Source of the DNA: Bacteroidales bacterium
Lineage (GTDB): Bacteria > Bacteroidota > Bacteroidia > Bacteroidales > UBA932
Length of the DNA: 64,000 bases
NCBI GenBank assembly: GCA_017554335.1
Contig: JAFZIO010000071.1
Location: forward strand, 1-64,000
Reading direction: 5' to 3'
Shown here: positions 1 through 64,000 of the stretch, one piece after another
Position numbering within the stretch: position 1 is the first letter of the stretch
Layout of the letters: each line of letters opens with the position of its first letter
Made by a program: the position numbers and the translations under genes
The notes under the pieces: generated by a model
What the model was told of the DNA's origin: nothing
The model's database searches: none
The model's input: the letters and a program-made list of their open reading frames with translations, nothing else

Positions 1-209
1 ACATAATTGGCTTCTAAGAGCCAAAAGTGTTTTTCACCTCCGAATGACAAGTGGGGGTCAAGGACGTTTTTGGCCGCAGGATGAAGAAAGTGTACTTTGC
101 CAATACTGAGAGAACCAGGGCAACCGGCCTCCGGCGCAGCGCGGCAGTTCCCCTGCAAGCGGAGCTTTTTAAAGCGCAGTATTCACCAGTTTGCCTCAAA
201 TACGTCTGT

Positions 210-272
210 TTTGCGTCAATTTGGACGTTTTTCATAGTAAATTGACGCATTTTTCACGTTTTTGCGTCAATT
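210..272. repeat. TGCGTCAATTT repeat, two direct copies and one inverted
   Basis: TGCGTCAATTT at 212-222 is matched by its exact reverse complement AAATTGACGCA at 239-249, an 11-bp perfect inverted repeat with a 16-nt spacer. A third copy, TGCGTCAATT, lies at 263-272 in direct orientation. The arrangement looks like an array of protein-binding half-sites or a degenerate repeat element. No adjacent gene in the window explains it. Confidence 0.6.
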
Positions 273-316
273 ATCTCGTTCTACGCAGTGGAGAGCAGTT
301 GCGTGGCGATACCATA

Positions 317-364
317 GATTCTTCGCTATCGCTCAGAATGACATTGACTGACGCTCAGAATAAC
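317..364. repeat. REP-like intergenic repeat
   Basis: CGCTCAGAATGAC at 330-342 is followed by CGCTCAGAATAAC at 352-364, a near-exact 13-nt direct repeat. The longer string at 317-343 (GATTCTTCGCTATCGCTCAG and onward) resembles, from memory, a small dispersed intergenic repeat common in several bacterial phyla. Only this copy is seen in the window, so calling it dispersed is an inference. Confidence 0.35.
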
Positions 365-398
365 AGCGGCATGCTCCAGAATGTCCAACCCGGGTACT

Positions 399-430
399 TT
401 TGGATATTACAAATATTATTTGTACTTTTG
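399..430 (+). promoter_or_regulatory. rimP-nusA-infB promoter (-33 TTTG, -7 TACTTTTG)
   Basis: TTTG at 399-402 and TACTTTTG at 423-430 are separated by 20 nt, the spacing known for Bacteroidota primary-sigma promoters (TTTG / TAnnTTTG). A second TACTTTTG at 395-402 overlaps the -33 element and may be an alternative upstream -7 box. Transcription would begin near 436 and give a leader of about 50 nt. Confidence 0.65.
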
Positions 431-445
431 CATTCGTGAATGATG

Positions 446-472
446 ATAGAGGCCGAAGGGCTTCTATTTTTT
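446..472 (+). terminator. Terminator-like hairpin in the rimP leader
   Basis: ATAGAGGCC (446-454) and GGCTTCTAT (459-467) pair over nine positions with one G-T wobble and a GAAG loop, and a T run follows through 472. It lies between the rimP promoter and the rimP start codon, only 13 nt before the ATG. It may attenuate the operon or end a very short upstream transcript. Attenuation is inferred; only the hairpin and T run are seen. Confidence 0.5.
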
Positions 473-485
473 GTTATAATGCGCC

Positions 486-758
486 ATGCAAAGGAACGAA
501 TTTGAAAACGTAGTAAAGAAGGCAGCCGCCGAGCGCGGATGCGAGCTCGTCGCCATCGAGTGGAACGACGACGACAATGTGTTTGACGTAACCATAGACA
601 AGGCCGGAGACTCCGTGAGCCTGGAGGACTGCGAGTACGTCCACAGGGCGGTGCTCGCCGCATTCGACCGTGACGTCGAGGACTATGCCCTCACCGTCGG
701 TTCCGTCGGCATAGGCGCAGAAGAAGCAGATGAAATATTGAAAACTATAGAAGAATAA
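486..758 (+). CDS. rimP: Ribosome maturation factor RimP, short form
   Basis: RimP assists 30S subunit maturation. The first about 75 residues fit the N-terminal alpha/beta domain: GCELVAIEW, then VTIDKAG and SLEDCEYVHRAV, the family's hallmark IDK and DCE segments. The protein is only 90 aa, whereas RimP is usually about 150. The usual SSPG-type motif that leads into the C-terminal SH3-like domain is missing and replaced by VGSVGIGAEEADEIL. Identity is supported by position: it heads the classic rimP-nusA-infB operon, and its stop overlaps the nusA start (TAATG). No frameshift explains the loss, because nusA starts immediately. I infer a domain-deleted RimP that may still work, or work with reduced S12 contact. 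Confidence 0.85.
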   Translation: MQRNEFENVVKKAAAERGCELVAIEWNDDDNVFDVTIDKAGDSVSLEDCEYVHRAVLAAFDRDVEDYALTVGSVGIGAEEADEILKTIEE

Positions 759-2026
759 TGGAAAAAGAAAAAGTGATCACCCTCATTGACGCCTTCAAGG
801 ATTTCAAAGAGGAGAAGAACATCGACCGCCCTGTCATGATGGGCGTACTCAAGGACGTATTCCTTACCCAGCTCGCCAAGACTTTCGGCAGCTCCGACAA
901 TTTCGACGTCATCGTCAACGTAGACAAAGGAACCTGCGAAATTTACCAGAACTTCGAGATTGTAGAGGAAGTTGAGAATCCTTACGCCGAGATGACCCTC
1001 GAGCAGGTACGCGAAGACAGCGGAGACGACGATTACGAAATCGGCGACACCTACGCCAAGCCTTTCCCTCTGGCCAGCTTCGGCCGCCGCGGTATCCTGA
1101 ACATACGTCAGAACCTGCAGGGCCGCATCATGGACATAGAGAAGGCCAACGTCTACAAGAAATACTCCGAGAAAGTCGGTGAGCTCTTCGTGGGCGAAGT
1201 CTACCAGACCTGGAGCAAGGAGGTTCTCATTCTCGACGAAGACGGCAACGAACTGCACATCCCCAAGGCTGAGCAGATCCCCGGTGAGCACTTCAAGAAG
1301 AGCGAGTCCGTCCGCGCCATCATCAAGAGCGTGGAGATGCGCAACAACACCACTCCCTACATCACCCTCAGCCGCACCAGCGACGAGTTCCTGGAGCGCC
1401 TCTTCGAACAAGAGGTTCCTGAAATCGCCGACGGCCTCATCACCGTCAAGAAGGTGGTCCGCGTTCCCGGCGACCGCGCCAAGGTGGCCGTGGAGTCCTA
1501 CGACGACCGTGTAGATCCCATCGGAGCCTGCATCGGCGTCAAGGGAAGCCGCATCCTCGGCATCGTCCGTGAACTCCGCAACGAGAACATCGACGTCATC
1601 CCCTGGTCCAGCAACCCCACCCTCCTCATCCAGAGGGCCCTCGCTCCCGGTATGGTCTCCAGCATCGACATGGGCCAGTCTCCGGACGACAAGGTGAAGG
1701 TGTACATGCTGCCCGACGAGGTTAAGAAGGGTATCGGCCGCAACGGCGTCAACGTCCTGCTCGCCGGCAAGCTCATCGGCAGGGAAATCGAAGTCTGGAG
1801 GGAGCTCTCCAAGGCCGAGGCCGAAGAGGAGGAAGACGACGTGCTGCTCGACGATTTCGCAAACGAGATCGACCAGTGGGTCATCGACAAGCTCAAGGGC
1901 ATAGGTTGCGATACCGCCAAGAGCGTCCTGGCTATCGACCCCGAGGACATCGCCAAGCGCGCCGACCTCGACGACGAGACCGTGGAAGATGTTATCCGCA
2001 TACTTAAAGCTGAATTTGAAGACTAA
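758..2026 (+). CDS. nusA: Transcription termination/antitermination factor NusA
   Basis: NusA binds RNA polymerase and nascent RNA and modulates pausing, termination and antitermination. The 422-aa protein shows an N-terminal RNAP-binding domain (about 1-125), an S1 domain (about 140-200), then tandem KH domains with the typical VDPIGACIGVKGSRI segment near residue 250 and KKGIGRNGVNVLLAGKL near 330. An acidic stretch (EAEEEEDD) follows, then a helix-hairpin-helix-like tail (GCDTAKSVLAI). Its start overlaps the rimP stop by one base, implying translational coupling, and infB follows 6 nt downstream. Length and domain order are ordinary for Bacteroidota. Confidence 0.97.
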   Translation: MEKEKVITLIDAFKDFKEEKNIDRPVMMGVLKDVFLTQLAKTFGSSDNFDVIVNVDKGTCEIYQNFEIVEEVENPYAEMTLEQVREDSGDDDYEIGDTYAKPFPLASFGRRGILNIRQNLQGRIMDIEKANVYKKYSEKVGELFVGEVYQTWSKEVLILDEDGNELHIPKAEQIPGEHFKKSESVRAIIKSVEMRNNTTPYITLSRTSDEFLERLFEQEVPEIADGLITVKKVVRVPGDRAKVAVESYDDRVDPIGACIGVKGSRILGIVRELRNENIDVIPWSSNPTLLIQRALAPGMVSSIDMGQSPDDKVKVYMLPDEVKKGIGRNGVNVLLAGKLIGREIEVWRELSKAEAEEEEDDVLLDDFANEIDQWVIDKLKGIGCDTAKSVLAIDPEDIAKRADLDDETVEDVIRILKAEFED

Positions 2027-2032
2027 TTACGC

Positions 2033-4813
2033 ATGGCAGAAATCAGAATAAGCAAACTTTTAAAGCAGTTCAACATCGGTCTCGGCGACCTTGTGGAGTT
2101 CCTCCGCAAGAAGGGAGTCGAGATTGACGAGAACCCCAACGCCAAGGTCTCCGACGAGTATCTTCCCGAGCTTCACAAGCAGTTCGGAAAGGACAAGGAA
2201 GCGATGGAGCAGGCGGCGATGGTGGATATCAAGGTAAAGGAGATTCTGGAGAAGACCAGCCGCAAGCAGTCTTCCCAGGAAGAAGAAGAGGAGGAAGAGG
2301 AGTTGACCATCAAGTCCAACACCTTCTTCAATCCCAAGAAGGCTGCGGAGAAGAAGCAGGAGGAGCCTGCTCCCGAACCGGAGCCCGTGGTTGAAGAGCC
2401 CGCCCCTGCACCCGAACCGGAACCGGAGCCCGTGGTTGAAGAACCCGCTCCTGCACCCGAACCGGAACCTGAGCCGGAACCCGTCGTGGAAGAACCCGCT
2501 CCCGAGCCTCAGCCCGAGCCGGCACCAGAGGCACCCACTCCCGTTGAGGAGGTGCCCGCCGAGCCCGCAGTTCCCGAGACTCCCGTTGAGGCCCCTGCAG
2601 CACCCGTGGTTGCTCCTGCACCTGCAGCAGCACCCGCCGCAGCCGCTGCAGACGCATCTCCGTTCAAGGTTGTCGGCAAGGTCGACCTCAGCCAGTTCGA
2701 CCGCAAGCCTGCCAAGCGCGAGCGTATAGGCAAGGGCGCCCAGAAAGTGGACGTTGTGAAGGCAGGCGCAGGCCTGGACCGCAACGCCGGCAAGAAGGAC
2801 AAGCCCAAGAACGCTCCTGCCCAGCCCGCTCCCGGACAGGGCAAGCGCAAGCGTGACCGCGACCGCTTCAAGCCCGCAATGACGGAGGCCGAGCAGGAAG
2901 AGATGCAGAAGGAGATCCAGAAGCAGGTCAAGGAGACCTACGCCAAGATGAACGAGGGCAAGAAGAACAACTTCGGCGCCAAGTACCGCAAGGAGAAGCG
3001 CGAAGCTGCAGCCCAGCGTACACAGGAAGAGATGGCGGAGGCGATGGCCGAGCAGAAGGTGCTGAAAGTCACCGAGTTCGTTACCGTCAATGACCTGGCT
3101 ACCCTGATGAACAACACTCCTGTGGTGAAGGTTATAGGCGCCTGCATGAGCCTTGGTCTCATGGTGTCCATCAACCAGCGTCTCGACGCCGAGACCCTTG
3201 TGCTGGTGGCGGAGGAATTCGGCTACAAGGTTGAATTCGTGACCGCCGAGCTCTCAGAGGAGCTTAACTCCAACGAGCAGCCCGACCGTCCGGAAGACCT
3301 CCAGCCGCGCGAGCCTATCATCACCGTCATGGGACACGTCGATCACGGTAAGACTTCGCTCCTCGACTATATTCGCAAGACCAACGTTATCGCCGGCGAG
3401 GCCGGTGGTATCACCCAGCACATCGGTGCTTACAGCGTGAAGCTGGAGGACGGCCGCAAGATTACCTTCCTGGATACCCCCGGACACGAGGCCTTTACAG
3501 CCATGCGTGCACGTGGCGCCCAGATGACCGACCTTGCGATTATTATTGTCGCTGCCGACGACGCCGTGATGCCCCAGACCATTGAGGCTATCAACCACGC
3601 CCAGGCCGCCAACGTACCTATGGTCTTTGCCATCAATAAGATAGACAAGCCGGGCGCAGATCCCGAGAAGATACGCCGCCAGCTGTCCGAGATGAATATT
3701 CTGGTAGAGGACTGGGGCGGTAAGTACCAGTGCCAGGAAATCTCTGCCAAGAAGGGTATCAACGTGGACAAGCTGCTGGACAAGGTGCTCCTTGAGACCG
3801 ACCTGCTTGAGCTTAAGGCCAACCCCAACAAGCTCGCCAGCGGCGCCGTCATCGAGTCTTCCCTGGACAAGGGCCGCGGCTATCTGGCCACCGTGCTGGT
3901 TCAGGAGGGAACCCTCCATCAGGGCGACGTGATGCTTTGCGGAAGCTACTACGGACGCGTGAGGGGTATGTTCAACGAACGTGGACAGAAGGTTCAGGAG
4001 GCTGGTCCTTCCACCCCTGTCTCCGTGCTCGGTCTGAACGGCGCTCCTGCCGCAGGTGAGAAATTCAACATCCTCACCGACGAGAAAGAGGCCAAGAGCA
4101 TCGCCGCCAAGCGCGAGCAGCTCATCCGCATCCAGGGCATCAAGACCCAGAAGCATATGACCCTCGAGGAGATCGGCCGCCGTATCGCCATCGGCAACTT
4201 CAAGGAACTCAACGTCATCGTCAAGGGCGACGTGGACGGTTCCGTGGAAGCTCTGTCCGACTCCCTCATCAAGCTCAGCACCGAGGAGGTACGCGTGAAC
4301 GTTATCCACAAGGCCGTGGGTGCCATTTCCGAGTCCGACGTACTGCTGGCCGAGGCTTCCGACGCCGTTATCATCGGCTTCCAGGTCCGTCCTTCAGTGG
4401 AGGCCCGCAAGAGCGCCGACCGCGAGGGCATCGAAATCCGTCTCTACTCCGTCATCTACGACTGTATCAATGACGTGAAGGACGGTATCGAGGGTATGCT
4501 CGAGCCTGAGAAGAAGGAAGAGGTCATCGCTACCGCCGAGATCAAGCAGACCTTCAGGATTTCCAAGGTCGGAACCATCGCAGGATGTATTGTCCGCGAC
4601 GGAAAGATGGTCCAGAAGTCCAAGGTCCGCCTTATCCGCGACGGCATCGTCATCTACACCGGAGAGCTCGGCTCCCTGCAGATTGGCAAGGATTCCGTGA
4701 AGGAAGTCCCTGCAGGCAAGGAGTGCGGTATGAGCATCGCCGGCTACAACGACATCAAGGAGGGCGACGTGATCGAAGCCTTCCAGGTGGTTGAGATCAA
4801 GAGGACGCTGTAA
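2033..4813 (+). CDS. infB: Translation initiation factor IF-2
   Basis: IF-2 is the GTPase that places fMet-tRNA on the 30S subunit and promotes subunit joining. An N-terminal IF2_N module (about 1-55) precedes a long disordered linker rich in Pro, Glu and Ala. A basic segment follows, then the G domain with GHVDHGKT (P loop), DTPGHEAF (G3) and NKIDKPGA (G4), and the C-terminal beta-barrel and IF2-C domains. At 926 aa it is in the normal range. The linker contains near-repeats of a [13 protein letters not shown] unit that are also repeated in the DNA. It is the last gene of the rimP operon and is followed by a strong hairpin. Confidence 0.98.
2375..2530 (+). repeat. Tandem [13 protein letters not shown]-coding repeat in infB
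   Basis: The segment GAGCCCGTGGTTGAAGA recurs at 2381 and 2426, and a diverged copy (GAACCCGTCGTGGAAGA) begins at 2477, giving spacings of 45 and 51 nt, both multiples of three. It encodes Pro/Glu-rich units in the disordered IF-2 linker. Copy number probably varies between strains, as in other in-frame minisatellites. Confidence 0.75.
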
Positions 4814-4835
4814 GCCGGTCGACCTATATTAGAGT

Positions 4836-4876
4836 GGGGCAGGTCCAATTTTTCCCCTGGTACCTGCCCCGCTTTT
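4836..4876 (+). terminator. Terminator of the rimP-nusA-infB operon
   Basis: GGGGCAGGT (4836-4844) pairs perfectly with ACCTGCCCC (4862-4870), and a short T-rich tract follows (GCTTTTATT). It lies 22 nt after the infB stop. The same left arm can alternatively pair with GGACCTGCCCC further downstream (4922-4932). Confidence 0.65.
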
Positions 4877-4900
4877 ATTGTCTATACGCATTACAGCGCT

Positions 4901-4932
4901 GCAGGTCCCGGTACTTTTTCCGGACCTGCCCC
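4901..4932. repeat. Second hairpin sharing arms with the infB terminator
   Basis: GCAGGTCC (4901-4908) and GGACCTGC (4922-4929) form an 8-bp stem with a 13-nt loop. The arms are extended copies of the preceding terminator stem, so the 4836-4932 stretch is a double palindrome with interchangeable pairing. It ends 20 nt before the fucosidase -7 box. Confidence 0.6.
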
Positions 4933-4951
4933 AAATAATCACAAATTATGT

Positions 4952-4959
4952 TATATTTG
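4952..4959 (+). promoter_or_regulatory. -7 box of the fucosidase gene
   Basis: TATATTTG matches TAnnTTTG exactly and ends 5 nt before the chosen ATG, so the transcript would start at or just before the start codon. No TTTG at the usual -33 spacing is seen. Confidence 0.55.
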
Positions 4960-4964
4960 TAAAC

Positions 4965-6443
4965 ATGAGACGCTTCCTGGCCATCATATCCATCCTTGCC
5001 CTTTCTGCCTGCACCGTACGGCACACCATAAAGGTCGAGCCCGGCGATACCGAAGCGCAGGTAATTGCCAAGGCGGTGAAGGTCACACCCACGCCCGCGC
5101 AACTGCATGCCCTGGAAAACGGCTTCGAGGCATTCGTGCATTTCGGGCCAAACACTTTTACCGGTGTGGAATGGGGCAGCGGAATCGAGGACCCGGCGGT
5201 TTTCGCGCCACAGTGCATAGACACAGACCAGTGGTGCGAGTGTTTCAAGGCTGCCGGAATGAAACGGGTGATTCTCACGGCCAAGCATCACGACGGCTTC
5301 GTACTCTGGCCCAGCCGCTATACTGAGCACGGGGTGGCTTCTTCTCCGTTCAAAAAAGACGTAGTCAAGGCGCTCTCGGCCTCCTGCGCCAAATATGGTC
5401 TGGAGTTCGGGTTCTACCTTTCCCCGGCGGACCTGTATCAAATGGAATCGCCTGAGGGCCTTTACGGAAACGGCAGCGCAGCCACTCTCCGTACCATCCC
5501 ACGTCCGGTTGAGGGCCGCCCCTTCTCCAACAGTACCACTTTCGAATTCGAAGTCGACGACTACAACGAATACTTCCTCAACCAGCTCTTCGAACTGCTC
5601 ACGGAATACGGTCCCATCAGCGAACTCTGGTTCGACGGAGCGCACCCCAAGCACAAGGGCGGCCAGCTGTATAACTATCTGGCATGGAAAGAGTTAATCC
5701 ATACCCTCGCGCCCGGTGCCGTAGTCTTCGGCAAGGAAGACCTGCGCTGGTGCGGGAATGAGGCCGGCGAAACGCGCGGGGCCGAATGGAACATAATTCC
5801 GTACGCTAAGGACCCTGCCGGACTCAATATGTTCGACGACCTTACGGACGCCGACCTGGGCAGCCGCGACGTCCTCTTAAACCACGAGAAGCCCTTCTGG
5901 CTCCATTATCAGCCCGCAGAGACCGACGTCTCCATCCGTGACGGCTGGTTCTGGCGCAACGACGACGAGCAGGCCGTACGCAGTGCCGCCAACGTCTTCG
6001 ACATCTGGGAACGCTCAACCGGAGGCAACTCCATCCTTCTCCTTAACGTCCCTCCATGTGCCGACGGCCGCATCTCGCCGCGCGACAGCAGCGTGCTGGC
6101 GGATGTCGGCAGCATGATACGCGACAGCTATTCCAACGACCTCCTTGAAGGAGCCCGCCGCCGCAACACCAGGGACGGCATAGTCTTCCGGTTGCCGCTG
6201 GCTGTGCGCTTCAACCGGCTTCTTCTGGAAGAAGACCTGAGCAAAGGTGAGAGGGTGGAAGAATTCGCCCTGGACGTATGGGCGGACGGCTGGCAGGAAG
6301 TGGCGCGCGGCACCAACATAGGGCACCGCCGCATACTCCGCTTCCCGGAGCAGAACGCCGCCGCAATACGCGTGCGTGTGCTCCAATCCCGCGCAAAACC
6401 GCATCTGTCCCGCATATCCGCTTATAATCACGAAACTATATAA
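4965..6443 (+). CDS. GH29 alpha-L-fucosidase lipoprotein
   Basis: Predicted to remove terminal alpha-L-fucose from glycans outside the cytoplasm. The start is set at MRRFLAIISILALSAC, which gives a lipoprotein signal with lipobox LSAC (Cys at residue 16); an upstream in-frame ATG would place this hydrophobic stretch inside the protein. GH29 features: FVHFGPNTFTG near the N terminus, LTAKHHDGFVLWPS (the family's KHHDGF), and ELWFDG with Asp224 as the likely nucleophile. A C-terminal beta-sandwich-like region follows (about 390-492). It is 492 aa, normal for the family. ettA follows 2 nt downstream, so the two are probably co-transcribed. The exact linkage specificity cannot be read from sequence. 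Confidence 0.9.
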   Translation: MRRFLAIISILALSACTVRHTIKVEPGDTEAQVIAKAVKVTPTPAQLHALENGFEAFVHFGPNTFTGVEWGSGIEDPAVFAPQCIDTDQWCECFKAAGMKRVILTAKHHDGFVLWPSRYTEHGVASSPFKKDVVKALSASCAKYGLEFGFYLSPADLYQMESPEGLYGNGSAATLRTIPRPVEGRPFSNSTTFEFEVDDYNEYFLNQLFELLTEYGPISELWFDGAHPKHKGGQLYNYLAWKELIHTLAPGAVVFGKEDLRWCGNEAGETRGAEWNIIPYAKDPAGLNMFDDLTDADLGSRDVLLNHEKPFWLHYQPAETDVSIRDGWFWRNDDEQAVRSAANVFDIWERSTGGNSILLLNVPPCADGRISPRDSSVLADVGSMIRDSYSNDLLEGARRRNTRDGIVFRLPLAVRFNRLLLEEDLSKGERVEEFALDVWADGWQEVARGTNIGHRRILRFPEQNAAAIRVRVLQSRAKPHLSRISAYNHETI

Positions 6444-6445
6444 CC

Positions 6446-8122
6446 ATGGCTGACGAAAAGATAATATTCTCGATGAACGGGGTGAGCAAAATCCTCCCCC
6501 ACAACAACAAGGTCATACTTAAGGATATATACCTTGGCTTCTTCTATGGTGCCAAAATAGGTATCATAGGCCTTAACGGAGCCGGTAAATCCACTGTGCT
6601 CAAGATTATCGCCGGAGTGGAGAAACCCACCCGCGGCGAGGTCGTCTGGGCCCCCGGCTACAGCGTCGGATACCTGGAGCAGGAACCTCAGATGGACAAT
6701 TCGAAAACCGTACTGGAAGTGGTTCAGGAAGGTGTCCAGGAGGTTATGGACATGCTCGCCGAGTACAACGAGATAGGTATGAAGTTCTGCGAGCCCATGA
6801 GCGACGACGAGATGAACGCCCTTATCGAGCGCCAGGGAGAACTCACTGAAGCCATCGAGCACGCCGACGGCTGGGAGATAGACGCCAAGCTCGAACGTGC
6901 CATGGACGCCCTCCAGTGCCCTCCGCCGGATGCCAGCGTGGCGACCCTTTCCGGAGGCGAACGCCGCCGTGTGGCCCTCTGCCGCCTGCTGCTCCGCCAA
7001 CCCGACGTGCTGCTCCTCGACGAGCCTACCAACCACCTCGACACGGAGTCGATCCAGTGGCTGGAGGCCCACCTGCAGCAGTATAAGGGCACAGTAATCG
7101 CCGTAACGCACGACCGTTACTTCCTGGACAACGTGGCCGGATGGATACTCGAGCTAGACCGCGGCGAGGGCATACCCTGGAAGGGCAACTATTCCGGATG
7201 GCTGGAGCAGAAGAGCAAGCGCCTGGCGATGGAAGAAAAGCAGGAAAGCAAGCGCCGCAAGACCCTCGAGCGGGAGCTGGAGTGGGTGCGGATGGCGCCG
7301 CGTGCCCGTCAGGCCAAGCAGAAGGCCCGTCTGGGGGCGTACGAGAAGCTGGCCTCCGCAGATACCAAGGAGAAAGAAGCGAATCTGGAGATCTACATAC
7401 CCAACGGTCCTCACCTCGGCAACAAGGTCATCGAGTTCAAGGACGTAAGCAAGGCGTACGGCGACAAGCTGCTCTTCGAGCACCTGAGCTTCGTGCTGCC
7501 GCCGGCAGGCATCGTAGGTGTCATAGGCCCGAACGGCGCCGGCAAGACGACGCTCTTCCGTCTCATAATGGGAATAGAGAAACCCGACTCCGGAACGATA
7601 GAAATCGGCGACACAGTAAAGATTGCCTACGTGGACCAGCAGCATAAGAGCATAGACCCGGATCTCACCGTCTACGAGACTATTGCCGGCAACTCGGAAT
7701 GGATACGCCTGGGCAACCGGGAAATAAACGCCCGCAGTTGGGTGTCCCGTTTCAATTTCTCCGGCGCCGACCAGGAAAAGCTCTGCGGTGTGCTGTCCGG
7801 AGGCGAGCGCAACCGCCTGCACCTGGCCCTCACGCTCAAGGACGAAGGCAACGTGCTGCTGCTTGACGAGCCGACCAACGACGTGGACGTCAACACGATA
7901 CGTGCGCTCGAGGAAGGTCTCGACGGCTTCGCGGGCTGCGCCGTGGTAGTATCCCATGACCGCTGGTTCCTGGATCGTATCGCCACCCATATCCTGGCCT
8001 TTGAGGGCGACTCCCAGGTCTACTTCTTCGAAGGCAGCTACTCCGAGTACGAAGAAAACAGAAAGGCCCGCCTTGGAACAGACGAGCCTAAACGTTTCAA
8101 GTACAAGAAGCTGATGGAGTAA
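6446..8122 (+). CDS. ettA: ABC-F translation factor EttA
   Basis: EttA is a soluble tandem ATPase of the ABC-F class that binds the ribosomal E site and gates the first elongation steps according to ADP/ATP level. Two nucleotide-binding domains are visible: GLNGAGKST with LSGGERRR, and GPNGAGKTT with LSGGERNR, each followed by a LLLDEPTN Walker B. An arm insertion lies in the first domain and a charged linker (about 240-310) joins the two. At 558 aa it is close to E. coli EttA (555) and shares the N-terminal pattern GAKIGIIGLNGAGKS. It has no membrane segments and so is not a transporter. Other ABC-F members (Uup, resistance types) are less likely on length. Confidence 0.93.
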   Translation: MADEKIIFSMNGVSKILPHNNKVILKDIYLGFFYGAKIGIIGLNGAGKSTVLKIIAGVEKPTRGEVVWAPGYSVGYLEQEPQMDNSKTVLEVVQEGVQEVMDMLAEYNEIGMKFCEPMSDDEMNALIERQGELTEAIEHADGWEIDAKLERAMDALQCPPPDASVATLSGGERRRVALCRLLLRQPDVLLLDEPTNHLDTESIQWLEAHLQQYKGTVIAVTHDRYFLDNVAGWILELDRGEGIPWKGNYSGWLEQKSKRLAMEEKQESKRRKTLERELEWVRMAPRARQAKQKARLGAYEKLASADTKEKEANLEIYIPNGPHLGNKVIEFKDVSKAYGDKLLFEHLSFVLPPAGIVGVIGPNGAGKTTLFRLIMGIEKPDSGTIEIGDTVKIAYVDQQHKSIDPDLTVYETIAGNSEWIRLGNREINARSWVSRFNFSGADQEKLCGVLSGGERNRLHLALTLKDEGNVLLLDEPTNDVDVNTIRALEEGLDGFAGCAVVVSHDRWFLDRIATHILAFEGDSQVYFFEGSYSEYEENRKARLGTDEPKRFKYKKLME

Positions 8123-8132
8123 TCACGATTAC

Positions 8133-8193
8133 ATGACATCATTTCCTTGCAAATGATGTCATTTTGACTTATTTTTGTAAAAAATGATGTCAT
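8133..8193 (+). promoter_or_regulatory. Promoter-operator of the toxin-antitoxin pair
   Basis: Three 12-nt half-sites are visible: ATGACATCATTT at 8133-8144, its exact inverse AAATGATGTCAT at 8151-8162, and a third identical AAATGATGTCAT at 8182-8193 that ends one base before the antitoxin ATG. The -7 box TATTTTTG (8170-8177) and a TTG at 8147-8149, 20 nt upstream, are flanked by these sites. The layout fits autorepression by the antitoxin-toxin complex. Confidence 0.8.
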
Positions 8194-8194
8194 T

Positions 8195-8485
8195 ATGGAT
8201 AGCGATAATACAAGAACGGTTCAGACTACAGTTCGCCTGCCTATCGAATTGGTAAATAGGGTAAAACGTCAGGCAAAGCGCGAAAACCGTTCTTTCAACA
8301 GCTTTGTGGAGCATACTCTGGACAAGGCGACTGAACTTGTCTTTCCCAAATTAAAGCCGGAAGACTTTATAATTTCTGATGAGATAAAGAACCTTGCCGG
8401 TTCAATCCCTGCACATAAATTCACCCGGGAGGAGCTTGACGCAGACCCTAAACTTGCCTATTTAGTAGAAAAGTTCAAATTATGA
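8195..8485 (+). CDS. Ribbon-helix-helix antitoxin
   Basis: A 96-aa protein beginning with RTVQTTVRLPIELVNRVKRQA, a beta strand followed by two helices typical of Arc/CopG-type DNA-binding domains, then NRSFNSFVEHTL. The C-terminal half (about 50-96) is probably the toxin-binding arm. It would neutralise the PIN toxin encoded next and bind the palindromic sites in front of its own start. Its stop overlaps the toxin start by 4 nt (ATGA), the usual coupling of type II modules. Base composition is more AT-rich than the surrounding genes, suggesting horizontal acquisition. Confidence 0.8.
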   Translation: MDSDNTRTVQTTVRLPIELVNRVKRQAKRENRSFNSFVEHTLDKATELVFPKLKPEDFIISDEIKNLAGSIPAHKFTREELDADPKLAYLVEKFKL

Positions 8486-8895
8486 GAATCTTCTTAGATA
8501 CCAATGTCCTCCTTGACTTCGTTCAGGACGGGAGACCAAACAACGAAACAGTAAAGCTTTTGCTTGATCTGATTAACAAGAAGCATCAAGAAGCATACGT
8601 AACAACCCAGAGCATTCTGGACCTGGTTTATGTCGGGTCAAAAATTGACTACGCGAAAACTATGTCCTTTGTGAGCTATTTGCTTAAATCATACAATGTC
8701 AGTCACATAGACTCCTTCAGTCTCAAACTCGCCCTGGAATCCGGCCACCCGGACTTTGAAGACAGTGCACAGCTCGCCTGTGCAGAAGATGAGGAGTGCG
8801 ACGTGTTCCTGACTTCCGACAACGGCATTTTGAGCAGAGGTATAGATTCAATGCTTGTCATGACGCCCGGGCAGTTTGTAGACAGGATGAGATAA
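8482..8895 (+). CDS. PIN-domain toxin (VapC-like)
   Basis: PIN proteins are Mg2+-dependent RNases; VapC toxins cut tRNA or rRNA. The 137-aa protein starts MRIFLDTNVLLDF, with the first acidic residue at Asp6 and the DTN motif. It continues with an acidic segment near HPDFEDSAQLACA and ends with the conserved LTSDNGIL element carrying a late acidic residue. Size and overlap with the upstream antitoxin gene fit a type II module. The RNA target cannot be predicted. The module sits between housekeeping genes and has its own promoter. Confidence 0.82.
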   Translation: MRIFLDTNVLLDFVQDGRPNNETVKLLLDLINKKHQEAYVTTQSILDLVYVGSKIDYAKTMSFVSYLLKSYNVSHIDSFSLKLALESGHPDFEDSAQLACAEDEECDVFLTSDNGILSRGIDSMLVMTPGQFVDRMR

Positions 8896-8909
8896 TCCTC
8901 GTTTTTTAT

Positions 8910-8917
8910 TATCTTTG
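8910..8917 (+). promoter_or_regulatory. -7 box of the polyprenol-phosphate sugar transferase gene
   Basis: TATCTTTG is an exact TAnnTTTG match, 7 nt before the ATG at 8925 and just after the toxin stop. The transcript leader would be nearly absent. Confidence 0.55.
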
Positions 8918-8924
8918 CCAAAGT

Positions 8925-9641
8925 ATGAAGAATCTGGTGATTATACCGACCTACAACGAGGTCGAGAATGCGGAGAAGATTATCAGGGCTGTGCTCGCGC
9001 TGCCCGAAGGCTTTGAGATACTTATAATCGACGACGGTTCTCCGGACGGCACGGCGCAGGTTGTCAGGACCCTTCAGGCAGACTATCCTGAGCGCCTGCA
9101 TCTTATCGAACGCAACGGCAAGCAGGGGCTGGGAACCGCATATCTTACCGGATTCCATTGGGGCCTGGAGCGTGGCTACGATTATATTTTCGAGATGGAT
9201 GCCGATTTCTCCCATTCGCCTGATGACCTTCCGCGACTGCTCAAGGCCTGCTCTGAGGATGGTGCCGACATGTCCATCGGCTCCCGTTATTGCAACGGGG
9301 TAAGCGTGGTCAACTGGCCCATAAGCCGTATACTCATCTCTTATTTTGCGTCTGTGTACGTGCGCACGGTGCTGGGCTTCAAGATCTACGACAGCACCGC
9401 CGGTTTCATTTGCTATAGCCGCAAAGTGCTTGAAACCATTAAGCTGGACGAGGTGCAGATGAAGGGCTACGGCTTCCAGATAGAGATGAAATACACCGCC
9501 CATAAGCTCGGTTTCAAGATTTCCGAGGTTCCGGTAATCTTCATCAACCGCAAAGAGGGTACCTCAAAGATGTCCGGAAGTATTTTCGGCGAGGCCTTCT
9601 GGGGCGTCATTAAGCTTCGCTTCCGCAAATTCTCTAAATGA
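8925..9641 (+). CDS. Polyprenol monophosphomannose synthase-like GT2
   Basis: A GT2-fold enzyme that moves a sugar from a nucleotide donor to a polyprenyl phosphate at the cytoplasmic membrane face. Dpm1-type signatures are clear: VIIPTYNEVENAEKII at the N terminus, LIIDDGSPDGT, then GKQGLGTAYLTGF and EMDADFSHSP, holding the catalytic DxD. The segment GSRYCNGVSVVNWPISR is typical of this subfamily. The ATG at 8925 is chosen because it begins exactly at MKNLVIIPTYNE; longer in-frame extensions run back into the toxin gene. It is 238 aa, has no C-terminal membrane domain, and overlaps tex by 4 nt (ATGA). The donor (GDP-Man or other) is not certain. Confidence 0.88.
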   Translation: MKNLVIIPTYNEVENAEKIIRAVLALPEGFEILIIDDGSPDGTAQVVRTLQADYPERLHLIERNGKQGLGTAYLTGFHWGLERGYDYIFEMDADFSHSPDDLPRLLKACSEDGADMSIGSRYCNGVSVVNWPISRILISYFASVYVRTVLGFKIYDSTAGFICYSRKVLETIKLDEVQMKGYGFQIEMKYTAHKLGFKISEVPVIFINRKEGTSKMSGSIFGEAFWGVIKLRFRKFSK

Positions 9642-11767
9642 AAGAGTTATATATCAAACAGATAGCTGCCGACCTCGGGCTGAAGGCCTGGCAGATAGAG
9701 AACTGCGCCGACATGTTTGCCGACGGAGACACCATCCCCTTCATCAGCCGCTACCGCAAGGAGAAGACCGGCGGCATGGACGACGCCACCGTGGCCGAAG
9801 TGAAGCACTGGATAGACGTCTACGATGAGATGGAGAAGCGCAAGGCCACGATACTCAAGACCATAGAAGAGGCGGGAGCGCTGGACGACAGCCTCCGCAA
9901 ACGTATAGAGGAGTGCGTCAGCGCAACGGAGCTGGAGGATATCTACCTGCCATGGCGGCCCAAGCGCCGTACCCGGGCTACCGTCGCCAAGGAAATGGGC
10001 CTGGAACCTCTTGCAAACCTGATGTGGAACCTCAAGACCCGTGACCCCAGGGCCTCTGCCAAGGCAAACATGGGGAAGGCTGAAGACGTAGATCAGGCAC
10101 TTGCAGGCGCACGCGACATAATTGCCGAACGCTTAAGCGAGACCGCAGAGATACGCCAGAACCTCCGCAGCATCTTCCGCGTCCGCCGTCTTGAATCCAA
10201 GGCTACCAAGGCCGCAAAAGATAACCCGGACGCCGCCAAATACCGCAGCTACTTTGACTTCAAGATGCCTCTGGACCGCATGCCTTCCCATAATCTGCTG
10301 GCTATCCTGAGGGCGGAGAACGAGGGCTTCCTCAGCGTGTCCCTGGATACCGATGCCGAGAAGTGCGGCAATAAGGTCTACTACGACTTCTGCCAGGCGC
10401 AGGGCTATCCCGGCGGTGCTCTTGCCGACCAGATAAAGGAGGCGGTGGCCGATTCCTTCAAACGTCTGCTGGAGCCGTCCATAAGCGGGGAAGTGATACG
10501 GGAGGCCAAGGAGCGAGCCGATATCGAGTCCATCAAGGTCTTCGGGGAGAACCTCCGGCAGCTGTTGCTGCAGGCTCCTGTGGGCCAGAAGCGTACGATG
10601 GCTATAGATCCCGGTTTCCGTAACGGCTGCAAGATTGCTTGCCTGGACGAGCAGGGGAGTCTGTTGTATCATACGATAATCTTCCCTCATCCGCCTCAGA
10701 ATGAGAAGGTTAAAGCTTTGACGGCCGTGCAGCAGATGCTGGAAAAGTATCGTATTCAGGCGGTTGCGATAGGTAACGGCACGGCTTCCCGCGAGACGGA
10801 GGAGTTCATGCGCAAGGTCCATTTGCCGGAAGGCTGCAAGATATGGACTGTCAGCGAGGACGGGGCGTCCATTTACAGCGCTTCGGAGATTGCACGGGAG
10901 GAGTTTCCGGATGAGGACGTGACGGTGCGCGGCGCGGTGAGCATTGGCCGCCGCCTTATGGATCCGCTGTCAGAACTGGTGAAGATAGATCCCAAGAATC
11001 TTGGCATAGGCCAGTATCAGCACGACGTGGACCAGACTCTGCTGAAGGAGAAACTGGATAATACGGTGGAATCATGCGTAAACAGCGTCGGCGTGAATCT
11101 GAATACTGCTTCGCCTTACCTGCTGTCTTACGTGTCCGGTATAGGTCCGGTGCTGGCCGGCAACATAGTTGCCTGGCGCAGCGAGAACGGGGCATTCGGC
11201 AGCAGGGCAGACCTGAAGAAGGTGCCTCGCCTTGGCCCCAAGGCGTTCGAACAGTGTGCTGGCTTCTTGCGTATTCGTGGCGGGAAGAACCCGCTGGACG
11301 CTTCGGCAGTACATCCTGAGTCATATCATATAGTAGATGAGATGGCGCGCTCTCTTGGCGTGACGGCCTCTGAACTGATAGGCAACGCTGAGTTGTGCGG
11401 CCGCATCAAGGCGGAGGATTTCGTTAAGGGAGACGTTGGCTTGCCTACCGTAAACGATATACTGAAGGAGCTGGTGAAACCGGGGCTGGACCCGCGCGAG
11501 CAGGCGTCGGAGTTCGAGTTCGCTTCGGATATCCATGAGCTTGAGGATCTTAAGACCGGGATGGAACTCCCCGGCATTGTAACCAATATTACGGCCTTTG
11601 GCGCTTTCGTGGACATAGGTCTTCACGACAACGGCCTGGTTCACGTGTCGACCATGGGGCCGCGTGGTACCGACCCGTCGCGCGTCGTGAAGCTGCATCA
11701 GCAGGTGCGTGTGCGTGTGCTCGGCGTCGATCTGGACCGCCGGAGAATATCTCTCAAAATAGTTTAG
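9638..11767 (+). CDS. tex: RNA-binding transcription accessory protein Tex
   Basis: Tex is a multi-domain nucleic-acid-binding protein linked to transcription and RNA handling; its precise role is unclear. Visible parts: an N-terminal helical region (ISRYRKEKTGGMDD near residue 40), a YqgF-like RNase H fold starting at MAIDPGFRNGCKIA (about 323), a helix-hairpin-helix region with ASPYLLSYVSGIGPVLAGNI (about 490), and a C-terminal S1 domain beginning GMELPGIVTNITAFGAFVDI (about 642). The length of 709 aa is normal for the phylum. It overlaps the upstream glycosyltransferase by 4 nt. A large palindromic element follows its stop. Confidence 0.95.
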   Translation: MKELYIKQIAADLGLKAWQIENCADMFADGDTIPFISRYRKEKTGGMDDATVAEVKHWIDVYDEMEKRKATILKTIEEAGALDDSLRKRIEECVSATELEDIYLPWRPKRRTRATVAKEMGLEPLANLMWNLKTRDPRASAKANMGKAEDVDQALAGARDIIAERLSETAEIRQNLRSIFRVRRLESKATKAAKDNPDAAKYRSYFDFKMPLDRMPSHNLLAILRAENEGFLSVSLDTDAEKCGNKVYYDFCQAQGYPGGALADQIKEAVADSFKRLLEPSISGEVIREAKERADIESIKVFGENLRQLLLQAPVGQKRTMAIDPGFRNGCKIACLDEQGSLLYHTIIFPHPPQNEKVKALTAVQQMLEKYRIQAVAIGNGTASRETEEFMRKVHLPEGCKIWTVSEDGASIYSASEIAREEFPDEDVTVRGAVSIGRRLMDPLSELVKIDPKNLGIGQYQHDVDQTLLKEKLDNTVESCVNSVGVNLNTASPYLLSYVSGIGPVLAGNIVAWRSENGAFGSRADLKKVPRLGPKAFEQCAGFLRIRGGKNPLDASAVHPESYHIVDEMARSLGVTASELIGNAELCGRIKAEDFVKGDVGLPTVNDILKELVKPGLDPREQASEFEFASDIHELEDLKTGMELPGIVTNITAFGAFVDIGLHDNGLVHVSTMGPRGTDPSRVVKLHQQVRVRVLGVDLDRRRISLKIV

Positions 11768-11913
11768 CCGGAGCCGCTGCCGCGACTTGAGAGCGCAGAC
11801 AGGTGCTCCTCTTCCGGGGCCTTTGGCTCCCGAAAAGGGAGGGGACCCACTTGTGGGGAGGCGCCCCGGGAGAGGAGGCACTGCGAAGCGACCGAAGCGG
11901 CAGCGGCAGTCGG
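11768..11913. repeat. Multi-hairpin palindromic element, intergenic copy
   Basis: Nested inverted repeats fill the gap between the convergent tex and sirtuin genes. The outer arms GCCGCTGCCGC (11773-11783) and GCGGCAGCGGC (11897-11907) pair perfectly. A middle pair is GTGCTCCTCTTCCGGGGC (11803-11820) with 11863-11881. Inner hairpins are CTCCC/GGGAG around 11830 and CCCAC/GTGGG at 11846-11857. Read on the minus strand, the core CTCCCCACAAGTGGGTCCCC followed by TCCC matches the CTCCCA...TGGGCCCCTCCC core of the copies inside polA and the UvrD-like gene. It may also act as a bidirectional terminator. Confidence 0.7.
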
Positions 11914-11914
11914 T

Positions 11915-12631
11915 TTAAAGTGAATCTCGGAACTTTTTCATGCCGCGCGTGGCGACATCGGTTATAACATGGATGCCGGCGCCTTCGAGCTGGCGGCCGA
12001 GGCGTTCGTCAGGGTCGATAAGCCATATCTGGCATCCGGAAGGGGCGTAGTGATAGAGGCTGGCGGCAGGGTAGACCTGCAGGGATGTGCCGACGATAAC
12101 GAGTATGTCTGCGATGCTGACGAGCTGTGCGGCCTTCTCCAGATTCGGCACCGCCTCCCCGAACCATACGATGTGCGGCCTCAGCTGCTTGTTGTGGGGC
12201 CCTCCGGTCTCTCCCAGCTCGACCGCCCGGTAGCCGATATCCTGGACGTACTTCGTGGAGAAGCCGTCCCAGTCGGTGTAGCAGTCTTCCGGACGCACCT
12301 TGGTGAGCTCTCCGTGCAGGTGGACTATGCGGCTGCTGCCGGCCCTTTCGTGCAGGTTGTCCACATTCTGCGTAATAACGCATACGTTGTAATCGGACTC
12401 CAGCTCCGCCAGTATTGTATGGGCGGCGTTCGGTTGCTTCTCGCGCATCTGCGCCCGCAGGTTGTTGTAGAATTTCAGCACCTTTCCCGGGTCGCGTTTC
12501 CAGCCCTCGGGCGTGCATATTTCTTCTACGGGGACATTGTCCCACAGACCATTACCACCGCGGAAGGTGGCGATGCCGCTCTCGGCGCTGATACCGGAGC
12601 CGCTGAGCACTACCAGATTCTTTTTTGCCAT
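11915..12631 (-). CDS. NAD-dependent protein deacylase (sirtuin, CobB/SIRT5-like)
   Basis: Removes acyl groups from lysines using NAD+. The start at MAKKNLVVLSGSGIS gives the normal N terminus and places a -7 box 3 nt upstream. Motifs: SGSGISAESGIATFRG (NAD binding), TQNVDNLHERAG, VHLHGE with catalytic His106, and VGTSLQVYPAA. The usual four zinc-binding cysteines are absent; only Cys117 lies in that region. Near residue 55, FYNNLRAQM keeps the Tyr of the desuccinylase Tyr/Arg pair, but Leu58 occupies the usual Arg position and Arg59 follows, so desuccinylase activity is uncertain. Its 238 aa is a typical length for the type. Confidence 0.88.
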   Translation of the reverse strand: MAKKNLVVLSGSGISAESGIATFRGGNGLWDNVPVEEICTPEGWKRDPGKVLKFYNNLRAQMREKQPNAAHTILAELESDYNVCVITQNVDNLHERAGSSRIVHLHGELTKVRPEDCYTDWDGFSTKYVQDIGYRAVELGETGGPHNKQLRPHIVWFGEAVPNLEKAAQLVSIADILVIVGTSLQVYPAASLYHYAPSGCQIWLIDPDERLGRQLEGAGIHVITDVATRGMKKFRDSL

Positions 12632-12634
12632 ACC

Positions 12635-12642
12635 CAAAGATA
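12635..12642 (-). promoter_or_regulatory. -7 box of the sirtuin gene
   Basis: On the minus strand TATCTTTG ends only 3 nt before the sirtuin ATG. If used, the mRNA is leaderless. An in-frame ATG upstream (M-Y-V-S-L-G) overlaps the box itself and is therefore unlikely. Confidence 0.5.
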
Positions 12643-12707
12643 CGTACATTTTTATTTGTTTGATTAAATTATTTGATTTAATATTGCAAAGTAAAATGCT
12701 TATCGCT

Positions 12708-13094
12708 ATGAACTCAGACAGCAAGCGCAGACACGTAATCAGCCAGGAGAATCTCCCGGCCGACATAGCTCAGCTTTTCAACGAGAAATATCCCAAGGGA
12801 TTCAACGACCTGCTCCCGGACCTTATCAAATATTCACCGGGCGTCAATCCCAGGACCGGCAAGCTTATCGAGCCTTTTTATGCCGTAACTCTGGAGACAG
12901 ACACGGATATCTACCTGGTTAAAATCAAGGTCGATATCGACAACCCCGAGGATGTAGAGCGCTGGCTGGAAGGTGAAGAGGAAGCCGAAGCCGAGGAAGT
13001 GGCCGGAACCGCCGGTGCACCCGAGGGCGACGACACTCTCCCGGACGACAACATTTCCCAGTACGGCGGGGATGACGATCCGTCAGATTCATAG
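12708..13094 (+). CDS. Small acidic protein of unknown function
   Basis: A 128-aa protein beginning MNSDSKRRHVISQENLPADI. An in-frame ATG 12 nt upstream is an equally possible start. The first about 80 residues look folded: a YPKGFNDL motif and a strand pattern FYAVTLETDTDIYLVKIKV. The rest is acidic and low-complexity (EEEAEAEEVAG, then GDDDPSDS). I recall similar short conserved proteins in Bacteroidales but know no function. It overlaps the downstream ClC channel gene by 23 nt, indicating co-expression. It has no signal peptide or membrane segment. Confidence 0.7.
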   Translation: MNSDSKRRHVISQENLPADIAQLFNEKYPKGFNDLLPDLIKYSPGVNPRTGKLIEPFYAVTLETDTDIYLVKIKVDIDNPEDVERWLEGEEEAEAEEVAGTAGAPEGDDTLPDDNISQYGGDDDPSDS

Positions 13095-14832
13095 CAAGCT
13101 CCTGCAGCATATCTCAGAGAGGAACCGCCTGCTGATACTAAGCTTCGTCGTGGGCGTTTGCTCCGGCTTGGCCGCCGTGCTCCTGACCTGGTGCATAGAC
13201 GGCATAAAGCAAATACTGGACGGCACCGTTTCGCTGCCATACAATCTCCAATATCTGGTCCTGCCTGGAGTGGGCATGCTGATCTCGCTCCTGCTGTTAC
13301 GATACGTCATACGAGACAACATCGGCCACGGCGTGACCAAGGTGCTGCTGGCGGTCAGCCGCGGTGAGTCCAAGATACGGCCTCACAATATGTGGTCGTC
13401 CATGCTGACCTCCTCCATCACCATAGGCTTCGGCGGTTCCGTCGGTGCGGAGGCTCCCATAGTCTACACCGGCGCAGCCATCGGCAGCAATATCGGACGC
13501 ATCTTCGACCTGTCATACCGCAACATCACGGTCCTCCTCGGGTGCGGCGCCGCCGGCGCCATCGCGGGCATCTTCAAGGCTCCTCTGGCGGGCGTGCTGT
13601 TCACGATGGTGATACTGCTGTTCAACCTGTCCCTGTCGTCCATGCTTCCGTTGCTGATTTCTACCATATCCGCAACGGTGGTAGCATACATTTTCCATGG
13701 CCAGACGCCCATGTTCGCCTGCACGCTTACGCCTTTCTCCATGGGGAATATCCCTTTCTATATCATCATGGGCGTCATTATGGGCTTTGGCTCGCTGTAC
13801 TTCACCGGCACTACCTTGTGGCTGGAAGACAAGCTCGGCAAACTGAAGAACCCGTACATCCGCTGGATACTTTGTTCAGTTGCCCTGGGTCTCATGATAT
13901 TCCTTTTCCCCCAGCTGTACGGCGAGGGTTATGGCGTACTGTCAGACCTGCTTAACGGGCGTGATGTTTCCGGAGGCAAGTCCGTCCTGGGTTTCATGAT
14001 GGGAAGCAACTGGGGTATAGTCGTTTTCTTCCTGCTGGTATTCCTGGTGAAGGTGCTGGCTATGACGGCTACCAACGCCGGCGGCGGCAACGGCGGAACC
14101 TTCGGACCCACGCTGTTCTGCGGGGCTATTGCCGGCTTCGTTCTGGCGCGGTGCTTCAACCTGGCGGGAGCAGACGTACCGGTTCAGAACTTCGTGCTGG
14201 TAGGCATGGCGGCCATGATGGCCGGAGTGATGCAGGCGCCTATGACAGCCATCTTCCTCATTGCCGAGATTTCCGGCGGCTATGAGCTCCTGATACCCCT
14301 TATCCTTTGCTCTACCGTGTCTTACGGCACCACCCGCATATTCGAGAAGTATTCCATCTATACCAAGCGTATCGCCCAGAGCGGCGACCTGCTTACCCAC
14401 GACAACGACCAGGCGGTCCTGACGCTGATGAACACCGGAAGCCTGGTGCGTGACAAGTATCCGAAAGTTGAGCTTGACGGCATGCTCCGGGACGTGGTCT
14501 CTGCCATACAGGACAATAATGCAGCAGTTGTAGCCGTACTTGATTCGAGAGGCCGTTTCCAGGGATACATCGACGTGGGCAATATCCGTCATTACCTGTT
14601 GAGGACGGACCTCTATGATGAGATGAAAGTCGTCAACGTTATGGAGCAGGCTCCGGCTGTTATTACCGCGGATGAGAAGATGGAAAGCGTCATGCAGAAA
14701 TTTGACAAGACCGGCGCCTGGCGCCTTCCTGTCGTTGACGAGGACCGTCACTATCTCGGCTTCATCTCCCGCTCCCGCCTCCTTATCGCGTATAGAGACG
14801 AACTGAAGGAAATCTCCAGCACAGACTTATAA
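13072..14832 (+). CDS. ClC-family chloride channel/transporter with CBS pair
   Basis: A polytopic membrane protein that exchanges or conducts chloride or related anions. The start at MTIRQIHSKLL avoids a low-complexity extension encoded within the preceding gene. ClC signatures: GHGVTKVLLAV, GGSVGAEAPIVYTGAA with the gating-type Glu127, GAAGAIAGIFKAPLAGVLF, and NGGTFGPTLF near residue 344. About ten hydrophobic segments cover residues 20-440. The C-terminal part (about 460-586) is a CBS pair, with the second repeat around GAWRLPVVDEDRHYLGFIS. It is 586 aa, typical for bacterial ClC proteins with CBS domains. Fluoride specificity is less likely, because the CLC-F motifs are not evident. Confidence 0.9.
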   Translation: MTIRQIHSKLLQHISERNRLLILSFVVGVCSGLAAVLLTWCIDGIKQILDGTVSLPYNLQYLVLPGVGMLISLLLLRYVIRDNIGHGVTKVLLAVSRGESKIRPHNMWSSMLTSSITIGFGGSVGAEAPIVYTGAAIGSNIGRIFDLSYRNITVLLGCGAAGAIAGIFKAPLAGVLFTMVILLFNLSLSSMLPLLISTISATVVAYIFHGQTPMFACTLTPFSMGNIPFYIIMGVIMGFGSLYFTGTTLWLEDKLGKLKNPYIRWILCSVALGLMIFLFPQLYGEGYGVLSDLLNGRDVSGGKSVLGFMMGSNWGIVVFFLLVFLVKVLAMTATNAGGGNGGTFGPTLFCGAIAGFVLARCFNLAGADVPVQNFVLVGMAAMMAGVMQAPMTAIFLIAEISGGYELLIPLILCSTVSYGTTRIFEKYSIYTKRIAQSGDLLTHDNDQAVLTLMNTGSLVRDKYPKVELDGMLRDVVSAIQDNNAAVVAVLDSRGRFQGYIDVGNIRHYLLRTDLYDEMKVVNVMEQAPAVITADEKMESVMQKFDKTGAWRLPVVDEDRHYLGFISRSRLLIAYRDELKEISSTDL

Positions 14833-14837
14833 GGACG

Positions 14838-14867
14838 AAAAAAGGTTCGCGTTTGCGAACCTTTTTT
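14838..14867. terminator. Bidirectional terminator between the ClC gene and tRNA-Thr
   Basis: GGTTCGC (14844-14850) and GCGAACC (14855-14861) form a perfect stem with a GTTT loop, flanked by six A on the left and six T on the right. It can therefore stop transcription from both sides of the convergent ClC gene and tRNA. Confidence 0.9.
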
Positions 14868-14869
14868 AG

Positions 14870-14942
14870 AGCCACTCATCAGGCTCGAACTGACGACCTG
14901 CGCGTTACGAATGCGCTGCTCTACCGACTGAGCTAAAGTGGC
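14870..14942 (-). tRNA. tRNA-Thr(CGT)
   Basis: On the minus strand a 73-nt cloverleaf starts GCCACTTTAGCTCAGTCGGT. The anticodon loop TTCGTAA gives anticodon CGT, reading ACG. The T loop is TTCGAGC and the discriminator base is T; CCA is not encoded. The closing anticodon-stem pair 31-39 is A-C, a mismatch. It lies 21 nt downstream of the nhaA stop on the same strand and may be co-transcribed with it. Confidence 0.93.
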
Positions 14943-14963
14943 TTGGGACTGCAAATATAGCAA

Positions 14964-16373
14964 TTATTTTTGTTTCTCCAATTTGTAGACTATGCTGATA
15001 AGGACGCTTCCAAGCACTCCTGCACAGAGGGATCCGAGCAGGACGGCGATCTTTCCGGCGTTGCGCAGATGCTCCGTTACTTCCGGCAGCAGATTGCCGA
15101 AAGACAGGGTGTCAACAAATATACTCATGGTGAATCCTATACCTCCAAGGCATGCCACGGCAAAGAACATCATCCAGTTGGAGTTCTCCGGCATGGCGCC
15201 TATCTTGAGCTTTATGGCTATCCAGCTGAACAGCGTGATGCCTATAGGCTTGCCAAGCAGCAAGCCGAGGAAAACGCCCATGGAGACGCTCCCCAGAGCC
15301 TGATCGTACGCAAAAATATTGAAATAAGAAGCGTCTGTAATCTCTACTCCGGCGTTCGCCAGGGCGAAGACAGGCATAATGAGGAAGTTGACCCAGGGAT
15401 TCAGGGCGTGCTCCACCCTGTAGCTCATGTCCATGGTCCCGTGGGCTATGCCCTCAAGCTTCCTGAGGCAGTGCTTCTGGGGGCCGTTGGGGAAGGGCTC
15501 GTCGTCTATTCCGTCGTATTCATCCAGCTTGGCAATGTACCGGTTACGCTTGCGGAGGTACTGGGCTTTGTTATAGCGGGATGTCGCAGGGATAAGGAAA
15601 GCCATGACGACACCTGACATGGTGGCATGAATACCGCTGTAGTAGAACAGCGCCCAGACCAGTACGGCATTGAAAAGATATGGGAACATGTGCTTCTCTC
15701 CAATCTTGCGGAGGAAGAGGGTGAACACTATTATAATCAATGCAATGCCCAGCAGCGGCAGGTTGATGTTGCCTCCGTAGAACAGGGCCACGACCAAGAT
15801 GGCAATAAGGTCGTCTGCGATGGCCAGGGCGGTCAGGAAAACCTTCAGGGATACTGGAACCTTCTTGTCCAGCACCGACAGTATGCATACGGCAAACGCT
15901 ATATCGGTGGCGGTGGGGATGCCCCATCCGCTGGCCGCCGCGGTGCCGTGGTTGATGAAGGTATAGATGAGAGCGGGAGCAATTACTCCGCCGAATGCCG
16001 CAATAACCGGCAGCATGGCCTTCTTGACGCTGGAAAGCTCCCCGTGCGCAACCTCGCGGCGAATCTCAAGGCCTACGGTAAAGAAGAAGACGACCATCAA
16101 AATGTCGTTGATGAACTTCTCTATTGTAAGGTCGCGGGGGAAAAGCAGATCTACAGTGCTGTCCGGACTGGACAGATGTACCTGGAGGTGCGTCTCCAGC
16201 ACGGCATGATAAAGGTGCTTGGTAAAGGGAAGGTTGGCGAGAAGCATCGCCACCACAACGCAAGTTAAAAGCAGGACGCCCTGAAACCAGGGCTGTTTGG
16301 TTAATTGATTGCTTTGCTTGTTAAAATTGATTACACTCTTGTTCCAGGTGTATACAGGAATCAGTTTTGCCAT
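14964..16373 (-). CDS. nhaA: Na+/H+ antiporter NhaA
   Basis: An inner-membrane antiporter that expels Na+ in exchange for protons. The conserved core is present: VFFFTVGLEIRRE near residue 98, GWGIPTATDIAFA, and TALAIADDLIAILVVALF with the two adjacent aspartates that bind Na+/H+. About eleven to twelve membrane segments are seen, and a charged cytoplasmic insertion (about 270-310, RYNKAQYLRKRN onward) interrupts the middle. At 469 aa it is longer than E. coli NhaA (388) but normal for Bacteroidota. Its start overlaps the upstream exonuclease gene by 13 nt. A Na+ antiporter fits the Na+-pumping NQR encoded at 54-60 kb. Confidence 0.95.
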   Translation of the reverse strand: MAKLIPVYTWNKSVINFNKQSNQLTKQPWFQGVLLLTCVVVAMLLANLPFTKHLYHAVLETHLQVHLSSPDSTVDLLFPRDLTIEKFINDILMVVFFFTVGLEIRREVAHGELSSVKKAMLPVIAAFGGVIAPALIYTFINHGTAAASGWGIPTATDIAFAVCILSVLDKKVPVSLKVFLTALAIADDLIAILVVALFYGGNINLPLLGIALIIIVFTLFLRKIGEKHMFPYLFNAVLVWALFYYSGIHATMSGVVMAFLIPATSRYNKAQYLRKRNRYIAKLDEYDGIDDEPFPNGPQKHCLRKLEGIAHGTMDMSYRVEHALNPWVNFLIMPVFALANAGVEITDASYFNIFAYDQALGSVSMGVFLGLLLGKPIGITLFSWIAIKLKIGAMPENSNWMMFFAVACLGGIGFTMSIFVDTLSFGNLLPEVTEHLRNAGKIAVLLGSLCAGVLGSVLISIVYKLEKQK

Positions 16374-17191
16374 TTCAGTGCAAGTTTTTCCAGTTTAAAT
16401 TTTTCTTCCAGTTTTTCGAATTGATGTTTTGTATCCAGTGAGAAACTGCCTTGCTGTATCCATGCGAAGTAGGAAGGATCGGTTTCGTAAACCTGCCTGG
16501 CAGTCTTGCCCTTGTGCTTTCCGAAGTTGATGACGGGCTCGCCGGCATCGTTGTAAACCATGCAGCCGGAGAAGTCCACAGGCTTGCGGCCCGCAAAGGT
16601 GGAAAGCTGGGCGACATCGTTCTTGAGCTGGTCCGGATACCTGTCCAGCTGTGCCTTAAGCACCTCGTACGTGGCCACGGTGTCTGCCTCTGCCGTATGG
16701 GCGTTCTCGAAATCGTCGCCTCCGCAATAGAAACGGTATGCTGCCTTGAGGTTCCTGGGCTCCATTGCATGGAAAATATTCTGTACATCCACCATTCTGG
16801 GGGTGTGCAGGTCTACGTCCAGCTTCTTCCCGGCCAGTGCAGCGCGTTCGAATTCCTCTGCCAGCATGGGCAGGTCGAACTTCTGCGAGTTGAATCCCGC
16901 GAGGTCGCTGTCCTTGATCCAGGAGGCAATCTCTTCCGCCAGCTCGAAGAAGGTCGGGCAGTCTACCAGCATGTCGTCCGTTACGCCGTTTACGGCCGAC
17001 GCGGAAGGCTCGATAGGACGCTGGCATGCGTGTTCGTAATCCCAAGGCTTTATCTTCCAGGTCTTTATGCGCTCCTCGCCTCCCGGAAATACTTTAACGA
17101 AACTGAGTTCGATGATGGAGTTTACAGGAATAGAAAGCCCCGTGCTCTCTATGTCAAAGAAGAGAAGGGGCTTTTGAAGATTGAGTTCCAT
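16361..17191 (-). CDS. DEDDh 3'-5' exonuclease (DnaQ-like)
   Basis: A 276-aa exonuclease of the DnaQ/ExoX type. Motif I is LLFFDIESTG with Asp13 and Glu15; motif II lies around LAGFNSQKFDLPMLAEEF; motif III is HTAEADTVATYEVL with the His and Asp of the DEDDh class. The C-terminal about 80 residues hold INFGKHKGKTARQVYETDP, a small module seen in many ExoX-like proteins. It starts 4 nt after dnaN and overlaps nhaA. Its position directly behind the sliding clamp makes a proofreading or repair role likely, but clamp binding is inferred from gene order only. Confidence 0.88.
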   Translation of the reverse strand: MELNLQKPLLFFDIESTGLSIPVNSIIELSFVKVFPGGEERIKTWKIKPWDYEHACQRPIEPSASAVNGVTDDMLVDCPTFFELAEEIASWIKDSDLAGFNSQKFDLPMLAEEFERAALAGKKLDVDLHTPRMVDVQNIFHAMEPRNLKAAYRFYCGGDDFENAHTAEADTVATYEVLKAQLDRYPDQLKNDVAQLSTFAGRKPVDFSGCMVYNDAGEPVINFGKHKGKTARQVYETDPSYFAWIQQGSFSLDTKHQFEKLEEKFKLEKLALKWQN

Positions 17192-17195
17192 ACGC

Positions 17196-18314
17196 TTAGG
17201 AAATCATTATAGGCATGAGGATGCCGCAGATCTTCTCGCTGGCGGCCTCCTCCTCCGACGGTATGATAAGGGCGGCCCTGCGGGCGTCCATGAACTTCAT
17301 CACCAGGGTCTCGCAGCTCATGTTGGCGAGAATCTCCACCAGGAAGGAAGACTTGAAACCTATGGCGAGGTCTTCTCCGGCATAGTCGCACTCGAGCTTC
17401 TCGTAAGCTGCAAGGGCGAAGCCGAGGTCCTGGGCGGTAATCTCCAGCTGGCCGGGCGTGAGGTTGAACTTCACGTGGTTGGAGGCCTTGTTGGCGCAGA
17501 CAGACACGCGGCGGACTGTATTGAGCAGCTGTACGCGGTCGATGCGGAGCACGTTGGAATTGTTCTGGGGGATTACGTCGCGGTACCTGGGATACTTGCC
17601 GACTATGAGACGGCAGACCATCATGGTTGCGCCGTAGTTGAACACTACGTTGCTGGCATCGAAGCGCAGCTCTACGTCGCCCTCACCCTTGTCCAGCAGC
17701 GAGCGGAGCACGGCAGCGGGCTTCTTGTGCAGGATGAAGGATGACTTCTGCTCCGCCTTCACGTCGTCGGTGGTGTAGCAGATGAGCTTATGGGAATCGG
17801 ACGCCACCAGAGTGGTGCTGGCTGTATCGATATCGAAGAATATACCGTTCATCGCAGGGCGCATCTCGTCGTCGGCGGTAGCGTAGATGGTGCCGCTGAT
17901 GCCGTCTGCAAGGGACTGCGCAGGGAATACCACGGTCTCTGCATCCTCGTCTACGCCTTTGATTTCAGGGTAATCTGCGGCAGGGAAGTAGGGCAGGGAA
18001 GAGTTACCGTTGTTCCAGATGCACTCGAAGGAGCCTTCTCCCTTGGTCTTGATGGTCAGGGGCTGGTCGGGCAGGGCCTTGAGCAGGTCGATGATCTGGC
18101 GGGCCGGTACCGCGATGCTGCCGCCGTCCTTTACGTCGACGGGAACGGAGGTCCGCAGCGTGAGCTCCTGGTCGGAAGCCGTGATGTCCAGCTGGCCGTT
18201 GCCAAGGACGAAAAGGAAGTTTTCCAATATGGGAAGGGAGGTCTTGGCGGGAATTGCCTTAGAGACATTGAGGACGCCCTTCAGTAGTTCTGCGCTAGAT
18301 ACGATGAATTCCAT
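17196..18314 (-). CDS. dnaN: DNA polymerase III beta subunit (sliding clamp)
   Basis: Forms the ring that tethers replicative polymerase and repair proteins to DNA. The start MEFIVSSAELLKGVLNVSKA matches the family's beginning; a few codons upstream are also open. Recognisable parts are IPAKTSLPILENFLF, the middle-domain RVSVCANKASNHVKFNL, and the C-terminal LIIPSEEEAASEKICGILMPIMIS, where family members usually end with a conserved PMR(L/I)-like tail (here PIMIS). It is 372 aa, normal. A TACTTTTG box lies 23 nt upstream. In this genome dnaN is not beside dnaA but heads a dnaN-exonuclease-nhaA operon. Confidence 0.96.
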   Translation of the reverse strand: MEFIVSSAELLKGVLNVSKAIPAKTSLPILENFLFVLGNGQLDITASDQELTLRTSVPVDVKDGGSIAVPARQIIDLLKALPDQPLTIKTKGEGSFECIWNNGNSSLPYFPAADYPEIKGVDEDAETVVFPAQSLADGISGTIYATADDEMRPAMNGIFFDIDTASTTLVASDSHKLICYTTDDVKAEQKSSFILHKKPAAVLRSLLDKGEGDVELRFDASNVVFNYGATMMVCRLIVGKYPRYRDVIPQNNSNVLRIDRVQLLNTVRRVSVCANKASNHVKFNLTPGQLEITAQDLGFALAAYEKLECDYAGEDLAIGFKSSFLVEILANMSCETLVMKFMDARRAALIIPSEEEAASEKICGILMPIMIS

Positions 18315-18337
18315 ACGATACAATTATTATATTCATG

Positions 18338-18345
18338 CAAAAGTA
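18338..18345 (-). promoter_or_regulatory. -7 box of the dnaN operon
   Basis: TACTTTTG on the minus strand matches TAnnTTTG and lies 23 nt before the dnaN ATG. The 18315-18415 gap also carries the divergent degP promoter, which I cannot place with confidence. Confidence 0.5.
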
Positions 18346-18415
18346 GTAATAATTCGCGACATTTGGCACAGCTTTTGACTTTTTAGTATCCCGGACAATT
18401 AATTATTACGAATAT

Positions 18416-19834
18416 ATGGGTAAAAATTTCTTTACAGTATTGGTGTCAGTGATCTTAAGTGGCCTGACAGCATATGGTATTGTCAAGGCGGCCACCCCGA
18501 GCGAGGCGCCTGTGACAGTCTACAACGAGCAGGGAGAGGTAGTAAAGACTGTCAATTTGTCACTGTCTGACTATCCTGATTTTACTTATGCCGCAGAGCA
18601 TGCAGTGGAAGCGGTCGTTTATGTGAGAGTGACTGTCAAATACCAGCAGCAGTACATGATCGATCCGTTCTTCCGCTTCTTCTTCGGCGACGAAGGACAG
18701 CCCCAGACCCGTGAGCAGGAGCGCCAGGGCAGCGGTTCCGGCGTAATCATCCGCCCGGACGGCTATATCGTGACCAACAACCACGTGGTGCAGAATGCTT
18801 CGAAGATAGAGGTCAAGCTCAATAACAACAAGACCTACGAGGCTACCGTTATCGGCACCGACCCCGCCACCGACGTGGCCCTTATCAAGATCGACGCAGC
18901 CGGCCTGCCTACGCTCAACTTTGCAGACTCCGACAAGCTGCGACTGGGCGAGTGGGTGCTGGCCATCGGCTCCCCTCTGGGAGAAGAGCTCCGTTCCACC
19001 ATTACCGCAGGAATTGTGAGTGCCAAGGGCCGTTCCATGCCTAACTACAACGGAGAATTCAAGATCGAGTCGTTCATCCAGACCGATGCTGCAGTGAACC
19101 CCGGCAACTCCGGCGGTGCACTGGTCAACAAAGCCGGCGAACTGGTGGGTATCAACACTGCCATCGTCTCCACTACCGGCTCATACACAGGTTATTCGTT
19201 CGCGGTACCTTCCAATATCGTGAAGAAGATCGTCAGCGACCTTATCGACTTCGGTTCCGTTAAGCGCGCGAAGCTCGGCGTTACCATGTCTCCCGTAAGC
19301 GAGAAGATGGCCAAGGATGCCAACCTCCCTTCCCTCGACGGCGTGTATATCAATGAAGTTACCAAGGGCGGCGCAGCCGACAAGGCCGGCGTGAAGCAGG
19401 GCGACGTGCTCGTGAAAGTCGACTCCAACGTCATCAGCAAACCTTCCGACCTGCAGGTGCTGGTCAACAATTTCCATCCCGGCGACAAGGCGGTCCTGAC
19501 CGTTATACGCGACGGCAAGGAGATGCAGCTGAACGTTGAGTTCCAAGGCACTGTCGAGTCTACCGGAACCGTAGCTGAAGACGGCAGCATTGCTTTCTAC
19601 GGAGCCCGTATAGGCCAGACCGACAGGGGCGTGGAGATTCTCTCCGTCGGCAGCGGTAAAGTGGCTCAGGCAGGCGGCGAGGACGGCTTCGTAATCAAGT
19701 TCGTCAACGACCAGAAGGTCAACAAGCCCCAGGATGTCATCGACATAGCCAAGAAGGCCCGCCGCAGCATCGTCATCGAGGGCGTTACCGCCACCGGCCG
19801 CCAGGGATACTTCGCTTTCGGTAAGGACGAATAA
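18416..19834 (+). CDS. degP: HtrA/DegP-type periplasmic serine protease
   Basis: A membrane-anchored or secreted protease/chaperone that handles misfolded envelope proteins. The N terminus has one hydrophobic segment (FFTVLVSVILSGLTAYGIV). The trypsin-like domain carries the catalytic triad His123 (TNNHVV), Asp153 (ATDVALIK) and Ser232 (GNSGGALV). Two PDZ domains follow, at about 290-380 and 395-470. It is 472 aa, typical. It lies divergent from dnaN and converges directly on the prsW-like gene, whose stop codon abuts its own. The neighbouring envelope-protease operon suggests a local cluster of envelope quality-control functions. Confidence 0.94.
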   Translation: MGKNFFTVLVSVILSGLTAYGIVKAATPSEAPVTVYNEQGEVVKTVNLSLSDYPDFTYAAEHAVEAVVYVRVTVKYQQQYMIDPFFRFFFGDEGQPQTREQERQGSGSGVIIRPDGYIVTNNHVVQNASKIEVKLNNNKTYEATVIGTDPATDVALIKIDAAGLPTLNFADSDKLRLGEWVLAIGSPLGEELRSTITAGIVSAKGRSMPNYNGEFKIESFIQTDAAVNPGNSGGALVNKAGELVGINTAIVSTTGSYTGYSFAVPSNIVKKIVSDLIDFGSVKRAKLGVTMSPVSEKMAKDANLPSLDGVYINEVTKGGAADKAGVKQGDVLVKVDSNVISKPSDLQVLVNNFHPGDKAVLTVIRDGKEMQLNVEFQGTVESTGTVAEDGSIAFYGARIGQTDRGVEILSVGSGKVAQAGGEDGFVIKFVNDQKVNKPQDVIDIAKKARRSIVIEGVTATGRQGYFAFGKDE

Positions 19835-20875
19835 TTACCGGCATGCAAACAAGAGCTCATCAAGTGCCCGCCGGTCTGCGGGGTAGAATTTCACCACTGG
19901 CGCAATGGCCATCCGGGCACTTTTGCTGAGTCTCTTTTCCAGAATATTGAATTCTGAATATTTATCCAGAATAGATTGTTTTTCACCGGCTTGGATGGGT
20001 TCATCCAGGCCGGCTTCTTTTAGCAGATAGCGGGATTTGGACGCTACAGAAAGTTCCAGATAAAGCTGGACGTAGCAGATGATGTCAAAGAAAACCTCCG
20101 CCGGAAAACTGTCTTTTACGCTCATCAGATACTGCCCCGTAGGAGTATCGACCAATTGCCCTTCCTGGATGGCGCCGATCAGGGCAATCTGTTTGTCCAG
20201 TCCCCGGTCCAGCCAGCGGTTTATCATCTCTGCGTCGTACTGGTAAGTCCACAGCAGCAGCCCCGCCATGGAGCCGAAAATCAGGACGAACTGTATTATC
20301 GGATTCAGCTGCAGGTTGTTGTGCAGTACATGCAGCAGGGGAGCGGCAATCAGCAGGACCAGCACCACCAGATTATCGGATATTTTGACGTGCAGGCCGA
20401 CTTTCCCGCGGGACCCGAGGCGCACGATGAACATGCAGGCTTCGGCCACCATGGCGCTGCAGCCCATATGGATGAGAGCCACCTCAAGACCGCGGAACAG
20501 GGCCGTCCCGAAGGCAAGTGGCTCTCCCATAACCAGGTAAAAAATATTTTCCAGGATGGAGAAGCCGCCTCCGATAGCTGCGCCGCAGATAATGCTGTCG
20601 ATGAAAAACACCATCTTCTTCCGTCTGGCCAGAGCCATCAACGGTATGGCTTTTACCGACTCTTCCAGCACAGGATAAAGGTAATCCGACACTCCGGGAG
20701 AAACCACGGAGTCCAGAAGCCAGAAAAGGCCGAAGCATATGAGCGCCGTAATCATTCCCAGCACCACCATTACCAGCAGCTGAACTTTGCTAAGCAGTGC
20801 AAAGCGGTCCAGTACATAGACCAGAACTATGTAAAGGACGACCGGAAACAGTGCCGCGATGAATGTTACCGTCAT
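19835..20875 (-). CDS. PrsW-family intramembrane metalloprotease
   Basis: A polytopic protein of 346 aa with the PrsW (peptidase M82) signature. It has Glu71-Glu72 and Lys75 in YPVLEESVKA, then GGGFSILENIFY with Glu109-Asn110, LIHMGCSAM with His136, and LLHVLHNN with His182 and His185. B. subtilis PrsW cleaves an anti-sigma factor; the substrate here is unknown. Residues about 220-346 are a soluble domain without clear homology. It overlaps the stop of the upstream metallopeptidase-barrel gene by 4 nt and is the last gene of a three-gene operon, so a substrate encoded in the same operon is plausible. Confidence 0.85.
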   Translation of the reverse strand: MTVTFIAALFPVVLYIVLVYVLDRFALLSKVQLLVMVVLGMITALICFGLFWLLDSVVSPGVSDYLYPVLEESVKAIPLMALARRKKMVFFIDSIICGAAIGGGFSILENIFYLVMGEPLAFGTALFRGLEVALIHMGCSAMVAEACMFIVRLGSRGKVGLHVKISDNLVVLVLLIAAPLLHVLHNNLQLNPIIQFVLIFGSMAGLLLWTYQYDAEMINRWLDRGLDKQIALIGAIQEGQLVDTPTGQYLMSVKDSFPAEVFFDIICYVQLYLELSVASKSRYLLKEAGLDEPIQAGEKQSILDKYSEFNILEKRLSKSARMAIAPVVKFYPADRRALDELLFACR

Positions 20876-23800
20876 AGAAGCTTGAGCGAGATCATGAGTT
20901 CATTGCCATGGGGCCCGCCCACAAATCCTTCGGGTGCAAACAGGTGGCCGTAGCCGACAGAGAGTGTGGTCTTCAGATAGTTGAAGAACACCAGCTCCGT
21001 AGTAATCTGGGCGCCTGCGCTATAGTACATCTGCTGGGGCTCTCCGGGGTTCCATGCGGAAAGGCCGGAGCCGAACAGTGAACACTGGATCCATCTGGGG
21101 TAGAGGAAAAGTGCTCCGAAGTTGTTGAGACGTATAGGCCTTAGGTTGAGCTCTGCGGTGGCTTTGGCGTATGAGTGCGCCTTGATGGCGTCGATTCCGG
21201 CACCGGGCATGGCCTGCGCAGACCTGTATTGGAAGGCGTTCCTGTAATCGATGCGGTTATTGCGGAATCCTCCGAAGTAAGAGTTTCCGAATGCCGATGC
21301 AGCGTCGCCGAAAACGTGCCCGGCAGCCGTCCTGACCCAGAAAGAGTTGTTGCGGTCTATGGGCAGCAGGAAGCCGAAATCCGCCGTGGCGTCCAATGAA
21401 GGATAGAAATTGCCACCTGCCAGATAACCGTAGCCCTGGAGACCGAGCTCGAATCCCTGCTCCTTCATTACGGAGCCCAGCGATCCGCGCGTCTTTGAAA
21501 TCTTTCCGTAGAGGGATGCGGTCTGCAAAGAGCTTATGCCTTCGTCGGGTTTAATCTCCTGGAAGAGCGGCAGGGCGTCCATGTCTCCGTATGCGCCCAC
21601 AGCTGCACCCCAATTATATGTGTATGGAGCAAACAATGAGTTGGTGTAGTCATACGCCAGACTTACCATGTAGCCTTTTCGGCTGGCCCTCATGGGACCG
21701 GCGAGGTCGTAGAAGTCTGTATGGTTCCATGCCGCCTTGAGAGTCCAGAAATAGTATTTCCACTCGAAGTCTGCGTGGAATTTGTTCTTAAGCTCGTTGC
21801 TGCTCCATGGTGATGCACCGAGGGAAAGGTTGATGCTGCTCAGACCCACCGGGTCCCTGAAGAAGAGCCTGTACCCGAGTACCGGAGTCACGTGATTCCA
21901 TGCTTTGGCGTCGGTAAAGCCGGTGATAATTGGATAAGCACCGGCGAAGCGCATCTCCTTCAGAACGTCGTAGGCGCTTATATTGTTATAAATGTCACCA
22001 AATTCAATTTTTGGGAGAGGCTCTTTCAGGAGACTCAGGTTTTCAAGCGCCTCCTGGTTGTTCTCGTATGCTTTCTGGCCATAGAGTTCGATGGCGTTGG
22101 CGTCATTCACTACCTTGCGGTCCAAGGATACCGGTCGCATGCCGTCGCGTTCGAACTCAAGGGCTATAAGGTGGTCGGGAGCAATCTCCAGAGGTGCAAA
22201 AAGGCCGATGTCGGTGTTCGACAGGAGCTCCATTTCCCTTGTTGCAATGTTAATCTGCCAGAGGTTGGAAATACCGGTATAGTAAGAGCTGCCAAGAAGG
22301 TACTTGTCGTCCAATGAGAAACGGAACTGTCCCAGATTGCTGTCTTCCCATGTAAGAAGCTCCTCTACATGGAAATTGGCTTCTGCCAGCTCTTCCAGAT
22401 TAAAAAGCAGCAGCGACTGCTCTCCGTTGTCTCCTTCCTTTGTGAGGGAAAGCAGTTTGCCGTCGTGGCTTACGTCCAGGTCGCCTACGCTCACGCCAAA
22501 GGGGAAGGCGTAGATAATTTCCGGATGCTCCAGGTTGTGGTCGTAACGTACGATTGACTGAACGCCGCCATTTGAGAACAGGCCGTAAAGGCAGTCGCCG
22601 GCATTATCGTACACAACGTTGTTGACACGCTGGAAGCGGAGCTTCTTTACAACGCGCTTCTTCTGCAGGTCATACACTTCCAGACTGCGCATTTTTGAGT
22701 TGTTGGAGGTGTAGATAAGCCGGTTCCTGTTGCGGTCCAGGGTTACGAATGCCGGATTGTACAGCTGAATGCCGTAAATGTCGGTTACTTTGCTCTCCTT
22801 GCCGGTGTTCAAATCCACCTCCACAATATGAGGGAAGGAGCCCGGGGCGTTCATGGCAGCGTATGCCTTGCCCGTGTCGGGATTGTACACGAACGGGGAA
22901 ACAGATCCCAGAGCCTCTTTTGTTATATTGGTAGTCTCTGTAAGAGGATATTCACGTACTGCAGCAAGGTTTTCTTCCTGATGCTGCTTCTCATCTTCTT
23001 TCCACTGGTCCCAGACCTTTCTCACTGAAAGACCGTACACCTGCTTGAACTGACTGCCCCAGAAGGTCTTGCTGTCCGCAGTGCGGTTGTAGAAGCGGAT
23101 AAGCTTATCATACCCGTATTCCTTGACCAGATAGTTCACGAAGCGGGTACCGTACAGGTACGCATTTGCGCCGACCTGGAAATCCATGGTGGAGCCTTCA
23201 GTCTCCAGACCCACCACGGAAAACAACTTGTCCCCTCCCGCGATTATGCTGCGGAAATACATCTCATCGTACCCGCCCAGGGCTCGGCCCACGCCGCCGC
23301 CCATCCACGTTTCCATGAAGCATGCTATACCTTCCTGGTACCAGCGGGGTGCATACCATCTTGGAGCCGTAAAATAGCTCCAGAGGGCCGTTACCGGGTG
23401 TTTGCTGTCCGTGCTTACCTTGGTGCCGAAGAACTTCCTCCATCCCAAATCCTGGCGGTTGTACTTATCGGTCATCACGATGTGAGTGTACTCATGCTCG
23501 AAAAGATGCCTGTAACGCTCAATTGACGGGTTGATGTGATAGGACAGGGACATGGGGGCCATGCCTATCTGTATAAATGAACGGGGGAGCGGCGATGCGC
23601 CCCCGTTGCCGTCGTCTTCCCAATCGGTGAGAAGAAGCATGGGAGCTTCCGGAACATACAGGGAATCTGTGGCCCAGACCTGGTTATGAAGTGCCTTTCC
23701 GTTCTCGAACATCCTCACCATGTGAGGAATGTAGCGGGACAGGTTCTTGTCGAAGAATACCAGCTGGGCGTCTTCAGTCTTGTACTGATAATAAGTCTGG

Positions 23801-23877
23801 CTCTGCGCTTGACAAACAAGCGGAAGAGCCAGAAACAATATCAGTAAACCTGAGCGGAGACAGTGAACCTTATTCAT
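20872..23877 (-). CDS. Secreted gluzincin-like peptidase with propeller and C-terminal barrel
   Basis: A 1001-aa exported protein with a clear signal peptide (LLILFLALPLVCQAQ). Residues about 35-290 resemble an MA-clan metallopeptidase: HLFEHEYTH gives an HExxH-type site (His128, Glu129, His132), and RWYQEGIACFMETW supplies a third-ligand glutamate near 182. Residues about 320-600 show repeated strands such as PFVYNPDTGKAYA and VGDLDVSHDGKLLSLT, typical of TolB/PD40 beta-propellers. The final about 330 residues have alternating amphipathic strands and end in LMISLKLL, consistent with an outer-membrane barrel. It starts 18 nt after the hexapeptide-repeat gene and overlaps the PrsW gene. Bacteroidota carry similar uncharacterised proteins; function unknown. 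Confidence 0.75.
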   Translation of the reverse strand: MNKVHCLRSGLLILFLALPLVCQAQSQTYYQYKTEDAQLVFFDKNLSRYIPHMVRMFENGKALHNQVWATDSLYVPEAPMLLLTDWEDDGNGGASPLPRSFIQIGMAPMSLSYHINPSIERYRHLFEHEYTHIVMTDKYNRQDLGWRKFFGTKVSTDSKHPVTALWSYFTAPRWYAPRWYQEGIACFMETWMGGGVGRALGGYDEMYFRSIIAGGDKLFSVVGLETEGSTMDFQVGANAYLYGTRFVNYLVKEYGYDKLIRFYNRTADSKTFWGSQFKQVYGLSVRKVWDQWKEDEKQHQEENLAAVREYPLTETTNITKEALGSVSPFVYNPDTGKAYAAMNAPGSFPHIVEVDLNTGKESKVTDIYGIQLYNPAFVTLDRNRNRLIYTSNNSKMRSLEVYDLQKKRVVKKLRFQRVNNVVYDNAGDCLYGLFSNGGVQSIVRYDHNLEHPEIIYAFPFGVSVGDLDVSHDGKLLSLTKEGDNGEQSLLLFNLEELAEANFHVEELLTWEDSNLGQFRFSLDDKYLLGSSYYTGISNLWQINIATREMELLSNTDIGLFAPLEIAPDHLIALEFERDGMRPVSLDRKVVNDANAIELYGQKAYENNQEALENLSLLKEPLPKIEFGDIYNNISAYDVLKEMRFAGAYPIITGFTDAKAWNHVTPVLGYRLFFRDPVGLSSINLSLGASPWSSNELKNKFHADFEWKYYFWTLKAAWNHTDFYDLAGPMRASRKGYMVSLAYDYTNSLFAPYTYNWGAAVGAYGDMDALPLFQEIKPDEGISSLQTASLYGKISKTRGSLGSVMKEQGFELGLQGYGYLAGGNFYPSLDATADFGFLLPIDRNNSFWVRTAAGHVFGDAASAFGNSYFGGFRNNRIDYRNAFQYRSAQAMPGAGIDAIKAHSYAKATAELNLRPIRLNNFGALFLYPRWIQCSLFGSGLSAWNPGEPQQMYYSAGAQITTELVFFNYLKTTLSVGYGHLFAPEGFVGGPHGNELMISLKLL

Positions 23878-23895
23878 GGTCTGCGCTGTGGCTGA

Positions 23896-25185
23896 CTAGA
23901 AAAGAACGAAAACAGCCTGACACGGGTTGGGGTCACCGGTGGCTATACCATGGATGGCATTGTTCACCGACGTGCCGATATTTTCATTGCTGCCAAGCAG
24001 GCCAAGAGAGCCCTGGAAGGCGTCACCAATATTCTGCTGGAGACCAACAATCACATTTTGACCCAGAATCTCGTTCAGGCCGACGATTTCGTTCCTGCCC
24101 ACGATCTCGTTCTTGCCCACGATTTCGTTCTTGCCGACGATTTCTTGCCTGCCAACAATTTCATTCTTGCCCACGATCTCGTTCTTGCCTACGATTTCGT
24201 TCTTGCCTACGATTTCGTTCTTGCCTACGATTTCGTTCTTGCCAACGATCTCGTTCTTGCCTACGATTTCGTTCTTACCGACGATCTCGTTCTTGCCAAC
24301 GATCTCGTTCTTGCCGACGATCTCATTCTTGCCAACGATTTCGTTCTTGCCGACGATCTCGTTCTTGCCGACGACCTCGTTGTTAAAGAAAGCCTGGTTG
24401 CAGCTGAGGATTTCGTTAGCCTGGAGCTCTGTACCGACGCCCATACATTGATTAATAGCCGAGTGGTTGACAACAATCTGCTGGAAGAGCGTGCTGAATT
24501 CTCCCAGAGCGGCAGCGCTTTGCTCGGATGTCAGAAGATATCCTTTGTCTTCAAGTGCGGCAGCGGCCTCGGCATTACCTTCAAGGGCTGCGCTTGCTTT
24601 CTGGTACTCTACCCACTGGTCGCGTACAAGCTTAAGGCCGTCTGTGCCTTCATTATTGGCCAGATATGCATCGGCAGTCTCAATGAAACGGTCGGCAAGC
24701 TCGTTCTGCTTCTGCATGGTGGTGTAAGCCAGAGCTGCATCTGCGGTACTCTGGGCGAGGTTCTCGGCTTCTTCGCCGCCCAGTGCTGCGTTCAAGTCAT
24801 CAGCTGCGGCATCCAATGCATCGCAAACGTTTTTTGCCATCTTCTTTGCCTTGCCCATGTCCTTGAGCACATCTTTGAACTCGGGGATGTTTCCGGCAAC
24901 TTCTTCAGATGCATCTACAAGGGCGCTGAATTCATTGGCGCGGGCGCTCATGACAACATAGCTCACTACGACGCCGTTCTTGAAGCCCTCGTCGCTCTGG
25001 AGTAACTCCTGCATGTTACTGATACCTCCTTCAGCGGTTTTACGGGAGAATTTGGCGGATTTGCTGATGTTGCCGCTGGAACTGCTATAGTCGATAGGCC
25101 AGTCAACAATACGGGAAACCACGTAACCAACAATGCAAATAGCCACTACAGAAATGATGATGTAGAGTGTTTTTTTGTTCTTCAT
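23896..25185 (-). CDS. Membrane-anchored hexapeptide-repeat protein (KNEIVG)n
   Basis: A 429-aa protein of unknown function. Residues about 6-25 form one N-terminal membrane anchor (LYIIISVVAICIVGYVVS). Residues about 50-265 are helical and Ala/Glu-rich with no recognised domain. Residues about 267-386 consist of 20 consecutive hexapeptides: 12 exact KNEIVG units, then RQEIVG, two more KNEIVG, RNEIVG and more degenerate units up to LQQNIG. The C terminus contains two cysteines' worth of unique sequence (NPCQAVFVLF). The period of six with I-V-G suggests a beta-solenoid or amyloid-like stack, but the pattern does not fit the classic left-handed-helix acyltransferase motif. It heads the operon with the metallopeptidase-barrel protein and the PrsW-like protease. 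Confidence 0.85.
   Translation of the reverse strand: MKNKKTLYIIISVVAICIVGYVVSRIVDWPIDYSSSSGNISKSAKFSRKTAEGGISNMQELLQSDEGFKNGVVVSYVVMSARANEFSALVDASEEVAGNIPEFKDVLKDMGKAKKMAKNVCDALDAAADDLNAALGGEEAENLAQSTADAALAYTTMQKQNELADRFIETADAYLANNEGTDGLKLVRDQWVEYQKASAALEGNAEAAAALEDKGYLLTSEQSAAALGEFSTLFQQIVVNHSAINQCMGVGTELQANEILSCNQAFFNNEVVGKNEIVGKNEIVGKNEIVGKNEIVGKNEIVGKNEIVGKNEIVGKNEIVGKNEIVGKNEIVGKNEIVGKNEIVGRQEIVGKNEIVGKNEIVGRNEIVGLNEILGQNVIVGLQQNIGDAFQGSLGLLGSNENIGTSVNNAIHGIATGDPNPCQAVFVLF
24029..24388 (-). repeat. 18-bp tandem repeat, about 20 units
   Basis: Seventeen well-conserved 18-bp units occupy 24083-24388 and about three degenerate units lie at 24029-24082. On the plus strand the unit reads ACGATYTCGTTCTTGCCN. 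Variation between units falls almost wholly at synonymous third positions (Y = T/C, N = any base), so the encoded KNEIVG is conserved better than the DNA. There are no spacers, so this is not a CRISPR array. Repeat number is probably variable by slippage. Confidence 0.95.
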
Positions 25186-25234
25186 AAGGCACTATAATTA
25201 ACTAATTTTGTTTCAAGCAAAAATCTACCAAATG

Positions 25235-25242
25235 CAAATATA
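25235..25242 (-). promoter_or_regulatory. -7 box of the hexapeptide-repeat operon
   Basis: TATATTTG on the minus strand lies 49 nt before the ATG of the hexapeptide-repeat gene, in the AT-rich gap divergent from rpoD. No exact TTTG is found at the -33 position (TTTC is present). Confidence 0.5.
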
Positions 25243-25309
25243 AAAAAAAATATACAAGAGTGAAACTTGCGGAGCTTTTTTCCGTATATAAGGTACACAA
25301 AGGAATTCT

Positions 25310-26170
25310 ATGAGACAATTAAAGATTACAAAGTCCATCACCAACCGCGAAAGCGCTTCTCTGGACAAATACCTTCAGGAAATAGGCCGTGAGGAGCTTG
25401 TGAGCCCGGAAGAGGAAGTTGAACTTGCCCAGCGTATACGCAAAGGCGACCAGGCCGCACTTGAGAAGCTGACACGCGCCAACCTGCGCTTTGTGGTTTC
25501 TGTGGCAAAGCAGTACCAGAACCAGGGCCTCAGCCTGCCCGACCTTATCAATGAGGGCAACCTCGGCCTCATCAAGGCTGCAGAAAAATTCGACGAAACC
25601 CGCGGATTCAAATTCATCTCCTATGCAGTTTGGTGGATTCGCCAGAGCATACTTCAGGCCCTTGCAGAGCAGAGCCGTATAGTACGTCTGCCCCTCAACC
25701 AGGTAGGTTCCCTGAACAAAATCAACAAGGCCCTCGGCAAATTTGAGCAGGAGAACGAGCGCCAGCCGTCAGCTGAAGAGCTTTCAGAGATGATAGACGT
25801 ACCCAAGGACAAAATAGCGGACACCCTCCGCGTTTCCGGCCGCCACGTCAGCGTAGACGATCCTTTCGTGGAAGGCGAAGACAATTCCCTGCTGGACATC
25901 CTGCCCAACGACGACTCCCCGAGCGCCGACAAGGGCCTTACCAACGAGTCCCTCAGCACGGAAATCGAGCGCTCCCTGCAGATCCTGACTCCCCGCGAGC
26001 GTGAAATCATCAAGAGTTTCTTCGGCATAGGTTGCCAGGAAATGACCCTGGAAGAGATTGGCGAGCGCCTCGACCTTACCCGTGAGCGCGTGCGTCAGAT
26101 AAAGGAGAAGGCAATCCGCAAGCTCAAGAAACCTTCAGCAAGCAAACTCCTCAAATCTTACCTCGGCTGA
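25310..26170 (+). CDS. rpoD: Primary RNA polymerase sigma factor (sigma-70, ABfr type)
   Basis: The housekeeping sigma factor, 286 aa, lacking region 1.1 as is usual in Bacteroidota. Region 1.2 is [20 protein letters not shown]; region 2 contains [20 protein letters not shown] and [15 protein letters not shown]; region 4 ends with [19 protein letters not shown], the helix-turn-helix contacting the -33 element. This factor should read the TTTG/TAnnTTTG promoters seen across the window. The start has a real Shine-Dalgarno-like AAAGGA 5 nt upstream, rare in this window. Its stop overlaps the argS start (TGATG). Confidence 0.97.
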
Positions 26171-27900
26171 TGACTACGGAACAATTCATAGCGGGGAAGG
26201 CAGTAGAGGCAGTGAAGGCTCTATACGGAGCGGACTTCCCCCAGGAACAGATGCAGGTCGGCGTGACCCGCAAAGATTTCGAAGGCGACTATACACTGGT
26301 CGTCTTTCCGCTTCTCAGGACCTCCCGCCAGGCACCTGCCGTCACGGCGCAGGCAATAGGGGAGTGGCTCGCTGCCAACTGCCCGGAAATCAGCGGTTTC
26401 AATGCCGTACAGGGTTTCCTGAACCTCAGCCTTAGCAACATTTACTGGCGTGAGAACCTGCAGGAAATAACAGGCAATGCCAATTTTGGCCAGCTGCCTT
26501 CAACGGGACGCCGCGTGATGGTTGAATTCTCATCCCCCAACACCAACAAGCCCCTGCACCTCGGACACATACGCAACAACCTGCTGGGAGACAGCGTCTC
26601 CCGCCTCCTGAAGGCCGCCGGCGACGAGGTCATCAAGGCCACGCTGGTGAACGACCGCGGAGTGCATATCTGCAAATCCATGTACGCCTGGGAGAAGCTC
26701 TTCGACGGGGCAACCCCGGAGAGCACCGGCATCAAGGGCGACCACCTGGTAGGCGACTGCTACGTGGCCTACGCCAAGCTGGAGAAGGAGCATCCCGAGG
26801 TTATCGACGACGTGCATAAGATGCTGGTTCAGTGGGAGGAAGGCGACCCGCAGGTGCGCAAGCTCTGGGAAATGATGAACGGCTGGGTGTTCGACGGCTT
26901 CGAACAGACCTACAAGGCCCTCGGCATAACCTTCGACCGTACCTACTATGAGCACGACACCTACCTGCTGGGCAAGGAACTCGTGCAGAAGGGCCTCGAC
27001 ATGGGCGTCTTCGTAAAAGACCCGGACGGCTCCGTATGGTGCGACCTCACTGCCGACGGGCTCGACCGCAAGCTGCTGCTCCGTTCCGACGGCACCTCCG
27101 TATATATGACGCAGGACCTCGGCACCGCAGAGCGCCGCTTCGCCGAATATGAGCTCGACTCGCACATTTACGTTGTTGGCAACGAGCAGGACTACCACTT
27201 CAAGGTGCTGAAGCTAGTGCTCGCAAAGCTCGGCTTCGAGTGGGCGGACCAGATTTACCACCTGAGCTACGGCATGGTGGAGCTCCCCGAAGGCAAGATG
27301 AAGAGCCGCGAGGGTACGGTGGTCGACGCCGACGACCTCATAGAGAAGATGTACCAGGAGGCCAAAGCTACCAGCGAGGCTTCCGGCAAGCTTGACGGCA
27401 TACCCGAGGATGAAAAGGAACGCCTTTATCACATGATAGGCCTCGGAGCCCTTAAGTACTTCATACTCAAGGTGGATCCCAAGAAGACCATGCTCTTCGA
27501 CCCCAAGGAGTCCATCGACTTCAACGGCAATACCGGCCCCTTCATCCAGTACACCCACGCCCGCATCTGCAGCATATTGCGCAAGGCGGCCGAGGCCGGC
27601 ATGAAGGCGGAGGTGGCCGACGACGCAGTGCTGAGTCCCAAGGAGATACGTCTCGTAAAGCTGCTTGCCGCATACCCCCAGAAGGTGGCGGAGGCCGCTG
27701 CGGCATACTCCCCGGCTCTCATTGCCAACTACTCCTACGACCTGGCCAAGGAGTTCAACCAGTACTATCATGAGACGCAGATTCTCAAGGAGCCCGACAA
27801 AACGCTCCTCGGCATGCGCCTCGCGCTGATCGGGACTCTGGCCGCGACTCTCCGCACGGCCATGGGCGCACTCGGAATCGAACTTCCCGAAAGGATGTGA
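26170..27900 (+). CDS. argS: Arginyl-tRNA synthetase
   Basis: Class I aminoacyl-tRNA synthetase charging tRNA-Arg in the cytoplasm. It has an N-terminal Arg-tRNA recognition domain (about 1-95), then SSPNTNKPLHLGHIRNN with the HIGH motif as HLGH (130-133), a catalytic Rossmann core with TQDLGTAERRF, and KMKSREGTVV (about 376) in the KMSK position. The all-helical anticodon-binding DALR domain is C-terminal (TGPFIQYTHARICSILRKA onward). Its 576 aa is normal. It is coupled to rpoD upstream by a one-base overlap and to the radical-SAM gene downstream, so sigma factor, synthetase and radical-SAM enzyme form one transcription unit. Confidence 0.97.
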   Translation: MTTEQFIAGKAVEAVKALYGADFPQEQMQVGVTRKDFEGDYTLVVFPLLRTSRQAPAVTAQAIGEWLAANCPEISGFNAVQGFLNLSLSNIYWRENLQEITGNANFGQLPSTGRRVMVEFSSPNTNKPLHLGHIRNNLLGDSVSRLLKAAGDEVIKATLVNDRGVHICKSMYAWEKLFDGATPESTGIKGDHLVGDCYVAYAKLEKEHPEVIDDVHKMLVQWEEGDPQVRKLWEMMNGWVFDGFEQTYKALGITFDRTYYEHDTYLLGKELVQKGLDMGVFVKDPDGSVWCDLTADGLDRKLLLRSDGTSVYMTQDLGTAERRFAEYELDSHIYVVGNEQDYHFKVLKLVLAKLGFEWADQIYHLSYGMVELPEGKMKSREGTVVDADDLIEKMYQEAKATSEASGKLDGIPEDEKERLYHMIGLGALKYFILKVDPKKTMLFDPKESIDFNGNTGPFIQYTHARICSILRKAAEAGMKAEVADDAVLSPKEIRLVKLLAAYPQKVAEAAAAYSPALIANYSYDLAKEFNQYYHETQILKEPDKTLLGMRLALIGTLAATLRTAMGALGIELPERM

Positions 27901-29624
27901 GCCCGGAACAGGCATATATGTTCCCGACCTCCGTCAAGGAGGTGCAGGCACTCGGGTGGGACTACATCGACGTCATCTTCTTTACCGGAGACGCCTTTGT
28001 GGACCATCCGAGTTTCGGTACCGCTTGCATCAGCCGCTGGCTGCAGAAGCAGGGATACCGCGTTGCTGTGGTGCCCCAGCCCAACTGGCGCGACGATTTG
28101 CGGGACTTTCGCAAACTCGGCCGGCCGCGGCTCTATTTTGCCGTGAATGCCGGAGCCATGGACTCCATGGTCAACCATTACACCGCCGCCAAGCGCCTGA
28201 GGCACGACGACGCCTACACCCCCGAAGGCCGCTCCGGTGCCCGTCCGGACCGGGCCGTTACCGTCTACACAAAGATACTCAAGCAGTTATGGCCCGATGT
28301 ACCCGTAGTGATCGGAGGCGTTGAGGCCTCCCTCCGCCGCCTTACCCACTACGACTACTGGGACGACCGCCTCATGCCTTCCATCCTCGTCGACTCCGGC
28401 GCCGACTGGCTCTGCTACGGCATGGGCGAAAAGCCCATGCTGCAGCTCACCCGCGCCATCGATCGCGGCTGGTCGAACCGCCAGATCGAGCAATTACCGC
28501 AAATCGCTTTCTTCCGTTCCGGAAAGAACGGAGGAGCGGATCCGTTCGTACTTCATTCATACGAGGAGTGCTGCAAGGACAAGCGGGCGTTCGCGGAGAA
28601 CTTCCATCATATAGAGATATACGCCAACATGCTGCACCCGCCGGTGCTCATAGAACCCGTCGGCAACGGTTACGTGCAAGTCAATCCAACCTGTGAGCCC
28701 TCCACGACGGAAGAAATGGACTCCTTCTGGGACCTCCCGTTCACCAAACTCCCGCACCCCAGGTACAAAGGCAAACGCATCCCGGCGTACGACATGATCA
28801 AGGACAGCATCATCACGCACCGCGGATGCTTCGGCGGCTGCAACTTCTGCACAATCGCCGCCCACCAGGGCAAATTCATCCAAAGCCGCAGCGAAGAAAG
28901 CATACTCAAGGAGGTCCGCAAACTCGCCGCCATGCCGGAATTCCACGGCAATATCTCAGACGTAGGCGCACCGACGGCAAACATGTACGGCATGACAGGA
29001 ATGGACCCCAAAAGGTGCGAAATATGCCGCAGGAAATCCTGCCTCTATCCGGCCCCCTGCGTCAACCTCGACCGTTCCCACGAACGCCTCCTGCGCCTCT
29101 ACGAACGCATCGATTCCGTCAAGGGCGTACGCCATTCGTACATAGGCAGCGGCATACGCTACGACCTCTTCCTGGACGAAAAAGGTTTTGTAGACAAGAC
29201 CTCCTGCCCCTATCTGGAGACCGTAATGCTGAAGCACACCTCCGGACGAATGAAAGTGGCCCCGGAGCACACGTCAGACAAGGTGCTGAGCTATATGGCC
29301 AAGCCGTCGTTCCGCCTCTTCGAACGCTTGCGCAAGGAGTTCGACGGCATCAACCGCCGCAATGGCACGCACGTAGAGCTGGTGCCGTACTTCATCTCGT
29401 CTCACCCCGGCTGCACCCTCAGGGATATGCAAGAATTGGCACATCATCCGGCGCTTAAAGGCATATGGATGGACCAGGTGCAGGATTTCATGCCCACCCC
29501 GATGACCACTTCGAGTGTAATGTTCTACAGCGGCATAGACCCCCGCACCATGAAACCGGTGTTCGTGGAGCGCGATCCGATGCGCAAGAGACAGCAGAAG
29601 GAACAGTTCTTCCGCAAAAAATAG
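27897..29624 (+). CDS. YgiQ-family radical SAM protein
   Basis: A large radical-SAM protein whose substrate remains unknown in any species. The iron-sulfur cluster motif is RGCFGGCNFC with Cys311, Cys315 and Cys318 (CxxxCxxC). Before it, a B12-binding-like or YgiQ N-terminal domain carries DVIFFTGDAFVDHPSFG and VVIGGVEASLRRLTHYDYW, hallmarks of the family. After it, PEHTSDKVLSYM and YFISSHPGCTLRDM are conserved. The annotated start is GTG, overlapping the argS stop as GTGA; an ATG seven codons later (MFPTSVKEVQALGWD) matches typical YgiQ N termini and may be the true start. Confidence 0.9.
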   Translation: MSPEQAYMFPTSVKEVQALGWDYIDVIFFTGDAFVDHPSFGTACISRWLQKQGYRVAVVPQPNWRDDLRDFRKLGRPRLYFAVNAGAMDSMVNHYTAAKRLRHDDAYTPEGRSGARPDRAVTVYTKILKQLWPDVPVVIGGVEASLRRLTHYDYWDDRLMPSILVDSGADWLCYGMGEKPMLQLTRAIDRGWSNRQIEQLPQIAFFRSGKNGGADPFVLHSYEECCKDKRAFAENFHHIEIYANMLHPPVLIEPVGNGYVQVNPTCEPSTTEEMDSFWDLPFTKLPHPRYKGKRIPAYDMIKDSIITHRGCFGGCNFCTIAAHQGKFIQSRSEESILKEVRKLAAMPEFHGNISDVGAPTANMYGMTGMDPKRCEICRRKSCLYPAPCVNLDRSHERLLRLYERIDSVKGVRHSYIGSGIRYDLFLDEKGFVDKTSCPYLETVMLKHTSGRMKVAPEHTSDKVLSYMAKPSFRLFERLRKEFDGINRRNGTHVELVPYFISSHPGCTLRDMQELAHHPALKGIWMDQVQDFMPTPMTTSSVMFYSGIDPRTMKPVFVERDPMRKRQQKEQFFRKK

Positions 29625-30329
29625 TTACCTGGAAACTGAATACAGCTGCTCCGAGCACTCCTGGCGCCCGTTGGTAAAATACGTGTCGTGACGTATCATA
29701 CCGTAGTCCAGGGCATACCAGGTGTATGTAATCCGGTCCTTTTTATGCAGCGGGGCTTTCTCCAGTTTGTGCTCGCGAATGACTATGCAGTCAAATGTGC
29801 CGGCCGGAACGGTGATGGTTTCGTATCGCACAACCTTGCGGTCCCAGTAATCGATAGTCATCTTTATGCCGTTCCAGTCTACGGAACTGTGAATCTCTTC
29901 GAGGGAATCGCCGGGCTTGATCGTGGGAGCCATTCTTGAAGTGCCTCCGCTGGCCTGGAAATCAAAAGCGGAGAACATCTGCTTGGCAACTGTGGCTGCT
30001 GCATCTGAAATATTCACCTCAACCGTACCATCATTGTAAATAATGGCAGTGGAGTTGACCGTACCTTTAATCGGACTCTTCACCTTGTCGGAAACGACAG
30101 TGGTGGCGAATTTGACCTCCTTCACCCCGTCATCGCGTTTGCGAACGTCCTTAATGGATATGGTTTGCGTCCACCAATGCTTGTTGCCTTCGGGGTCATA
30201 GCGTTCACAGCGCAATTCAGTCCCTTTGGCAGTGCAGAAATAGCTCCTGACTGCACCGGCGTCGGGTCTTTCCGCCGGAAAGCTTGTCCACAGCAGCGAT
30301 GCCGTCAGTATAATATTGAAGATTATCAT
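29625..30329 (-). CDS. Secreted protein of unknown function (DUF3108-like)
   Basis: A 234-aa protein with a signal-like N terminus (IIFNIILTASLLWTSFPA). The body is beta-rich, with TVPAGTFDCIVIREHKLE and ITYTWYALDYGMIRHDTYF; this pattern resembles DUF3108 envelope proteins, which fold as a beta-barrel-like sheet in the periplasm. That match is from memory. It overlaps the transglutaminase gene by one base (TGATG), so it is the third gene of the tricorn-transglutaminase operon. It shows no catalytic motif that I recognise. Confidence 0.65.
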   Translation of the reverse strand: MIIFNIILTASLLWTSFPAERPDAGAVRSYFCTAKGTELRCERYDPEGNKHWWTQTISIKDVRKRDDGVKEVKFATTVVSDKVKSPIKGTVNSTAIIYNDGTVEVNISDAAATVAKQMFSAFDFQASGGTSRMAPTIKPGDSLEEIHSSVDWNGIKMTIDYWDRKVVRYETITVPAGTFDCIVIREHKLEKAPLHKKDRITYTWYALDYGMIRHDTYFTNGRQECSEQLYSVSR

Positions 30330-32632
30330 CAGTCTACAAGGATAATGTTGAAAATGGTATGCCGGGCGTAATAAATATTGCTGGCAAGGGACGGGTTATA
30401 ACCTTTGGAAATGTAGTAAACTTTGCCGCCTCCGTCGCATACGGCTACTACAGGTAGAGTAAGGCCTGGTTTCCCGATGGCGGAAAGGCTCTTCAGCAGA
30501 CTCTCCGGTGCTTCCTGCAAACGGAATATCAAATCTATACCTTCAATTCTGGCATTTCCGGTAACAATCAGAGGTGTAGAATAATACTTGTTTAAGTCTG
30601 CCGCTAAAGATTCAAGTTCCCGTATGGCGTGATTAGTAGGCTCCTCGGTGCGGCTTCCGAGAATTGCAATTATCATGGCACCACGGTGGGCAGCATCATC
30701 TGGAAGGCTGCTGATGTCTATATTGCCGATAACCGGCCTGGAAATATCCCTGTTCTGTAGAATCAGCGGCACGTAAGTGTCTTTTCCTGCTGGCAGGGGG
30801 AAGAACTCCTGCCGTACGAAAATGTACCCGCCGAATCGATTGCCTGAGGTCAGCACATAGTAACCCTCGTCCAGGCTGTAGGCCTTCTGTAAAGTGGCTC
30901 CTTCGTCGTACTCCATCAGCTGCGGGCCACCGTCCGTAAGGGCGCTGATGGTGAAATCCCGGTAATACTCGGCCGGCAGATCCCTGACTATCCGCAGGGT
31001 GCCCTGAGGAGCCGGCTGCGGCATGGCATCTTCCGAAAAGCGGACGTCCGACCAGACGTCTCCCGTACGATACTGCAGCTTGCCTGTAACCGGGTCGATG
31101 CGGGCGGGGAAGCCAAGGGTGCGGCAGAGGGCCACGCAGAAGATGTCCCGAGCCTTGGCGTCCGCAAGCCGCGAGCGCCAGACGGCGATTGGAGCGGTAC
31201 GCAGGCCCTGAGGGTTGCGCCCCTCCCGCAGGCGGATGTTGCTACGCACCCACTGTGTCACTTCGTCTGCGCTGCCGAGCTGCTCCACGATTCCGGATGC
31301 AATCACTTCGCTTCGGAAGGGGAGCAGCGGCTCGATTTCCACGCGGGGGTTGAGCACATAAGGATCCGTGCAGCCGTGTGCCCCTTCCAGTGCGTCTTCC
31401 AGCACCTCGCGGGAGACGTCCCCCCGGTCCTTGGCGGAGATGAGATCAAGCAGCCGCTGTCCTTCTGCTCCATGTGCGGCGAGAAAGTCGTCTGCGTCCG
31501 GATTGTTGTGGGGGTGCGAATTCCGAATGGCGTCTTCTTCGGCCAGCCGCAACTTGTTAGCTGCCTCCTGTTCCTGCGTGGCGCCCGTTGGAATCGGGTT
31601 TTCGTGCGGCGTCTCTATTATGAAATCGGCGCTGAAGCGCTCGCCGGCTTTATGGTCCAGAACCACATAGACGCTGTCAACGGAATAGTGGCCTACCTTT
31701 GCCTGGCCGTAGCCGAAACGGTCTCCCTTCCGGGCCCAGATATACATGTCTCCCAGGCCGGTTTCCAGAGATGCGATGCCGTCGCTGCCGGTAATATAGC
31801 GGGCGACGGTGAAAAACTCTGCGTAATTATAAATAGTAAAACCCACTTCGGCGTCTGCGGCGGGGCAGTCGTCTTCCAATACAGTAACGACTATGTCCTT
31901 TGTAGGAACGTAACCGCGGGTGACGTTAATCTCCGTAAAGCACGGGGTGCGCTGGATTACGCCCTCCGGCCCGTCATAATCGCCGTACACCTTGGTGTGT
32001 AGTAACATAGCCTGGGAAACCGGCCCGTTGAACCAGGCGTTGTCCAGGGTCGGAGCGGGCTCGCAAGCTCCCAGGAAATGCCATTTGCCGTCTACCCAGA
32101 CCTCTACCCAGGCATGGTTGTCGTCAGTGTGCGCCCATCGGGGCGTGTACACCTGGCGTGCCGGGATGCCTGCGGCACGAAGGGCGGCCACGGTCAGCAC
32201 CGACTCCTCCCCGCAACGGCCAACGCCGCGCCGGACGGTCGCTATAGGTGCACTGGTGCGGGCGTCAGCCGGTTCGTAGCTGGCCTGCTCGTGGCACCAG
32301 TGGTTGATTTCCAGAGCCGCCTCTGCCAGCCTTAGCCCCTGCACGCGGCGGCACAGGGTGTCGGCATACACGGTGCGGAAGTCGTCCAGGCTCTCGTTGT
32401 TCACCCTCAGCGGCAGCACGAAGTGGCGGAACTCCCTCTCAGGAATGTCCCACTGCATCCGATCCCTTACATCCAGCGTCTTGGCTACGTTAGCTTCCCA
32501 CCAGCTGCGCGAATGGTGCAGGCTGTCAGGAAGCGGCATGTATTCGTAAAGCCAGTCAGTATATTCCTTCACTTTGTTGCTGCATGAGCAGGCAAGGGTA
32601 AGGACGGCAAGTGCGAGGAGCAGACGTTTCAT
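30329..32632 (-). CDS. Transglutaminase-like lipoprotein
   Basis: A 767-aa surface or periplasmic lipoprotein; the lipobox is LTLAC (Cys15) with a second Cys at 17. A transglutaminase-like core at about 105-195 carries the nucleophile Cys140 in VGRCGEESV and His173 in DDNHAWVEVWVDGKW. The usual third-position Asp is replaced in the segment WHFLGACEP, a variant I associate with this Bacteroidota subfamily. The region 225-310 looks like an Ig/carboxypeptidase-regulatory-like sandwich, and the C-terminal about 130 residues resemble a thioredoxin-like fold without a CxxC. Enzymes with this fold include peptidases. It begins 9 nt after the tricorn-like gene. Confidence 0.82.
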   Translation of the reverse strand: MKRLLLALAVLTLACSCSNKVKEYTDWLYEYMPLPDSLHHSRSWWEANVAKTLDVRDRMQWDIPEREFRHFVLPLRVNNESLDDFRTVYADTLCRRVQGLRLAEAALEINHWCHEQASYEPADARTSAPIATVRRGVGRCGEESVLTVAALRAAGIPARQVYTPRWAHTDDNHAWVEVWVDGKWHFLGACEPAPTLDNAWFNGPVSQAMLLHTKVYGDYDGPEGVIQRTPCFTEINVTRGYVPTKDIVVTVLEDDCPAADAEVGFTIYNYAEFFTVARYITGSDGIASLETGLGDMYIWARKGDRFGYGQAKVGHYSVDSVYVVLDHKAGERFSADFIIETPHENPIPTGATQEQEAANKLRLAEEDAIRNSHPHNNPDADDFLAAHGAEGQRLLDLISAKDRGDVSREVLEDALEGAHGCTDPYVLNPRVEIEPLLPFRSEVIASGIVEQLGSADEVTQWVRSNIRLREGRNPQGLRTAPIAVWRSRLADAKARDIFCVALCRTLGFPARIDPVTGKLQYRTGDVWSDVRFSEDAMPQPAPQGTLRIVRDLPAEYYRDFTISALTDGGPQLMEYDEGATLQKAYSLDEGYYVLTSGNRFGGYIFVRQEFFPLPAGKDTYVPLILQNRDISRPVIGNIDISSLPDDAAHRGAMIIAILGSRTEEPTNHAIRELESLAADLNKYYSTPLIVTGNARIEGIDLIFRLQEAPESLLKSLSAIGKPGLTLPVVAVCDGGGKVYYISKGYNPSLASNIYYARHTIFNIILVD

Positions 32633-32641
32633 ATAACTAGT

Positions 32642-35600
32642 TTAAGGCAACTGAGGGAGCCCCAGGTCGTGGAAAGTGCGGTCTGCCGGAACAGGCGGCA
32701 GGGGAACGCGGTCTTTAAGCTGCTCCATTGCCACTTCCACGGCCTTGATGAGCTGCTGGTCTTCTCCGGCGTACTCTTTGACAGGGTCGTTGTCTATCAG
32801 GATATCCGGATCCACGCCGTGGTTCTCCACTATCCACTGGCCTGTCTTGCGGTCATAGTTTGTGAAGAAGGGGACGCGTACGTCGGTGCCGTCCATGTAA
32901 GGCAAGGAACCGGAGATTCCGACTATACCGCCCCAGGTGCGGGTGCCGACTACGGTGCCCAGGTTGTTGGCCTTGAAGCTCCAGGGGAAGAGGTCTCCGT
33001 CGGAAGCGGAGTACTTGTTGATCAACAGTACCTTAGGTCCGGTGTGCGCCCCGTCGGGTACGGTGCCGGTCATAGAAGACGTACGGCTCATGGTCATACG
33101 GTAGACCTCTCTCTTAAGACGTTCGATAATCATAGGGGAGACATTGCCGCCGCCGTTGGCACGGTCGTCGATTATAAGGGCCTCCTTGTCGAGCTGAGGG
33201 TAGTAGTAGCGGGCGAATTCGCTCAGGCCTTCGGGTCCCATGTCGGGAATGTAGATGTATCCCACCTTTCCTCCGGAGAGCTTGTCTACGGTGGCTATGT
33301 TCTTCTGCACCCACTCGTAGTGGTAGAGCGGATATTCGTCAGCTATGGGCTTGACTACCACCTTCTTGCCTTTTTCCTTGGGCTTGGAGGTGACGGTGAG
33401 CTCGGTGAGCACTCCGGCTTTGCCGACAAGCATGCTGTAGATGTTGGACGTGCCGCTAACAGGCACTCCGTCGATGGCGGTTATGTAGTCGCCGGCCTTC
33501 ACTCCTATGCCGGGTTCGGCAAGAGGGGAACGCAGTTTCTCGCTGTACGGTGCGCCCTCGAGTATGCGCTCAATCTTGAAGCATCCGCTCTTGTCACGGG
33601 AGAGTTCGGCTCCCAGCAGACCCATCTGGATGCGCTCCGGCTTGGGGTATTCGCCGGGATTCACGTAGGCGTGCCCGGAAGCGAGCTCGGATATCATTTC
33701 ACCTATGACATAGTTAAGGTCCAGGCGGGTTCGCACGTAAGGCAGGAGCACGGAGTACTTGTTCTTGATGGCCTTCCAGTTGCGTCCGTGCATGTTCTGC
33801 ACGTAGTAGCCGTCGCGGAAGGCACGCCATACTTCGTCGAAGATCTGCGGCCACTCCTGAGAGTAGTCGATAACGGCGACCACGTCGCTCATGTCTATCT
33901 TCTCGCCGTTCATCTTGGCCCCGAACTTGGCTGCGGCCCAGCCGCCCCTTTCGCGTATGAGGGCCATCTTGTCGCCGTTGCGGTAGAACACGTTACCCTT
34001 TGCGCACTCCTCGTCGGATCCGGTCGCAAGGTCGTATACCTTGGTGCCGCCGAAGTCGCCGTGCCATATTTTCTTTCCGTCGGAATAGAAGTTGCGGCCT
34101 CCGAAGGGCAGCTTGACGATGCGTGCGAAGATACCGTCAGGGTCGATCCTGACCTCCACCGGTTCCTTGGAGTCCTTGCCGTCGGCCTCCGGCTTACTGT
34201 CGTCCTTGGGAAGCAGCGGCGAGGGTGTGCCGGCCGCCAGCAGGGCCAGGTAGGCCGAGCCCATGTTGCCGAGGGTGAAGTTCCACTCGATGCGGCTGTA
34301 CTGCGGATTTATGTCGCGGTCGGAACTGAATATCAGGTACTTGCCGTCGGATGAGAATACCGGCGAGCTGCTGTTGTACCACCTTTCGGTGACGGGATAC
34401 TCCTTGCCGCTCTCCAGATTGTAGACGTACACAATATCCATCTCGTTCTTTGCAGGTCGGGTATAGGTAAGCCACTTGCTGTCGGGGGAGTAGGAGACGC
34501 CGCGGAATTCGGCTTCAGGGTTCTGCATAATCACCTTCTTGGCTCCGGAAGGCACACTGACCTGCACCAGACGGTTCTTGCGGTCGCTGTAGAGTATGGT
34601 CTTGCTGTCGGGGGCCCACTGCAGGCTGCGGATGTAGGTGTCGCTGCCGCTGGTGAGCTGCTGAGGCTCGCCGCCGGCGGCAACTTCAAACAGGTACACT
34701 TCGGTCTCTCCGGATCCGTCGCCTATCCAGGCTATGTACTTGCCGTCGGGGCTCCAGTCGGCGCTGCGGTCGTTGGACCCGGGTGTGCGGCTGATGTTGC
34801 GCGTAACTCCCTTGTTTACAGGGATGTCGAAGATCTCTCCGCGGGCGGAGGCGACCATCCTCGTGCCGTCGGGGGAAAGGGCTGCGGAAGAGATTGAGGA
34901 GCCTACGGCACGCCTTTCGGGGCGGGCCTGCGGGGCGTCGTAGTCAATGGTGACGGGCACCCTGTAGCAGCTGCGGTCCTTGGGGTTGAATGCATGAATA
35001 TAGCCACCCTTTTCGAACACTATGGTCTTGCCGTCGGTGCTGGGGAACTTGATGTCGTAGTCGGTAAAATCGGTTACTTTCTCCGTCGTGCCGGTCTTGG
35101 TGTTGTAGACGAAGAGGTTCATCGTCATGTCGCGGTCGGAGATGAAGAAGATTTCGTCGCCTATCCACATGGGGAAGATGTCCTGGGCGTCGTTGTTGGT
35201 GATATTGGTGACGCTCTTCCTGGCCGGATCCCATATCCAGATGTCGTCGGCCATGCCGCCGCGGTAGTACTTCCAGGTACGGAATTCACGCATCACGCGG
35301 TTGTACGCCAGCTTCTTGCCGTCGGGCGACCAGCAGCAGAAGCCCCCTTCCGGAAGGGGAATCTCGCTTGGCATGCCGCCCTGAGGCGATATGGTCCAGA
35401 GCTTGCCGGAGAAGCCGTCGCCTATGCGGTTGCGGTAGACTATCTGCTTGCCGTCGAGGCTCCATGCCATCACCATGTTGTTGGGGCCCATACGGTCGCC
35501 CATGTCGTCGCGGGCGTTGGTGGACGTGAAGGTGAGTCGGACCGGCTCGCCACCCTCTGCGGGCATAAGGTAGACTTCGCGGTTGCCGTCGTATTCGGCG

Positions 35601-35839
35601 GTGAAGGCGATGCTGCGTCCGTCGGGGGAGTAGCGTGCGAAGCCTTCGTAGCCCAGGTGTGAAGTGAGCCTGCGGGCCTCTCCTCCGCCGACGGGTACCC
35701 TCCAGAGGTCTCCGGCATACGTGAACACTATTTCTTGTCCGTTGGTAGCGGGGAAGCGCATAAGGCGGGCTTCTTCGCGAGCCCCGGCGCTGGCCAGGCA
35801 GACTGCTGCCGTCAAGGCGGTCAACAATAATCTCTTCAT
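32642..35839 (-). CDS. Tricorn-like protease (beta-propeller, PDZ, S41)
   Basis: A 1065-aa exported protein (signal MKRLLLTALTAAVCLASAGA). Repeated PD40 blades such as YSPDGRSIAFTAEYDGNREV, WSPDGKKLAY and WSPDGKYIAWIG fill about residues 30-500 and form the substrate-gating propellers. A PDZ domain lies near 760-830 (AGDYITAIDGVPVSG). The S41 catalytic region has SGHAYV near 721, DDRANGGGNVSPMI, and NKYSASDGDLFPWSF with the likely nucleophile Ser946. Tricorn homologues process oligopeptides. The signal peptide implies periplasmic peptide degradation rather than the cytoplasmic role of archaeal tricorn. It heads a three-gene operon. Confidence 0.92.
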   Translation of the reverse strand: MKRLLLTALTAAVCLASAGAREEARLMRFPATNGQEIVFTYAGDLWRVPVGGGEARRLTSHLGYEGFARYSPDGRSIAFTAEYDGNREVYLMPAEGGEPVRLTFTSTNARDDMGDRMGPNNMVMAWSLDGKQIVYRNRIGDGFSGKLWTISPQGGMPSEIPLPEGGFCCWSPDGKKLAYNRVMREFRTWKYYRGGMADDIWIWDPARKSVTNITNNDAQDIFPMWIGDEIFFISDRDMTMNLFVYNTKTGTTEKVTDFTDYDIKFPSTDGKTIVFEKGGYIHAFNPKDRSCYRVPVTIDYDAPQARPERRAVGSSISSAALSPDGTRMVASARGEIFDIPVNKGVTRNISRTPGSNDRSADWSPDGKYIAWIGDGSGETEVYLFEVAAGGEPQQLTSGSDTYIRSLQWAPDSKTILYSDRKNRLVQVSVPSGAKKVIMQNPEAEFRGVSYSPDSKWLTYTRPAKNEMDIVYVYNLESGKEYPVTERWYNSSSPVFSSDGKYLIFSSDRDINPQYSRIEWNFTLGNMGSAYLALLAAGTPSPLLPKDDSKPEADGKDSKEPVEVRIDPDGIFARIVKLPFGGRNFYSDGKKIWHGDFGGTKVYDLATGSDEECAKGNVFYRNGDKMALIRERGGWAAAKFGAKMNGEKIDMSDVVAVIDYSQEWPQIFDEVWRAFRDGYYVQNMHGRNWKAIKNKYSVLLPYVRTRLDLNYVIGEMISELASGHAYVNPGEYPKPERIQMGLLGAELSRDKSGCFKIERILEGAPYSEKLRSPLAEPGIGVKAGDYITAIDGVPVSGTSNIYSMLVGKAGVLTELTVTSKPKEKGKKVVVKPIADEYPLYHYEWVQKNIATVDKLSGGKVGYIYIPDMGPEGLSEFARYYYPQLDKEALIIDDRANGGGNVSPMIIERLKREVYRMTMSRTSSMTGTVPDGAHTGPKVLLINKYSASDGDLFPWSFKANNLGTVVGTRTWGGIVGISGSLPYMDGTDVRVPFFTNYDRKTGQWIVENHGVDPDILIDNDPVKEYAGEDQQLIKAVEVAMEQLKDRVPLPPVPADRTFHDLGLPQLP

Positions 35840-35855
35840 ATTGATATACTTTTTC

Positions 35856-35889
35856 TTTGCGCTAATTTAAGATTTTTTGGCTAAATTTG
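35856..35889 (+). promoter_or_regulatory. Promoter of the acyltransferase gene
   Basis: TTTG (35856-35859) and TAAATTTG (35882-35889) are separated by 22 nt, slightly longer than the usual 19-21. The -7 box lies 21 nt before the ATG. Confidence 0.45.
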
Positions 35890-35910
35890 AAAAATTTCGC
35901 TGCTAACTGA

Positions 35911-36921
35911 ATGACAGAGCTCTGGGAAGATAATAGGCTTTATTCCTTTTTGCGCCACTGGGTGGACTGGTGTACCCGGAGGAGTTTCTCCTCCCTGAAG
36001 GTGGAAGGTGCCTTGCCTGACGACGGCAAGGCGGTGATTATCGCCCCTAACCACTGCAACACCCTGATGGATGCACTGGTGGTGCTCCAGAGCCGGCGCG
36101 CGCCCATGTCGTTCGGCGCCAGGGCGGATATTTTCAAGAACCCCACGGCCGCAAAGATCCTGCATTTCCTGAGGATTGTTCCTATTGCACGCAAGCGCGA
36201 CGGCCTCCGGAGCGTGGCCCAGAACCTGGAAATCATTCCGGTGATACTGGACGTACTGCACCACAACGTTCCCTTCTGCATTTTCCCTGAGGGGACCCAC
36301 AGGCCCATGTATTCGCTGCTCCCTATTCATAAGGGCGTGGTGCGTATAGCCCTTAAGAATGCGGTCGACCAGCCTACTTATATTGTTCCGGCCGGTCTTG
36401 ACTACAGCGACTTTTTCCATTATCAGGGCACCTGCACCCTGCGCTACGGAGAGCCTATAGATGTGAACCGCTTCGTGGAGGAGCACAAGGGCCTGTCCAA
36501 GCCGGATCTGTATGAGCAGTTGAGCGAAATAATGGCTGGCAGGATATCCAAGCTGTTCCTGTGCATCCCGGACGACGAGAACTACGAAGCACGCCTTGCT
36601 GAACTCCGGCCGCCGAAGCCGAAACGCTGGTGGGAAATACCGCTTGCAGTGGTTTCTCTGCCGCTTTTCCTGTTGTGCGCCTTGCTGTCCCTGCCTCTTT
36701 GGGGCATAGCCGAATATATATGCAAGTATAAGATAAAAGACAAGGCGTTCAGCAACTCCATACGCTTCCTGGTCAGGCTGGTGGGCTATCCTCTTTTCTT
36801 TGTGCTGTGGGCAATAGCAGCGTTCCTGCTGCTGACCCCTCTGGCCGCAGCAGGAACGCTCCTGTTGTATTGTTTCTCGTATTCTTTCTTCTACGACTGG
36901 CTTAAACTGGTCCGTCGCTGA
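35911..36921 (+). CDS. PlsC-like phospholipid acyltransferase
   Basis: Predicted to move an acyl chain to a lysophospholipid or related acceptor. The acyltransferase motif block I is APNHCNTLMDALVV (His48, Asp54), here HX5D, a spacing I associate with a Bacteroidota subfamily rather than the HX4D of E. coli PlsC. Block III is FCIFPEGTHRP. Two or three hydrophobic segments at about 245-330 (LPLFLLCALLSLPLW, PLFFVLWAIAAFLLLTPL) anchor the C terminus in the membrane. The protein is 336 aa, longer than classical PlsC because of this tail. Its 3' end overlaps the convergent acyltransferase-3 gene by 31 nt. Confidence 0.85.
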   Translation: MTELWEDNRLYSFLRHWVDWCTRRSFSSLKVEGALPDDGKAVIIAPNHCNTLMDALVVLQSRRAPMSFGARADIFKNPTAAKILHFLRIVPIARKRDGLRSVAQNLEIIPVILDVLHHNVPFCIFPEGTHRPMYSLLPIHKGVVRIALKNAVDQPTYIVPAGLDYSDFFHYQGTCTLRYGEPIDVNRFVEEHKGLSKPDLYEQLSEIMAGRISKLFLCIPDDENYEARLAELRPPKPKRWWEIPLAVVSLPLFLLCALLSLPLWGIAEYICKYKIKDKAFSNSIRFLVRLVGYPLFFVLWAIAAFLLLTPLAAAGTLLLYCFSYSFFYDWLKLVRR

Positions 36922-38021
36922 GAACCCTTCTCGCCGAATACGCACCACCGTATCACAGGGATTCTGTGCAGAACCTCGTAAATGACAGGGGAGAGTGTGA
37001 ACACTGCCACGGTAAGGATTACGTACATTGCTACCGGCGGCAGCTGGGTGTACGTTTTCATCATGTAGCCAAGGCTGGCAATTACCAGATAATGGACTAT
37101 GTAAAGGCCGAAGCTTGTGCGGGTCATGTAGCCGGCGAACTTGCCGGTGCGGTCGAACTTTACCTTGAACCATGCCATCAGTCCCAGGCATGCAAACCAT
37201 CCGTAGATACAGTTGAGGGGGCTCCCCATATACTTGGGGGACGTGTTGTCCTGGCCGAAGGTGGTGACAATCAGGACAATGCCGGCAACTGCTGCTACGC
37301 ATACCAGCGGAATCCAGTATTTGGCAAGTTTCTCCTGTACAGCGTCGTGTGAGAACACGAAGTATCCCATCAGGAAAGGCACCAGATAGAAGAACGGCTT
37401 GTACAGGTTGTAGAGGCCGTCCGGGCTCTCCGGGCGGGGATTCTGCACCAGCGTCTGCTCTCCGACCCAGAACAGTATGCCCAGAAGTACAATTACTATG
37501 ATGTTGGCTTTGCCGCAGAGGCTGTAGAACTTGTCTTTGCGGTCAAGGGCCCGTACTATCAGCAGAACTATGCTGAGCAGCCATAGCAACTGAATAAACC
37601 AGAGGGGGCCTATGCCGCTTATGGCCATAATAACATACTTCGCAATGGCCGGGATTCCGTCAAACACGCCTTCCCTTTGCGCCACAACGGTATTGAAGTA
37701 TCCTACCATCCAGTGGAATACGAACAGGCCTATGGTGCCGGGAACGAGCAGCTTGCGGGTTCGCGCCCTGAACCACTCCTTGCCTGACTTCTTCTCCAGT
37801 GCGTACCTGGCGCTTATACCTGCAAGCAGGAACAGCAGTGGCATGAAGAAAGGATAGAGTATGTACATCACTATATCCTGATACTGCGGACACTCAGGAT
37901 AATCACCGAAGCCGCCTATTCCGCCGAAGACACCCTTATTGTTATAGAAATAAATAACGTGGTAGAACAATACCAGCAGCACTGTTACCCAGCGCAGGTT
38001 GTCAATCCAATGCTTTCTCAT
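36891..38021 (-). CDS. Acyltransferase-3 family membrane protein
   Basis: A 376-aa polytopic protein with about ten hydrophobic segments. The N terminus WIDNLRWVTVLLVLFYHVIYF carries the conserved Asp and His typical of acyltransferase-3 (OafA-like) enzymes, which O-acylate sugars of surface polysaccharides or lipids. FFMPLLFLLAGISARYALEKKSGKEWFRARTRKLL is another family hallmark region, the loop between early segments. The acceptor cannot be told. It overlaps the AbrB-type gene by 4 nt (ATGA), so both are translated together, and it converges on the PlsC-like gene. Confidence 0.85.
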   Translation of the reverse strand: MRKHWIDNLRWVTVLLVLFYHVIYFYNNKGVFGGIGGFGDYPECPQYQDIVMYILYPFFMPLLFLLAGISARYALEKKSGKEWFRARTRKLLVPGTIGLFVFHWMVGYFNTVVAQREGVFDGIPAIAKYVIMAISGIGPLWFIQLLWLLSIVLLIVRALDRKDKFYSLCGKANIIVIVLLGILFWVGEQTLVQNPRPESPDGLYNLYKPFFYLVPFLMGYFVFSHDAVQEKLAKYWIPLVCVAAVAGIVLIVTTFGQDNTSPKYMGSPLNCIYGWFACLGLMAWFKVKFDRTGKFAGYMTRTSFGLYIVHYLVIASLGYMMKTYTQLPPVAMYVILTVAVFTLSPVIYEVLHRIPVIRWCVFGEKGSQRRTSLSQS

Positions 38022-38227
38022 TTTGTAAGGCCCTCCATTGCCTCATCTATAACACTCTGGAACAATTCAGTCTTGATCATGGCCATGCCTTTCTGGTCGC
38101 CCAATAATAATAGGGCGTCCCCGGGTTCAATGCCATAAGCCTTGCGTGCGTCTTTGGGAATGACAATCTGTCCTTTGTCTCCCACCTTTACCACGCCGAA
38201 GATGTATTTGCCGTCTTTCTCTTGCAT
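38018..38227 (-). CDS. AbrB/MazE-type DNA-binding protein
   Basis: A 69-aa protein with a swapped-hairpin AbrB fold: VVKVGDKGQIVIPKDARKAYGI, then GDALLLLGDQKGMAMIK. Such proteins are transcription regulators or antitoxins. There is no adjacent MazF-like toxin; instead it overlaps a membrane acyltransferase gene by 4 nt and lies 12 nt after a phosphoesterase gene, so a regulatory role is more likely. The C-terminal helix SVIDEAMEGLTK is a tail outside the core. Its target is unknown. Confidence 0.85.
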   Translation of the reverse strand: MQEKDGKYIFGVVKVGDKGQIVIPKDARKAYGIEPGDALLLLGDQKGMAMIKTELFQSVIDEAMEGLTK

Positions 38228-38239
38228 TTGTAGGAAAAG

Positions 38240-39409
38240 TTAGAAATTTCCCACAAATGTAACTATTAAAACCGGAAGTGCAAATTTTTCAGAAAAATTT
38301 TTCTCCTTTATGATGCCTTTGTCTCCCACGATGAAATAACGGTTGTGGTCTATGAGGAGGGCGCGTCCGCGTTCTTCGTCACGGTTCTTTCTGTTGTCTA
38401 CGTTCACGCAGATGACACTGCCGTCGTGGAAACTGCTCACGTCTTCGAAGATAGTATGGCCTACGATGATGTGGTCAACGTCGTAATGAGTGAGCATTAA
38501 TTTCAGGGTGTCGGCGTTGATGGGGTTGTATTTCTCGCCGTCGTGCACCATTCCTCGGTACCAGATCGGCCCACTGCTGCCATAGAGGAAACCTATCTTT
38601 TTGGAGGCGTCTCGGCGCTCCTTGTGGCGCAGGAACAGCGCCCGGCTCATTTCCATGTTTACTTCCGGGATGGGGATGTCCTGCCTGTAGAATTCGCTGC
38701 TCAGGCCGGCGTGGACATAGAGGTTGCGGCCCAGGATGCAGATGGCGTTCCAGCTGGCAACCCATCGGCCGAGCTCGCTGTCCGGCCCGAAGAGGTCGCG
38801 GTATTCGATTCCGAGCTTCTTCGCAAGCTTCTCATACTTGGGAGTGGCGTAGCGCATGTCGCCGGCGAACTCCATCGGCTCATGGTTGCCCAGCAGTATA
38901 GTCACCCTGCCGCCGGCGTCAGCTGCTTCCTGCTGCAGTTTGTAGAAGAACCAGAAGATCTGCACCGCATCGTCGCCGCGGTCGAAAATGTCCCCGATAA
39001 GAACCAGCTGGTCGGCTCCGAAGGCCCAGTGAAGATTCTCGTCGATGACGCCGTTGCCCTGGAGCAGGGATATGACGCAGTCAAGGCGGCCGTGTGGGTC
39101 GGACATCACGAAGGTGCGTTCAGGCTCGGTCCTGATGCACCAGTCCTGGCGGCGGATCGGACGCAGGCTTACCTCGAAGGGGTATTGCCCCTCGTGGTCG
39201 CACACCCTGAATGATGTCGGTAGCCCGAGGTAGGTCGTATCTTTTATTTCGCCCTCCGCGGAAACCGTAATGACCCTTGTGCCGTCACCGCAGTGCAGAA
39301 CGTAAGGCCCGTCAATCGACAACGAATCGCGCGCCGTCTGCGCTCCCAGCGTCACCGAGACTGACAGCAACGCCCATAATATGAATAATACCCTTGCTTT
39401 CATTGCCAT
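38240..39409 (-). CDS. Secreted calcineurin-like metallophosphoesterase
   Basis: A 389-aa phosphoesterase with a signal peptide (ARVLFILWALLSVSVTLGAQ). The N-terminal about 105 residues form a small beta domain. The catalytic domain has the full dimetal set: FVMSDPHGR (DxH), LIGDIFDRGDD (GDxxDRG), LLGNHEP (GNHE), a later His in LYVHAGL, and IIVGHTIFED (GH). These are the motifs of the PPP/bis-phosphate group. The substrate could be phosphoprotein, dinucleotide or nucleotide; it cannot be fixed from sequence. An ATG two codons in is also possible as start. It precedes the AbrB-type gene in the same orientation. Confidence 0.87.
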   Translation of the reverse strand: MAMKARVLFILWALLSVSVTLGAQTARDSLSIDGPYVLHCGDGTRVITVSAEGEIKDTTYLGLPTSFRVCDHEGQYPFEVSLRPIRRQDWCIRTEPERTFVMSDPHGRLDCVISLLQGNGVIDENLHWAFGADQLVLIGDIFDRGDDAVQIFWFFYKLQQEAADAGGRVTILLGNHEPMEFAGDMRYATPKYEKLAKKLGIEYRDLFGPDSELGRWVASWNAICILGRNLYVHAGLSSEFYRQDIPIPEVNMEMSRALFLRHKERRDASKKIGFLYGSSGPIWYRGMVHDGEKYNPINADTLKLMLTHYDVDHIIVGHTIFEDVSSFHDGSVICVNVDNRKNRDEERGRALLIDHNRYFIVGDKGIIKEKNFSEKFALPVLIVTFVGNF

Positions 39410-39439
39410 AAATATACGAACAGTTTGTCATTTCAACGC

Positions 39440-39463
39440 AAAGAGCCGCCCATCAGGCGGCTC
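39440..39463 (-). terminator. Terminator-like hairpin after tRNA-Gln
   Basis: GAGCCGCC (39443-39450) and GGCGGCTC (39456-39463) form an 8-bp perfect stem with a 5-nt loop; on the minus strand TTTG follows. It begins 5 nt after the tRNA 3' end. The T run is short. Confidence 0.65.
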
Positions 39464-39468
39464 GAGCG

Positions 39469-39539
39469 TTGAGGTACCAGGATTCGAACCTGGGCAGACA
39501 GAACCAAAATCTGTAGTGCTACCATTACACCATACCTCA
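39469..39539 (-). tRNA. tRNA-Gln(TTG)
   Basis: On the minus strand a 71-nt cloverleaf starts TGAGGTATGGTGTAATGGTA. The anticodon stem ACAGA/TCTGT encloses TTTTGGT, giving anticodon TTG, reading CAA. The T loop is TTCGAAT. The acceptor stem TGAGGTA/TACCTCA is perfect, the discriminator is A, and CCA is not encoded. A TATCTTTG -7 box lies 10 nt upstream. Confidence 0.95.
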
Positions 39540-39549
39540 ATTCCGGGGG

Positions 39550-39557
39550 CAAAGATA
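39550..39557 (-). promoter_or_regulatory. -7 box of tRNA-Gln
   Basis: TATCTTTG on the minus strand, 10 nt upstream of the tRNA 5' end. It is 3 nt from a divergent TAATTTTG box at 39561-39568 on the plus strand, so the two promoters are back-to-back. Confidence 0.6.
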
Positions 39558-39560
39558 CGA

Positions 39561-39568
39561 TAATTTTG
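39561..39568 (+). promoter_or_regulatory. Candidate -7 box of the glycerol-1-phosphate dehydrogenase gene
   Basis: TAATTTTG fits TAnnTTTG and lies 64 nt before the dehydrogenase ATG. No clear TTTG is seen at -33, so this is only a candidate. Confidence 0.4.
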
Positions 39569-39632
39569 GGTAAAACGAGAATAATTGCTAACTTTAAGGT
39601 TCGAAAAAAATGACATTATAATAATAAGGATA

Positions 39633-40982
39633 ATGGATACACAAAAAGTCATTGAACAAGCGCTGAAGGTATCCGTGGCTACTAAAGCCCTGGAATTCGG
39701 CGAGAACATCCTGGACCGTATTCCCGGTTTGTTCAACAAGTTTTTCCCTGGAAAGAAGGCCATAGTCTTCGCGGATAAGATTACATGGAAAGTGGCCGGC
39801 GAGCAAGTGTTCTACGAGCTGGCCAAGGCGGGAGTCCCCGCAACTACATTCCTTATCACCGACGACCGTTTCCATCCGGACTGGAAATATGTGGAGATGG
39901 TTGACAAGGTGCTTGATGATGAACCCGACGGAATTTTCATTGCAGTGGGTGCGGGTGTAATCAACGATCTGGCGAAACTCGGATCCAAGCGCCATGACAG
40001 GCAGTACATCTGCGTGGCGACTACAGCATCCGTAGATGGTTACACGTCTTCCTCCGCCATTGTGAACGATGAGCGCGGAGCCAAGATCAACATCAAGTCC
40101 AATCCTCCTCTTGTAATCGTGGCCGACTCCAGGGTGCTCGGTTCCGCGCCCTGGTTCCTTTCCGCCGCCGGTTATGCCGACCTTGCCGCAAAGGTGAGCT
40201 CCGGCGCCGAGTGGATGATAGCCGACCTCTTCGGCACCGAGCCCATCGATCCGCCGAGCTGGCACATCACCCAGGATTCTCTGAAGGACATGCTGGACGA
40301 CCCTGAAGGCGTGCGCAACGGAAAGCCCGAGGCTATAGAGAAGCTTTTCCTCGGTCTCAGCCTCGCCGGCATAGGCATGGAGGTCGCCGGTTCCAGCCGT
40401 CCCGCTTCCTGCGCGGAGCACCTCTACGGCCATTACTGGGACATGACCCATCATACCAACAACGGCCGCCCGGTGAGCCATGGCTTCCAGGTGGCAATAG
40501 GCGAGCTCACGGTTTGCGCTTTCTTCGACGCCCTTTTCCAGATGGACCTGAGCAAGCTCGACGTAGACAAGTGCGTTGAGGCTTGGCCTAGCCTGGAAGA
40601 GGAACAGGAGCGCGCAAAACGCATCTATGCGGACTTCCCTGTACCCACGCTCGGCTACGAAGAGATCACCAAGAAGTGGCAGCCCAAGGAAGAAGTGCGC
40701 GTACAGCTTCAGAAGGTCAAGGACAACTGGCCCGAACTCAAGGCGAAATTGCAGGCCCAGGTGTGGAGCTTCGAGAAGATGCGCGACATGTTCAAGCGCG
40801 CCGGTGCGCCCACTACCCCCGAGGAGATAGGCGCTACCAGGGCTGACCTTCGCAAGATAACCGACTACGTGCAGCTTATGCGCTGGAGAATCAACCTTCT
40901 GGACCTCGCAAAGCGCGGCTGCTTCTATGATGAATTAATGGACAAAGTATTTGGTAAAAACGGAGTATGGGAAATAAAGTAA
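39633..40982 (+). CDS. sn-glycerol-1-phosphate dehydrogenase (AraM/EgsA-like)
   Basis: Reduces dihydroxyacetone phosphate to glycerol-1-phosphate with NAD(P)H; this is the archaeal-type glycerol-phosphate stereoisomer, also made by Bacillus EgsA. The 449-aa protein shows the metal-dependent dehydrogenase core: VGAGVINDLAKLGSKR (cofactor loop), ATTASVDGYTSSSAIV with a metal-binding Asp, and two metal-binding His regions, SCAEHLYGHYW and PVSHGFQVAIG. It starts at MDTQKVIEQAL; upstream codons are AT-rich and noncoding. The C-terminal about 90 residues are helical. It overlaps the GatZ-like gene by 16 nt, so both are translated together. Confidence 0.85.
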   Translation: MDTQKVIEQALKVSVATKALEFGENILDRIPGLFNKFFPGKKAIVFADKITWKVAGEQVFYELAKAGVPATTFLITDDRFHPDWKYVEMVDKVLDDEPDGIFIAVGAGVINDLAKLGSKRHDRQYICVATTASVDGYTSSSAIVNDERGAKINIKSNPPLVIVADSRVLGSAPWFLSAAGYADLAAKVSSGAEWMIADLFGTEPIDPPSWHITQDSLKDMLDDPEGVRNGKPEAIEKLFLGLSLAGIGMEVAGSSRPASCAEHLYGHYWDMTHHTNNGRPVSHGFQVAIGELTVCAFFDALFQMDLSKLDVDKCVEAWPSLEEEQERAKRIYADFPVPTLGYEEITKKWQPKEEVRVQLQKVKDNWPELKAKLQAQVWSFEKMRDMFKRAGAPTTPEEIGATRADLRKITDYVQLMRWRINLLDLAKRGCFYDELMDKVFGKNGVWEIK

Positions 40983-42301
40983 ATCCTATGCTGAGCCTTA
41001 TTCAGCTCAGAAAAGAGGGAATACCCGCCGGTATCCCTTCATACTGTACAGCAAATGAAATAGTTATCGAGGCCGTGCTGGAGCAGGCCAAGCGTTTTGG
41101 CGACGCAGTGCTCATCGAGGCCACCAGCAACCAGGTCAACCAGTTCGGAGGCTACACCGGAATGAAGCCTGCCGACTACCGCGACTACGTGTGGGCTATT
41201 GCCGACCGCGTCGGCTTCCCCCGCGAGCGTATCATACTTGCCGGCGACCACCTGGGCCCCCAGCCCTTCCAGAACCAGCCGGAGGCCGAGGCCATCGAAA
41301 ACGCCAAGGAGATGGTGCGCCAGTATGCGGCGGCCGGGTATACCAAGATTCACCTGGATACCAGCATGCGCGTGGCCGACGACGACCGCAGCAAGCCCTT
41401 GAGCGACTATACTATAGCCCGTCGCGGCGCAGAACTGATGAAGGTGGCGGAAGATGCATGGCAGGAGCTGCATAAGCAGAACCCCGATGCCGTCCACCCG
41501 GTGTTCATCATCGGCAGCGAGGTGCCCATCCCCGGCGGCGCCCAGGTTCAGGAGGAGATGCAGGTGACCGACCCCGACGCCTTCGAGGCTACCTTGAAAG
41601 CGTACAAGGAGGTCTTTGCCGAGCGCGGCCTGGCCGACACGCTTAAGAACGTAATCGCCGTCGTGGTGCAGCCCGGCGTGGAATTCGGCGACGCCGACGT
41701 GCACATGTACGACCGCTCCGACGCCCGTGCCCTTTGCGCCCGCCTGAAAAAGTATCCGGAGGTGTTCTTCGAGGCACATTCCACTGATTATCAGTCCCCT
41801 CAGGCCCTCAAGCAGATGGTGGAGGACGGAATGGGCATCCTCAAGGTGGGCCCGGCTCTGACTTTCGCCGCCCGCGAGGCCCTCTTCGCCCTCAGCCATA
41901 TTGAGGATGAGGTGATTGACGACCCTGCCGCCCGTTCCAACTATATCGCCGTCGTGGAGAACGCCATGCTGGAGGATCCCAAGAACTGGCAGAAGTACTA
42001 CCACGGCACGCCCAAGGAGCAGGCGCTCAAGAGGGCGTACAGCTATTCGGACCGCAGCCGCTACTACATGCCCGACCCCCGCATCGAGGCCGCCATGCAG
42101 AAGCTTTTCGCCAACCTGGAGGGAGCCGACATCCCTATGGGCCTGCTGCATCAGTACATGCCCATGCAGTACATCGGCGTGCGCAACGGACGTCTGCCGC
42201 TGAACCCGCGTGCACTCGTTAAGGATGCCGTACGCCTGGTTTGCGACGACTACAACTACGCAACCCGTCCCAACTTCGTGGCGGGCAGCGTGTTCATTTA
42301 A
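40967..42301 (+). CDS. Tagatose-bisphosphate aldolase-like protein (GatZ/KbaZ family)
   Basis: GatZ and KbaZ are the chaperone-like, non-catalytic subunits of D-tagatose-1,6-bisphosphate aldolase; the fold resembles a class II aldolase. The 444-aa protein has the family's GIPSYCTANEIVIEAVLEQA, LIEATSNQVNQFGGYTGM, AGDHLGPQPFQ, HLDTSMRVADD and FIIGSEVPIPGGAQ. The catalytic partner GatY/KbaY is not in the window. The start lies inside the dehydrogenase gene, overlapping it by 16 nt. I infer a shared pathway of three-carbon phosphate chemistry with that enzyme; a free-standing enzyme activity is also possible. It converges on tadA with a 4-nt overlap. Confidence 0.85.
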   Translation: MGNKVNPMLSLIQLRKEGIPAGIPSYCTANEIVIEAVLEQAKRFGDAVLIEATSNQVNQFGGYTGMKPADYRDYVWAIADRVGFPRERIILAGDHLGPQPFQNQPEAEAIENAKEMVRQYAAAGYTKIHLDTSMRVADDDRSKPLSDYTIARRGAELMKVAEDAWQELHKQNPDAVHPVFIIGSEVPIPGGAQVQEEMQVTDPDAFEATLKAYKEVFAERGLADTLKNVIAVVVQPGVEFGDADVHMYDRSDARALCARLKKYPEVFFEAHSTDYQSPQALKQMVEDGMGILKVGPALTFAAREALFALSHIEDEVIDDPAARSNYIAVVENAMLEDPKNWQKYYHGTPKEQALKRAYSYSDRSRYYMPDPRIEAAMQKLFANLEGADIPMGLLHQYMPMQYIGVRNGRLPLNPRALVKDAVRLVCDDYNYATRPNFVAGSVFI

Positions 42302-42735
42302 CGTTTCTCTTTGAAGAAATCGGCTACCAGTTTGCCGCAGGTGTCACCCATGATGCCTGCGGCAATTTCTGTCCTGGGATGCAGCAGGGAGGGGGAGTAG
42401 AGGGAGTAGCCGCGCTTGGGGTCGGGGGCGCCGTAGACTATGCGGCCCACCTGGGCCCAGCAGAGGGCGGCCGCGCACATGGGGCAGGGCTCGACGGTCA
42501 CGTACAAGGTGCAGTCGTTCAGATACTTGCCTCCCATGGCTTCGGTGGCGGCGGTCAGGGCTATCATTTCGGCATGGGCGGTGGGGTCGTGAAGGCGCTC
42601 CGTCATATTGTGGCCGCGACCTATTATGCGCCCCTTGGCCACCACAACGGCGCCGATGGGCACTTCGCCCTCGCTACGGGCAGCTTCCGCCTCCCGCAGC
42701 GCCTCTTTCATCATCAATTCATCAATAGACGACAT
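42298..42735 (-). CDS. tadA: tRNA adenosine deaminase TadA
   Basis: Converts adenosine to inosine at the tRNA-Arg wobble position. The cytidine-deaminase fold has His54 and Glu56 in DPTAHAE and Cys84 and Cys87 in VEPCPMC, which bind zinc and activate water. The stretch GRIVYGAPDPKRG and the tail EIAAGIMGDTCGKLVADFF match TadA. It is 145 aa. The start at MSSIDELMMKEAL is likely, though Met8 or Met9 is possible. Its start overlaps the upstream glycerophosphodiesterase by 14 nt, giving a two-gene operon. Other nucleoside deaminases are less likely. Confidence 0.88.
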   Translation of the reverse strand: MSSIDELMMKEALREAEAARSEGEVPIGAVVVAKGRIIGRGHNMTERLHDPTAHAEMIALTAATEAMGGKYLNDCTLYVTVEPCPMCAAALCWAQVGRIVYGAPDPKRGYSLYSPSLLHPRTEIAAGIMGDTCGKLVADFFKEKR

Positions 42736-43564
42736 TCAGCCAAGGTGCGTTTTTCTCAAGCCAGGGTTTCATCGTAAACGGTATGTCCGTGCACATGGCG
42801 TCGGATCCGAGGTAGGCCGCAAGCATGAAGTCTTCTATTTTCTGGGTGGGCCAGAGGCTGACTATCATGCCCTCTTTATGGGCCTTCTGCACCATCTTGC
42901 GGGTGGTGCCGTCGGTCTTGCAGCCCATCACGTATATGCCTTCGCGCTTGCAAGTGGCTATTGCTTCGTCTGTTACGCCTGTGCTGAAGATTATAAGCAG
43001 CTCCGATTCGGGGCCCTTGCACTTCATTTCCGGGTGGGCCTTCTTGAGGTAGCGGAGGCCGCGGATGTCGGACGACGTGAAGCGGAGGACAGAATTCTTG
43101 GTGCGGATGGATTTTGCCGCCTGGTAAACCCTTTCGGCGACCTCCTCTACGAGCTCCTGGGTGTAAAGGGAGTCGGGCTTGGTTTTGAGCTCGAACTCCA
43201 CATACAAGTTGTCCTTGTCTTGCAGGAAGGCGATGAAGTCGTCGAAACGCATCATCTTGTTGCCCTTCTTGGTAAGCAGCCGGTCTATCTCGGCGGAAGT
43301 TTTGCGCTCGAAGATACCGCTGCCGTTGGTCGTGCGCTCAAGGGTGCAGTCGTGGGTGAGGTAGAGCACTCCGTCGGCAGTGCGGCGGATGTCCGTCTCG
43401 AATCCGGTGTACCCTGCATCCCAGCTGTCCTGGAAGGCTATTGCAGTGTTCTCATCCCTCTCCAGCCGGCCGCCGCGGTGAGAGAATGCGCGTATGGTCT
43501 GGCTCTGTGCGTAGGCGCCCGCTGCGAGGCAGAGCGCGAACAAGATTAATGCAGTTCTTTTCAT
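42722..43564 (-). CDS. Glycerophosphodiester phosphodiesterase, secreted
   Basis: Hydrolyses glycerophosphodiesters to glycerol-3-phosphate and an alcohol. The 280-aa protein has a signal peptide (ALILFALCLAAGAYAQ). GDPD motifs: FSHRGG with catalytic His, then TGFETDIRRTADGVLYLTHD carrying the metal-binding Glu/Asp and the second His, and FELKTKPDS. The ATG at 43564 is preferred; a TTG three codons earlier lies inside the -7 box. Its promoter overlaps the divergent polA promoter. Together with the glycerol-1-phosphate dehydrogenase close by, it makes a glycerol-phosphate theme, but the genes are on opposite strands. Confidence 0.9.
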   Translation of the reverse strand: MKRTALILFALCLAAGAYAQSQTIRAFSHRGGRLERDENTAIAFQDSWDAGYTGFETDIRRTADGVLYLTHDCTLERTTNGSGIFERKTSAEIDRLLTKKGNKMMRFDDFIAFLQDKDNLYVEFELKTKPDSLYTQELVEEVAERVYQAAKSIRTKNSVLRFTSSDIRGLRYLKKAHPEMKCKGPESELLIIFSTGVTDEAIATCKREGIYVMGCKTDGTTRKMVQKAHKEGMIVSLWPTQKIEDFMLAAYLGSDAMCTDIPFTMKPWLEKNAPWLNVVY

Positions 43565-43570
43565 AACTTT

Positions 43571-43618
43571 CAAATATAGCCACGAAGTTTGAAACTTTCA
43601 AAACTTTTTGCATCTTTG
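43571..43618. promoter_or_regulatory. Overlapping divergent promoters of the phosphodiesterase gene and polA
   Basis: Minus strand: TTTG at 43602-43599 and TATATTTG at 43578-43571, spacing 20 nt. Plus strand: TTTG at 43588-43591 and CATCTTTG at 43611-43618, spacing 19 nt. The two promoters share 43588-43602, so both -33 elements lie in a 15-bp overlap and simultaneous polymerase binding is unlikely. The -7 boxes end 6 and 9 nt before their start codons. Confidence 0.7.
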
Positions 43619-43627
43619 TGTTTCATT

Positions 43628-46315
43628 ATGAAACTTTTTCTGATAGACGGCCACGCGCTGGTTTTCAAGATGTATTATGCCTTTCTGGGGCGCCCCATGG
43701 TGAATTCCAAGGGGGTGGATACATCTATACTTTTCGGCTTTACAAAGTATCTGCTTGAGCTTATCGACCGTGAGAAGCCAAGCCATATCGCTGTGAGTTT
43801 CGACCCTCCGGGGGGCACTTTCCGCAATCAGATGTATCCGGAATACAAGGCCAACCGAAGTGAAACTCCACAGCTGGTTATCGACGCCCTCGAGCCCCTG
43901 ACCTCCATCGTGCAGGCTCTTGACATACCTGTGCTGATGATCCCCGGCTTCGAGGCCGACGACGTTATAGGCTCCATGGCCCTGCGCAGCGCCGCAGAGG
44001 GCTTCGACGTGTATATGGTCACGCCGGACAAGGACTACGGTCAGCTTGTGGCCCCTCACGTATGGCAGTATAAGCCCGGCAAGTCCGGCTCCGACAATGA
44101 GATACTCGGCGAGGCCGAGGTGTGTGAAAAGTGGGGGATAGAGCGTACCGGGCAGGTTATAGACATCCTTACTATTTGCGGTGACGCATCCGACAACGTG
44201 CCCGGAGTTCAGGGCGTCGGCCCCGTGGGCGCGTCCAAGTTGCTCGGAAAGTATGGCAGCGTGGACGGCATCTATGAGCACCTCGGCGAGCTTACCGCAC
44301 GCCAGCAGGAGCTTTTCCGTGCCGCCCAGGACCACATTTCACTGTCCCGGGAGCTGGTGACCATCAAGACGGACATCCCTCTGGAGACCACGGCCGACGA
44401 TATGGTCCTGGACCTTGCCTGGACGCCGGCGGTGGAGACGCTTTTCAAGGAGTTCGAGTTCCCGTCGTTGATTCGCCTCGTGCGCAAAATCGCCGCGGAG
44501 GTCTCCGCCACTACTCCGCTTCGCAGGACCGGGGCTGCAGAACTGGGCTCTTCGAGCCCATCCCTCCCACTGCACTCCGTTTGTGGGCCCCTCCCGTTCA
44601 CGTGGTCACGGGCGGCCACGGTTCTGCAGTCCCCATCCTGCATCCGCTGCGAGGCGGCGGAGATAACAGATAGCCGTGTCGCAGTCAATCTGGTCGATGA
44701 TACCCTCTTCGTCGCTGACTCCCACGGAGTTGCGCAAGGAGAGCCGGAGCTGTTCCGTCAGCTTCTGGCAGACCCGCAGCGCACGAAGGTTGGCATCGCA
44801 CTCAAGCCCCAGCTTAACGCCCTCAGCCTCAAAGGCTTGGAGGTGGCCGGGCGGCTGGAAGACATAGAGTTGCTGCACTATCTGCTGAACCCGGAAAGCA
44901 GCCATAAACTCGACACGCTCGCCCCGACCTTCCTCGGCATCGAGCTGGAAGACAGCGACGCGCCGCTTCAGGGCTCGCTCTTCGACGACGCTCCCGCCGG
45001 CCCCGACCGCATCAAGGAGACGGCCGTCCTCCTGCCGCTCGCAGATGCCCTGCTGGAGGCGATGGAGCGCACTGACGCACGTCTTAAGCAGCTCTACGAC
45101 AGCATCGAGGAGCCCCTCATCCGTGTGCTCAGCCGCATGGAGCTGGCCGGCGTGAAAGTAGACCTTGGTGCCCTTCAGTCCTATTCCGACGGCCTCCGCG
45201 GGCAGGTCGCAAGCCTCGAGCAGGAGATACGCGGGCTGGCCGGCGAGCCAGAGCTCAACATCAACTCTCCCAAGCAGGTGGGCGAGCTTCTCTTCGAAAA
45301 GCTGAAGCTGGATCCTAAGGCGAAGAAGCCCCGTAAAGGCAACTGGCCCACGGACGAAAAGACGCTGCAGGAGCTTTCCGACCGCAGCCCTATAATCGAT
45401 AAGATACTCGACTACCGCGGCCTGCGCAAGCTGCTGGGAACCTATATCGAGCCCTTCCCGTCTTATGTCAGCCCCCGCGACGGACGGGTGCATACCACTT
45501 TCAACCAGGCCCTTACGGCCACAGGGCGGCTCTCCAGTTCCAACCCCAACCTGCAGAACATCCCCATACGTACCGAGCAGGGCAGGGAGATACGCAAGGC
45601 TTTCGTGCCCGAGTCGGCGGATTCCGTGATAATGAGTGCCGACTACTCCCAGATAGAGCTTCGGATTATGGCCCACCTGAGCGGCGACAGCCACATGCAG
45701 GCGGCCTTCCGCGATGGCACGGACGTACATGCCGCAACCGCCGCCAAGATCTTCCGCATTCCGGTGCAGGAGGTGACTCCGGACCAGCGGCGTATCGCAA
45801 AGACCGCCAACTTCGGCATAATGTACGGCATCTCCGCCTTCGGCCTCAGCCAGAACCTCGGATGCCCGCGTGCGGAAGCCAAGAAGCTGATAGACGACTA
45901 CTTCGAATCGTTCCCCAGCATACGTGCCTGGATTGACGGTACGCTTGCCGGCGCCCGTTCCAACGGATACGTGGAGACGATTCTGGGGCGCCGCCGCTAC
46001 GTGCCCGACGTGAACAGCGGCAATGCCACCGTGCGCGCTTTTGCCGAGCGGAATGCCGTCAACGCCCCTATCCAGGGTACCAGCGCCGACATAATCAAGC
46101 TGGCCATGATTGCGGTAGACCGCCGTCTCCGTGAGGAGGGCCTCAAGTCCCGTATGGTGCTGCAGATTCATGATGAACTGCTTCTGGAAGTGCCTGAGAC
46201 CGAGATCGAAGCTGTAAGCCGCCTGCTTACGGAAGAGATGCAGGGGGTGATTAAACTGAATGTTCCATTAACAGTAGAATGTAATTATGGCTCAAACTGG
46301 CTCGAGGCCCATTGA
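43628..46315 (+). CDS. polA: DNA polymerase I, with an in-frame palindromic insertion
   Basis: Removes RNA primers and fills gaps. The 5' nuclease domain (about 1-290) has MKLFLIDGHALVFK, FEADDVIGSMA and TPDKDYGQL. The polymerase domain has DYSQIELRIMAHLSGD (motif A), KTANFGIMYGISAFGL (motif B) and QIHDELLLEV (motif C). Between them the 3'-5' exonuclease domain is degraded: the DxE of motif I is absent, and its place is taken by an insertion (residues about 300-337) encoded by a palindromic repeat. Proofreading is therefore probably lost. The start MKLFLIDGHALV is chosen over an upstream ATG because it is the canonical N terminus. It is 895 aa and overlaps the ECF sigma gene by 29 nt. Confidence 0.95.
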   Translation: MKLFLIDGHALVFKMYYAFLGRPMVNSKGVDTSILFGFTKYLLELIDREKPSHIAVSFDPPGGTFRNQMYPEYKANRSETPQLVIDALEPLTSIVQALDIPVLMIPGFEADDVIGSMALRSAAEGFDVYMVTPDKDYGQLVAPHVWQYKPGKSGSDNEILGEAEVCEKWGIERTGQVIDILTICGDASDNVPGVQGVGPVGASKLLGKYGSVDGIYEHLGELTARQQELFRAAQDHISLSRELVTIKTDIPLETTADDMVLDLAWTPAVETLFKEFEFPSLIRLVRKIAAEVSATTPLRRTGAAELGSSSPSLPLHSVCGPLPFTWSRAATVLQSPSCIRCEAAEITDSRVAVNLVDDTLFVADSHGVAQGEPELFRQLLADPQRTKVGIALKPQLNALSLKGLEVAGRLEDIELLHYLLNPESSHKLDTLAPTFLGIELEDSDAPLQGSLFDDAPAGPDRIKETAVLLPLADALLEAMERTDARLKQLYDSIEEPLIRVLSRMELAGVKVDLGALQSYSDGLRGQVASLEQEIRGLAGEPELNINSPKQVGELLFEKLKLDPKAKKPRKGNWPTDEKTLQELSDRSPIIDKILDYRGLRKLLGTYIEPFPSYVSPRDGRVHTTFNQALTATGRLSSSNPNLQNIPIRTEQGREIRKAFVPESADSVIMSADYSQIELRIMAHLSGDSHMQAAFRDGTDVHAATAAKIFRIPVQEVTPDQRRIAKTANFGIMYGISAFGLSQNLGCPRAEAKKLIDDYFESFPSIRAWIDGTLAGARSNGYVETILGRRRYVPDVNSGNATVRAFAERNAVNAPIQGTSADIIKLAMIAVDRRLREEGLKSRMVLQIHDELLLEVPETEIEAVSRLLTEEMQGVIKLNVPLTVECNYGSNWLEAH
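44526..44638. repeat. Multi-hairpin palindromic element inside polA
   Basis: Outer arms GGACCGGGGCTGCAGAAC (44526-44543) and its complement at 44621-44638 match in 15 of 18 positions. Inner hairpins are GGGCTC/GAGCCC (44545-44559), CCCAC/GTGGG (44566-44587) and CCCGT/ACGGG (44593-44612). The core CATCCCTCCCA...TGGGCCCCTCCC is shared with the copy in the UvrD-like gene (61973-62005) and, in inverted form, with the one after tex. It is translated as SPSLPLHSVCGPLPFTW with flanks, unlike any polymerase sequence I know. Confidence 0.85.
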
Positions 46316-46874
46316 TGAACTGGTACGCCGCGCCATGATAGGCGACGGAACTGCGTTCACGGCCCTGTGGGACGCGAATATTGCGTCCATACGCGCTTAC
46401 CTGCGCAAGACCATGAAGGGGCTGGACCACTTTTACATAGAAGACGTCTGCTCCAAGACTTTCGAGAAGGCTTTCCGGCAGATCCAGAGTTACGATCCTG
46501 CTCTCGGAAGCTTCGACGTATGGATTAAACGTATTGCCCACAACACTGCCCTGGACGTTATAGACAAGGAAACCCGCAGGCAGAGGGGCTATGTATTCAT
46601 AGATGATGAATCACACAGCCTGAATGTGGCGGAAACAATAGATTACGGTGAGGAGGATGCCCTTGAGGGTATAATCAAGACTGAGACGCGGGAGGAAACC
46701 GAGCAGCTTGTGGCCGGTCTTTCCGAACTGTACAGGGATATAGCCCACAAGCGCCTGATTGAGGGTATGCAGTATAAGGAGATTGCGGAGGAAACCGGGC
46801 TGGAGCTGAATACGGTACGTACCCGTATCAGGCGGGCAAAACAGATGTTGGACAAAATGAAGAGCGAACAATGA
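46287..46874 (+). CDS. ECF-family RNA polymerase sigma factor
   Basis: A 195-aa sigma-70-type factor with region 2 around EDVCSKTFEKAFRQIQSYDP and GSFDVWIKRIAHNTALDVI, and region 4 around MQYKEIAEETGLELNTVRTRIRRAKQ. Sigma domain 3 is absent, as in extracytoplasmic-function factors. Between the two regions lies an acidic, about 45-residue linker (FIDDESHSLNVAETID). There is no anti-sigma gene beside it. It starts inside the polA 3' end and overlaps rsmG by 4 nt, so it is transcribed constitutively with polA; its regulon is unknown. Confidence 0.9.
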   Translation: MAQTGSRPIDELVRRAMIGDGTAFTALWDANIASIRAYLRKTMKGLDHFYIEDVCSKTFEKAFRQIQSYDPALGSFDVWIKRIAHNTALDVIDKETRRQRGYVFIDDESHSLNVAETIDYGEEDALEGIIKTETREETEQLVAGLSELYRDIAHKRLIEGMQYKEIAEETGLELNTVRTRIRRAKQMLDKMKSEQ

Positions 46875-47500
46875 GAAGTACAGAGTCTGATTTCGCCCGT
46901 GCGCTGGAACTGTACCGGGAATGGAACGCCAAGATTAATGTGGTGTCCCGCAAGGATATAGACAATCTTTACGAACACCATGTCCTGAACTCCCTGGCCA
47001 TTGCCAGGTATTTGGAGCTGCATTATCCGGAAGGTGTCCTGGACGGCGCCTCCGTGCTGGACCTGGGTACGGGCGGCGGTTTTCCCGGCATACCTCTGGC
47101 TGTTGAGTATCCTCAGGCGCACTTTACTCTGTGCGACTCTGTAGGCAAAAAACTTACTGTGGCGCGCGCCGTTGCCGACGGTATGGGCCTGGACAACGTG
47201 GAATGCGTAAATGCGCGGGTGGAGACCCTGCCTGGTCCCTTCGACTGGGTGGTGACCAGGGCGGTGGCGACCATGGACAAGCTGTACCCTTGGGTGACCG
47301 GCCGTTTCAGGAACAGCATCATCTGCCTGAAAGGGGGAGATGTGCTGTCTGAAATAGCGGATTTGGGCCGAAAATGCGGCGTTGCTCCCGGCCGTGTACG
47401 CGTCTGGAGCATAGAAGATTGGCTGAAAGATGAATATTTCAAAGAAAAATTTGTAATTGAAATCGGAAAATCTTACCTTTGTCCTCCCAAATCTGAATAA
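46871..47500 (+). CDS. rsmG: 16S rRNA m7G527 methyltransferase RsmG
   Basis: Methylates G527 of 16S rRNA using SAM. The 209-aa protein has the family's YREWNAKINVVSRKDIDNLYEHHVLNSL and the SAM-binding VLDLGTGGGFPGIPLA, then RAVATMDKLYPWV and IICLKGGD. It overlaps the ECF sigma gene by 4 nt (ATGA). The rpmH promoter lies in its last codons. Loss of this enzyme gives low-level streptomycin resistance in other bacteria; that phenotype is not evident from sequence. Confidence 0.96.
   Translation: MRSTESDFARALELYREWNAKINVVSRKDIDNLYEHHVLNSLAIARYLELHYPEGVLDGASVLDLGTGGGFPGIPLAVEYPQAHFTLCDSVGKKLTVARAVADGMGLDNVECVNARVETLPGPFDWVVTRAVATMDKLYPWVTGRFRNSIICLKGGDVLSEIADLGRKCGVAPGRVRVWSIEDWLKDEYFKEKFVIEIGKSYLCPPKSE
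47450..47481 (+). promoter_or_regulatory. rpmH promoter (-33 TTTG, -7 TACCTTTG)
   Basis: TTTG (47450-47453) and TACCTTTG (47474-47481) are separated by exactly 20 nt, an ideal match. The promoter lies inside the 3' end of rsmG and leaves a leader of about 30 nt before the rpmH ATG at 47518. Confidence 0.8.
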
Positions 47501-47517
47501 TCAAAAATAATTAGATA

Positions 47518-47670
47518 ATGAAACGTACATATCAACCTTCAAACCGCAAGAGAGTCAACAAGCACGGATTCCGTGAGCGTATGAGCACTCCCAATGGACG
47601 TCGCGTCCTTGCGGCACGCCGCCGTCACGGCCGTAAGAAACTCACCGTTTCTTGCGAAGACAGGTTCTAG
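47518..47670 (+). CDS. rpmH: 50S ribosomal protein L34
   Basis: A 50-aa, very basic protein beginning [20 protein letters not shown] and containing [20 protein letters not shown], the universally conserved L34 signature. The tail LTVSCEDRF is longer than in E. coli, as in other Bacteroidota. It has its own promoter in rsmG and is followed by a strong bidirectional terminator. In many bacteria rpmH lies next to dnaA and rnpA; here it follows rsmG instead. Confidence 0.97.
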
Positions 47671-47683
47671 TCCCTTGATTGAC

Positions 47684-47727
47684 AGAAAAATAGTTAAGCC
47701 GGCCAATTGGCCGGCTTCTATTTTTCT
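47684..47727. terminator. Bidirectional terminator after rpmH
   Basis: The 18-nt palindrome GCCGGCCAATTGGCCGGC (47698-47715) is flanked by inverted AGAAAAATAG (47684-47693) and CTATTTTTCT (47718-47727). This gives a long stem with U-rich tracts in both directions. It overlaps the stop codon of the convergent glycosyltransferase gene. Confidence 0.92.
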
Positions 47728-48571
47728 ATACCACTTCAGCGAAGCGCTCTGGCAGTTTTAGAACGATCTCCAGGCCGAGCATGGCCGGCTTGTTCCACAT
47801 GTAGGGAGGACGGAAGACGGTCTGCAGCACGCGGGCTTTACCCGTCCATTTGTCCCAGTCGCGGACAGGCAGGGCGGATACGCGCCGGATAAGATTCATG
47901 CGTTTGTTGAGGTGACGCCCCCAGCCACGGGCGGAAAGGTCTTCGTCAAGCATCTTCTGTTCGGTCTCGGGCACATCGGCGCAGCCGAAGTGGAATAGAT
48001 ACAAGTCTTTGACTATGTGGTAGTTGCCCTGCTTGGTCCTGTGGAAGCCGCTGCCCCAGGGAACCGGCTTGCACAGCACGCTTGCCTTGGTATAACGGGT
48101 TGAAAGATAAACGTAGGAGCGCTGCTCCAGCAGGCCGCGGGTACGGTCGAGCTGCTTCTCGCAGCGCAGGTTCTGAACTACGTCGCATCCGAGGCCTGAG
48201 AAGGAGTTGCGATTGCCGGCGTCCAGCCCGGACAAGAACTCGGGGAGAGGGACTCCGAGCGCCGGGTCCACTATCAGGAACTCGTCCACATCGGTTCCGA
48301 TCACCATGTCGTAGCGCCTGAAGAGTTCAGCCGCCCTGGCTGAAATGAACGCGATGCGGCCTTTGTCTGCTTCCCGTACGTTTCCGGCAACGCGGGGAAC
48401 CAGTTCCGTATTGCAGCCCGCGGCAAAGCCGGGAACGTTCTGGTCTGTGCCGTCGAAGAATACGTACAGGTTTTCCTCCCCGAGAAGGCTGCCGTAGTAT
48501 TGCACCCACTTGCTCAGGAAAAAATCTCCGTTCCGGACCATGGTTATTGCTGCAATCCGCTTCATTTTCAT
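47726..48571 (-). CDS. Glycosyltransferase family 2-like / GT92-like
   Basis: A 281-aa soluble glycosyltransferase-fold protein. The N terminus RIAAITMVRNGDFFLSKWVQYYGSLLG is a nucleotide-sugar-binding start, and VIGTDVDEFLIVDP contains a DxD motif that would coordinate the donor metal. YHIVKDLYLFHFGCAD has the conserved His near the C terminus of GT92-like proteins. The donor and acceptor are unknown. Met at the third codon (MKRIAAI) is an alternative start. It is probably involved in surface glycan synthesis. It converges on rpmH and diverges from the MMPL exporter gene. Confidence 0.75.
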   Translation of the reverse strand: MKMKRIAAITMVRNGDFFLSKWVQYYGSLLGEENLYVFFDGTDQNVPGFAAGCNTELVPRVAGNVREADKGRIAFISARAAELFRRYDMVIGTDVDEFLIVDPALGVPLPEFLSGLDAGNRNSFSGLGCDVVQNLRCEKQLDRTRGLLEQRSYVYLSTRYTKASVLCKPVPWGSGFHRTKQGNYHIVKDLYLFHFGCADVPETEQKMLDEDLSARGWGRHLNKRMNLIRRVSALPVRDWDKWTGKARVLQTVFRPPYMWNKPAMLGLEIVLKLPERFAEVV

Positions 48572-48626
48572 ATTTTCTGCAAGATAAAACTATTGCCCGG
48601 CAATTCCAAATTTACACTATTATTAT

Positions 48627-48634
48627 TATCTTTG
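48627..48634 (+). promoter_or_regulatory. -7 box of the MMPL exporter gene
   Basis: TATCTTTG, an exact TAnnTTTG match, ends 6 nt before the ATG of the exporter gene. No TTTG is seen at the usual -33 spacing. Confidence 0.5.
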
Positions 48635-48640
48635 CAGGCT

Positions 48641-51600
48641 ATGGATTTTTTGGGTTTTTTGGTCAAGAGACGTAACGTCCTGCTAGCCGCCATGACGGCG
48701 CTGGCTGTTATTTGTGCTATGATCATACCCAAGATAGACGTCATCATGGAAATATCTTTCTTCCTTCCTGATGATTCCCCGATCAAAATCGGTCTGGACA
48801 AGATGGAGGAGGATTTTCCCGGCATGAGCGGTCAGCTGAACATGCTGAGCATAATGCTGGATGACGTAAAAGACAAGGATGCGGAGGAGAAAGTGCTTAC
48901 GGACCTTACAGGCGGCCTTATCTGTATGTCCGTAAAAAACAACGGGCCACATACTCTTTATCAGTTCCTGCTCACTCAGGACTGCGATTATGAGGCGGCA
49001 CGACAAAAGATAAGACAGTATTACGACGGCAATGTAGTGGTTGAGGTTGACGTCGACAAGAATATGCCGGCCAACCTGATACCTATGATAACGTCGGGAG
49101 TGGTCCTGGTATTCGTAGTCTTGCTGTTGATGTGTTCCTCCGTGGTGGAGGTTATACTGTTCCTCTTCGCTACATTGCTTGCTGTGTCCATCAATATGGG
49201 CAGCAATATACTCCTGGGCAGAGTGTCGTATCTGACATTTACAATGGCTGCGGTGCTTCAGATGATCCTTTCGATGGATTATTCCATCATTATCATGAAC
49301 CGCTACCGTCAGGAAAAGAAAAACTATCCCGGAGATAATCCCAAAGCGATGGAGGTTGCGCTGAAACGTGCCGCCCCCTCTGTACTCAGCAGTGCAATGA
49401 CCACTATAGTCAGTCTTTTGATGCTGATGTTCATGCGTCTTAAGATTGGAGTGGATATGGGTGTGGTTTTGTCCAAGGGCGTACTCCTGAGCATGATTTG
49501 TAATTTCACCGTCTTGCCTGCGCTTATCTTGTTTTTCGACAAGGCGATTGTCAAGACGGAGAAGAGAATAAAGGATTTTTCCGTCCGCAAGCTTGCCCGC
49601 TTCGAGGTGCGCTGGAGAGCCGTCCTGACCGTGCTCTTTGTGGGTATTTTTACTGCAGCGTTCATTTTGCAGAAGCGTACCGAGATTTCCTTCGCTGCAA
49701 TCTGGGAAACCCAGATATCCAAATATTTCCCTCTGCAGAATCCCATGATCCTGATGTACGAGACGGAGGAGGAAGATGAGGTGCCTGGAATTCTGGACAC
49801 CTTGCAGCGCGACCCTATGGTGGCTACCGTACTCAGCTACCCCAGCCTCATCAAGCAGGGACATACTATCAAGGAGCTTACGGAGGAGTTGTCGCCCATG
49901 TCGCCGATGATTACGGAAGACATAGTCAGGGCGGTATTTTATTCTTACTCCCACCCGGAGCGTACGGAGAAGCTGAGCCTCAATGAGATTCAGGATCTGG
50001 CCGAGGAGGTGACCAGGCAGGGCCTCGTGCAGGAGGAGTTCGACGTGAAGGCAATGCTGGCCAAGCTGCTGCCTGCCGAGCCCGTTGCAGCTCCGGCCCC
50101 GGAGAAGCCTGTCGTCACAGAAGAGCCTGAGCCTGCTGTGGCGATCGAGCCCGACAGCACTGCCGTCGTGGCGTCCGTGATAGACAGCACGATGACAGCT
50201 CCGGCCGACAGCGCGCTTGTGGCTGCGGCCGACAGCGTGGCTGTGCCGGCCGCTCCTGTATTCACCTACGAAATCGTAAACGAACAGCTGACAGCCAAGC
50301 AGATGGCTGCCCGCTACGGCATCGAGCGCTCTTACATCAACATGTGCTACCGCATGGCCGGCCGTACCCGCAAGCCTGCCACCATGTCGCTGTACGAGAT
50401 GACCAGCTTCGTCAACAATAAGCTGCTGAACGACAAGCGCTACTCCGGCCTCGTGACCAAGGAGCAGGTGAGCATGTTCAAGGATATCTACCGCCAGGTG
50501 GATTCTGCTTTCGTTGCCGGTCCGACTCCTGAGGACGTACTTCTGGCCCGGGCGGAGGAAATTGTTCCGGCGGCCGATTCGCTGGCCGTCGCAGCTGCGT
50601 CCGACAGCCTGGCAGTGCAGCATCCTTCCGACACCGGCGTCGTGCTAGCCCAGAATGTTCCGGTCGAGGAGCCTGAAGAGGATGACGAGCCCGTGGTGAT
50701 AACGCCCCTGGAGCGTCTTGCGGAGATGTCTTTCTCCGGCCGCAAATACAACTCACGCACTGTGCGCAACGCTCTTGCGGCCGCTGGTATCCCGGTGAGC
50801 CAGGAGGACATGGACATGCTATACATGTATGCCGGCAGCCGTAAATGGAAGGACAATGGTATGAAACTCAGCATCAGCGAGTTCGTCAATTACCTTAACG
50901 ATACGCTGCTGCAGCAGGAGAGCTTTGCCCGTATGCTGGACGACGATTCACGCGATAAGATAGGGCAGGCGATTGATGAGCTGGGCATGGCTGCCACGAC
51001 CCTCCGCTCCGACAAGCATTCATTAGCTGCTATAATAACTGACTATCTTTTCGAATCGCCTGAGACATTCTCTTTCATCGACAGGCTTCAGGAGTTGTCT
51101 GACCGTTCTCTTATGAAAGATCATGTTATAATAGCGGAATCCGCTATGTATAAGGAGATCAAGGAAGGGTTCCCACGGGAATTGCTGCTGCTTACGATAC
51201 TTACGGTGATGGCCATATTCGTCATCGTGGCACTCACTTTCAAGTCCCTGGTCATACCTGTAATGCTGGTACTGGCCGTGATGTCCGGAGTATACGTCAA
51301 TGTATTTGTAAGCGGTCTTGGCGGCAACACGATGTACTTCATGTCTTATCTGATAGTGCAGAGTATCCTTATGGGCGCTACCATCGACTATTGCATACTC
51401 TTTATGAGTTACTATCGCGAAAGCCGTATGAGAACGGGTGTTCCGGGTGCTATAAGCGCTGCATACAAGGGGGCAAGCCATTCTATCCTTACCTCCGGCC
51501 TGATCCTTACCCTGGCGCCTGTGGCTATGAGCATGTTCATCGATGACAAGCTGGTGGCATCGATACTCAAGTGCCTGGCTTCCGGAGCTTTAGCAGCTAT

Positions 51601-51694
51601 ACTTGTTATATTCTTCGTGCTGCCGGGTGCCATTGCGCTCTGCGACTTCATGGTCGCTCCTAAGGGTGCCGTAAAAAGTTTTGGAAATAAATAA
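48641..51694 (+). CDS. MMPL/RND-family exporter
   Basis: A 1017-aa inner-membrane protein of the RND superfamily (MMPL branch), likely moving lipids or hydrophobic compounds. Each half has a hydrophobic block of about six helices: the first at about 150-300 (LILFFDKAIV at its end), the second at about 850-1005 (LLLTILTVMAIFVIVALTF, ILMGATIDYCILFM). The start MDFLGFLVKRRNVLL is placed 6 nt after a -7 box; longer upstream extensions are antisense to the glycosyltransferase. The central extracytoplasmic region (about 430-800) has Pro/Ala/Asp-rich linkers separating three similar helical modules with motifs such as CYRMAGRTRK and MYAGSRKWK. No membrane-fusion or outer-membrane partner is adjacent. 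Confidence 0.88.
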   Translation: MDFLGFLVKRRNVLLAAMTALAVICAMIIPKIDVIMEISFFLPDDSPIKIGLDKMEEDFPGMSGQLNMLSIMLDDVKDKDAEEKVLTDLTGGLICMSVKNNGPHTLYQFLLTQDCDYEAARQKIRQYYDGNVVVEVDVDKNMPANLIPMITSGVVLVFVVLLLMCSSVVEVILFLFATLLAVSINMGSNILLGRVSYLTFTMAAVLQMILSMDYSIIIMNRYRQEKKNYPGDNPKAMEVALKRAAPSVLSSAMTTIVSLLMLMFMRLKIGVDMGVVLSKGVLLSMICNFTVLPALILFFDKAIVKTEKRIKDFSVRKLARFEVRWRAVLTVLFVGIFTAAFILQKRTEISFAAIWETQISKYFPLQNPMILMYETEEEDEVPGILDTLQRDPMVATVLSYPSLIKQGHTIKELTEELSPMSPMITEDIVRAVFYSYSHPERTEKLSLNEIQDLAEEVTRQGLVQEEFDVKAMLAKLLPAEPVAAPAPEKPVVTEEPEPAVAIEPDSTAVVASVIDSTMTAPADSALVAAADSVAVPAAPVFTYEIVNEQLTAKQMAARYGIERSYINMCYRMAGRTRKPATMSLYEMTSFVNNKLLNDKRYSGLVTKEQVSMFKDIYRQVDSAFVAGPTPEDVLLARAEEIVPAADSLAVAAASDSLAVQHPSDTGVVLAQNVPVEEPEEDDEPVVITPLERLAEMSFSGRKYNSRTVRNALAAAGIPVSQEDMDMLYMYAGSRKWKDNGMKLSISEFVNYLNDTLLQQESFARMLDDDSRDKIGQAIDELGMAATTLRSDKHSLAAIITDYLFESPETFSFIDRLQELSDRSLMKDHVIIAESAMYKEIKEGFPRELLLLTILTVMAIFVIVALTFKSLVIPVMLVLAVMSGVYVNVFVSGLGGNTMYFMSYLIVQSILMGATIDYCILFMSYYRESRMRTGVPGAISAAYKGASHSILTSGLILTLAPVAMSMFIDDKLVASILKCLASGALAAILVIFFVLPGAIALCDFMVAPKGAVKSFGNK

Positions 51695-51711
51695 AACTTG
51701 AAGTATCTTTG
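51680..51711 (+). promoter_or_regulatory. tRNA-Val promoter
   Basis: TTTG (51680-51683) and TATCTTTG (51704-51711) are separated by 20 nt, an ideal match, and lie 15 nt upstream of the tRNA. The -33 element overlaps the last codons of the exporter gene. Confidence 0.8.
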
Positions 51712-51726
51712 CAGTCCTCAAAGTAA

Positions 51727-51801
51727 GGAAGTTTAGCTCAGCTGGTTTAGAGCACCTGCCTTACAAGCAGGGGGTCACTGGTTCGAGTCCAGTAATTTCC
51801 A
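51727..51801 (+). tRNA. tRNA-Val(TAC)
   Basis: A 75-nt cloverleaf starting GGAAGTTTAGCTCAGCTGGT. The anticodon stem CCTGC/GCAGG encloses CTTACAA, giving anticodon TAC. The T loop is TTCGAGT. The acceptor stem GGAAGTT/AATTTCC has one G-T pair. The discriminator is A, and CCA is not encoded (CTA follows). It has its own promoter. Confidence 0.95.
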
Positions 51802-51838
51802 CTAAAAAAAGCAGCCAACCGGCTGCTTTTTTTAGTGG
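51799..51838. terminator. Bidirectional terminator starting inside tRNA-Val
   Basis: GCAGCC (51811-51816) and GGCTGC (51821-51826) with an AACC loop are extended by CCACTAAAAAAA and TTTTTTTAGTGG on either side. The left end of the stem includes the last three bases of tRNA-Val. It serves the tRNA and the convergent fimbrillin-like gene. Confidence 0.9.
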
Positions 51839-51841
51839 AAA

Positions 51842-52777
51842 TTAGTATACCTTACTATCGTACAGCTCGGGGCCGCCGACAGACATGTCTACACGGATGG
51901 TCTTGTTGCGGCCGATTTCTCCAAGGGTGACGGGGAAGCGGCAGGTGTTGCCGTAAATCTCACACTCCAGTACGAAAACAGTCTGGGGCGAGCCCACAGT
52001 AGATTCCGGGGATTCGTTGGGGTAGCAGAACAGCTCAGTCATCGGCTTCTGTGAGAATATGCCGATATCGAACGGAAGAGGCTTCTTCAAAGGCTTCTCC
52101 AAGGTCTCTGAGGGGCGGAACCCTGCGGCTCTCATTATCTCGGCCGAGGAACTCATGTTCTCCAGATATATGCGCGGATCTTCCAGCCTGGCGTATCCTT
52201 TCATGGTATTGCTGATTTCGCACAGTTGAACCCTGGACATTAGCGGCGTCAGCTGTATATGCCCTGAACTTTCCGGCAGCAGCTGGCAGGCTCCGCTCAT
52301 CAGCGGGGCGTCAGATGAATCTTCTTCGAATTCGTAGCACAGCAGTTCTATTGAATCATAACGGTCTATTGCCATGCGGTTGAATGTCCTGGGGGAGTTG
52401 ACAATGACAACTGCGCGCTTTGCTTTTTTGGACCCCCTGATCGCCAGACTGTCCGGGAGGGAGCTGTAGCGTTTCCAGCTCTCAAGGCTGCCTACATTGT
52501 CTGCATCATAAATCAGTACATCTACGCAACGCACGTCGGGGAGAGAGTCTGACATCTCGCTGAATGCGCTCAGTTTTAGGTAAAACCAGCTGCTGTCTAC
52601 CTGCACGTGTACATCCTGAATGTCATCGTCACCTTTTTCTTTGCAAGAGGTAATCAAACAGGCCGGCGACGAGGTAAGTAGCAAGCTGAACAAGATTAAA
52701 CAATGGAGCAGAACGCTCCCCGACGGACGCCGGAAGGTGAAAGGCCGTCGGCCTGAGTGATTCCAATTAGTTTTCAT
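51842..52777 (-). CDS. Fimbrillin-family-like lipoprotein (Mfa2/FimB-like)
   Basis: A 311-aa lipoprotein. The N terminus has a basic stretch, then LLHCLILFSLLLTSSPACLITSC with a lipobox-like LITSC. The body is beta-rich, with VDVLIYDADNVGSLESW and RAVVIVNSPRTF; these resemble the double-domain fold of Mfa2/FimB anchors of Bacteroidales type V pili, where an Ig-like domain carries short fimbrial subunits. The match is from memory and moderate. No major fimbrillin gene is adjacent. It could equally be a free-standing surface lipoprotein. Confidence 0.55.
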   Translation of the reverse strand: MKTNWNHSGRRPFTFRRPSGSVLLHCLILFSLLLTSSPACLITSCKEKGDDDIQDVHVQVDSSWFYLKLSAFSEMSDSLPDVRCVDVLIYDADNVGSLESWKRYSSLPDSLAIRGSKKAKRAVVIVNSPRTFNRMAIDRYDSIELLCYEFEEDSSDAPLMSGACQLLPESSGHIQLTPLMSRVQLCEISNTMKGYARLEDPRIYLENMSSSAEIMRAAGFRPSETLEKPLKKPLPFDIGIFSQKPMTELFCYPNESPESTVGSPQTVFVLECEIYGNTCRFPVTLGEIGRNKTIRVDMSVGGPELYDSKVY

Positions 52778-52854
52778 AGCACTGCAAAGCTATGCAGCAC
52801 TTTTCATTACTCAATGGAATCGAAAAAATCGTAAATCAAGTTTTGCTGATTCTT

Positions 52855-53952
52855 TCAGCAACCCCCGTTTTTACCCCCGGAAAGACCCTCCAGGAGCTCT
52901 GAATAACGCTTGATGAAAACTTCTTTTGTAAGTTTTTTTTCTGCTATCTCGCGGCTTTTGCGCCCCCACTTTGCTAGTTCTTCGGAAGATGTGGCCGACA
53001 GCTTCCGAAGAGCTTTGGCAAAATCGCCGGTGTCGCAAGGATCGAAAAGCAGTCCGTTTTCACCGGGGAAGATGTATCTGGCGTTGTCGCTTACATCGCT
53101 GCAGATAGCGGGCAGGCCGCAGGCAAGAGCCTCAGCCAGAGCGTTGGAAGTGCCCTCGTAGAAGCTGGGCAGGCAGAACGCATCCGCCTTCACATATAAT
53201 TCTTCTACGTTCTCGCAGCCGGGATGGATATGAATCCTGTCCTGCAGGCCGAGTTTGCGTATGAGTTTCTGGCAGCGGCCGTAATACTTGTCATTGCTGA
53301 GTGCCCCGTACCAGTCGAAATAGAGATTGTCGCAGCCTGCCTCGGATACGGCCTTGATGAGCCCTATGGCGTTTTTGCGGTCGTAAAGACGTGCCGTGGT
53401 GACCACGTTGATGCGGCCGTCGGCTCCCGGAATATGTCCGGACGGGCTGAAGCGCTCGGCGTCCACAAAATTGGGAATAGTGCTAAGCCTGGAGTCGAGA
53501 GCGGGGCAACGTTTGCGTACAAGGGCTTCCTGGGCGTAACTGTTGCACACCACGGCGTCTGCCATCTTGTATAGCTTCAGACGCAGCGTGGTGTACAACC
53601 ATTTGTCTGTATTGCAGTTACGCTCAGAGACCACAAGCTTGAGCCCCGGGCAGCGCTGCTTGATGAAGCAGGCCTTGAGGTTGGTGCCCACCAGATAGGA
53701 AATAAGTATCTGGCAGCCGGTCTCGCGCAGGTGTGCGGAAATATCCTCTACCAGGCGTTTCTCATTCCCGGGATGAGGGATAACCGTAAGCTTCACTCCG
53801 GCCTCCCTGAGCGGCTTGGCGTAGAACGAACCCTCCCTGTAGGTAAGGACTTCTACGTCATGGCCTTGTGCATGCAGCATGAGCGCCAGTCCTGAGAGCT
53901 GGCGCTCGGCGCCTCCGAGGCGCAACGATGCTATCATGCAACAGAGTTTCAA
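52855..53952 (-). CDS. GT4 family glycosyltransferase
   Basis: A 365-aa retaining-type GT-B glycosyltransferase. The N terminus CCMIASLRLGGAERQLSGLA matches the typical GGAE loop, and the C-terminal domain contains SFYEGTSNALAEALACGLPA, the family's E-x7-E donor-binding region. Typical substrates are UDP- or GDP-sugars in LPS or capsule assembly. The likely start is TTG (TAATTG joined to the nqrF stop), because it supplies the first beta strand; an ATG five codons later is the alternative. It is the last gene of the nqr transcription unit, an unusual place for a glycosyltransferase. Confidence 0.85.
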   Translation of the reverse strand: MKLCCMIASLRLGGAERQLSGLALMLHAQGHDVEVLTYREGSFYAKPLREAGVKLTVIPHPGNEKRLVEDISAHLRETGCQILISYLVGTNLKACFIKQRCPGLKLVVSERNCNTDKWLYTTLRLKLYKMADAVVCNSYAQEALVRKRCPALDSRLSTIPNFVDAERFSPSGHIPGADGRINVVTTARLYDRKNAIGLIKAVSEAGCDNLYFDWYGALSNDKYYGRCQKLIRKLGLQDRIHIHPGCENVEELYVKADAFCLPSFYEGTSNALAEALACGLPAICSDVSDNARYIFPGENGLLFDPCDTGDFAKALRKLSATSSEELAKWGRKSREIAEKKLTKEVFIKRYSELLEGLSGGKNGGC

Positions 53953-55227
53953 TTAAGCTCCGAAGTTGTCGAAGAGTATGTTCTCGGGTGCGACTCCAAG
54001 AGAGTCAAGAAGATCGCACACGCACTTCGTCATCATAGGAGGACCGCACATGAAGTACTTGATATCCTCGGGGGCCTCATGGTCCTTGAGGTAGGTCTCG
54101 TACATCACATTGTGCACGAATCCGGCAGTATATTTCACTCCGGCCTCGTCTGCAGCGGGATCAGGACGGTCGAGGGCAAGGTGGAACTTGAAGTTCGGGA
54201 ACTCCTTCTCGATCTCGGCGAAGTCTTCCAGGTAGAAGGCCTCCACGAGGGCGCGTGCGCCATAGAAGAAGTGAACCTTGCGGCCGGTCTTGAGGGTCTT
54301 GAACAGCTGCATGATGTGGCTGCGGAGAGGAGCCATACCGGCGCCGCCGCCTACGAAGATGTATTCCATGTCGTCCGGGTCGTTCTCCGGCAGGAGGAAC
54401 TCGCCGAAAGGACCGCTGATCCACACCTTGTCACCCGGCTTGCGGGAGAACACGAAAGTGGAGGCGATTCCCGGAGGCACACCGGGGACGAACTTGAACA
54501 CGCCCTTGGGCTGGGTGCGGTCGAACGGGGGAGTTGCGATACGCACGTTCAGCTTGATTATGTTCTTCTCCCCAGGATAGGAGGCCATGGAATATGCACG
54601 AATGGTGGGAACGGTATTCTTGTACTTCAGGGAAGTGATGCCGTATTTCTCCCAGTCGCCCATGTAGATGGGATCCACGTCCATGTCGGAGAAGTCTGCC
54701 TCGTACTCGGGAATGTCAATCTGGATGTACTCGCCGGACTTGAAGTCGATGTGCTCGCCTTCGGGCAGCTTGACGGTGAATTCCTTGATGAAGGTGGCCA
54801 CATTCTTGTTGGAGATGACCTCGCACTCGAGCTTCTTGACGCTCAGGGCGCTTTCAGCCACCTGGATCTTGAGGTTGTCCTTGACCTTCACCTGGCATCC
54901 CAGACGCCAGCCTTCCTTAATCTGTTTGCGGTTGAAGAAACCGGTCTCGGTGGGCAGGATCTCGCCGCCGCCCTCGAATACCTGCACCTTGCACTGGCCG
55001 CAGTTGGCCTTGCCGCCGCAGGCTGAGGGGAGGAAGATCTTCTCACCTGCCAGCGTAGCCATAAGGTTGTTGCCGGGGGTGACGTTCAGTTCCTTCTTTC
55101 CGTCGTTAATGTCTATCTTGACCGTACCCTTGGGGGTAATGGCGTTCTTCACGATGAGGAGAAGAGCCACAAGCACCAGCGTCACTACGACGAGGAGTGC
55201 GATAGAAGCAATAATTGTCTGACTCAT
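53953..55227 (-). CDS. nqrF: Na+-NQR subunit F
   Basis: Entry subunit of the sodium-pumping NADH:quinone oxidoreductase; it takes electrons from NADH. An N-terminal membrane helix (IIASIALLVVVTLVLVALLLIV) is followed by a 2Fe-2S ferredoxin domain with the cysteine set CGGKANCGQC and a fourth Cys (LGCQVKV). Then come the FAD domain with RAYSMASYP and the NAD domain with GGGAGMAPLRSH and CGPPMMTK. It is 424 aa, normal. It is the last nqr gene and directly abuts the glycosyltransferase. Confidence 0.97.
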   Translation of the reverse strand: MSQTIIASIALLVVVTLVLVALLLIVKNAITPKGTVKIDINDGKKELNVTPGNNLMATLAGEKIFLPSACGGKANCGQCKVQVFEGGGEILPTETGFFNRKQIKEGWRLGCQVKVKDNLKIQVAESALSVKKLECEVISNKNVATFIKEFTVKLPEGEHIDFKSGEYIQIDIPEYEADFSDMDVDPIYMGDWEKYGITSLKYKNTVPTIRAYSMASYPGEKNIIKLNVRIATPPFDRTQPKGVFKFVPGVPPGIASTFVFSRKPGDKVWISGPFGEFLLPENDPDDMEYIFVGGGAGMAPLRSHIMQLFKTLKTGRKVHFFYGARALVEAFYLEDFAEIEKEFPNFKFHLALDRPDPAADEAGVKYTAGFVHNVMYETYLKDHEAPEDIKYFMCGPPMMTKCVCDLLDSLGVAPENILFDNFGA

Positions 55228-55233
55228 ATCCTT

Positions 55234-55848
55234 TTACAGTTGAATGCCCATAAATATCATGAATGCCATACCCATGAGGCCCACAGTAATGAAGGTGATG
55301 CCTATGCCCTTGAGGGGCTTGGGAACGTTGCAGTAGCTCATCTTCTCACGTATTGCGGCAAGCGCCACGATGGCGAGATACCAGCCGATGCCGGAGCCGA
55401 GGGCGTAAACCAGGGGCTCACCGATACCGGTGAAGTCTCTCTGCTGCATGAAGAGGGAGCCGCCCAGGATGGCGCAGTTCACTGCAATCAGCGGCAGGTA
55501 GATGCCGAGTGAAGAATAGAGCGAGGGGAGGAACTTCTCCACTATCATTTCCACGAGCTGCACGAACGCCGCGATGACCGCGATGAAGACTATGAAGCTC
55601 AGGAAGCTGAGATCTACTTCCGCAAACTGGGGACCGAGCCACTGGAGGGCGCCGGGCTGGAGCACGTAGGTGTTCAGCAGCCAGTTGAGGGGAAGCGTGC
55701 AGAGAAGCACGAAGATGACGGCGAGGCCCAGGCCGTTGGCCGTCTTTACGTTCTTCGATACCGCCAGGTATGAGCACATACCCAGGAAGTAAGCGAAGAT
55801 CATATTGTCAACGAAGATTGACTTTACGAATAAGCTGATGTATTCCAT
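55234..55848 (-). CDS. nqrE: Na+-NQR subunit E
   Basis: A 204-aa integral membrane subunit with six helices, homologous to NqrD and to RnfA/RnfE; it takes part in ion translocation and a shared Fe centre. The N terminus [29 protein letters not shown] is highly conserved. The stretch [15 protein letters not shown] contains the cysteine that, with NqrD, ligates the membrane iron centre. It ends 6 nt before nqrF and starts 12 nt after nqrD. Confidence 0.97.
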
Positions 55849-55860
55849 AAGGCTGTGCTG

Positions 55861-56472
55861 TTAGTTTTCCTGAAGGTCTTTGTCGATTGCCCTGTGCACC
55901 CAGATAATGCATCCCAGGAGGATGAGGGCGAACGGTGGCAGGATGACAAGGTTGTTGGGAACGTATGCTTCCGGAAGCACCCTGAATCCAAACAGCGTGC
56001 CGCTGCCGAGGAGCTCGCGGAAGAAGGCGACTATCACCAGGATGAGGCCGTAGCCGAGTCCGTTGGCGATACCGTCAAGCAGGGAAGGGATGGGCTTGTT
56101 GCCGAGGGCGAAGGCCTCGATGCGGCCCATGACGATACAGTTGGTGATGATGAGGCCGATGTAGACCGACAGCTGCTTGTCGATGGCGTAGGTGCCTTCT
56201 CCTGCCTTGAGGATCTGGTCCACCAGGATAACCATCATGGCAACCACCACCAGCTGCACGATGATACGCACACGGTTGGGGATGGTGTTGCGGAGCAGCG
56301 AACACACGAGGCTGGAAAGTCCGGTGACCGCGATGACCGACAAGGCCATCACCAGAGCGCCCTTGAGCTGAACCGTAACGGCCAGCGCGGAGCATATACC
56401 GAGCACAAGGACGGTAATAGGATTGCCCTTGAGAATCGGATTGAGGATGGTTTCTTTAAGTTTCTGTGCCAT
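55861..56472 (-). CDS. nqrD: Na+-NQR subunit D
   Basis: A 203-aa, six-helix membrane subunit paired with NqrE. The family pattern KNPITVLVLGICSALAVT appears here as GNPITVLVLGICSALAVT, and GLIITNCIVMGRIEAFALGNKP contains the conserved Cys of the iron centre. It starts 3 nt after the nqrC stop. Confidence 0.97.
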   Translation of the reverse strand: MAQKLKETILNPILKGNPITVLVLGICSALAVTVQLKGALVMALSVIAVTGLSSLVCSLLRNTIPNRVRIIVQLVVVAMMVILVDQILKAGEGTYAIDKQLSVYIGLIITNCIVMGRIEAFALGNKPIPSLLDGIANGLGYGLILVIVAFFRELLGSGTLFGFRVLPEAYVPNNLVILPPFALILLGCIIWVHRAIDKDLQEN

Positions 56473-56475
56473 AAT

Positions 56476-57267
56476 CTATTCCTCCTCGTTGTCGTTAACG
56501 GTTTCTGCCTCTGAGAGCCCTTCGAGCATATTGAAGAATGCTCCGAGACCGAAATGCTTCTCGTAGGCCTTGAACCAGATGTTCAGTGCCTCGTTGAGGC
56601 CCTTCGAGGTCATGGTAGCACCGGTAATTGCGTCAACCGCGTTGGTGGCGCCGGTCGCCTCGACGTTCTTCTCGAGCCTGAAAGCGGGAGTCTCGCCCCA
56701 CTCTACGGTCTTGCCTATGAATTTCTCGCGGAACCATGCTTCGTCCTTGATCTTGGCTCCCAGACCGGGAGTCTCGGACTCATGGTCGAAGAATGCGCCT
56801 GCGATGGTGTAGCAATCGGGACAGAATGCGATGTAACCCCAGACCGGACCCCAGAGGCCTGCTCCGTAAATAGGTATCACAGCAATTCCGCCCTTGAAAA
56901 TATAGACGGGAAGGGTTGCGTCGCCTTCGGCAAGAATGGCCTTGTGCTGGGGCTTGAGCTTGCTTACAAGCTCGATCTTGTCCTGGCTGATCGAGAGTTC
57001 TCCGTTCTTTTCGCCGTCGAGTCCTATGGTGTAGGCTTCTTCGATGTTGTCGGCATAGAGCTGGAGTATTTCTGCGTTCTTGGCCGCATAGAGTTCCTCG
57101 GTGGACTTGATTCCGGCGGCGGACATCATCTGCCTGAGGGTTTCAGCCTTGGCGTTTGCGTCCTGGGCGGGGCCCAGCTTGGATGCCACGAAAGCCAGAA
57201 CGGCCGCCACTATCACCACGACTATCGCGGTGTAGATGACTGTATAGACGTTATTGTTGGTATTCAT
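56476..57267 (-). CDS. nqrC: Na+-NQR subunit C
   Basis: A 263-aa subunit with one N-terminal helix (YTVIYTAIVVVIVAAVLAFVASKLG) and a periplasmic FMN domain. The covalent FMN attachment motif is ITGATMTS, in which the threonine before the final serine receives FMN. Other conserved regions are GLWGPVWGYIAF and HESETPGLGAKIKDEAW. The flavin transferase ApbE that attaches FMN is not encoded in the window. It lies 2 nt after nqrB. Confidence 0.97.
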   Translation of the reverse strand: MNTNNNVYTVIYTAIVVVIVAAVLAFVASKLGPAQDANAKAETLRQMMSAAGIKSTEELYAAKNAEILQLYADNIEEAYTIGLDGEKNGELSISQDKIELVSKLKPQHKAILAEGDATLPVYIFKGGIAVIPIYGAGLWGPVWGYIAFCPDCYTIAGAFFDHESETPGLGAKIKDEAWFREKFIGKTVEWGETPAFRLEKNVEATGATNAVDAITGATMTSKGLNEALNIWFKAYEKHFGLGAFFNMLEGLSEAETVNDNEEE

Positions 57268-57269
57268 GG

Positions 57270-58385
57270 CTATGCGACTTTAAGTTTCTTTGCCCTGCGG
57301 GAAATATGTACGCTGGTGACGCAGTGGTCAATCAGCGGAGCGAAGGTATTGAGCAGCAGGATAGCCAGCATCATGCCCTCGGCGTAGCCGGGGTTGAAGA
57401 GGCGTACCGTGATGCAGAGCATACCGATGAGGATACCGAAGATCCATTTGCCGCACTCGGTCTGGCAGGAGGTGACGGGATCGGTGGCCATGAAGACGGT
57501 ACCGAAGGCGAAGCCGCCGTAGAGGAGCTGCATGTAGAAGGGGATCTCGGTGATGCCTGCGATGTTTCCTATCCAGCCTACGAGAAGGGCGCCTGCGACA
57601 CTGCCGCACATGATCTTCCAGCTTGCGATGCCTGTCCAGATAAGCAGGATGGCGCCGAGCAGGATGGCGATTACTGAGGTCTCACCTACGGAACCGGGAA
57701 CGGTGCCGATGAAGAGGTCCCAGAAGCCGGTACCGTACTGGGCGGGGCCGTCGAGGGCGAGGGGAGTGGCGCCTGTAAATGCGTCTGCCACTGCGGTTTC
57801 ACCCTTCTTGAAGGCTATCCAGCACTCGGAACCGGACATGTAGTTAGGATAAGAGAAGAACAGGAATGCGCGGGTGAGGAGGGCGGGATTCCAGATGTTC
57901 ATGCCGGTGCCGCCGAAGACCTCCTTGCCGAAGATGACGGCGAAGGCAACTGCGACTGCAAGCATCCACAGGGGGATGTCCACCGGGACGATAAGCGGAA
58001 TGAAGAAACCGCTCACGAGGTAACCCTCGCTTACTTCCTCGCCGCGGATCTGGCTGGAAGCGAATTCTATTCCAAGTCCTACGATGTAGGAAACCAGGTA
58101 CAAGGGGAGGACTTTCAGGAAGCCGAACCAGAAGTACTCGAGAATGTGCACTCCGGTCTGTCCCATTGCAAGTCCGTGCTGATAGCCGACGTTCCACATG
58201 CCGAAGAGGGCTGCGGGTGCTGCGGCTATCACCACCAGGATAAGGAGACGCTTAAGGTCTATTGCATCACGCACGTGGGAGCCCTTGAGGGTCACGGTGC
58301 CGGGCACGTGAAGGAATGTCTCAAAAGCATCGACGGAACTGTGAAGCCAATAGAGCTTGCCGCCTTTTTCGAAAATCTTATTCAT
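57270..58385 (-). CDS. nqrB: Na+-NQR subunit B
   Basis: The main Na+-channel subunit, 371 aa with about ten helices. It carries a second covalent FMN site in ADAFTGATPLALDGPA and the conserved GTGMNIWNPALLTRAFLFFSYP, and ends with the family's LLNTFAPLIDHCVT. It starts 5 nt after the nqrA stop. The quinone and riboflavin sites are in this protein in Vibrio; I infer the same here. Confidence 0.97.
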   Translation of the reverse strand: MNKIFEKGGKLYWLHSSVDAFETFLHVPGTVTLKGSHVRDAIDLKRLLILVVIAAAPAALFGMWNVGYQHGLAMGQTGVHILEYFWFGFLKVLPLYLVSYIVGLGIEFASSQIRGEEVSEGYLVSGFFIPLIVPVDIPLWMLAVAVAFAVIFGKEVFGGTGMNIWNPALLTRAFLFFSYPNYMSGSECWIAFKKGETAVADAFTGATPLALDGPAQYGTGFWDLFIGTVPGSVGETSVIAILLGAILLIWTGIASWKIMCGSVAGALLVGWIGNIAGITEIPFYMQLLYGGFAFGTVFMATDPVTSCQTECGKWIFGILIGMLCITVRLFNPGYAEGMMLAILLLNTFAPLIDHCVTSVHISRRAKKLKVA

Positions 58386-58390
58386 ATCTT

Positions 58391-59743
58391 TTAAGCCATT
58401 TCTTTGAGCATCAGGTCAATGCCCTTTGCGATGATGTCCTGGATGTAAATCTTGCTCGGATCTACGAACTCGCAGGTGGCGAGGTCCTCGGGGAGGACTT
58501 CATAGATGCCGAACTTTTCCATCTTGTCTATGTCTCCTGCAAGGCAGGCCTTGGTCAGGAACACGGGGTAGATGTCCATGGGAAGCACTTTGGCGTAGTA
58601 GCCGTCGTTCATGAGGAACGGACGGGGACCGCCGTGCAGGTTGGTGTTCATGTCGTACTTGCGCCAGGGCGTGAGCCAGCTGAAGTAGCTGTGGTCGTGG
58701 CTGTACTGCTTGAAGCGGAGGGGACGTATCCATCCGAGGAGCTCCTTGTCGGTGCCCTCCTGGATAATCGTAATCTGGTCGTCCTTCCAACCGAGGTAGC
58801 CTGCTTCGCCGACGTTGGCTCCGGAGAGCATGTCGCCGCTGATGAAGCGGTCGAGCTCGGGAGTGTTGCCGTAGAAGGGGGCGAGATCCTTGACGGGAGT
58901 GCCGGGAACGGTCTCGACATAGGAAGGCTCGATGGCGGCGGGGCCGGTGACGGCGACGAGGCGCCTCACGTTGTAGCGGCCGGTCGCAAAGAGCTTGCCG
59001 ATGGCGGCGAGTCCGTGCAGGGGCAGTGTCCATACAGTCTCACCCTTGCAGATGGGGCTGATGTGGCTGATCTGCACGCCCACGTTGCCGGCGGGGTGCT
59101 TGCCCTGGAAACGGTGCAGGGTGCATCCGGTCAGTCTGGCGAAGGCGGAGTCCTTCACGCATGCGTCAAGGGACACGTGCACTGGTGCAATCTTGGCCAG
59201 GGCGTCAATACCCTTCTGGATGAATGCCACCTGGTTGCCGAGCGTAAACTCGGTATCGGCGGCCAGCGGAGCGCTGTTGAAAGCGGAAACGAAGATGCCC
59301 TTGGGGGCGGCGGCAGGATCGGCGATAATGCCGTAGGGACGCTGCACGAGCACGGGCCAGAGGCCGCTCTGCAGCAACGCCGTCTTGACATCCTCCACCG
59401 AAAGGGCGGCGGGATCCTTGGCGCCGAATTCCACGAATTCCTGCTTTTCGTCCGCTTCGATCAGAACTGCGAGAAGCTTGCGTTTCTCGCCCCTTGCGAT
59501 TTCCTTGACCGTTCCGCTTACGGGCGCGGTGAGGAGAATCTCAGGGTTTTTCTTGTCAGCAATGACGGGAGAACCGCAGAGCACGCGGTCTCCTTCCTTC
59601 ACCAAAAGCCTGGGGAGCAGGCCCTTGACACCGTCCGGGCGGACGGCTACTGTGGCGGGGGTCATCGATTTGCTGACGCGAAGGTCTGCGCTGCCCTTCA
59701 CGGGCACATCAAGACCTCTTTTCAAAACGATGATTTCAGACAT
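58391..59743 (-). CDS. nqrA: Na+-NQR subunit A
   Basis: A 450-aa soluble subunit at the cytoplasmic face, resembling RnfC without its iron-sulfur domain. Conserved segments are PDGVKGLLPRLLVKEGDRVLCG, then RPYGIIADP and HPAGNVGVQISHI. It is first in nqrABCDEF. On the minus strand a TATCTTCG variant -7 box (59786-59779) lies 35 nt upstream of the start, next to the perfect palindrome ATGCTTTAAGCAT. Confidence 0.97.
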   Translation of the reverse strand: MSEIIVLKRGLDVPVKGSADLRVSKSMTPATVAVRPDGVKGLLPRLLVKEGDRVLCGSPVIADKKNPEILLTAPVSGTVKEIARGEKRKLLAVLIEADEKQEFVEFGAKDPAALSVEDVKTALLQSGLWPVLVQRPYGIIADPAAAPKGIFVSAFNSAPLAADTEFTLGNQVAFIQKGIDALAKIAPVHVSLDACVKDSAFARLTGCTLHRFQGKHPAGNVGVQISHISPICKGETVWTLPLHGLAAIGKLFATGRYNVRRLVAVTGPAAIEPSYVETVPGTPVKDLAPFYGNTPELDRFISGDMLSGANVGEAGYLGWKDDQITIIQEGTDKELLGWIRPLRFKQYSHDHSYFSWLTPWRKYDMNTNLHGGPRPFLMNDGYYAKVLPMDIYPVFLTKACLAGDIDKMEKFGIYEVLPEDLATCEFVDPSKIYIQDIIAKGIDLMLKEMA

Positions 59744-59764
59744 TTTATAAGGTTAAAATATAAT

Positions 59765-59777
59765 ATGCTTTAAGCAT
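59765..59777. promoter_or_regulatory. Palindrome between nqrA and the UvrD-like gene
   Basis: ATGCTTTAAGCAT is a perfect 13-nt palindrome around a central T, in the 71-nt divergent gap. It lies beside TATCTTCG (59786-59779, minus) for nqrA, while TATTTTCG (59800-59807, plus) ends 7 nt before the UvrD-like ATG. It may be an operator. Both -7 boxes share the same C deviation from TAnnTTTG. Confidence 0.4.
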
Positions 59778-59814
59778 GCGAAGATACCACTTTTTTTTGT
59801 ATTTTCGCGTCATT

Positions 59815-62280
59815 ATGGAGAACAATGTGCGTGCAATATTGGAAGAACTTAACGAGGAGCAGAGAAAAGCGGTCGAGTGCCTTGACGGGCCGGTGTTGAT
59901 TGTGGCGGGAGCGGGGTCCGGAAAGACCCGTGTTCTGACCAGCAGAGTGGCGAATGTCCTGGCGCACGGTTGTGATCCCTCCCGTGTGCTGGCTCTTACT
60001 TTTACCAAGAAGGCGGCCGGCGAGATGAAGGAAAGGATAGCCCTGATGGTCGGGTCCTGGAAGGCCCGAAGGGTAGTCATGGGCACCTTCCACTCGGTAT
60101 TCATCAGGTTCCTGAGAGACTATGCCCAAAGTCTGGGATATCCCGAGAATTTCACCATCTATGACCAGAGCGACTCCACCTCGGCGGTGAAGGCCGCCAT
60201 AAAGGAACTTGGCCTGGACGATGCCGTGTACAAGCCCAGAGAGGTGCTTTCCCGCATCTCCAATGCCAAGAACAGCCTGGTTACGGTAGCCGGATACAAG
60301 GCTGACGCGAATGCCCTGCGGGCGGACAGCTATGCAAAGAAACCCCGCATCGTGGACGTGTACGAGCGTTATCAGACCCGTATGAAGCAGTCCGGCGTGA
60401 TGGACTTCGACGACATCCTCGTCAACATGAACATCCTGCTCAGGGATAATAAGGATGCCTTGAACGACATAGCCTCCCGTTTCTCCTATATTATGGTAGA
60501 TGAGTATCAGGACACCAATTACGCCCAGTACCTCATCATCAAGAAGCTTTCTTCCGGGCACCGCAATATCTGCGTGGTGGGTGACGATTCCCAGTCGATT
60601 TACGCTTTCCGCGGCGCCCAGATACAGAATATCCTCAATTTCAAGAAAGATTACCCAGAGTGCAAACTCTTCCGGCTTGAGCGCAACTACCGCAGTACGC
60701 GCACCATAGTGGATGCCGCTAATTCCGTAATCGAGCACAACTCGGGCCGCATCCCCAAAAAGTGCTATGCAGAAGGGGAGGCCGGAGAAAAGATCAAGGT
60801 TCTGAAGACCTACACGGAGCAGGACGAGGCGGTCGAGATAGTCTCCGAAATCCAGTCCCGCATGCGCAAGGAAGGCGCCCGGTACGAAGATTTCGCAATC
60901 CTGTACCGCACCAACGCCCAGTCGCGTGCGCTTGAGGAGCAGCTCCGCCGCCGCAATATCCCTTACCATGTCTACTCCGGCAACTCGTTCTTCGAACGGG
61001 CGGAGGTTAAGGATATGATGGCCTACTTCAAACTGGCGGTGAACCCTCTGGACGACGAGTCCTTCAAGAGGGTGGTCAACAAGCCCGCCCGTGCGATAGG
61101 CGATACCACCCTTAAGGCGCTTGAGGCTGCCGCCCTGGCCCATGGGACCCCGCTTTACCGCGCCGCCTTTCTGGACGACCTGGAGCAGTACGGCCTGAGG
61201 AGCGCCGCAGTTCTCAAACTCAGGGCCTTCTGCGCCATGATAGACGGCTTCTGCCAGAAGGTGAAGGGTACCGACGCCTTCGAGCTGGCGCAGCTGATTG
61301 CCCGCGAAAGCGGCCTCTGGCAGTTCTACAAGGACGATAATTCCATAGAAGGGCAGGCCCGTTTCGCGAATGTGGAAGAGCTGGTGAACTCCGTAGCCTC
61401 CTTCGTGGAGGACCGCAAGGACGAGGCTGCCGATTCCGAGGAGGCCGCCGATGCCGTCTACACCCTGGACGATTTTCTGGAGAACATAACGCTGCTGAGC
61501 AACGTGGATCTGGTGGATGAGGACGACATTAATAATAAGGTGGCTCTGATGACGGTCCATTCTGCCAAGGGCCTGGAATTCCCGTACGTTTTCGTGGCGG
61601 GAATGGAGGAGAACCTCTTCCCGAGCCAGTCTATGCTCATGAGCCAGAAAGACTTGGAGGAGGAACGCCGGCTCTTTTACGTAGCCGTCACACGCGCCAA
61701 GCGTGCCGTTGCCCTGTCATTCGCCGGCACCCGCATGCGCAACGGCCGCCACGAGTCCAACGCCCCCTCGCGCTTCCTGCGTGAGATTGATTCCCGCTAC
61801 CTCGACCATCCTCTGGACGATTCCGACTTTTCTTCCGACGGCCTCCGCCACGAATGGGGAGGTTTCGGAAGCAGGTGGACCGGAGGTCGCATGGACAAGT
61901 TCGGCGAGTCCGGCCGCAGCGAGCCTGGCGGGAGAAGAGGGCTCCCACAGAGCGGGTTCGCGCAGAGCGCTCATCCCTCCCATCGCGAGCGATGGGCCCC
62001 TCCCTCTAACGTGTCCGAGGGTGGACACGCCCGCCTTGTGGGCCCCTCTTCCCCCACCGCAGCAGCGGCCTCGCATCCCGTCGATCCGGACTTCGAGCCG
62101 CTGCCGATGACGGCGTTCAAAGTGGGCATGCGAATCGAACACAACAGATTCGGCCCCGGCGAAATACTCGAGATAACAGGCAACGTCCCCGAACTCAAAG
62201 CCCGCGTCCGCTTCGACGAACTCGGCGAGAAACTCCTCCTCCTCAAGTACGCCAAGATGCGGGAGGAAAAGAAAGGCTGA
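59815..62280 (+). CDS. UvrD/PcrA-family DNA helicase with in-frame palindromic insertion
   Basis: A superfamily 1A 3'-5' helicase for repair and replication restart. Motifs: VAGAGSGKTRVL (I), FTKKAAGEM (Ia), VDEYQDTN (II), VVGDDSQSIYAFRGA (III), RLERNYRST (IV), MTVHSAKGLEFPYVFVAG (V), and FYVAVTRAKR (VI). The start MENNVRAILEELNEEQ is the usual N terminus. The C-terminal region contains an arginine/proline-rich stretch (residues about 707-746) encoded by a palindromic element. It is followed by GMRIEHNRFGPGEILEI, the Tudor-like domain that ends PcrA. At 821 aa it is slightly longer than typical because of the insertion. Confidence 0.95.
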   Translation: MENNVRAILEELNEEQRKAVECLDGPVLIVAGAGSGKTRVLTSRVANVLAHGCDPSRVLALTFTKKAAGEMKERIALMVGSWKARRVVMGTFHSVFIRFLRDYAQSLGYPENFTIYDQSDSTSAVKAAIKELGLDDAVYKPREVLSRISNAKNSLVTVAGYKADANALRADSYAKKPRIVDVYERYQTRMKQSGVMDFDDILVNMNILLRDNKDALNDIASRFSYIMVDEYQDTNYAQYLIIKKLSSGHRNICVVGDDSQSIYAFRGAQIQNILNFKKDYPECKLFRLERNYRSTRTIVDAANSVIEHNSGRIPKKCYAEGEAGEKIKVLKTYTEQDEAVEIVSEIQSRMRKEGARYEDFAILYRTNAQSRALEEQLRRRNIPYHVYSGNSFFERAEVKDMMAYFKLAVNPLDDESFKRVVNKPARAIGDTTLKALEAAALAHGTPLYRAAFLDDLEQYGLRSAAVLKLRAFCAMIDGFCQKVKGTDAFELAQLIARESGLWQFYKDDNSIEGQARFANVEELVNSVASFVEDRKDEAADSEEAADAVYTLDDFLENITLLSNVDLVDEDDINNKVALMTVHSAKGLEFPYVFVAGMEENLFPSQSMLMSQKDLEEERRLFYVAVTRAKRAVALSFAGTRMRNGRHESNAPSRFLREIDSRYLDHPLDDSDFSSDGLRHEWGGFGSRWTGGRMDKFGESGRSEPGGRRGLPQSGFAQSAHPSHRERWAPPSNVSEGGHARLVGPSSPTAAAASHPVDPDFEPLPMTAFKVGMRIEHNRFGPGEILEITGNVPELKARVRFDELGEKLLLLKYAKMREEKKG
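61934..62051. repeat. Multi-hairpin palindromic element inside the UvrD-like gene
   Basis: Outer arms GAAGAGGGCTCCCACA (61934-61949) and TGTGGGCCCCTCTTC (62037-62051) are near-perfect inverted repeats. Inner hairpins are CCCATCGC/GCGATGGG (61979-61996) and GTGTCC/GGACAC (62011-62028). The core CATCCCTCCCA...TGGGCCCCTCCC and the following ACGTG are shared with the copy in polA. The reading frame across the core differs from that in polA, yet both stay open. Translation here gives AHPSHRERWAPPSNVSEGGH. Confidence 0.85.
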
Positions 62281-62283
62281 ACA

Positions 62284-63540
62284 TTACAGCCAGGGACTTA
62301 TGATGCCTAGCAGGGACTGCTTGAAGCGCTCAGAGGCGCTCCATGAATCGATATAATCCTGGTCGGCAATCTTGGCCCCTTCCTGCGCCTCTGTGAGATA
62401 GGCTTTATGATCGATGGCAGCAGAGGAATCGTAAATCAGGACGTTAATCTCGTACAAGCTCTGCAAGCTCAACTTGTCCAGGTTGGAAGAACCCACACAG
62501 GTGATATAATCGTCGCACACCAGGGTCTTGCTATGGTTGAACGGCGGCTTGCGGTACAGCAACTTGATTCCGCTCTTCACGCACTCCTTGGCAGTGGCGT
62601 GGAAAGCAGAATCGAAAGAAGTCATGTCGGTGACTTCCGGGGCAATCACGCGAACGTCGACGCCCCTTTCTGCCGCCTTGCTCATGGCTTTCATAACAGG
62701 GCGAGTCGGGAGAAAATACGGAGTTTCGAACCACACATACTCTTTAGCGTGCTCCAGCAGCCACACAATCACCTCTTCCATCATATATGCAGGCTGGTCC
62801 GGTCCGTCCGCTACGAATTGAAGGATTTTACCTTCCCTTTCGCCGTCGGGAGCGGGTGCGCCGGTTTCCGAAGCCTTCGGGCCGACACGGCTCCAGTCTT
62901 CCAGGAAAATCTCCCTGACACATTGCACTGCCGGTCCGGTAATGCGGATCTGAGTATCGCCCCATCCGGACATGCTGCCTTCTGAAAGGTTCATGCCTCC
63001 CACATATGCCGTCTTTTTGTCAATCAAGTTGATCTTGCGATGATTGCGGTAAATAGGATCGGTGTAGGTATAGTCCGGTCTCCACAGGGGTGAGTGCTGG
63101 CGCACATCGATGCCGCTCTTCCGCATATTGCGGTAATACCCTGTAAAGTTCGGTCTCCCGTCGAAGGCGTTGTCGAAGAAATTGCCGAAATTGTCGTGAA
63201 TATACCGGACGGTGACTCCCTGAGCCACCTTGTCGACCAGAACGTCGCGCACTCTTTTACCGTCCTTGTCTTCACCGAAAAGAAATACTTCCAGCTCTAT
63301 CAGGTCTTTGGCTGACTCCAGGTCGCTGAAGAGAAGTTCCGAATAGCGCTTCCCGGCGCGGATGATTTCAAAATCGTTACCCCCGGTGGGCATTAAGGCA
63401 GGCTTTATTGCCAGCTTTCTGGCGAGGTTCCGGTAATATGGCTGGATGGCAGGGGTTGCATCTTTGCAGGTTACGGTTGCATTGTCCGGCTGCGCGGACA
63501 GCAGAGCCACTCCGGCGACAAGAATATAAAGGACGTTCAT
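62284..63540 (-). CDS. Phospholipase D family protein (cardiolipin synthase-like), secreted
   Basis: A 418-aa protein with a signal peptide (NVLYILVAGVALLSAQ). Two HKD motifs are present: NHRKINLID and NHSKTLVCDD, both HxKx4D, which make the phosphatidyltransferase or phospholipase active site. The spacing and GGMNLSEG/GSSNLDKLS match cardiolipin synthases. A secreted form may act in the periplasm on phospholipids, and exact chemistry is not resolved. It starts 60 nt from a divergent secreted protein. It ends 3 nt from the helicase stop in convergent orientation. Confidence 0.87.
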   Translation of the reverse strand: MNVLYILVAGVALLSAQPDNATVTCKDATPAIQPYYRNLARKLAIKPALMPTGGNDFEIIRAGKRYSELLFSDLESAKDLIELEVFLFGEDKDGKRVRDVLVDKVAQGVTVRYIHDNFGNFFDNAFDGRPNFTGYYRNMRKSGIDVRQHSPLWRPDYTYTDPIYRNHRKINLIDKKTAYVGGMNLSEGSMSGWGDTQIRITGPAVQCVREIFLEDWSRVGPKASETGAPAPDGEREGKILQFVADGPDQPAYMMEEVIVWLLEHAKEYVWFETPYFLPTRPVMKAMSKAAERGVDVRVIAPEVTDMTSFDSAFHATAKECVKSGIKLLYRKPPFNHSKTLVCDDYITCVGSSNLDKLSLQSLYEINVLIYDSSAAIDHKAYLTEAQEGAKIADQDYIDSWSASERFKQSLLGIISPWL

Positions 63541-63562
63541 AGGATCGGTTCCAAAACTGAAT

Positions 63563-63591
63563 GCAAGATAAGGAAAAAATACTTATCTTGC
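63563..63591. promoter_or_regulatory. Symmetrical divergent promoter palindrome
   Basis: GCAAGATAAG (63563-63572) and CTTATCTTGC (63582-63591) are a perfect 10-bp inverted repeat with a 9-nt spacer. Each arm contains TATCTTGC, a variant of the -7 box, reading outward toward the phospholipase-D-like gene on the minus strand and the partial gene on the plus strand. It may be a shared promoter, an operator, or a hairpin. Confidence 0.55.
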
Positions 63592-63599
63592 GATACAAA

Positions 63600-64000
63600 A
63601 TGAATATGATGAGGAGTTTCCTTGCCCTTGCGTCATGCGTGCTGTTGCTGTTTTCCTGCCCGCTTCTGTGCGGTGCGCAGGAGCCTGACGGCGCTGAAGA
63701 CCTCACTCTTGAGTCCGGAAAGCGCATTACACCTTCCTTGAGGGGGGTGTTGCCGTTTTATGTCGGCGCTTCCGTCCCGGTGGACGTGCCCTTGGGACAG
63801 TCGGCCGCGTTCTCTTTCGGCGTCGAAGCTGTCGGGCTGCGGCTCTCCGCAAGAAGCTGCCCCGTCGAGGCCACTACAGCTCTGCGTTTCAGCGGCATGT
63901 GCTTCCAGCCCGGCCGTAACGTTTTTTACCTGGGCATACCGCTCAGGGTGGCAGGCAGAATCGGAAGCGCATGTAAAGTGTATGCCGGGGCGTCAGCTGA
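63600..64000 (+). CDS. Secreted protein, partial (probable outer-membrane barrel)
   Basis: Open frame from ATG at 63600 to the window edge, so the C terminus is missing. It starts MNMMRSFLALASCVLLLFSC, then PLLCGAQEPDG, a signal peptide (cleavage near CGAQ). The mature part has alternating hydrophobic strands, such as VLPFYVGASVPVDVP and AFSFGVEAVGLRLSA, as in Bacteroidota outer-membrane beta-barrels. Met at codons 3 or 4 could be the true start. Nothing in the window tells its role. It is divergent from the phospholipase-D-like gene. Confidence 0.65.
   Translation, partial: MNMMRSFLALASCVLLLFSCPLLCGAQEPDGAEDLTLESGKRITPSLRGVLPFYVGASVPVDVPLGQSAAFSFGVEAVGLRLSARSCPVEATTALRFSGMCFQPGRNVFYLGIPLRVAGRIGSACKVYAGASA

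Follow-up and report, generated by a model that had tools for sequence, protein, structure and literature searches.

A family of pseudoknotted palindromes inserted within polA and other genes of gut Bacteroidales

The polA gene of an uncultured gut Bacteroidales bacterium carries a palindrome inside its open reading frame, which raises the question of what this sequence is, how it came to lie in the gene for DNA polymerase I, and how the gene accommodates it. The window analyzed here is the whole stretch of 64,000 nt (positions 1 to 64,000 of contig JAFZIO010000071.1, assembly GCA_017554335.1); G and L numbers are our handles for genomes and loci. An earlier note on the window, made from its letters, had taken the insert for one of a family of palindromic elements residing in coding genes, and this interpretation is supported by many copies, variable sites, and open frames of many genes. 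The polA insert is a member of a dispersed mobile family. The family is real, mobile, and REP/RPE-like in behavior; its conserved fold is unusual, and its inversions are clear natural cases. The pseudoknot within this fold and the inversions in place are new beyond the earlier note.

Two copies of the element in the window

The polA gene and the parts of its insert are as follows (window positions); the feet are compared with those of copies in G180, a genome of another genus.

43628..46315, plus strand: polA (DNA polymerase I), host gene; open frame; Pfam 5'-3' exonuclease, degenerate 3'-5' exonuclease, DNA_pol_A
44514..44522, plus strand: probable 5' foot CTCCGCTTC, assigned by likeness; compare GGCTCC in G180 copies
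44523..44543, plus strand: outer stem P1, 5' arm
44545..44559, plus strand: hairpin A, GGGCTC-TTC-GAGCCC
44560..44565, plus strand: C-rich linker 5' of hairpin B; invariant alignment columns
44566..44587, plus strand: hairpin B, closing pairs CCCAC...GTGGG
44588..44592, plus strand: second C-rich linker; invariant alignment columns
44593..44597, plus strand: pseudoknot helix, 5' strand CCCGT
44601..44607, plus strand: hairpin C, 5' strand CGTGGTC
44608..44612, plus strand: pseudoknot helix, 3' strand ACGGG, within the loop of hairpin C
44614..44620, plus strand: hairpin C, 3' strand GGCCACG
44621..44641, plus strand: outer stem P1, 3' arm
44642..44647, plus strand: probable 3' foot ATCCGC, assigned by likeness; compare ATCCGCC in G180 copies

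As claimed, 15 of 18 positions agree between the terminal arms of the insert at 44526–44638, and each arm can be lengthened to 21 nt (44523–44543 and 44621–44641). The internal hairpins described earlier were located as hairpins A, B, and C, and the reading frame runs open through the insert. These 113 nt consist of the conserved core and the inner arms and are not necessarily the whole mobile unit. The insert had also been placed where motif I of the 3'-5' exonuclease should be, which is not borne out. It lies upstream of a domain that is already degenerate, the PF01612 match in PolA beginning only at profile position 54, and relatives with short linkers (L282 and L283) have similar sequence after the linker; motif I is therefore not displaced by the insert.

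The second copy, in a uvrD-like gene, has the same layout:

59776..62280, plus strand: uvrD/pcrA-like helicase, host gene; open frame; Pfam UvrD-helicase, UvrD_C, tudor domain
61934..61956, plus strand: 5' arm
61960..61970, plus strand: hairpin A
61979..61996, plus strand: hairpin B
62002..62006, plus strand: pseudoknot 5' strand CCCTC, in the same alignment columns as the family pseudoknot
62010..62029, plus strand: hairpin C (CGTGTCC...GGACACG), its loop holding the pseudoknot 3' strand GAGGG (62017–62021)
62030..62051, plus strand: 3' arm

The core that the polA and uvrD copies had been said to have in common is indeed 76% identical over 37 nt. A covariance model of the family (R1; see below) matched the window at 44524–44638 (E = 3.4e-20) and 61937–62047 (E = 1.7e-19), and it found no third copy there, the next-best match having E = 0.67. 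The window also holds an array of an 18-nt unit (23990–24438; 17 registered copies), which lies within open frames of both strands, and two tandem 31-nt AT-rich palindromic units (8134–8195; TGACATCATTT...AAATGATGTCA).

The copies have a conserved fold with an H-type pseudoknot

Model R1 and its alignment, A1, were built from the uvrD copy together with 29 of the 30 loci that were fetched; L029, which lacks the 5' core, was omitted. Read in the orientation of the polA copy, the element consists of a variable inverted arm, P1, of about 20 bp, hairpin A (variable stem, loop mostly of 3 nt), a CATCCCTCCC-type linker, hairpin B (variable stem), GGGCCCCTCCC, and a pseudoknot. What is conserved between the variable arms is the core of hairpin A, CCCTCCC, hairpin B, GGGCCCCTCCC, and the H-type pseudoknot, in which CCC and two variable bases pair with the loop of hairpin C.

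In the 30 sequences of A1, the pseudoknot helix was 100% paired, with changes on both sides in 14/30 and 10/30 sequences at its two variable pairs. The A1 structure as a whole was 95.7% paired, compared with 36.5 to 44.1% when it was slid by one to three columns. Among 66 copies collected with a pattern that fixes CCC and GGG, both variable pseudoknot pairs were complementary in every copy, in five combinations. The helix was likewise 99.7% paired in 72 distinct further copies (from 74 matches in other genomes, aligned with a model that omits the pseudoknot helix), and both sides had changed in 27/72 and 26/72 of them. A search with eight loci gave no Rfam family above its gathering score. The copies of G180, which look like a recent burst, have feet GGCTCC and ATCCGCC and an outermost stem, P0; the feet of the polA copy, CTCCGC and ATCCGC, are similar.

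Many copies are present, and sites differ between relatives

The earlier note had reasoned that many genomic copies and variable presence at orthologous sites would speak for mobility, and both were found. In the genome of the window (G000; 2.35 Mb, 75 contigs, 87.6% complete), BLAST with the polA insert gave 36 places at E ≤ 1 and 31 at E ≤ 1e-3, and related genomes hold further copies. Counting G000 each time, the family was matched in 87 of the 101 genus genomes (E ≤ 1e-3), in 32 of 99 genomes and 10 of 25 genera of the family sample, and in 2 of 118 genomes of the order sample (both E ≤ 1e-4). Element counts per genome are to be read as "at least," with 32 to 38 candidates scored. Plasmids and phages gave no match with one copy queried against each.

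Variable presence was seen in two pairs of genomes and on a PolA tree. Eight orthologous sites were compared between G180 and a close relative, G199. Four were empty in G199 with both flanks aligned, and at these the whole hairpin had been gained or lost as a unit, with a net difference of 125 to 174 nt:

L200: gap of 157 nt in G180, 2 nt in G199
L201: gap of 172 nt in G180, 11 nt in G199
L205: gap of 154 nt in G180, 29 nt in G199
L208: gap of 192 nt in G180, 18 nt in G199

At L209/L250, G199 lacks exactly 88 nt and keeps the base stem of the unit alone, from which it appears that hairpin cores may be lost leaving short stems. L198 is filled in both genomes, with about 60 nt extra inside, and L203 and L207, aligned on one side only, were excluded from the empty-site count. 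We also considered whether the outermost stem represents a terminator hairpin that was already there as the target; this was rejected where checked (L200 and L201), because the empty sites of the close relative are without both arms.

Between G000 and G027, whose PolA proteins are 89% identical, 20 sites were sorted by our own classification. Seven were filled in the same orientation, three were empty in G027 (trmB, tilS, and one intergenic site), one held the same copy inverted, four held a family member in opposite orientation, and five had other inserts or gave no alignment. The length differences at trmB (120 nt) and tilS (147 nt) are in frame. A second palindromic family, with a common core (GGCTACGTCC...GGC[TC]GAGTAACGCC) and long arms, is present in G027 where G000 has copies, at about 1629–1919 of L122 (dnaX site) and about 1328–1507 of L130 (atpG site).

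For the polA site itself, we sampled 80 loci from public Bacteroidales contigs (ruminant, horse, and other gut samples, a few of them Candidatus Cryptobacteroides). The PolA linker matched the family in 20 of the 80 at E ≤ 0.05, 10 per orientation, and in 16 at E ≤ 1e-5; L292, L316, L318, and L335 are weak matches (E from 1.7e-4 to 6e-3). On a PolA tree made without linker columns from 79 of 81 rows (L290 and L295, whose linker was read in the wrong frame, were omitted), presence requires at least 9 changes, and presence together with orientation at least 13. The window's PolA linker is 87 nt longer than the nearest short linker, that of L282. We did not accept L282 as a simple empty site: its flanks, by eye, keep arm-like sequence, so that it could have lost its core, as at L209/L250. 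In the polA linker of L036/L292, a palindrome reaches −163 kcal/mol; its outermost arms, some 25 nt long, are seemingly native PolA codons on both sides. The polA linkers of L044, L055, and L059 have other inserts resembling repeats, which read in translation as repeated DVIPTFP, SEAKDL, or SSEVEKSV.

Copies within genes keep the reading frame open

Sixteen of the 30 inspected copies of G000 lie within open frames of housekeeping genes, where they sit in linkers and loops of the proteins. Pfam domain matches flank the insert on either side or span it in polA, uvrD, a SpoU methylase gene, aroB, a penicillin-binding protein gene, tilS, fmt, thiL, a UDP-glucose dehydrogenase gene, atpG, and uvrA. 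Support was on one side only in 5 of the 16 (L007, L010, L015, L021, and L025), namely a THUMP-like gene, a radical SAM gene, dnaX, trmB, and a prmC-like gene. DNA-repair genes turn up repeatedly among the host genes, which agrees with the REP literature. At the aroB site (L013), two family members lie close together in opposite orientation within the one gene (R1 matches C23:4083-4242 and 4285-4403).

The 16 genic copies comprise both orientations and several frames, in agreement with the claim that in-frame insertion is tolerated in more than one frame. The further claim, that the element is coding compatible, held in part: frames do stay open, but not beyond what GC-rich composition gives, with 3.2 of 6 frames open per copy against 3.1 to 3.3 of 6 in shuffles. 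Since the number of open frames equals that of shuffled sequences, adaptation to coding was rejected. Genic copies were in plus orientation in 11 cases (12 with the prmC-like gene) and in minus orientation in 4, an excess that fits the twofold difference in open frames between the plus strand (140/198) and the minus strand (70/198). We suggest that selection purges insertions that disrupt the frame or introduce stops, which would leave genic copies translated as linkers.

The element inverts in place

At four pairs of loci, the element was found inverted in place, including within polA of related species. L012 of G000 and its G027 ortholog are 95.5% identical over 88 nt but oppositely oriented, and their downstream flanks are collinear; they are the best matches of each other, the next-best listed copy being 90.8% identical. 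Between L141 (G020) and L143 (G093), the element is, by reading, inverted between common flanks. In polA, the flanks of L298 and L309 align on the plus strand at 77 to 84%, while 133 nt of the element align on the minus strand at 91%; the two are sister rows on the PolA tree with a support of 100. For L310 and L308, which are close but not sisters, the minus-strand alignment covers 132 nt at 81%. The PolA frames of all four polA loci are open.

Pairing often extends past the inner arms. Of 20 G000 copies, 12 show additional inverted matching outside P1 at a shuffle p ≤ 0.05, compared with about 1 expected; where an element has an outermost stem of its own, the count takes it in. The left arm at atpG is identical to the G027 ortholog at 13 of 14 positions, so native codons take part in the pairing there. 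In hand-picked, illustrative comparisons, flanking bases pair at 13/14 positions in G000 versus 5/13 in G027 at atpG, and at 9/10 versus 4/10 at trmB; at fmt, also hand-picked and of uncertain register, the values are 12/12 and 5/12.

A possible course of events after insertion is that DNA polymerase switches template across the hairpin, which would copy one arm onto the other and flip the core. This one mechanism would explain both the matched yet variable arms and the flips. A study of yeast coding DNA reports template switching that homogenizes the arms of inverted repeats and inverts the spacers (PMC8604942).

Mobilization of the family

We propose that the elements move in trans, most likely through an IS200-like Y1 transposase of the TnpA-REP/RAYT type that would recognize one strand in its folded, single-stranded form, probably the G-rich strand. 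A role for Y1 in mobilizing the family is quite possible in our estimate, if somewhat short of probable. Within the genus, 78 of 101 genomes have Y1_Tnp matches, and Y1 is present in 76 of the 87 carriers of the element. The cross-table of Y1 by R1 (76/11/2/12; Fisher p = 8e-8) and its counterpart at completeness ≥ 90% (38/5/0/4; p = 7e-4) are both uncorrected for kinship. In 30 genomes of our own choosing, Y1 was found in 15 of 16 element-rich and 2 of 14 element-free genomes. IS110 was not associated with the element (1/16 element-rich versus 4/14 element-free) and was rejected as mobilizer.

Linkage to Y1 genes was nearly absent: of the 51 Y1 loci retrieved, L176 alone had family members close by at E < 0.001, in the form of two weak matches. 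G180, which is 96% complete and carries the copies of the apparent burst, had no Y1 match at E ≤ 0.01. An inverted-repeat scan found hairpins of another kind flanking 8 of 26 Y1 loci; the Y1 genes at L181, L186, L173, L175, L177, L263, and others have their own short, subfamily-specific hairpins in a REP-like arrangement. As for the strand, A.C mismatches outnumber G.T in P1 (51 versus 27; p = 0.009), which favors folding of the G-rich strand. Across the aligned helices the counts are 55 and 11, with 35 of the 55 A.C mismatches from one pair; the remaining 20 versus 11 are not significant.

Taken as a whole, we lean slightly toward an explanation in which this Bacteroidales family consists of non-autonomous, REP/RPE-like mobile palindromes, with Y1 acting in trans, template switching, and frame selection. 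That the elements form a new class is a tentative idea which we think rather doubtful; such an element would be conserved mainly as a three-dimensional fold, its pseudoknotted single strand would be the substrate of transposition, its arm sequence would be free, and by flipping in place in essential genes it would cause the linker to be read from the other strand.

The elements could instead be MITEs, deletion derivatives of a DDE insertion sequence that its transposase moves by way of terminal inverted repeats. Short, non-autonomous, multi-copy sequences with inverted ends would fit, but the four empty G199 sites gave no consistent target duplication by eye, the ends vary among copies of one genome, and a conserved central pseudoknot would be unexpected, so we regard this origin as unlikely. 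An RNA element copied back by reverse transcriptase, with the pseudoknot as the RNA fold that the enzyme recognizes, would account for the covarying H-type helix; RVT_1, however, is absent from the window's genome and showed no association (5/16 element-rich, 4/14 element-free), and we rejected reverse transcriptase as the mobilizer and hold this route to be very improbable. We give equally little credence to the view that the motif is a regulatory or structural RNA with a function, which selection has spread, and not a selfish mobile element: the conserved fold and the many intergenic copies close to gene ends agree with it, whereas copies in both orientations within genes, the repeated changes of presence at the polA site, and absence at orthologous sites do not. 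Hairpin elements within essential genes might also be bypassed or removed at the RNA level instead of translated, as with the byp hairpins of some yeast mitochondria. Bypass would require neither frames open through 16 gene copies nor differences in multiples of three, as at trmB, tilS, and polA, and it is accordingly highly improbable. Chance GC-rich palindromes or an assembly artefact, suggested by the metagenomic origin of the genomes, can be dismissed given E-values down to 1e-24, covariation, and matches concentrated in 87 of 101 genus genomes, with 116 of 118 order genomes having none.

Relation to known systems

The earlier note knew of no description for this group, and in the open-access literature, as far as its text was accessible, we found no earlier account of the family or its pseudoknot, nor of any such element inverting in place within a bacterial gene. 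In-gene palindromes, even in polA, uvrA, and uvrD of other phyla, are nevertheless already known. PMC3733652 places GTAG and CGTC REPs within ORFs in several species, many of these in genes of DNA synthesis and repair, with uvrA, UvrD helicase, and DNA polymerase I among them; it lists CGTC repeats in Bacteroidetes and recalls the RPEs of Rickettsia. Among the TnpA-REP subclasses of Bacteroidetes, the accessible text of PMC6006769 describes frame-keeping REP insertions for subclass 2.4 and atypical secondary structures for subclass 2.6, whose repeats are said to be without the tag too.

The present family resembles REP/REPIN sequences and their RAYT/TnpA-REP partners, as far as the sources describe them, in its dispersed multi-copy hairpins and its in-frame copies in ORFs; co-occurrence with Y1, seen in most carriers of the genus but not in G180, would be a further likeness. 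It differs in being longer, in its conserved pseudoknot core, and in not being linked to the Y1 genes examined. The GT[AG]G or CGTC foot tag of REPs was not seen, by reading, in the polA copy or in the G180 copies with recognizable ends. On the strength of these tag and linkage results, we do not file the family as REP. The Rickettsia RPEs and their Wolbachia counterparts are alike as palindromic repeats of similar size lying in frame in housekeeping genes (PMC3733652, accessible text); they belong to another phylum, and the same text mentions a pseudoknot 0 times. Uncultured gut Bacteroidales show a phenomenon otherwise best known from Rickettsia, palindromes colonizing the linkers of core proteins, among them PolA, UvrD, UvrA, DnaX, AtpG, Fmt, and TilS. 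With hundreds of related genomes at hand, what moves the elements and how hairpins evolve in coding DNA become testable.

The inversions have their closest parallel in template switching at inverted repeats in yeast, with in-place inversions and matched arms in coding DNA; in the accessible text, the inverted repeats there are not a dispersed mobile family (PMC8604942). Coding palindromes of Nematomorpha mitochondria are likewise inverted repeats with coding arms, and their abstract describes no dispersed insertion family (PMC6649704). The polA flips are clean natural cases of coding sequence inverted in place.
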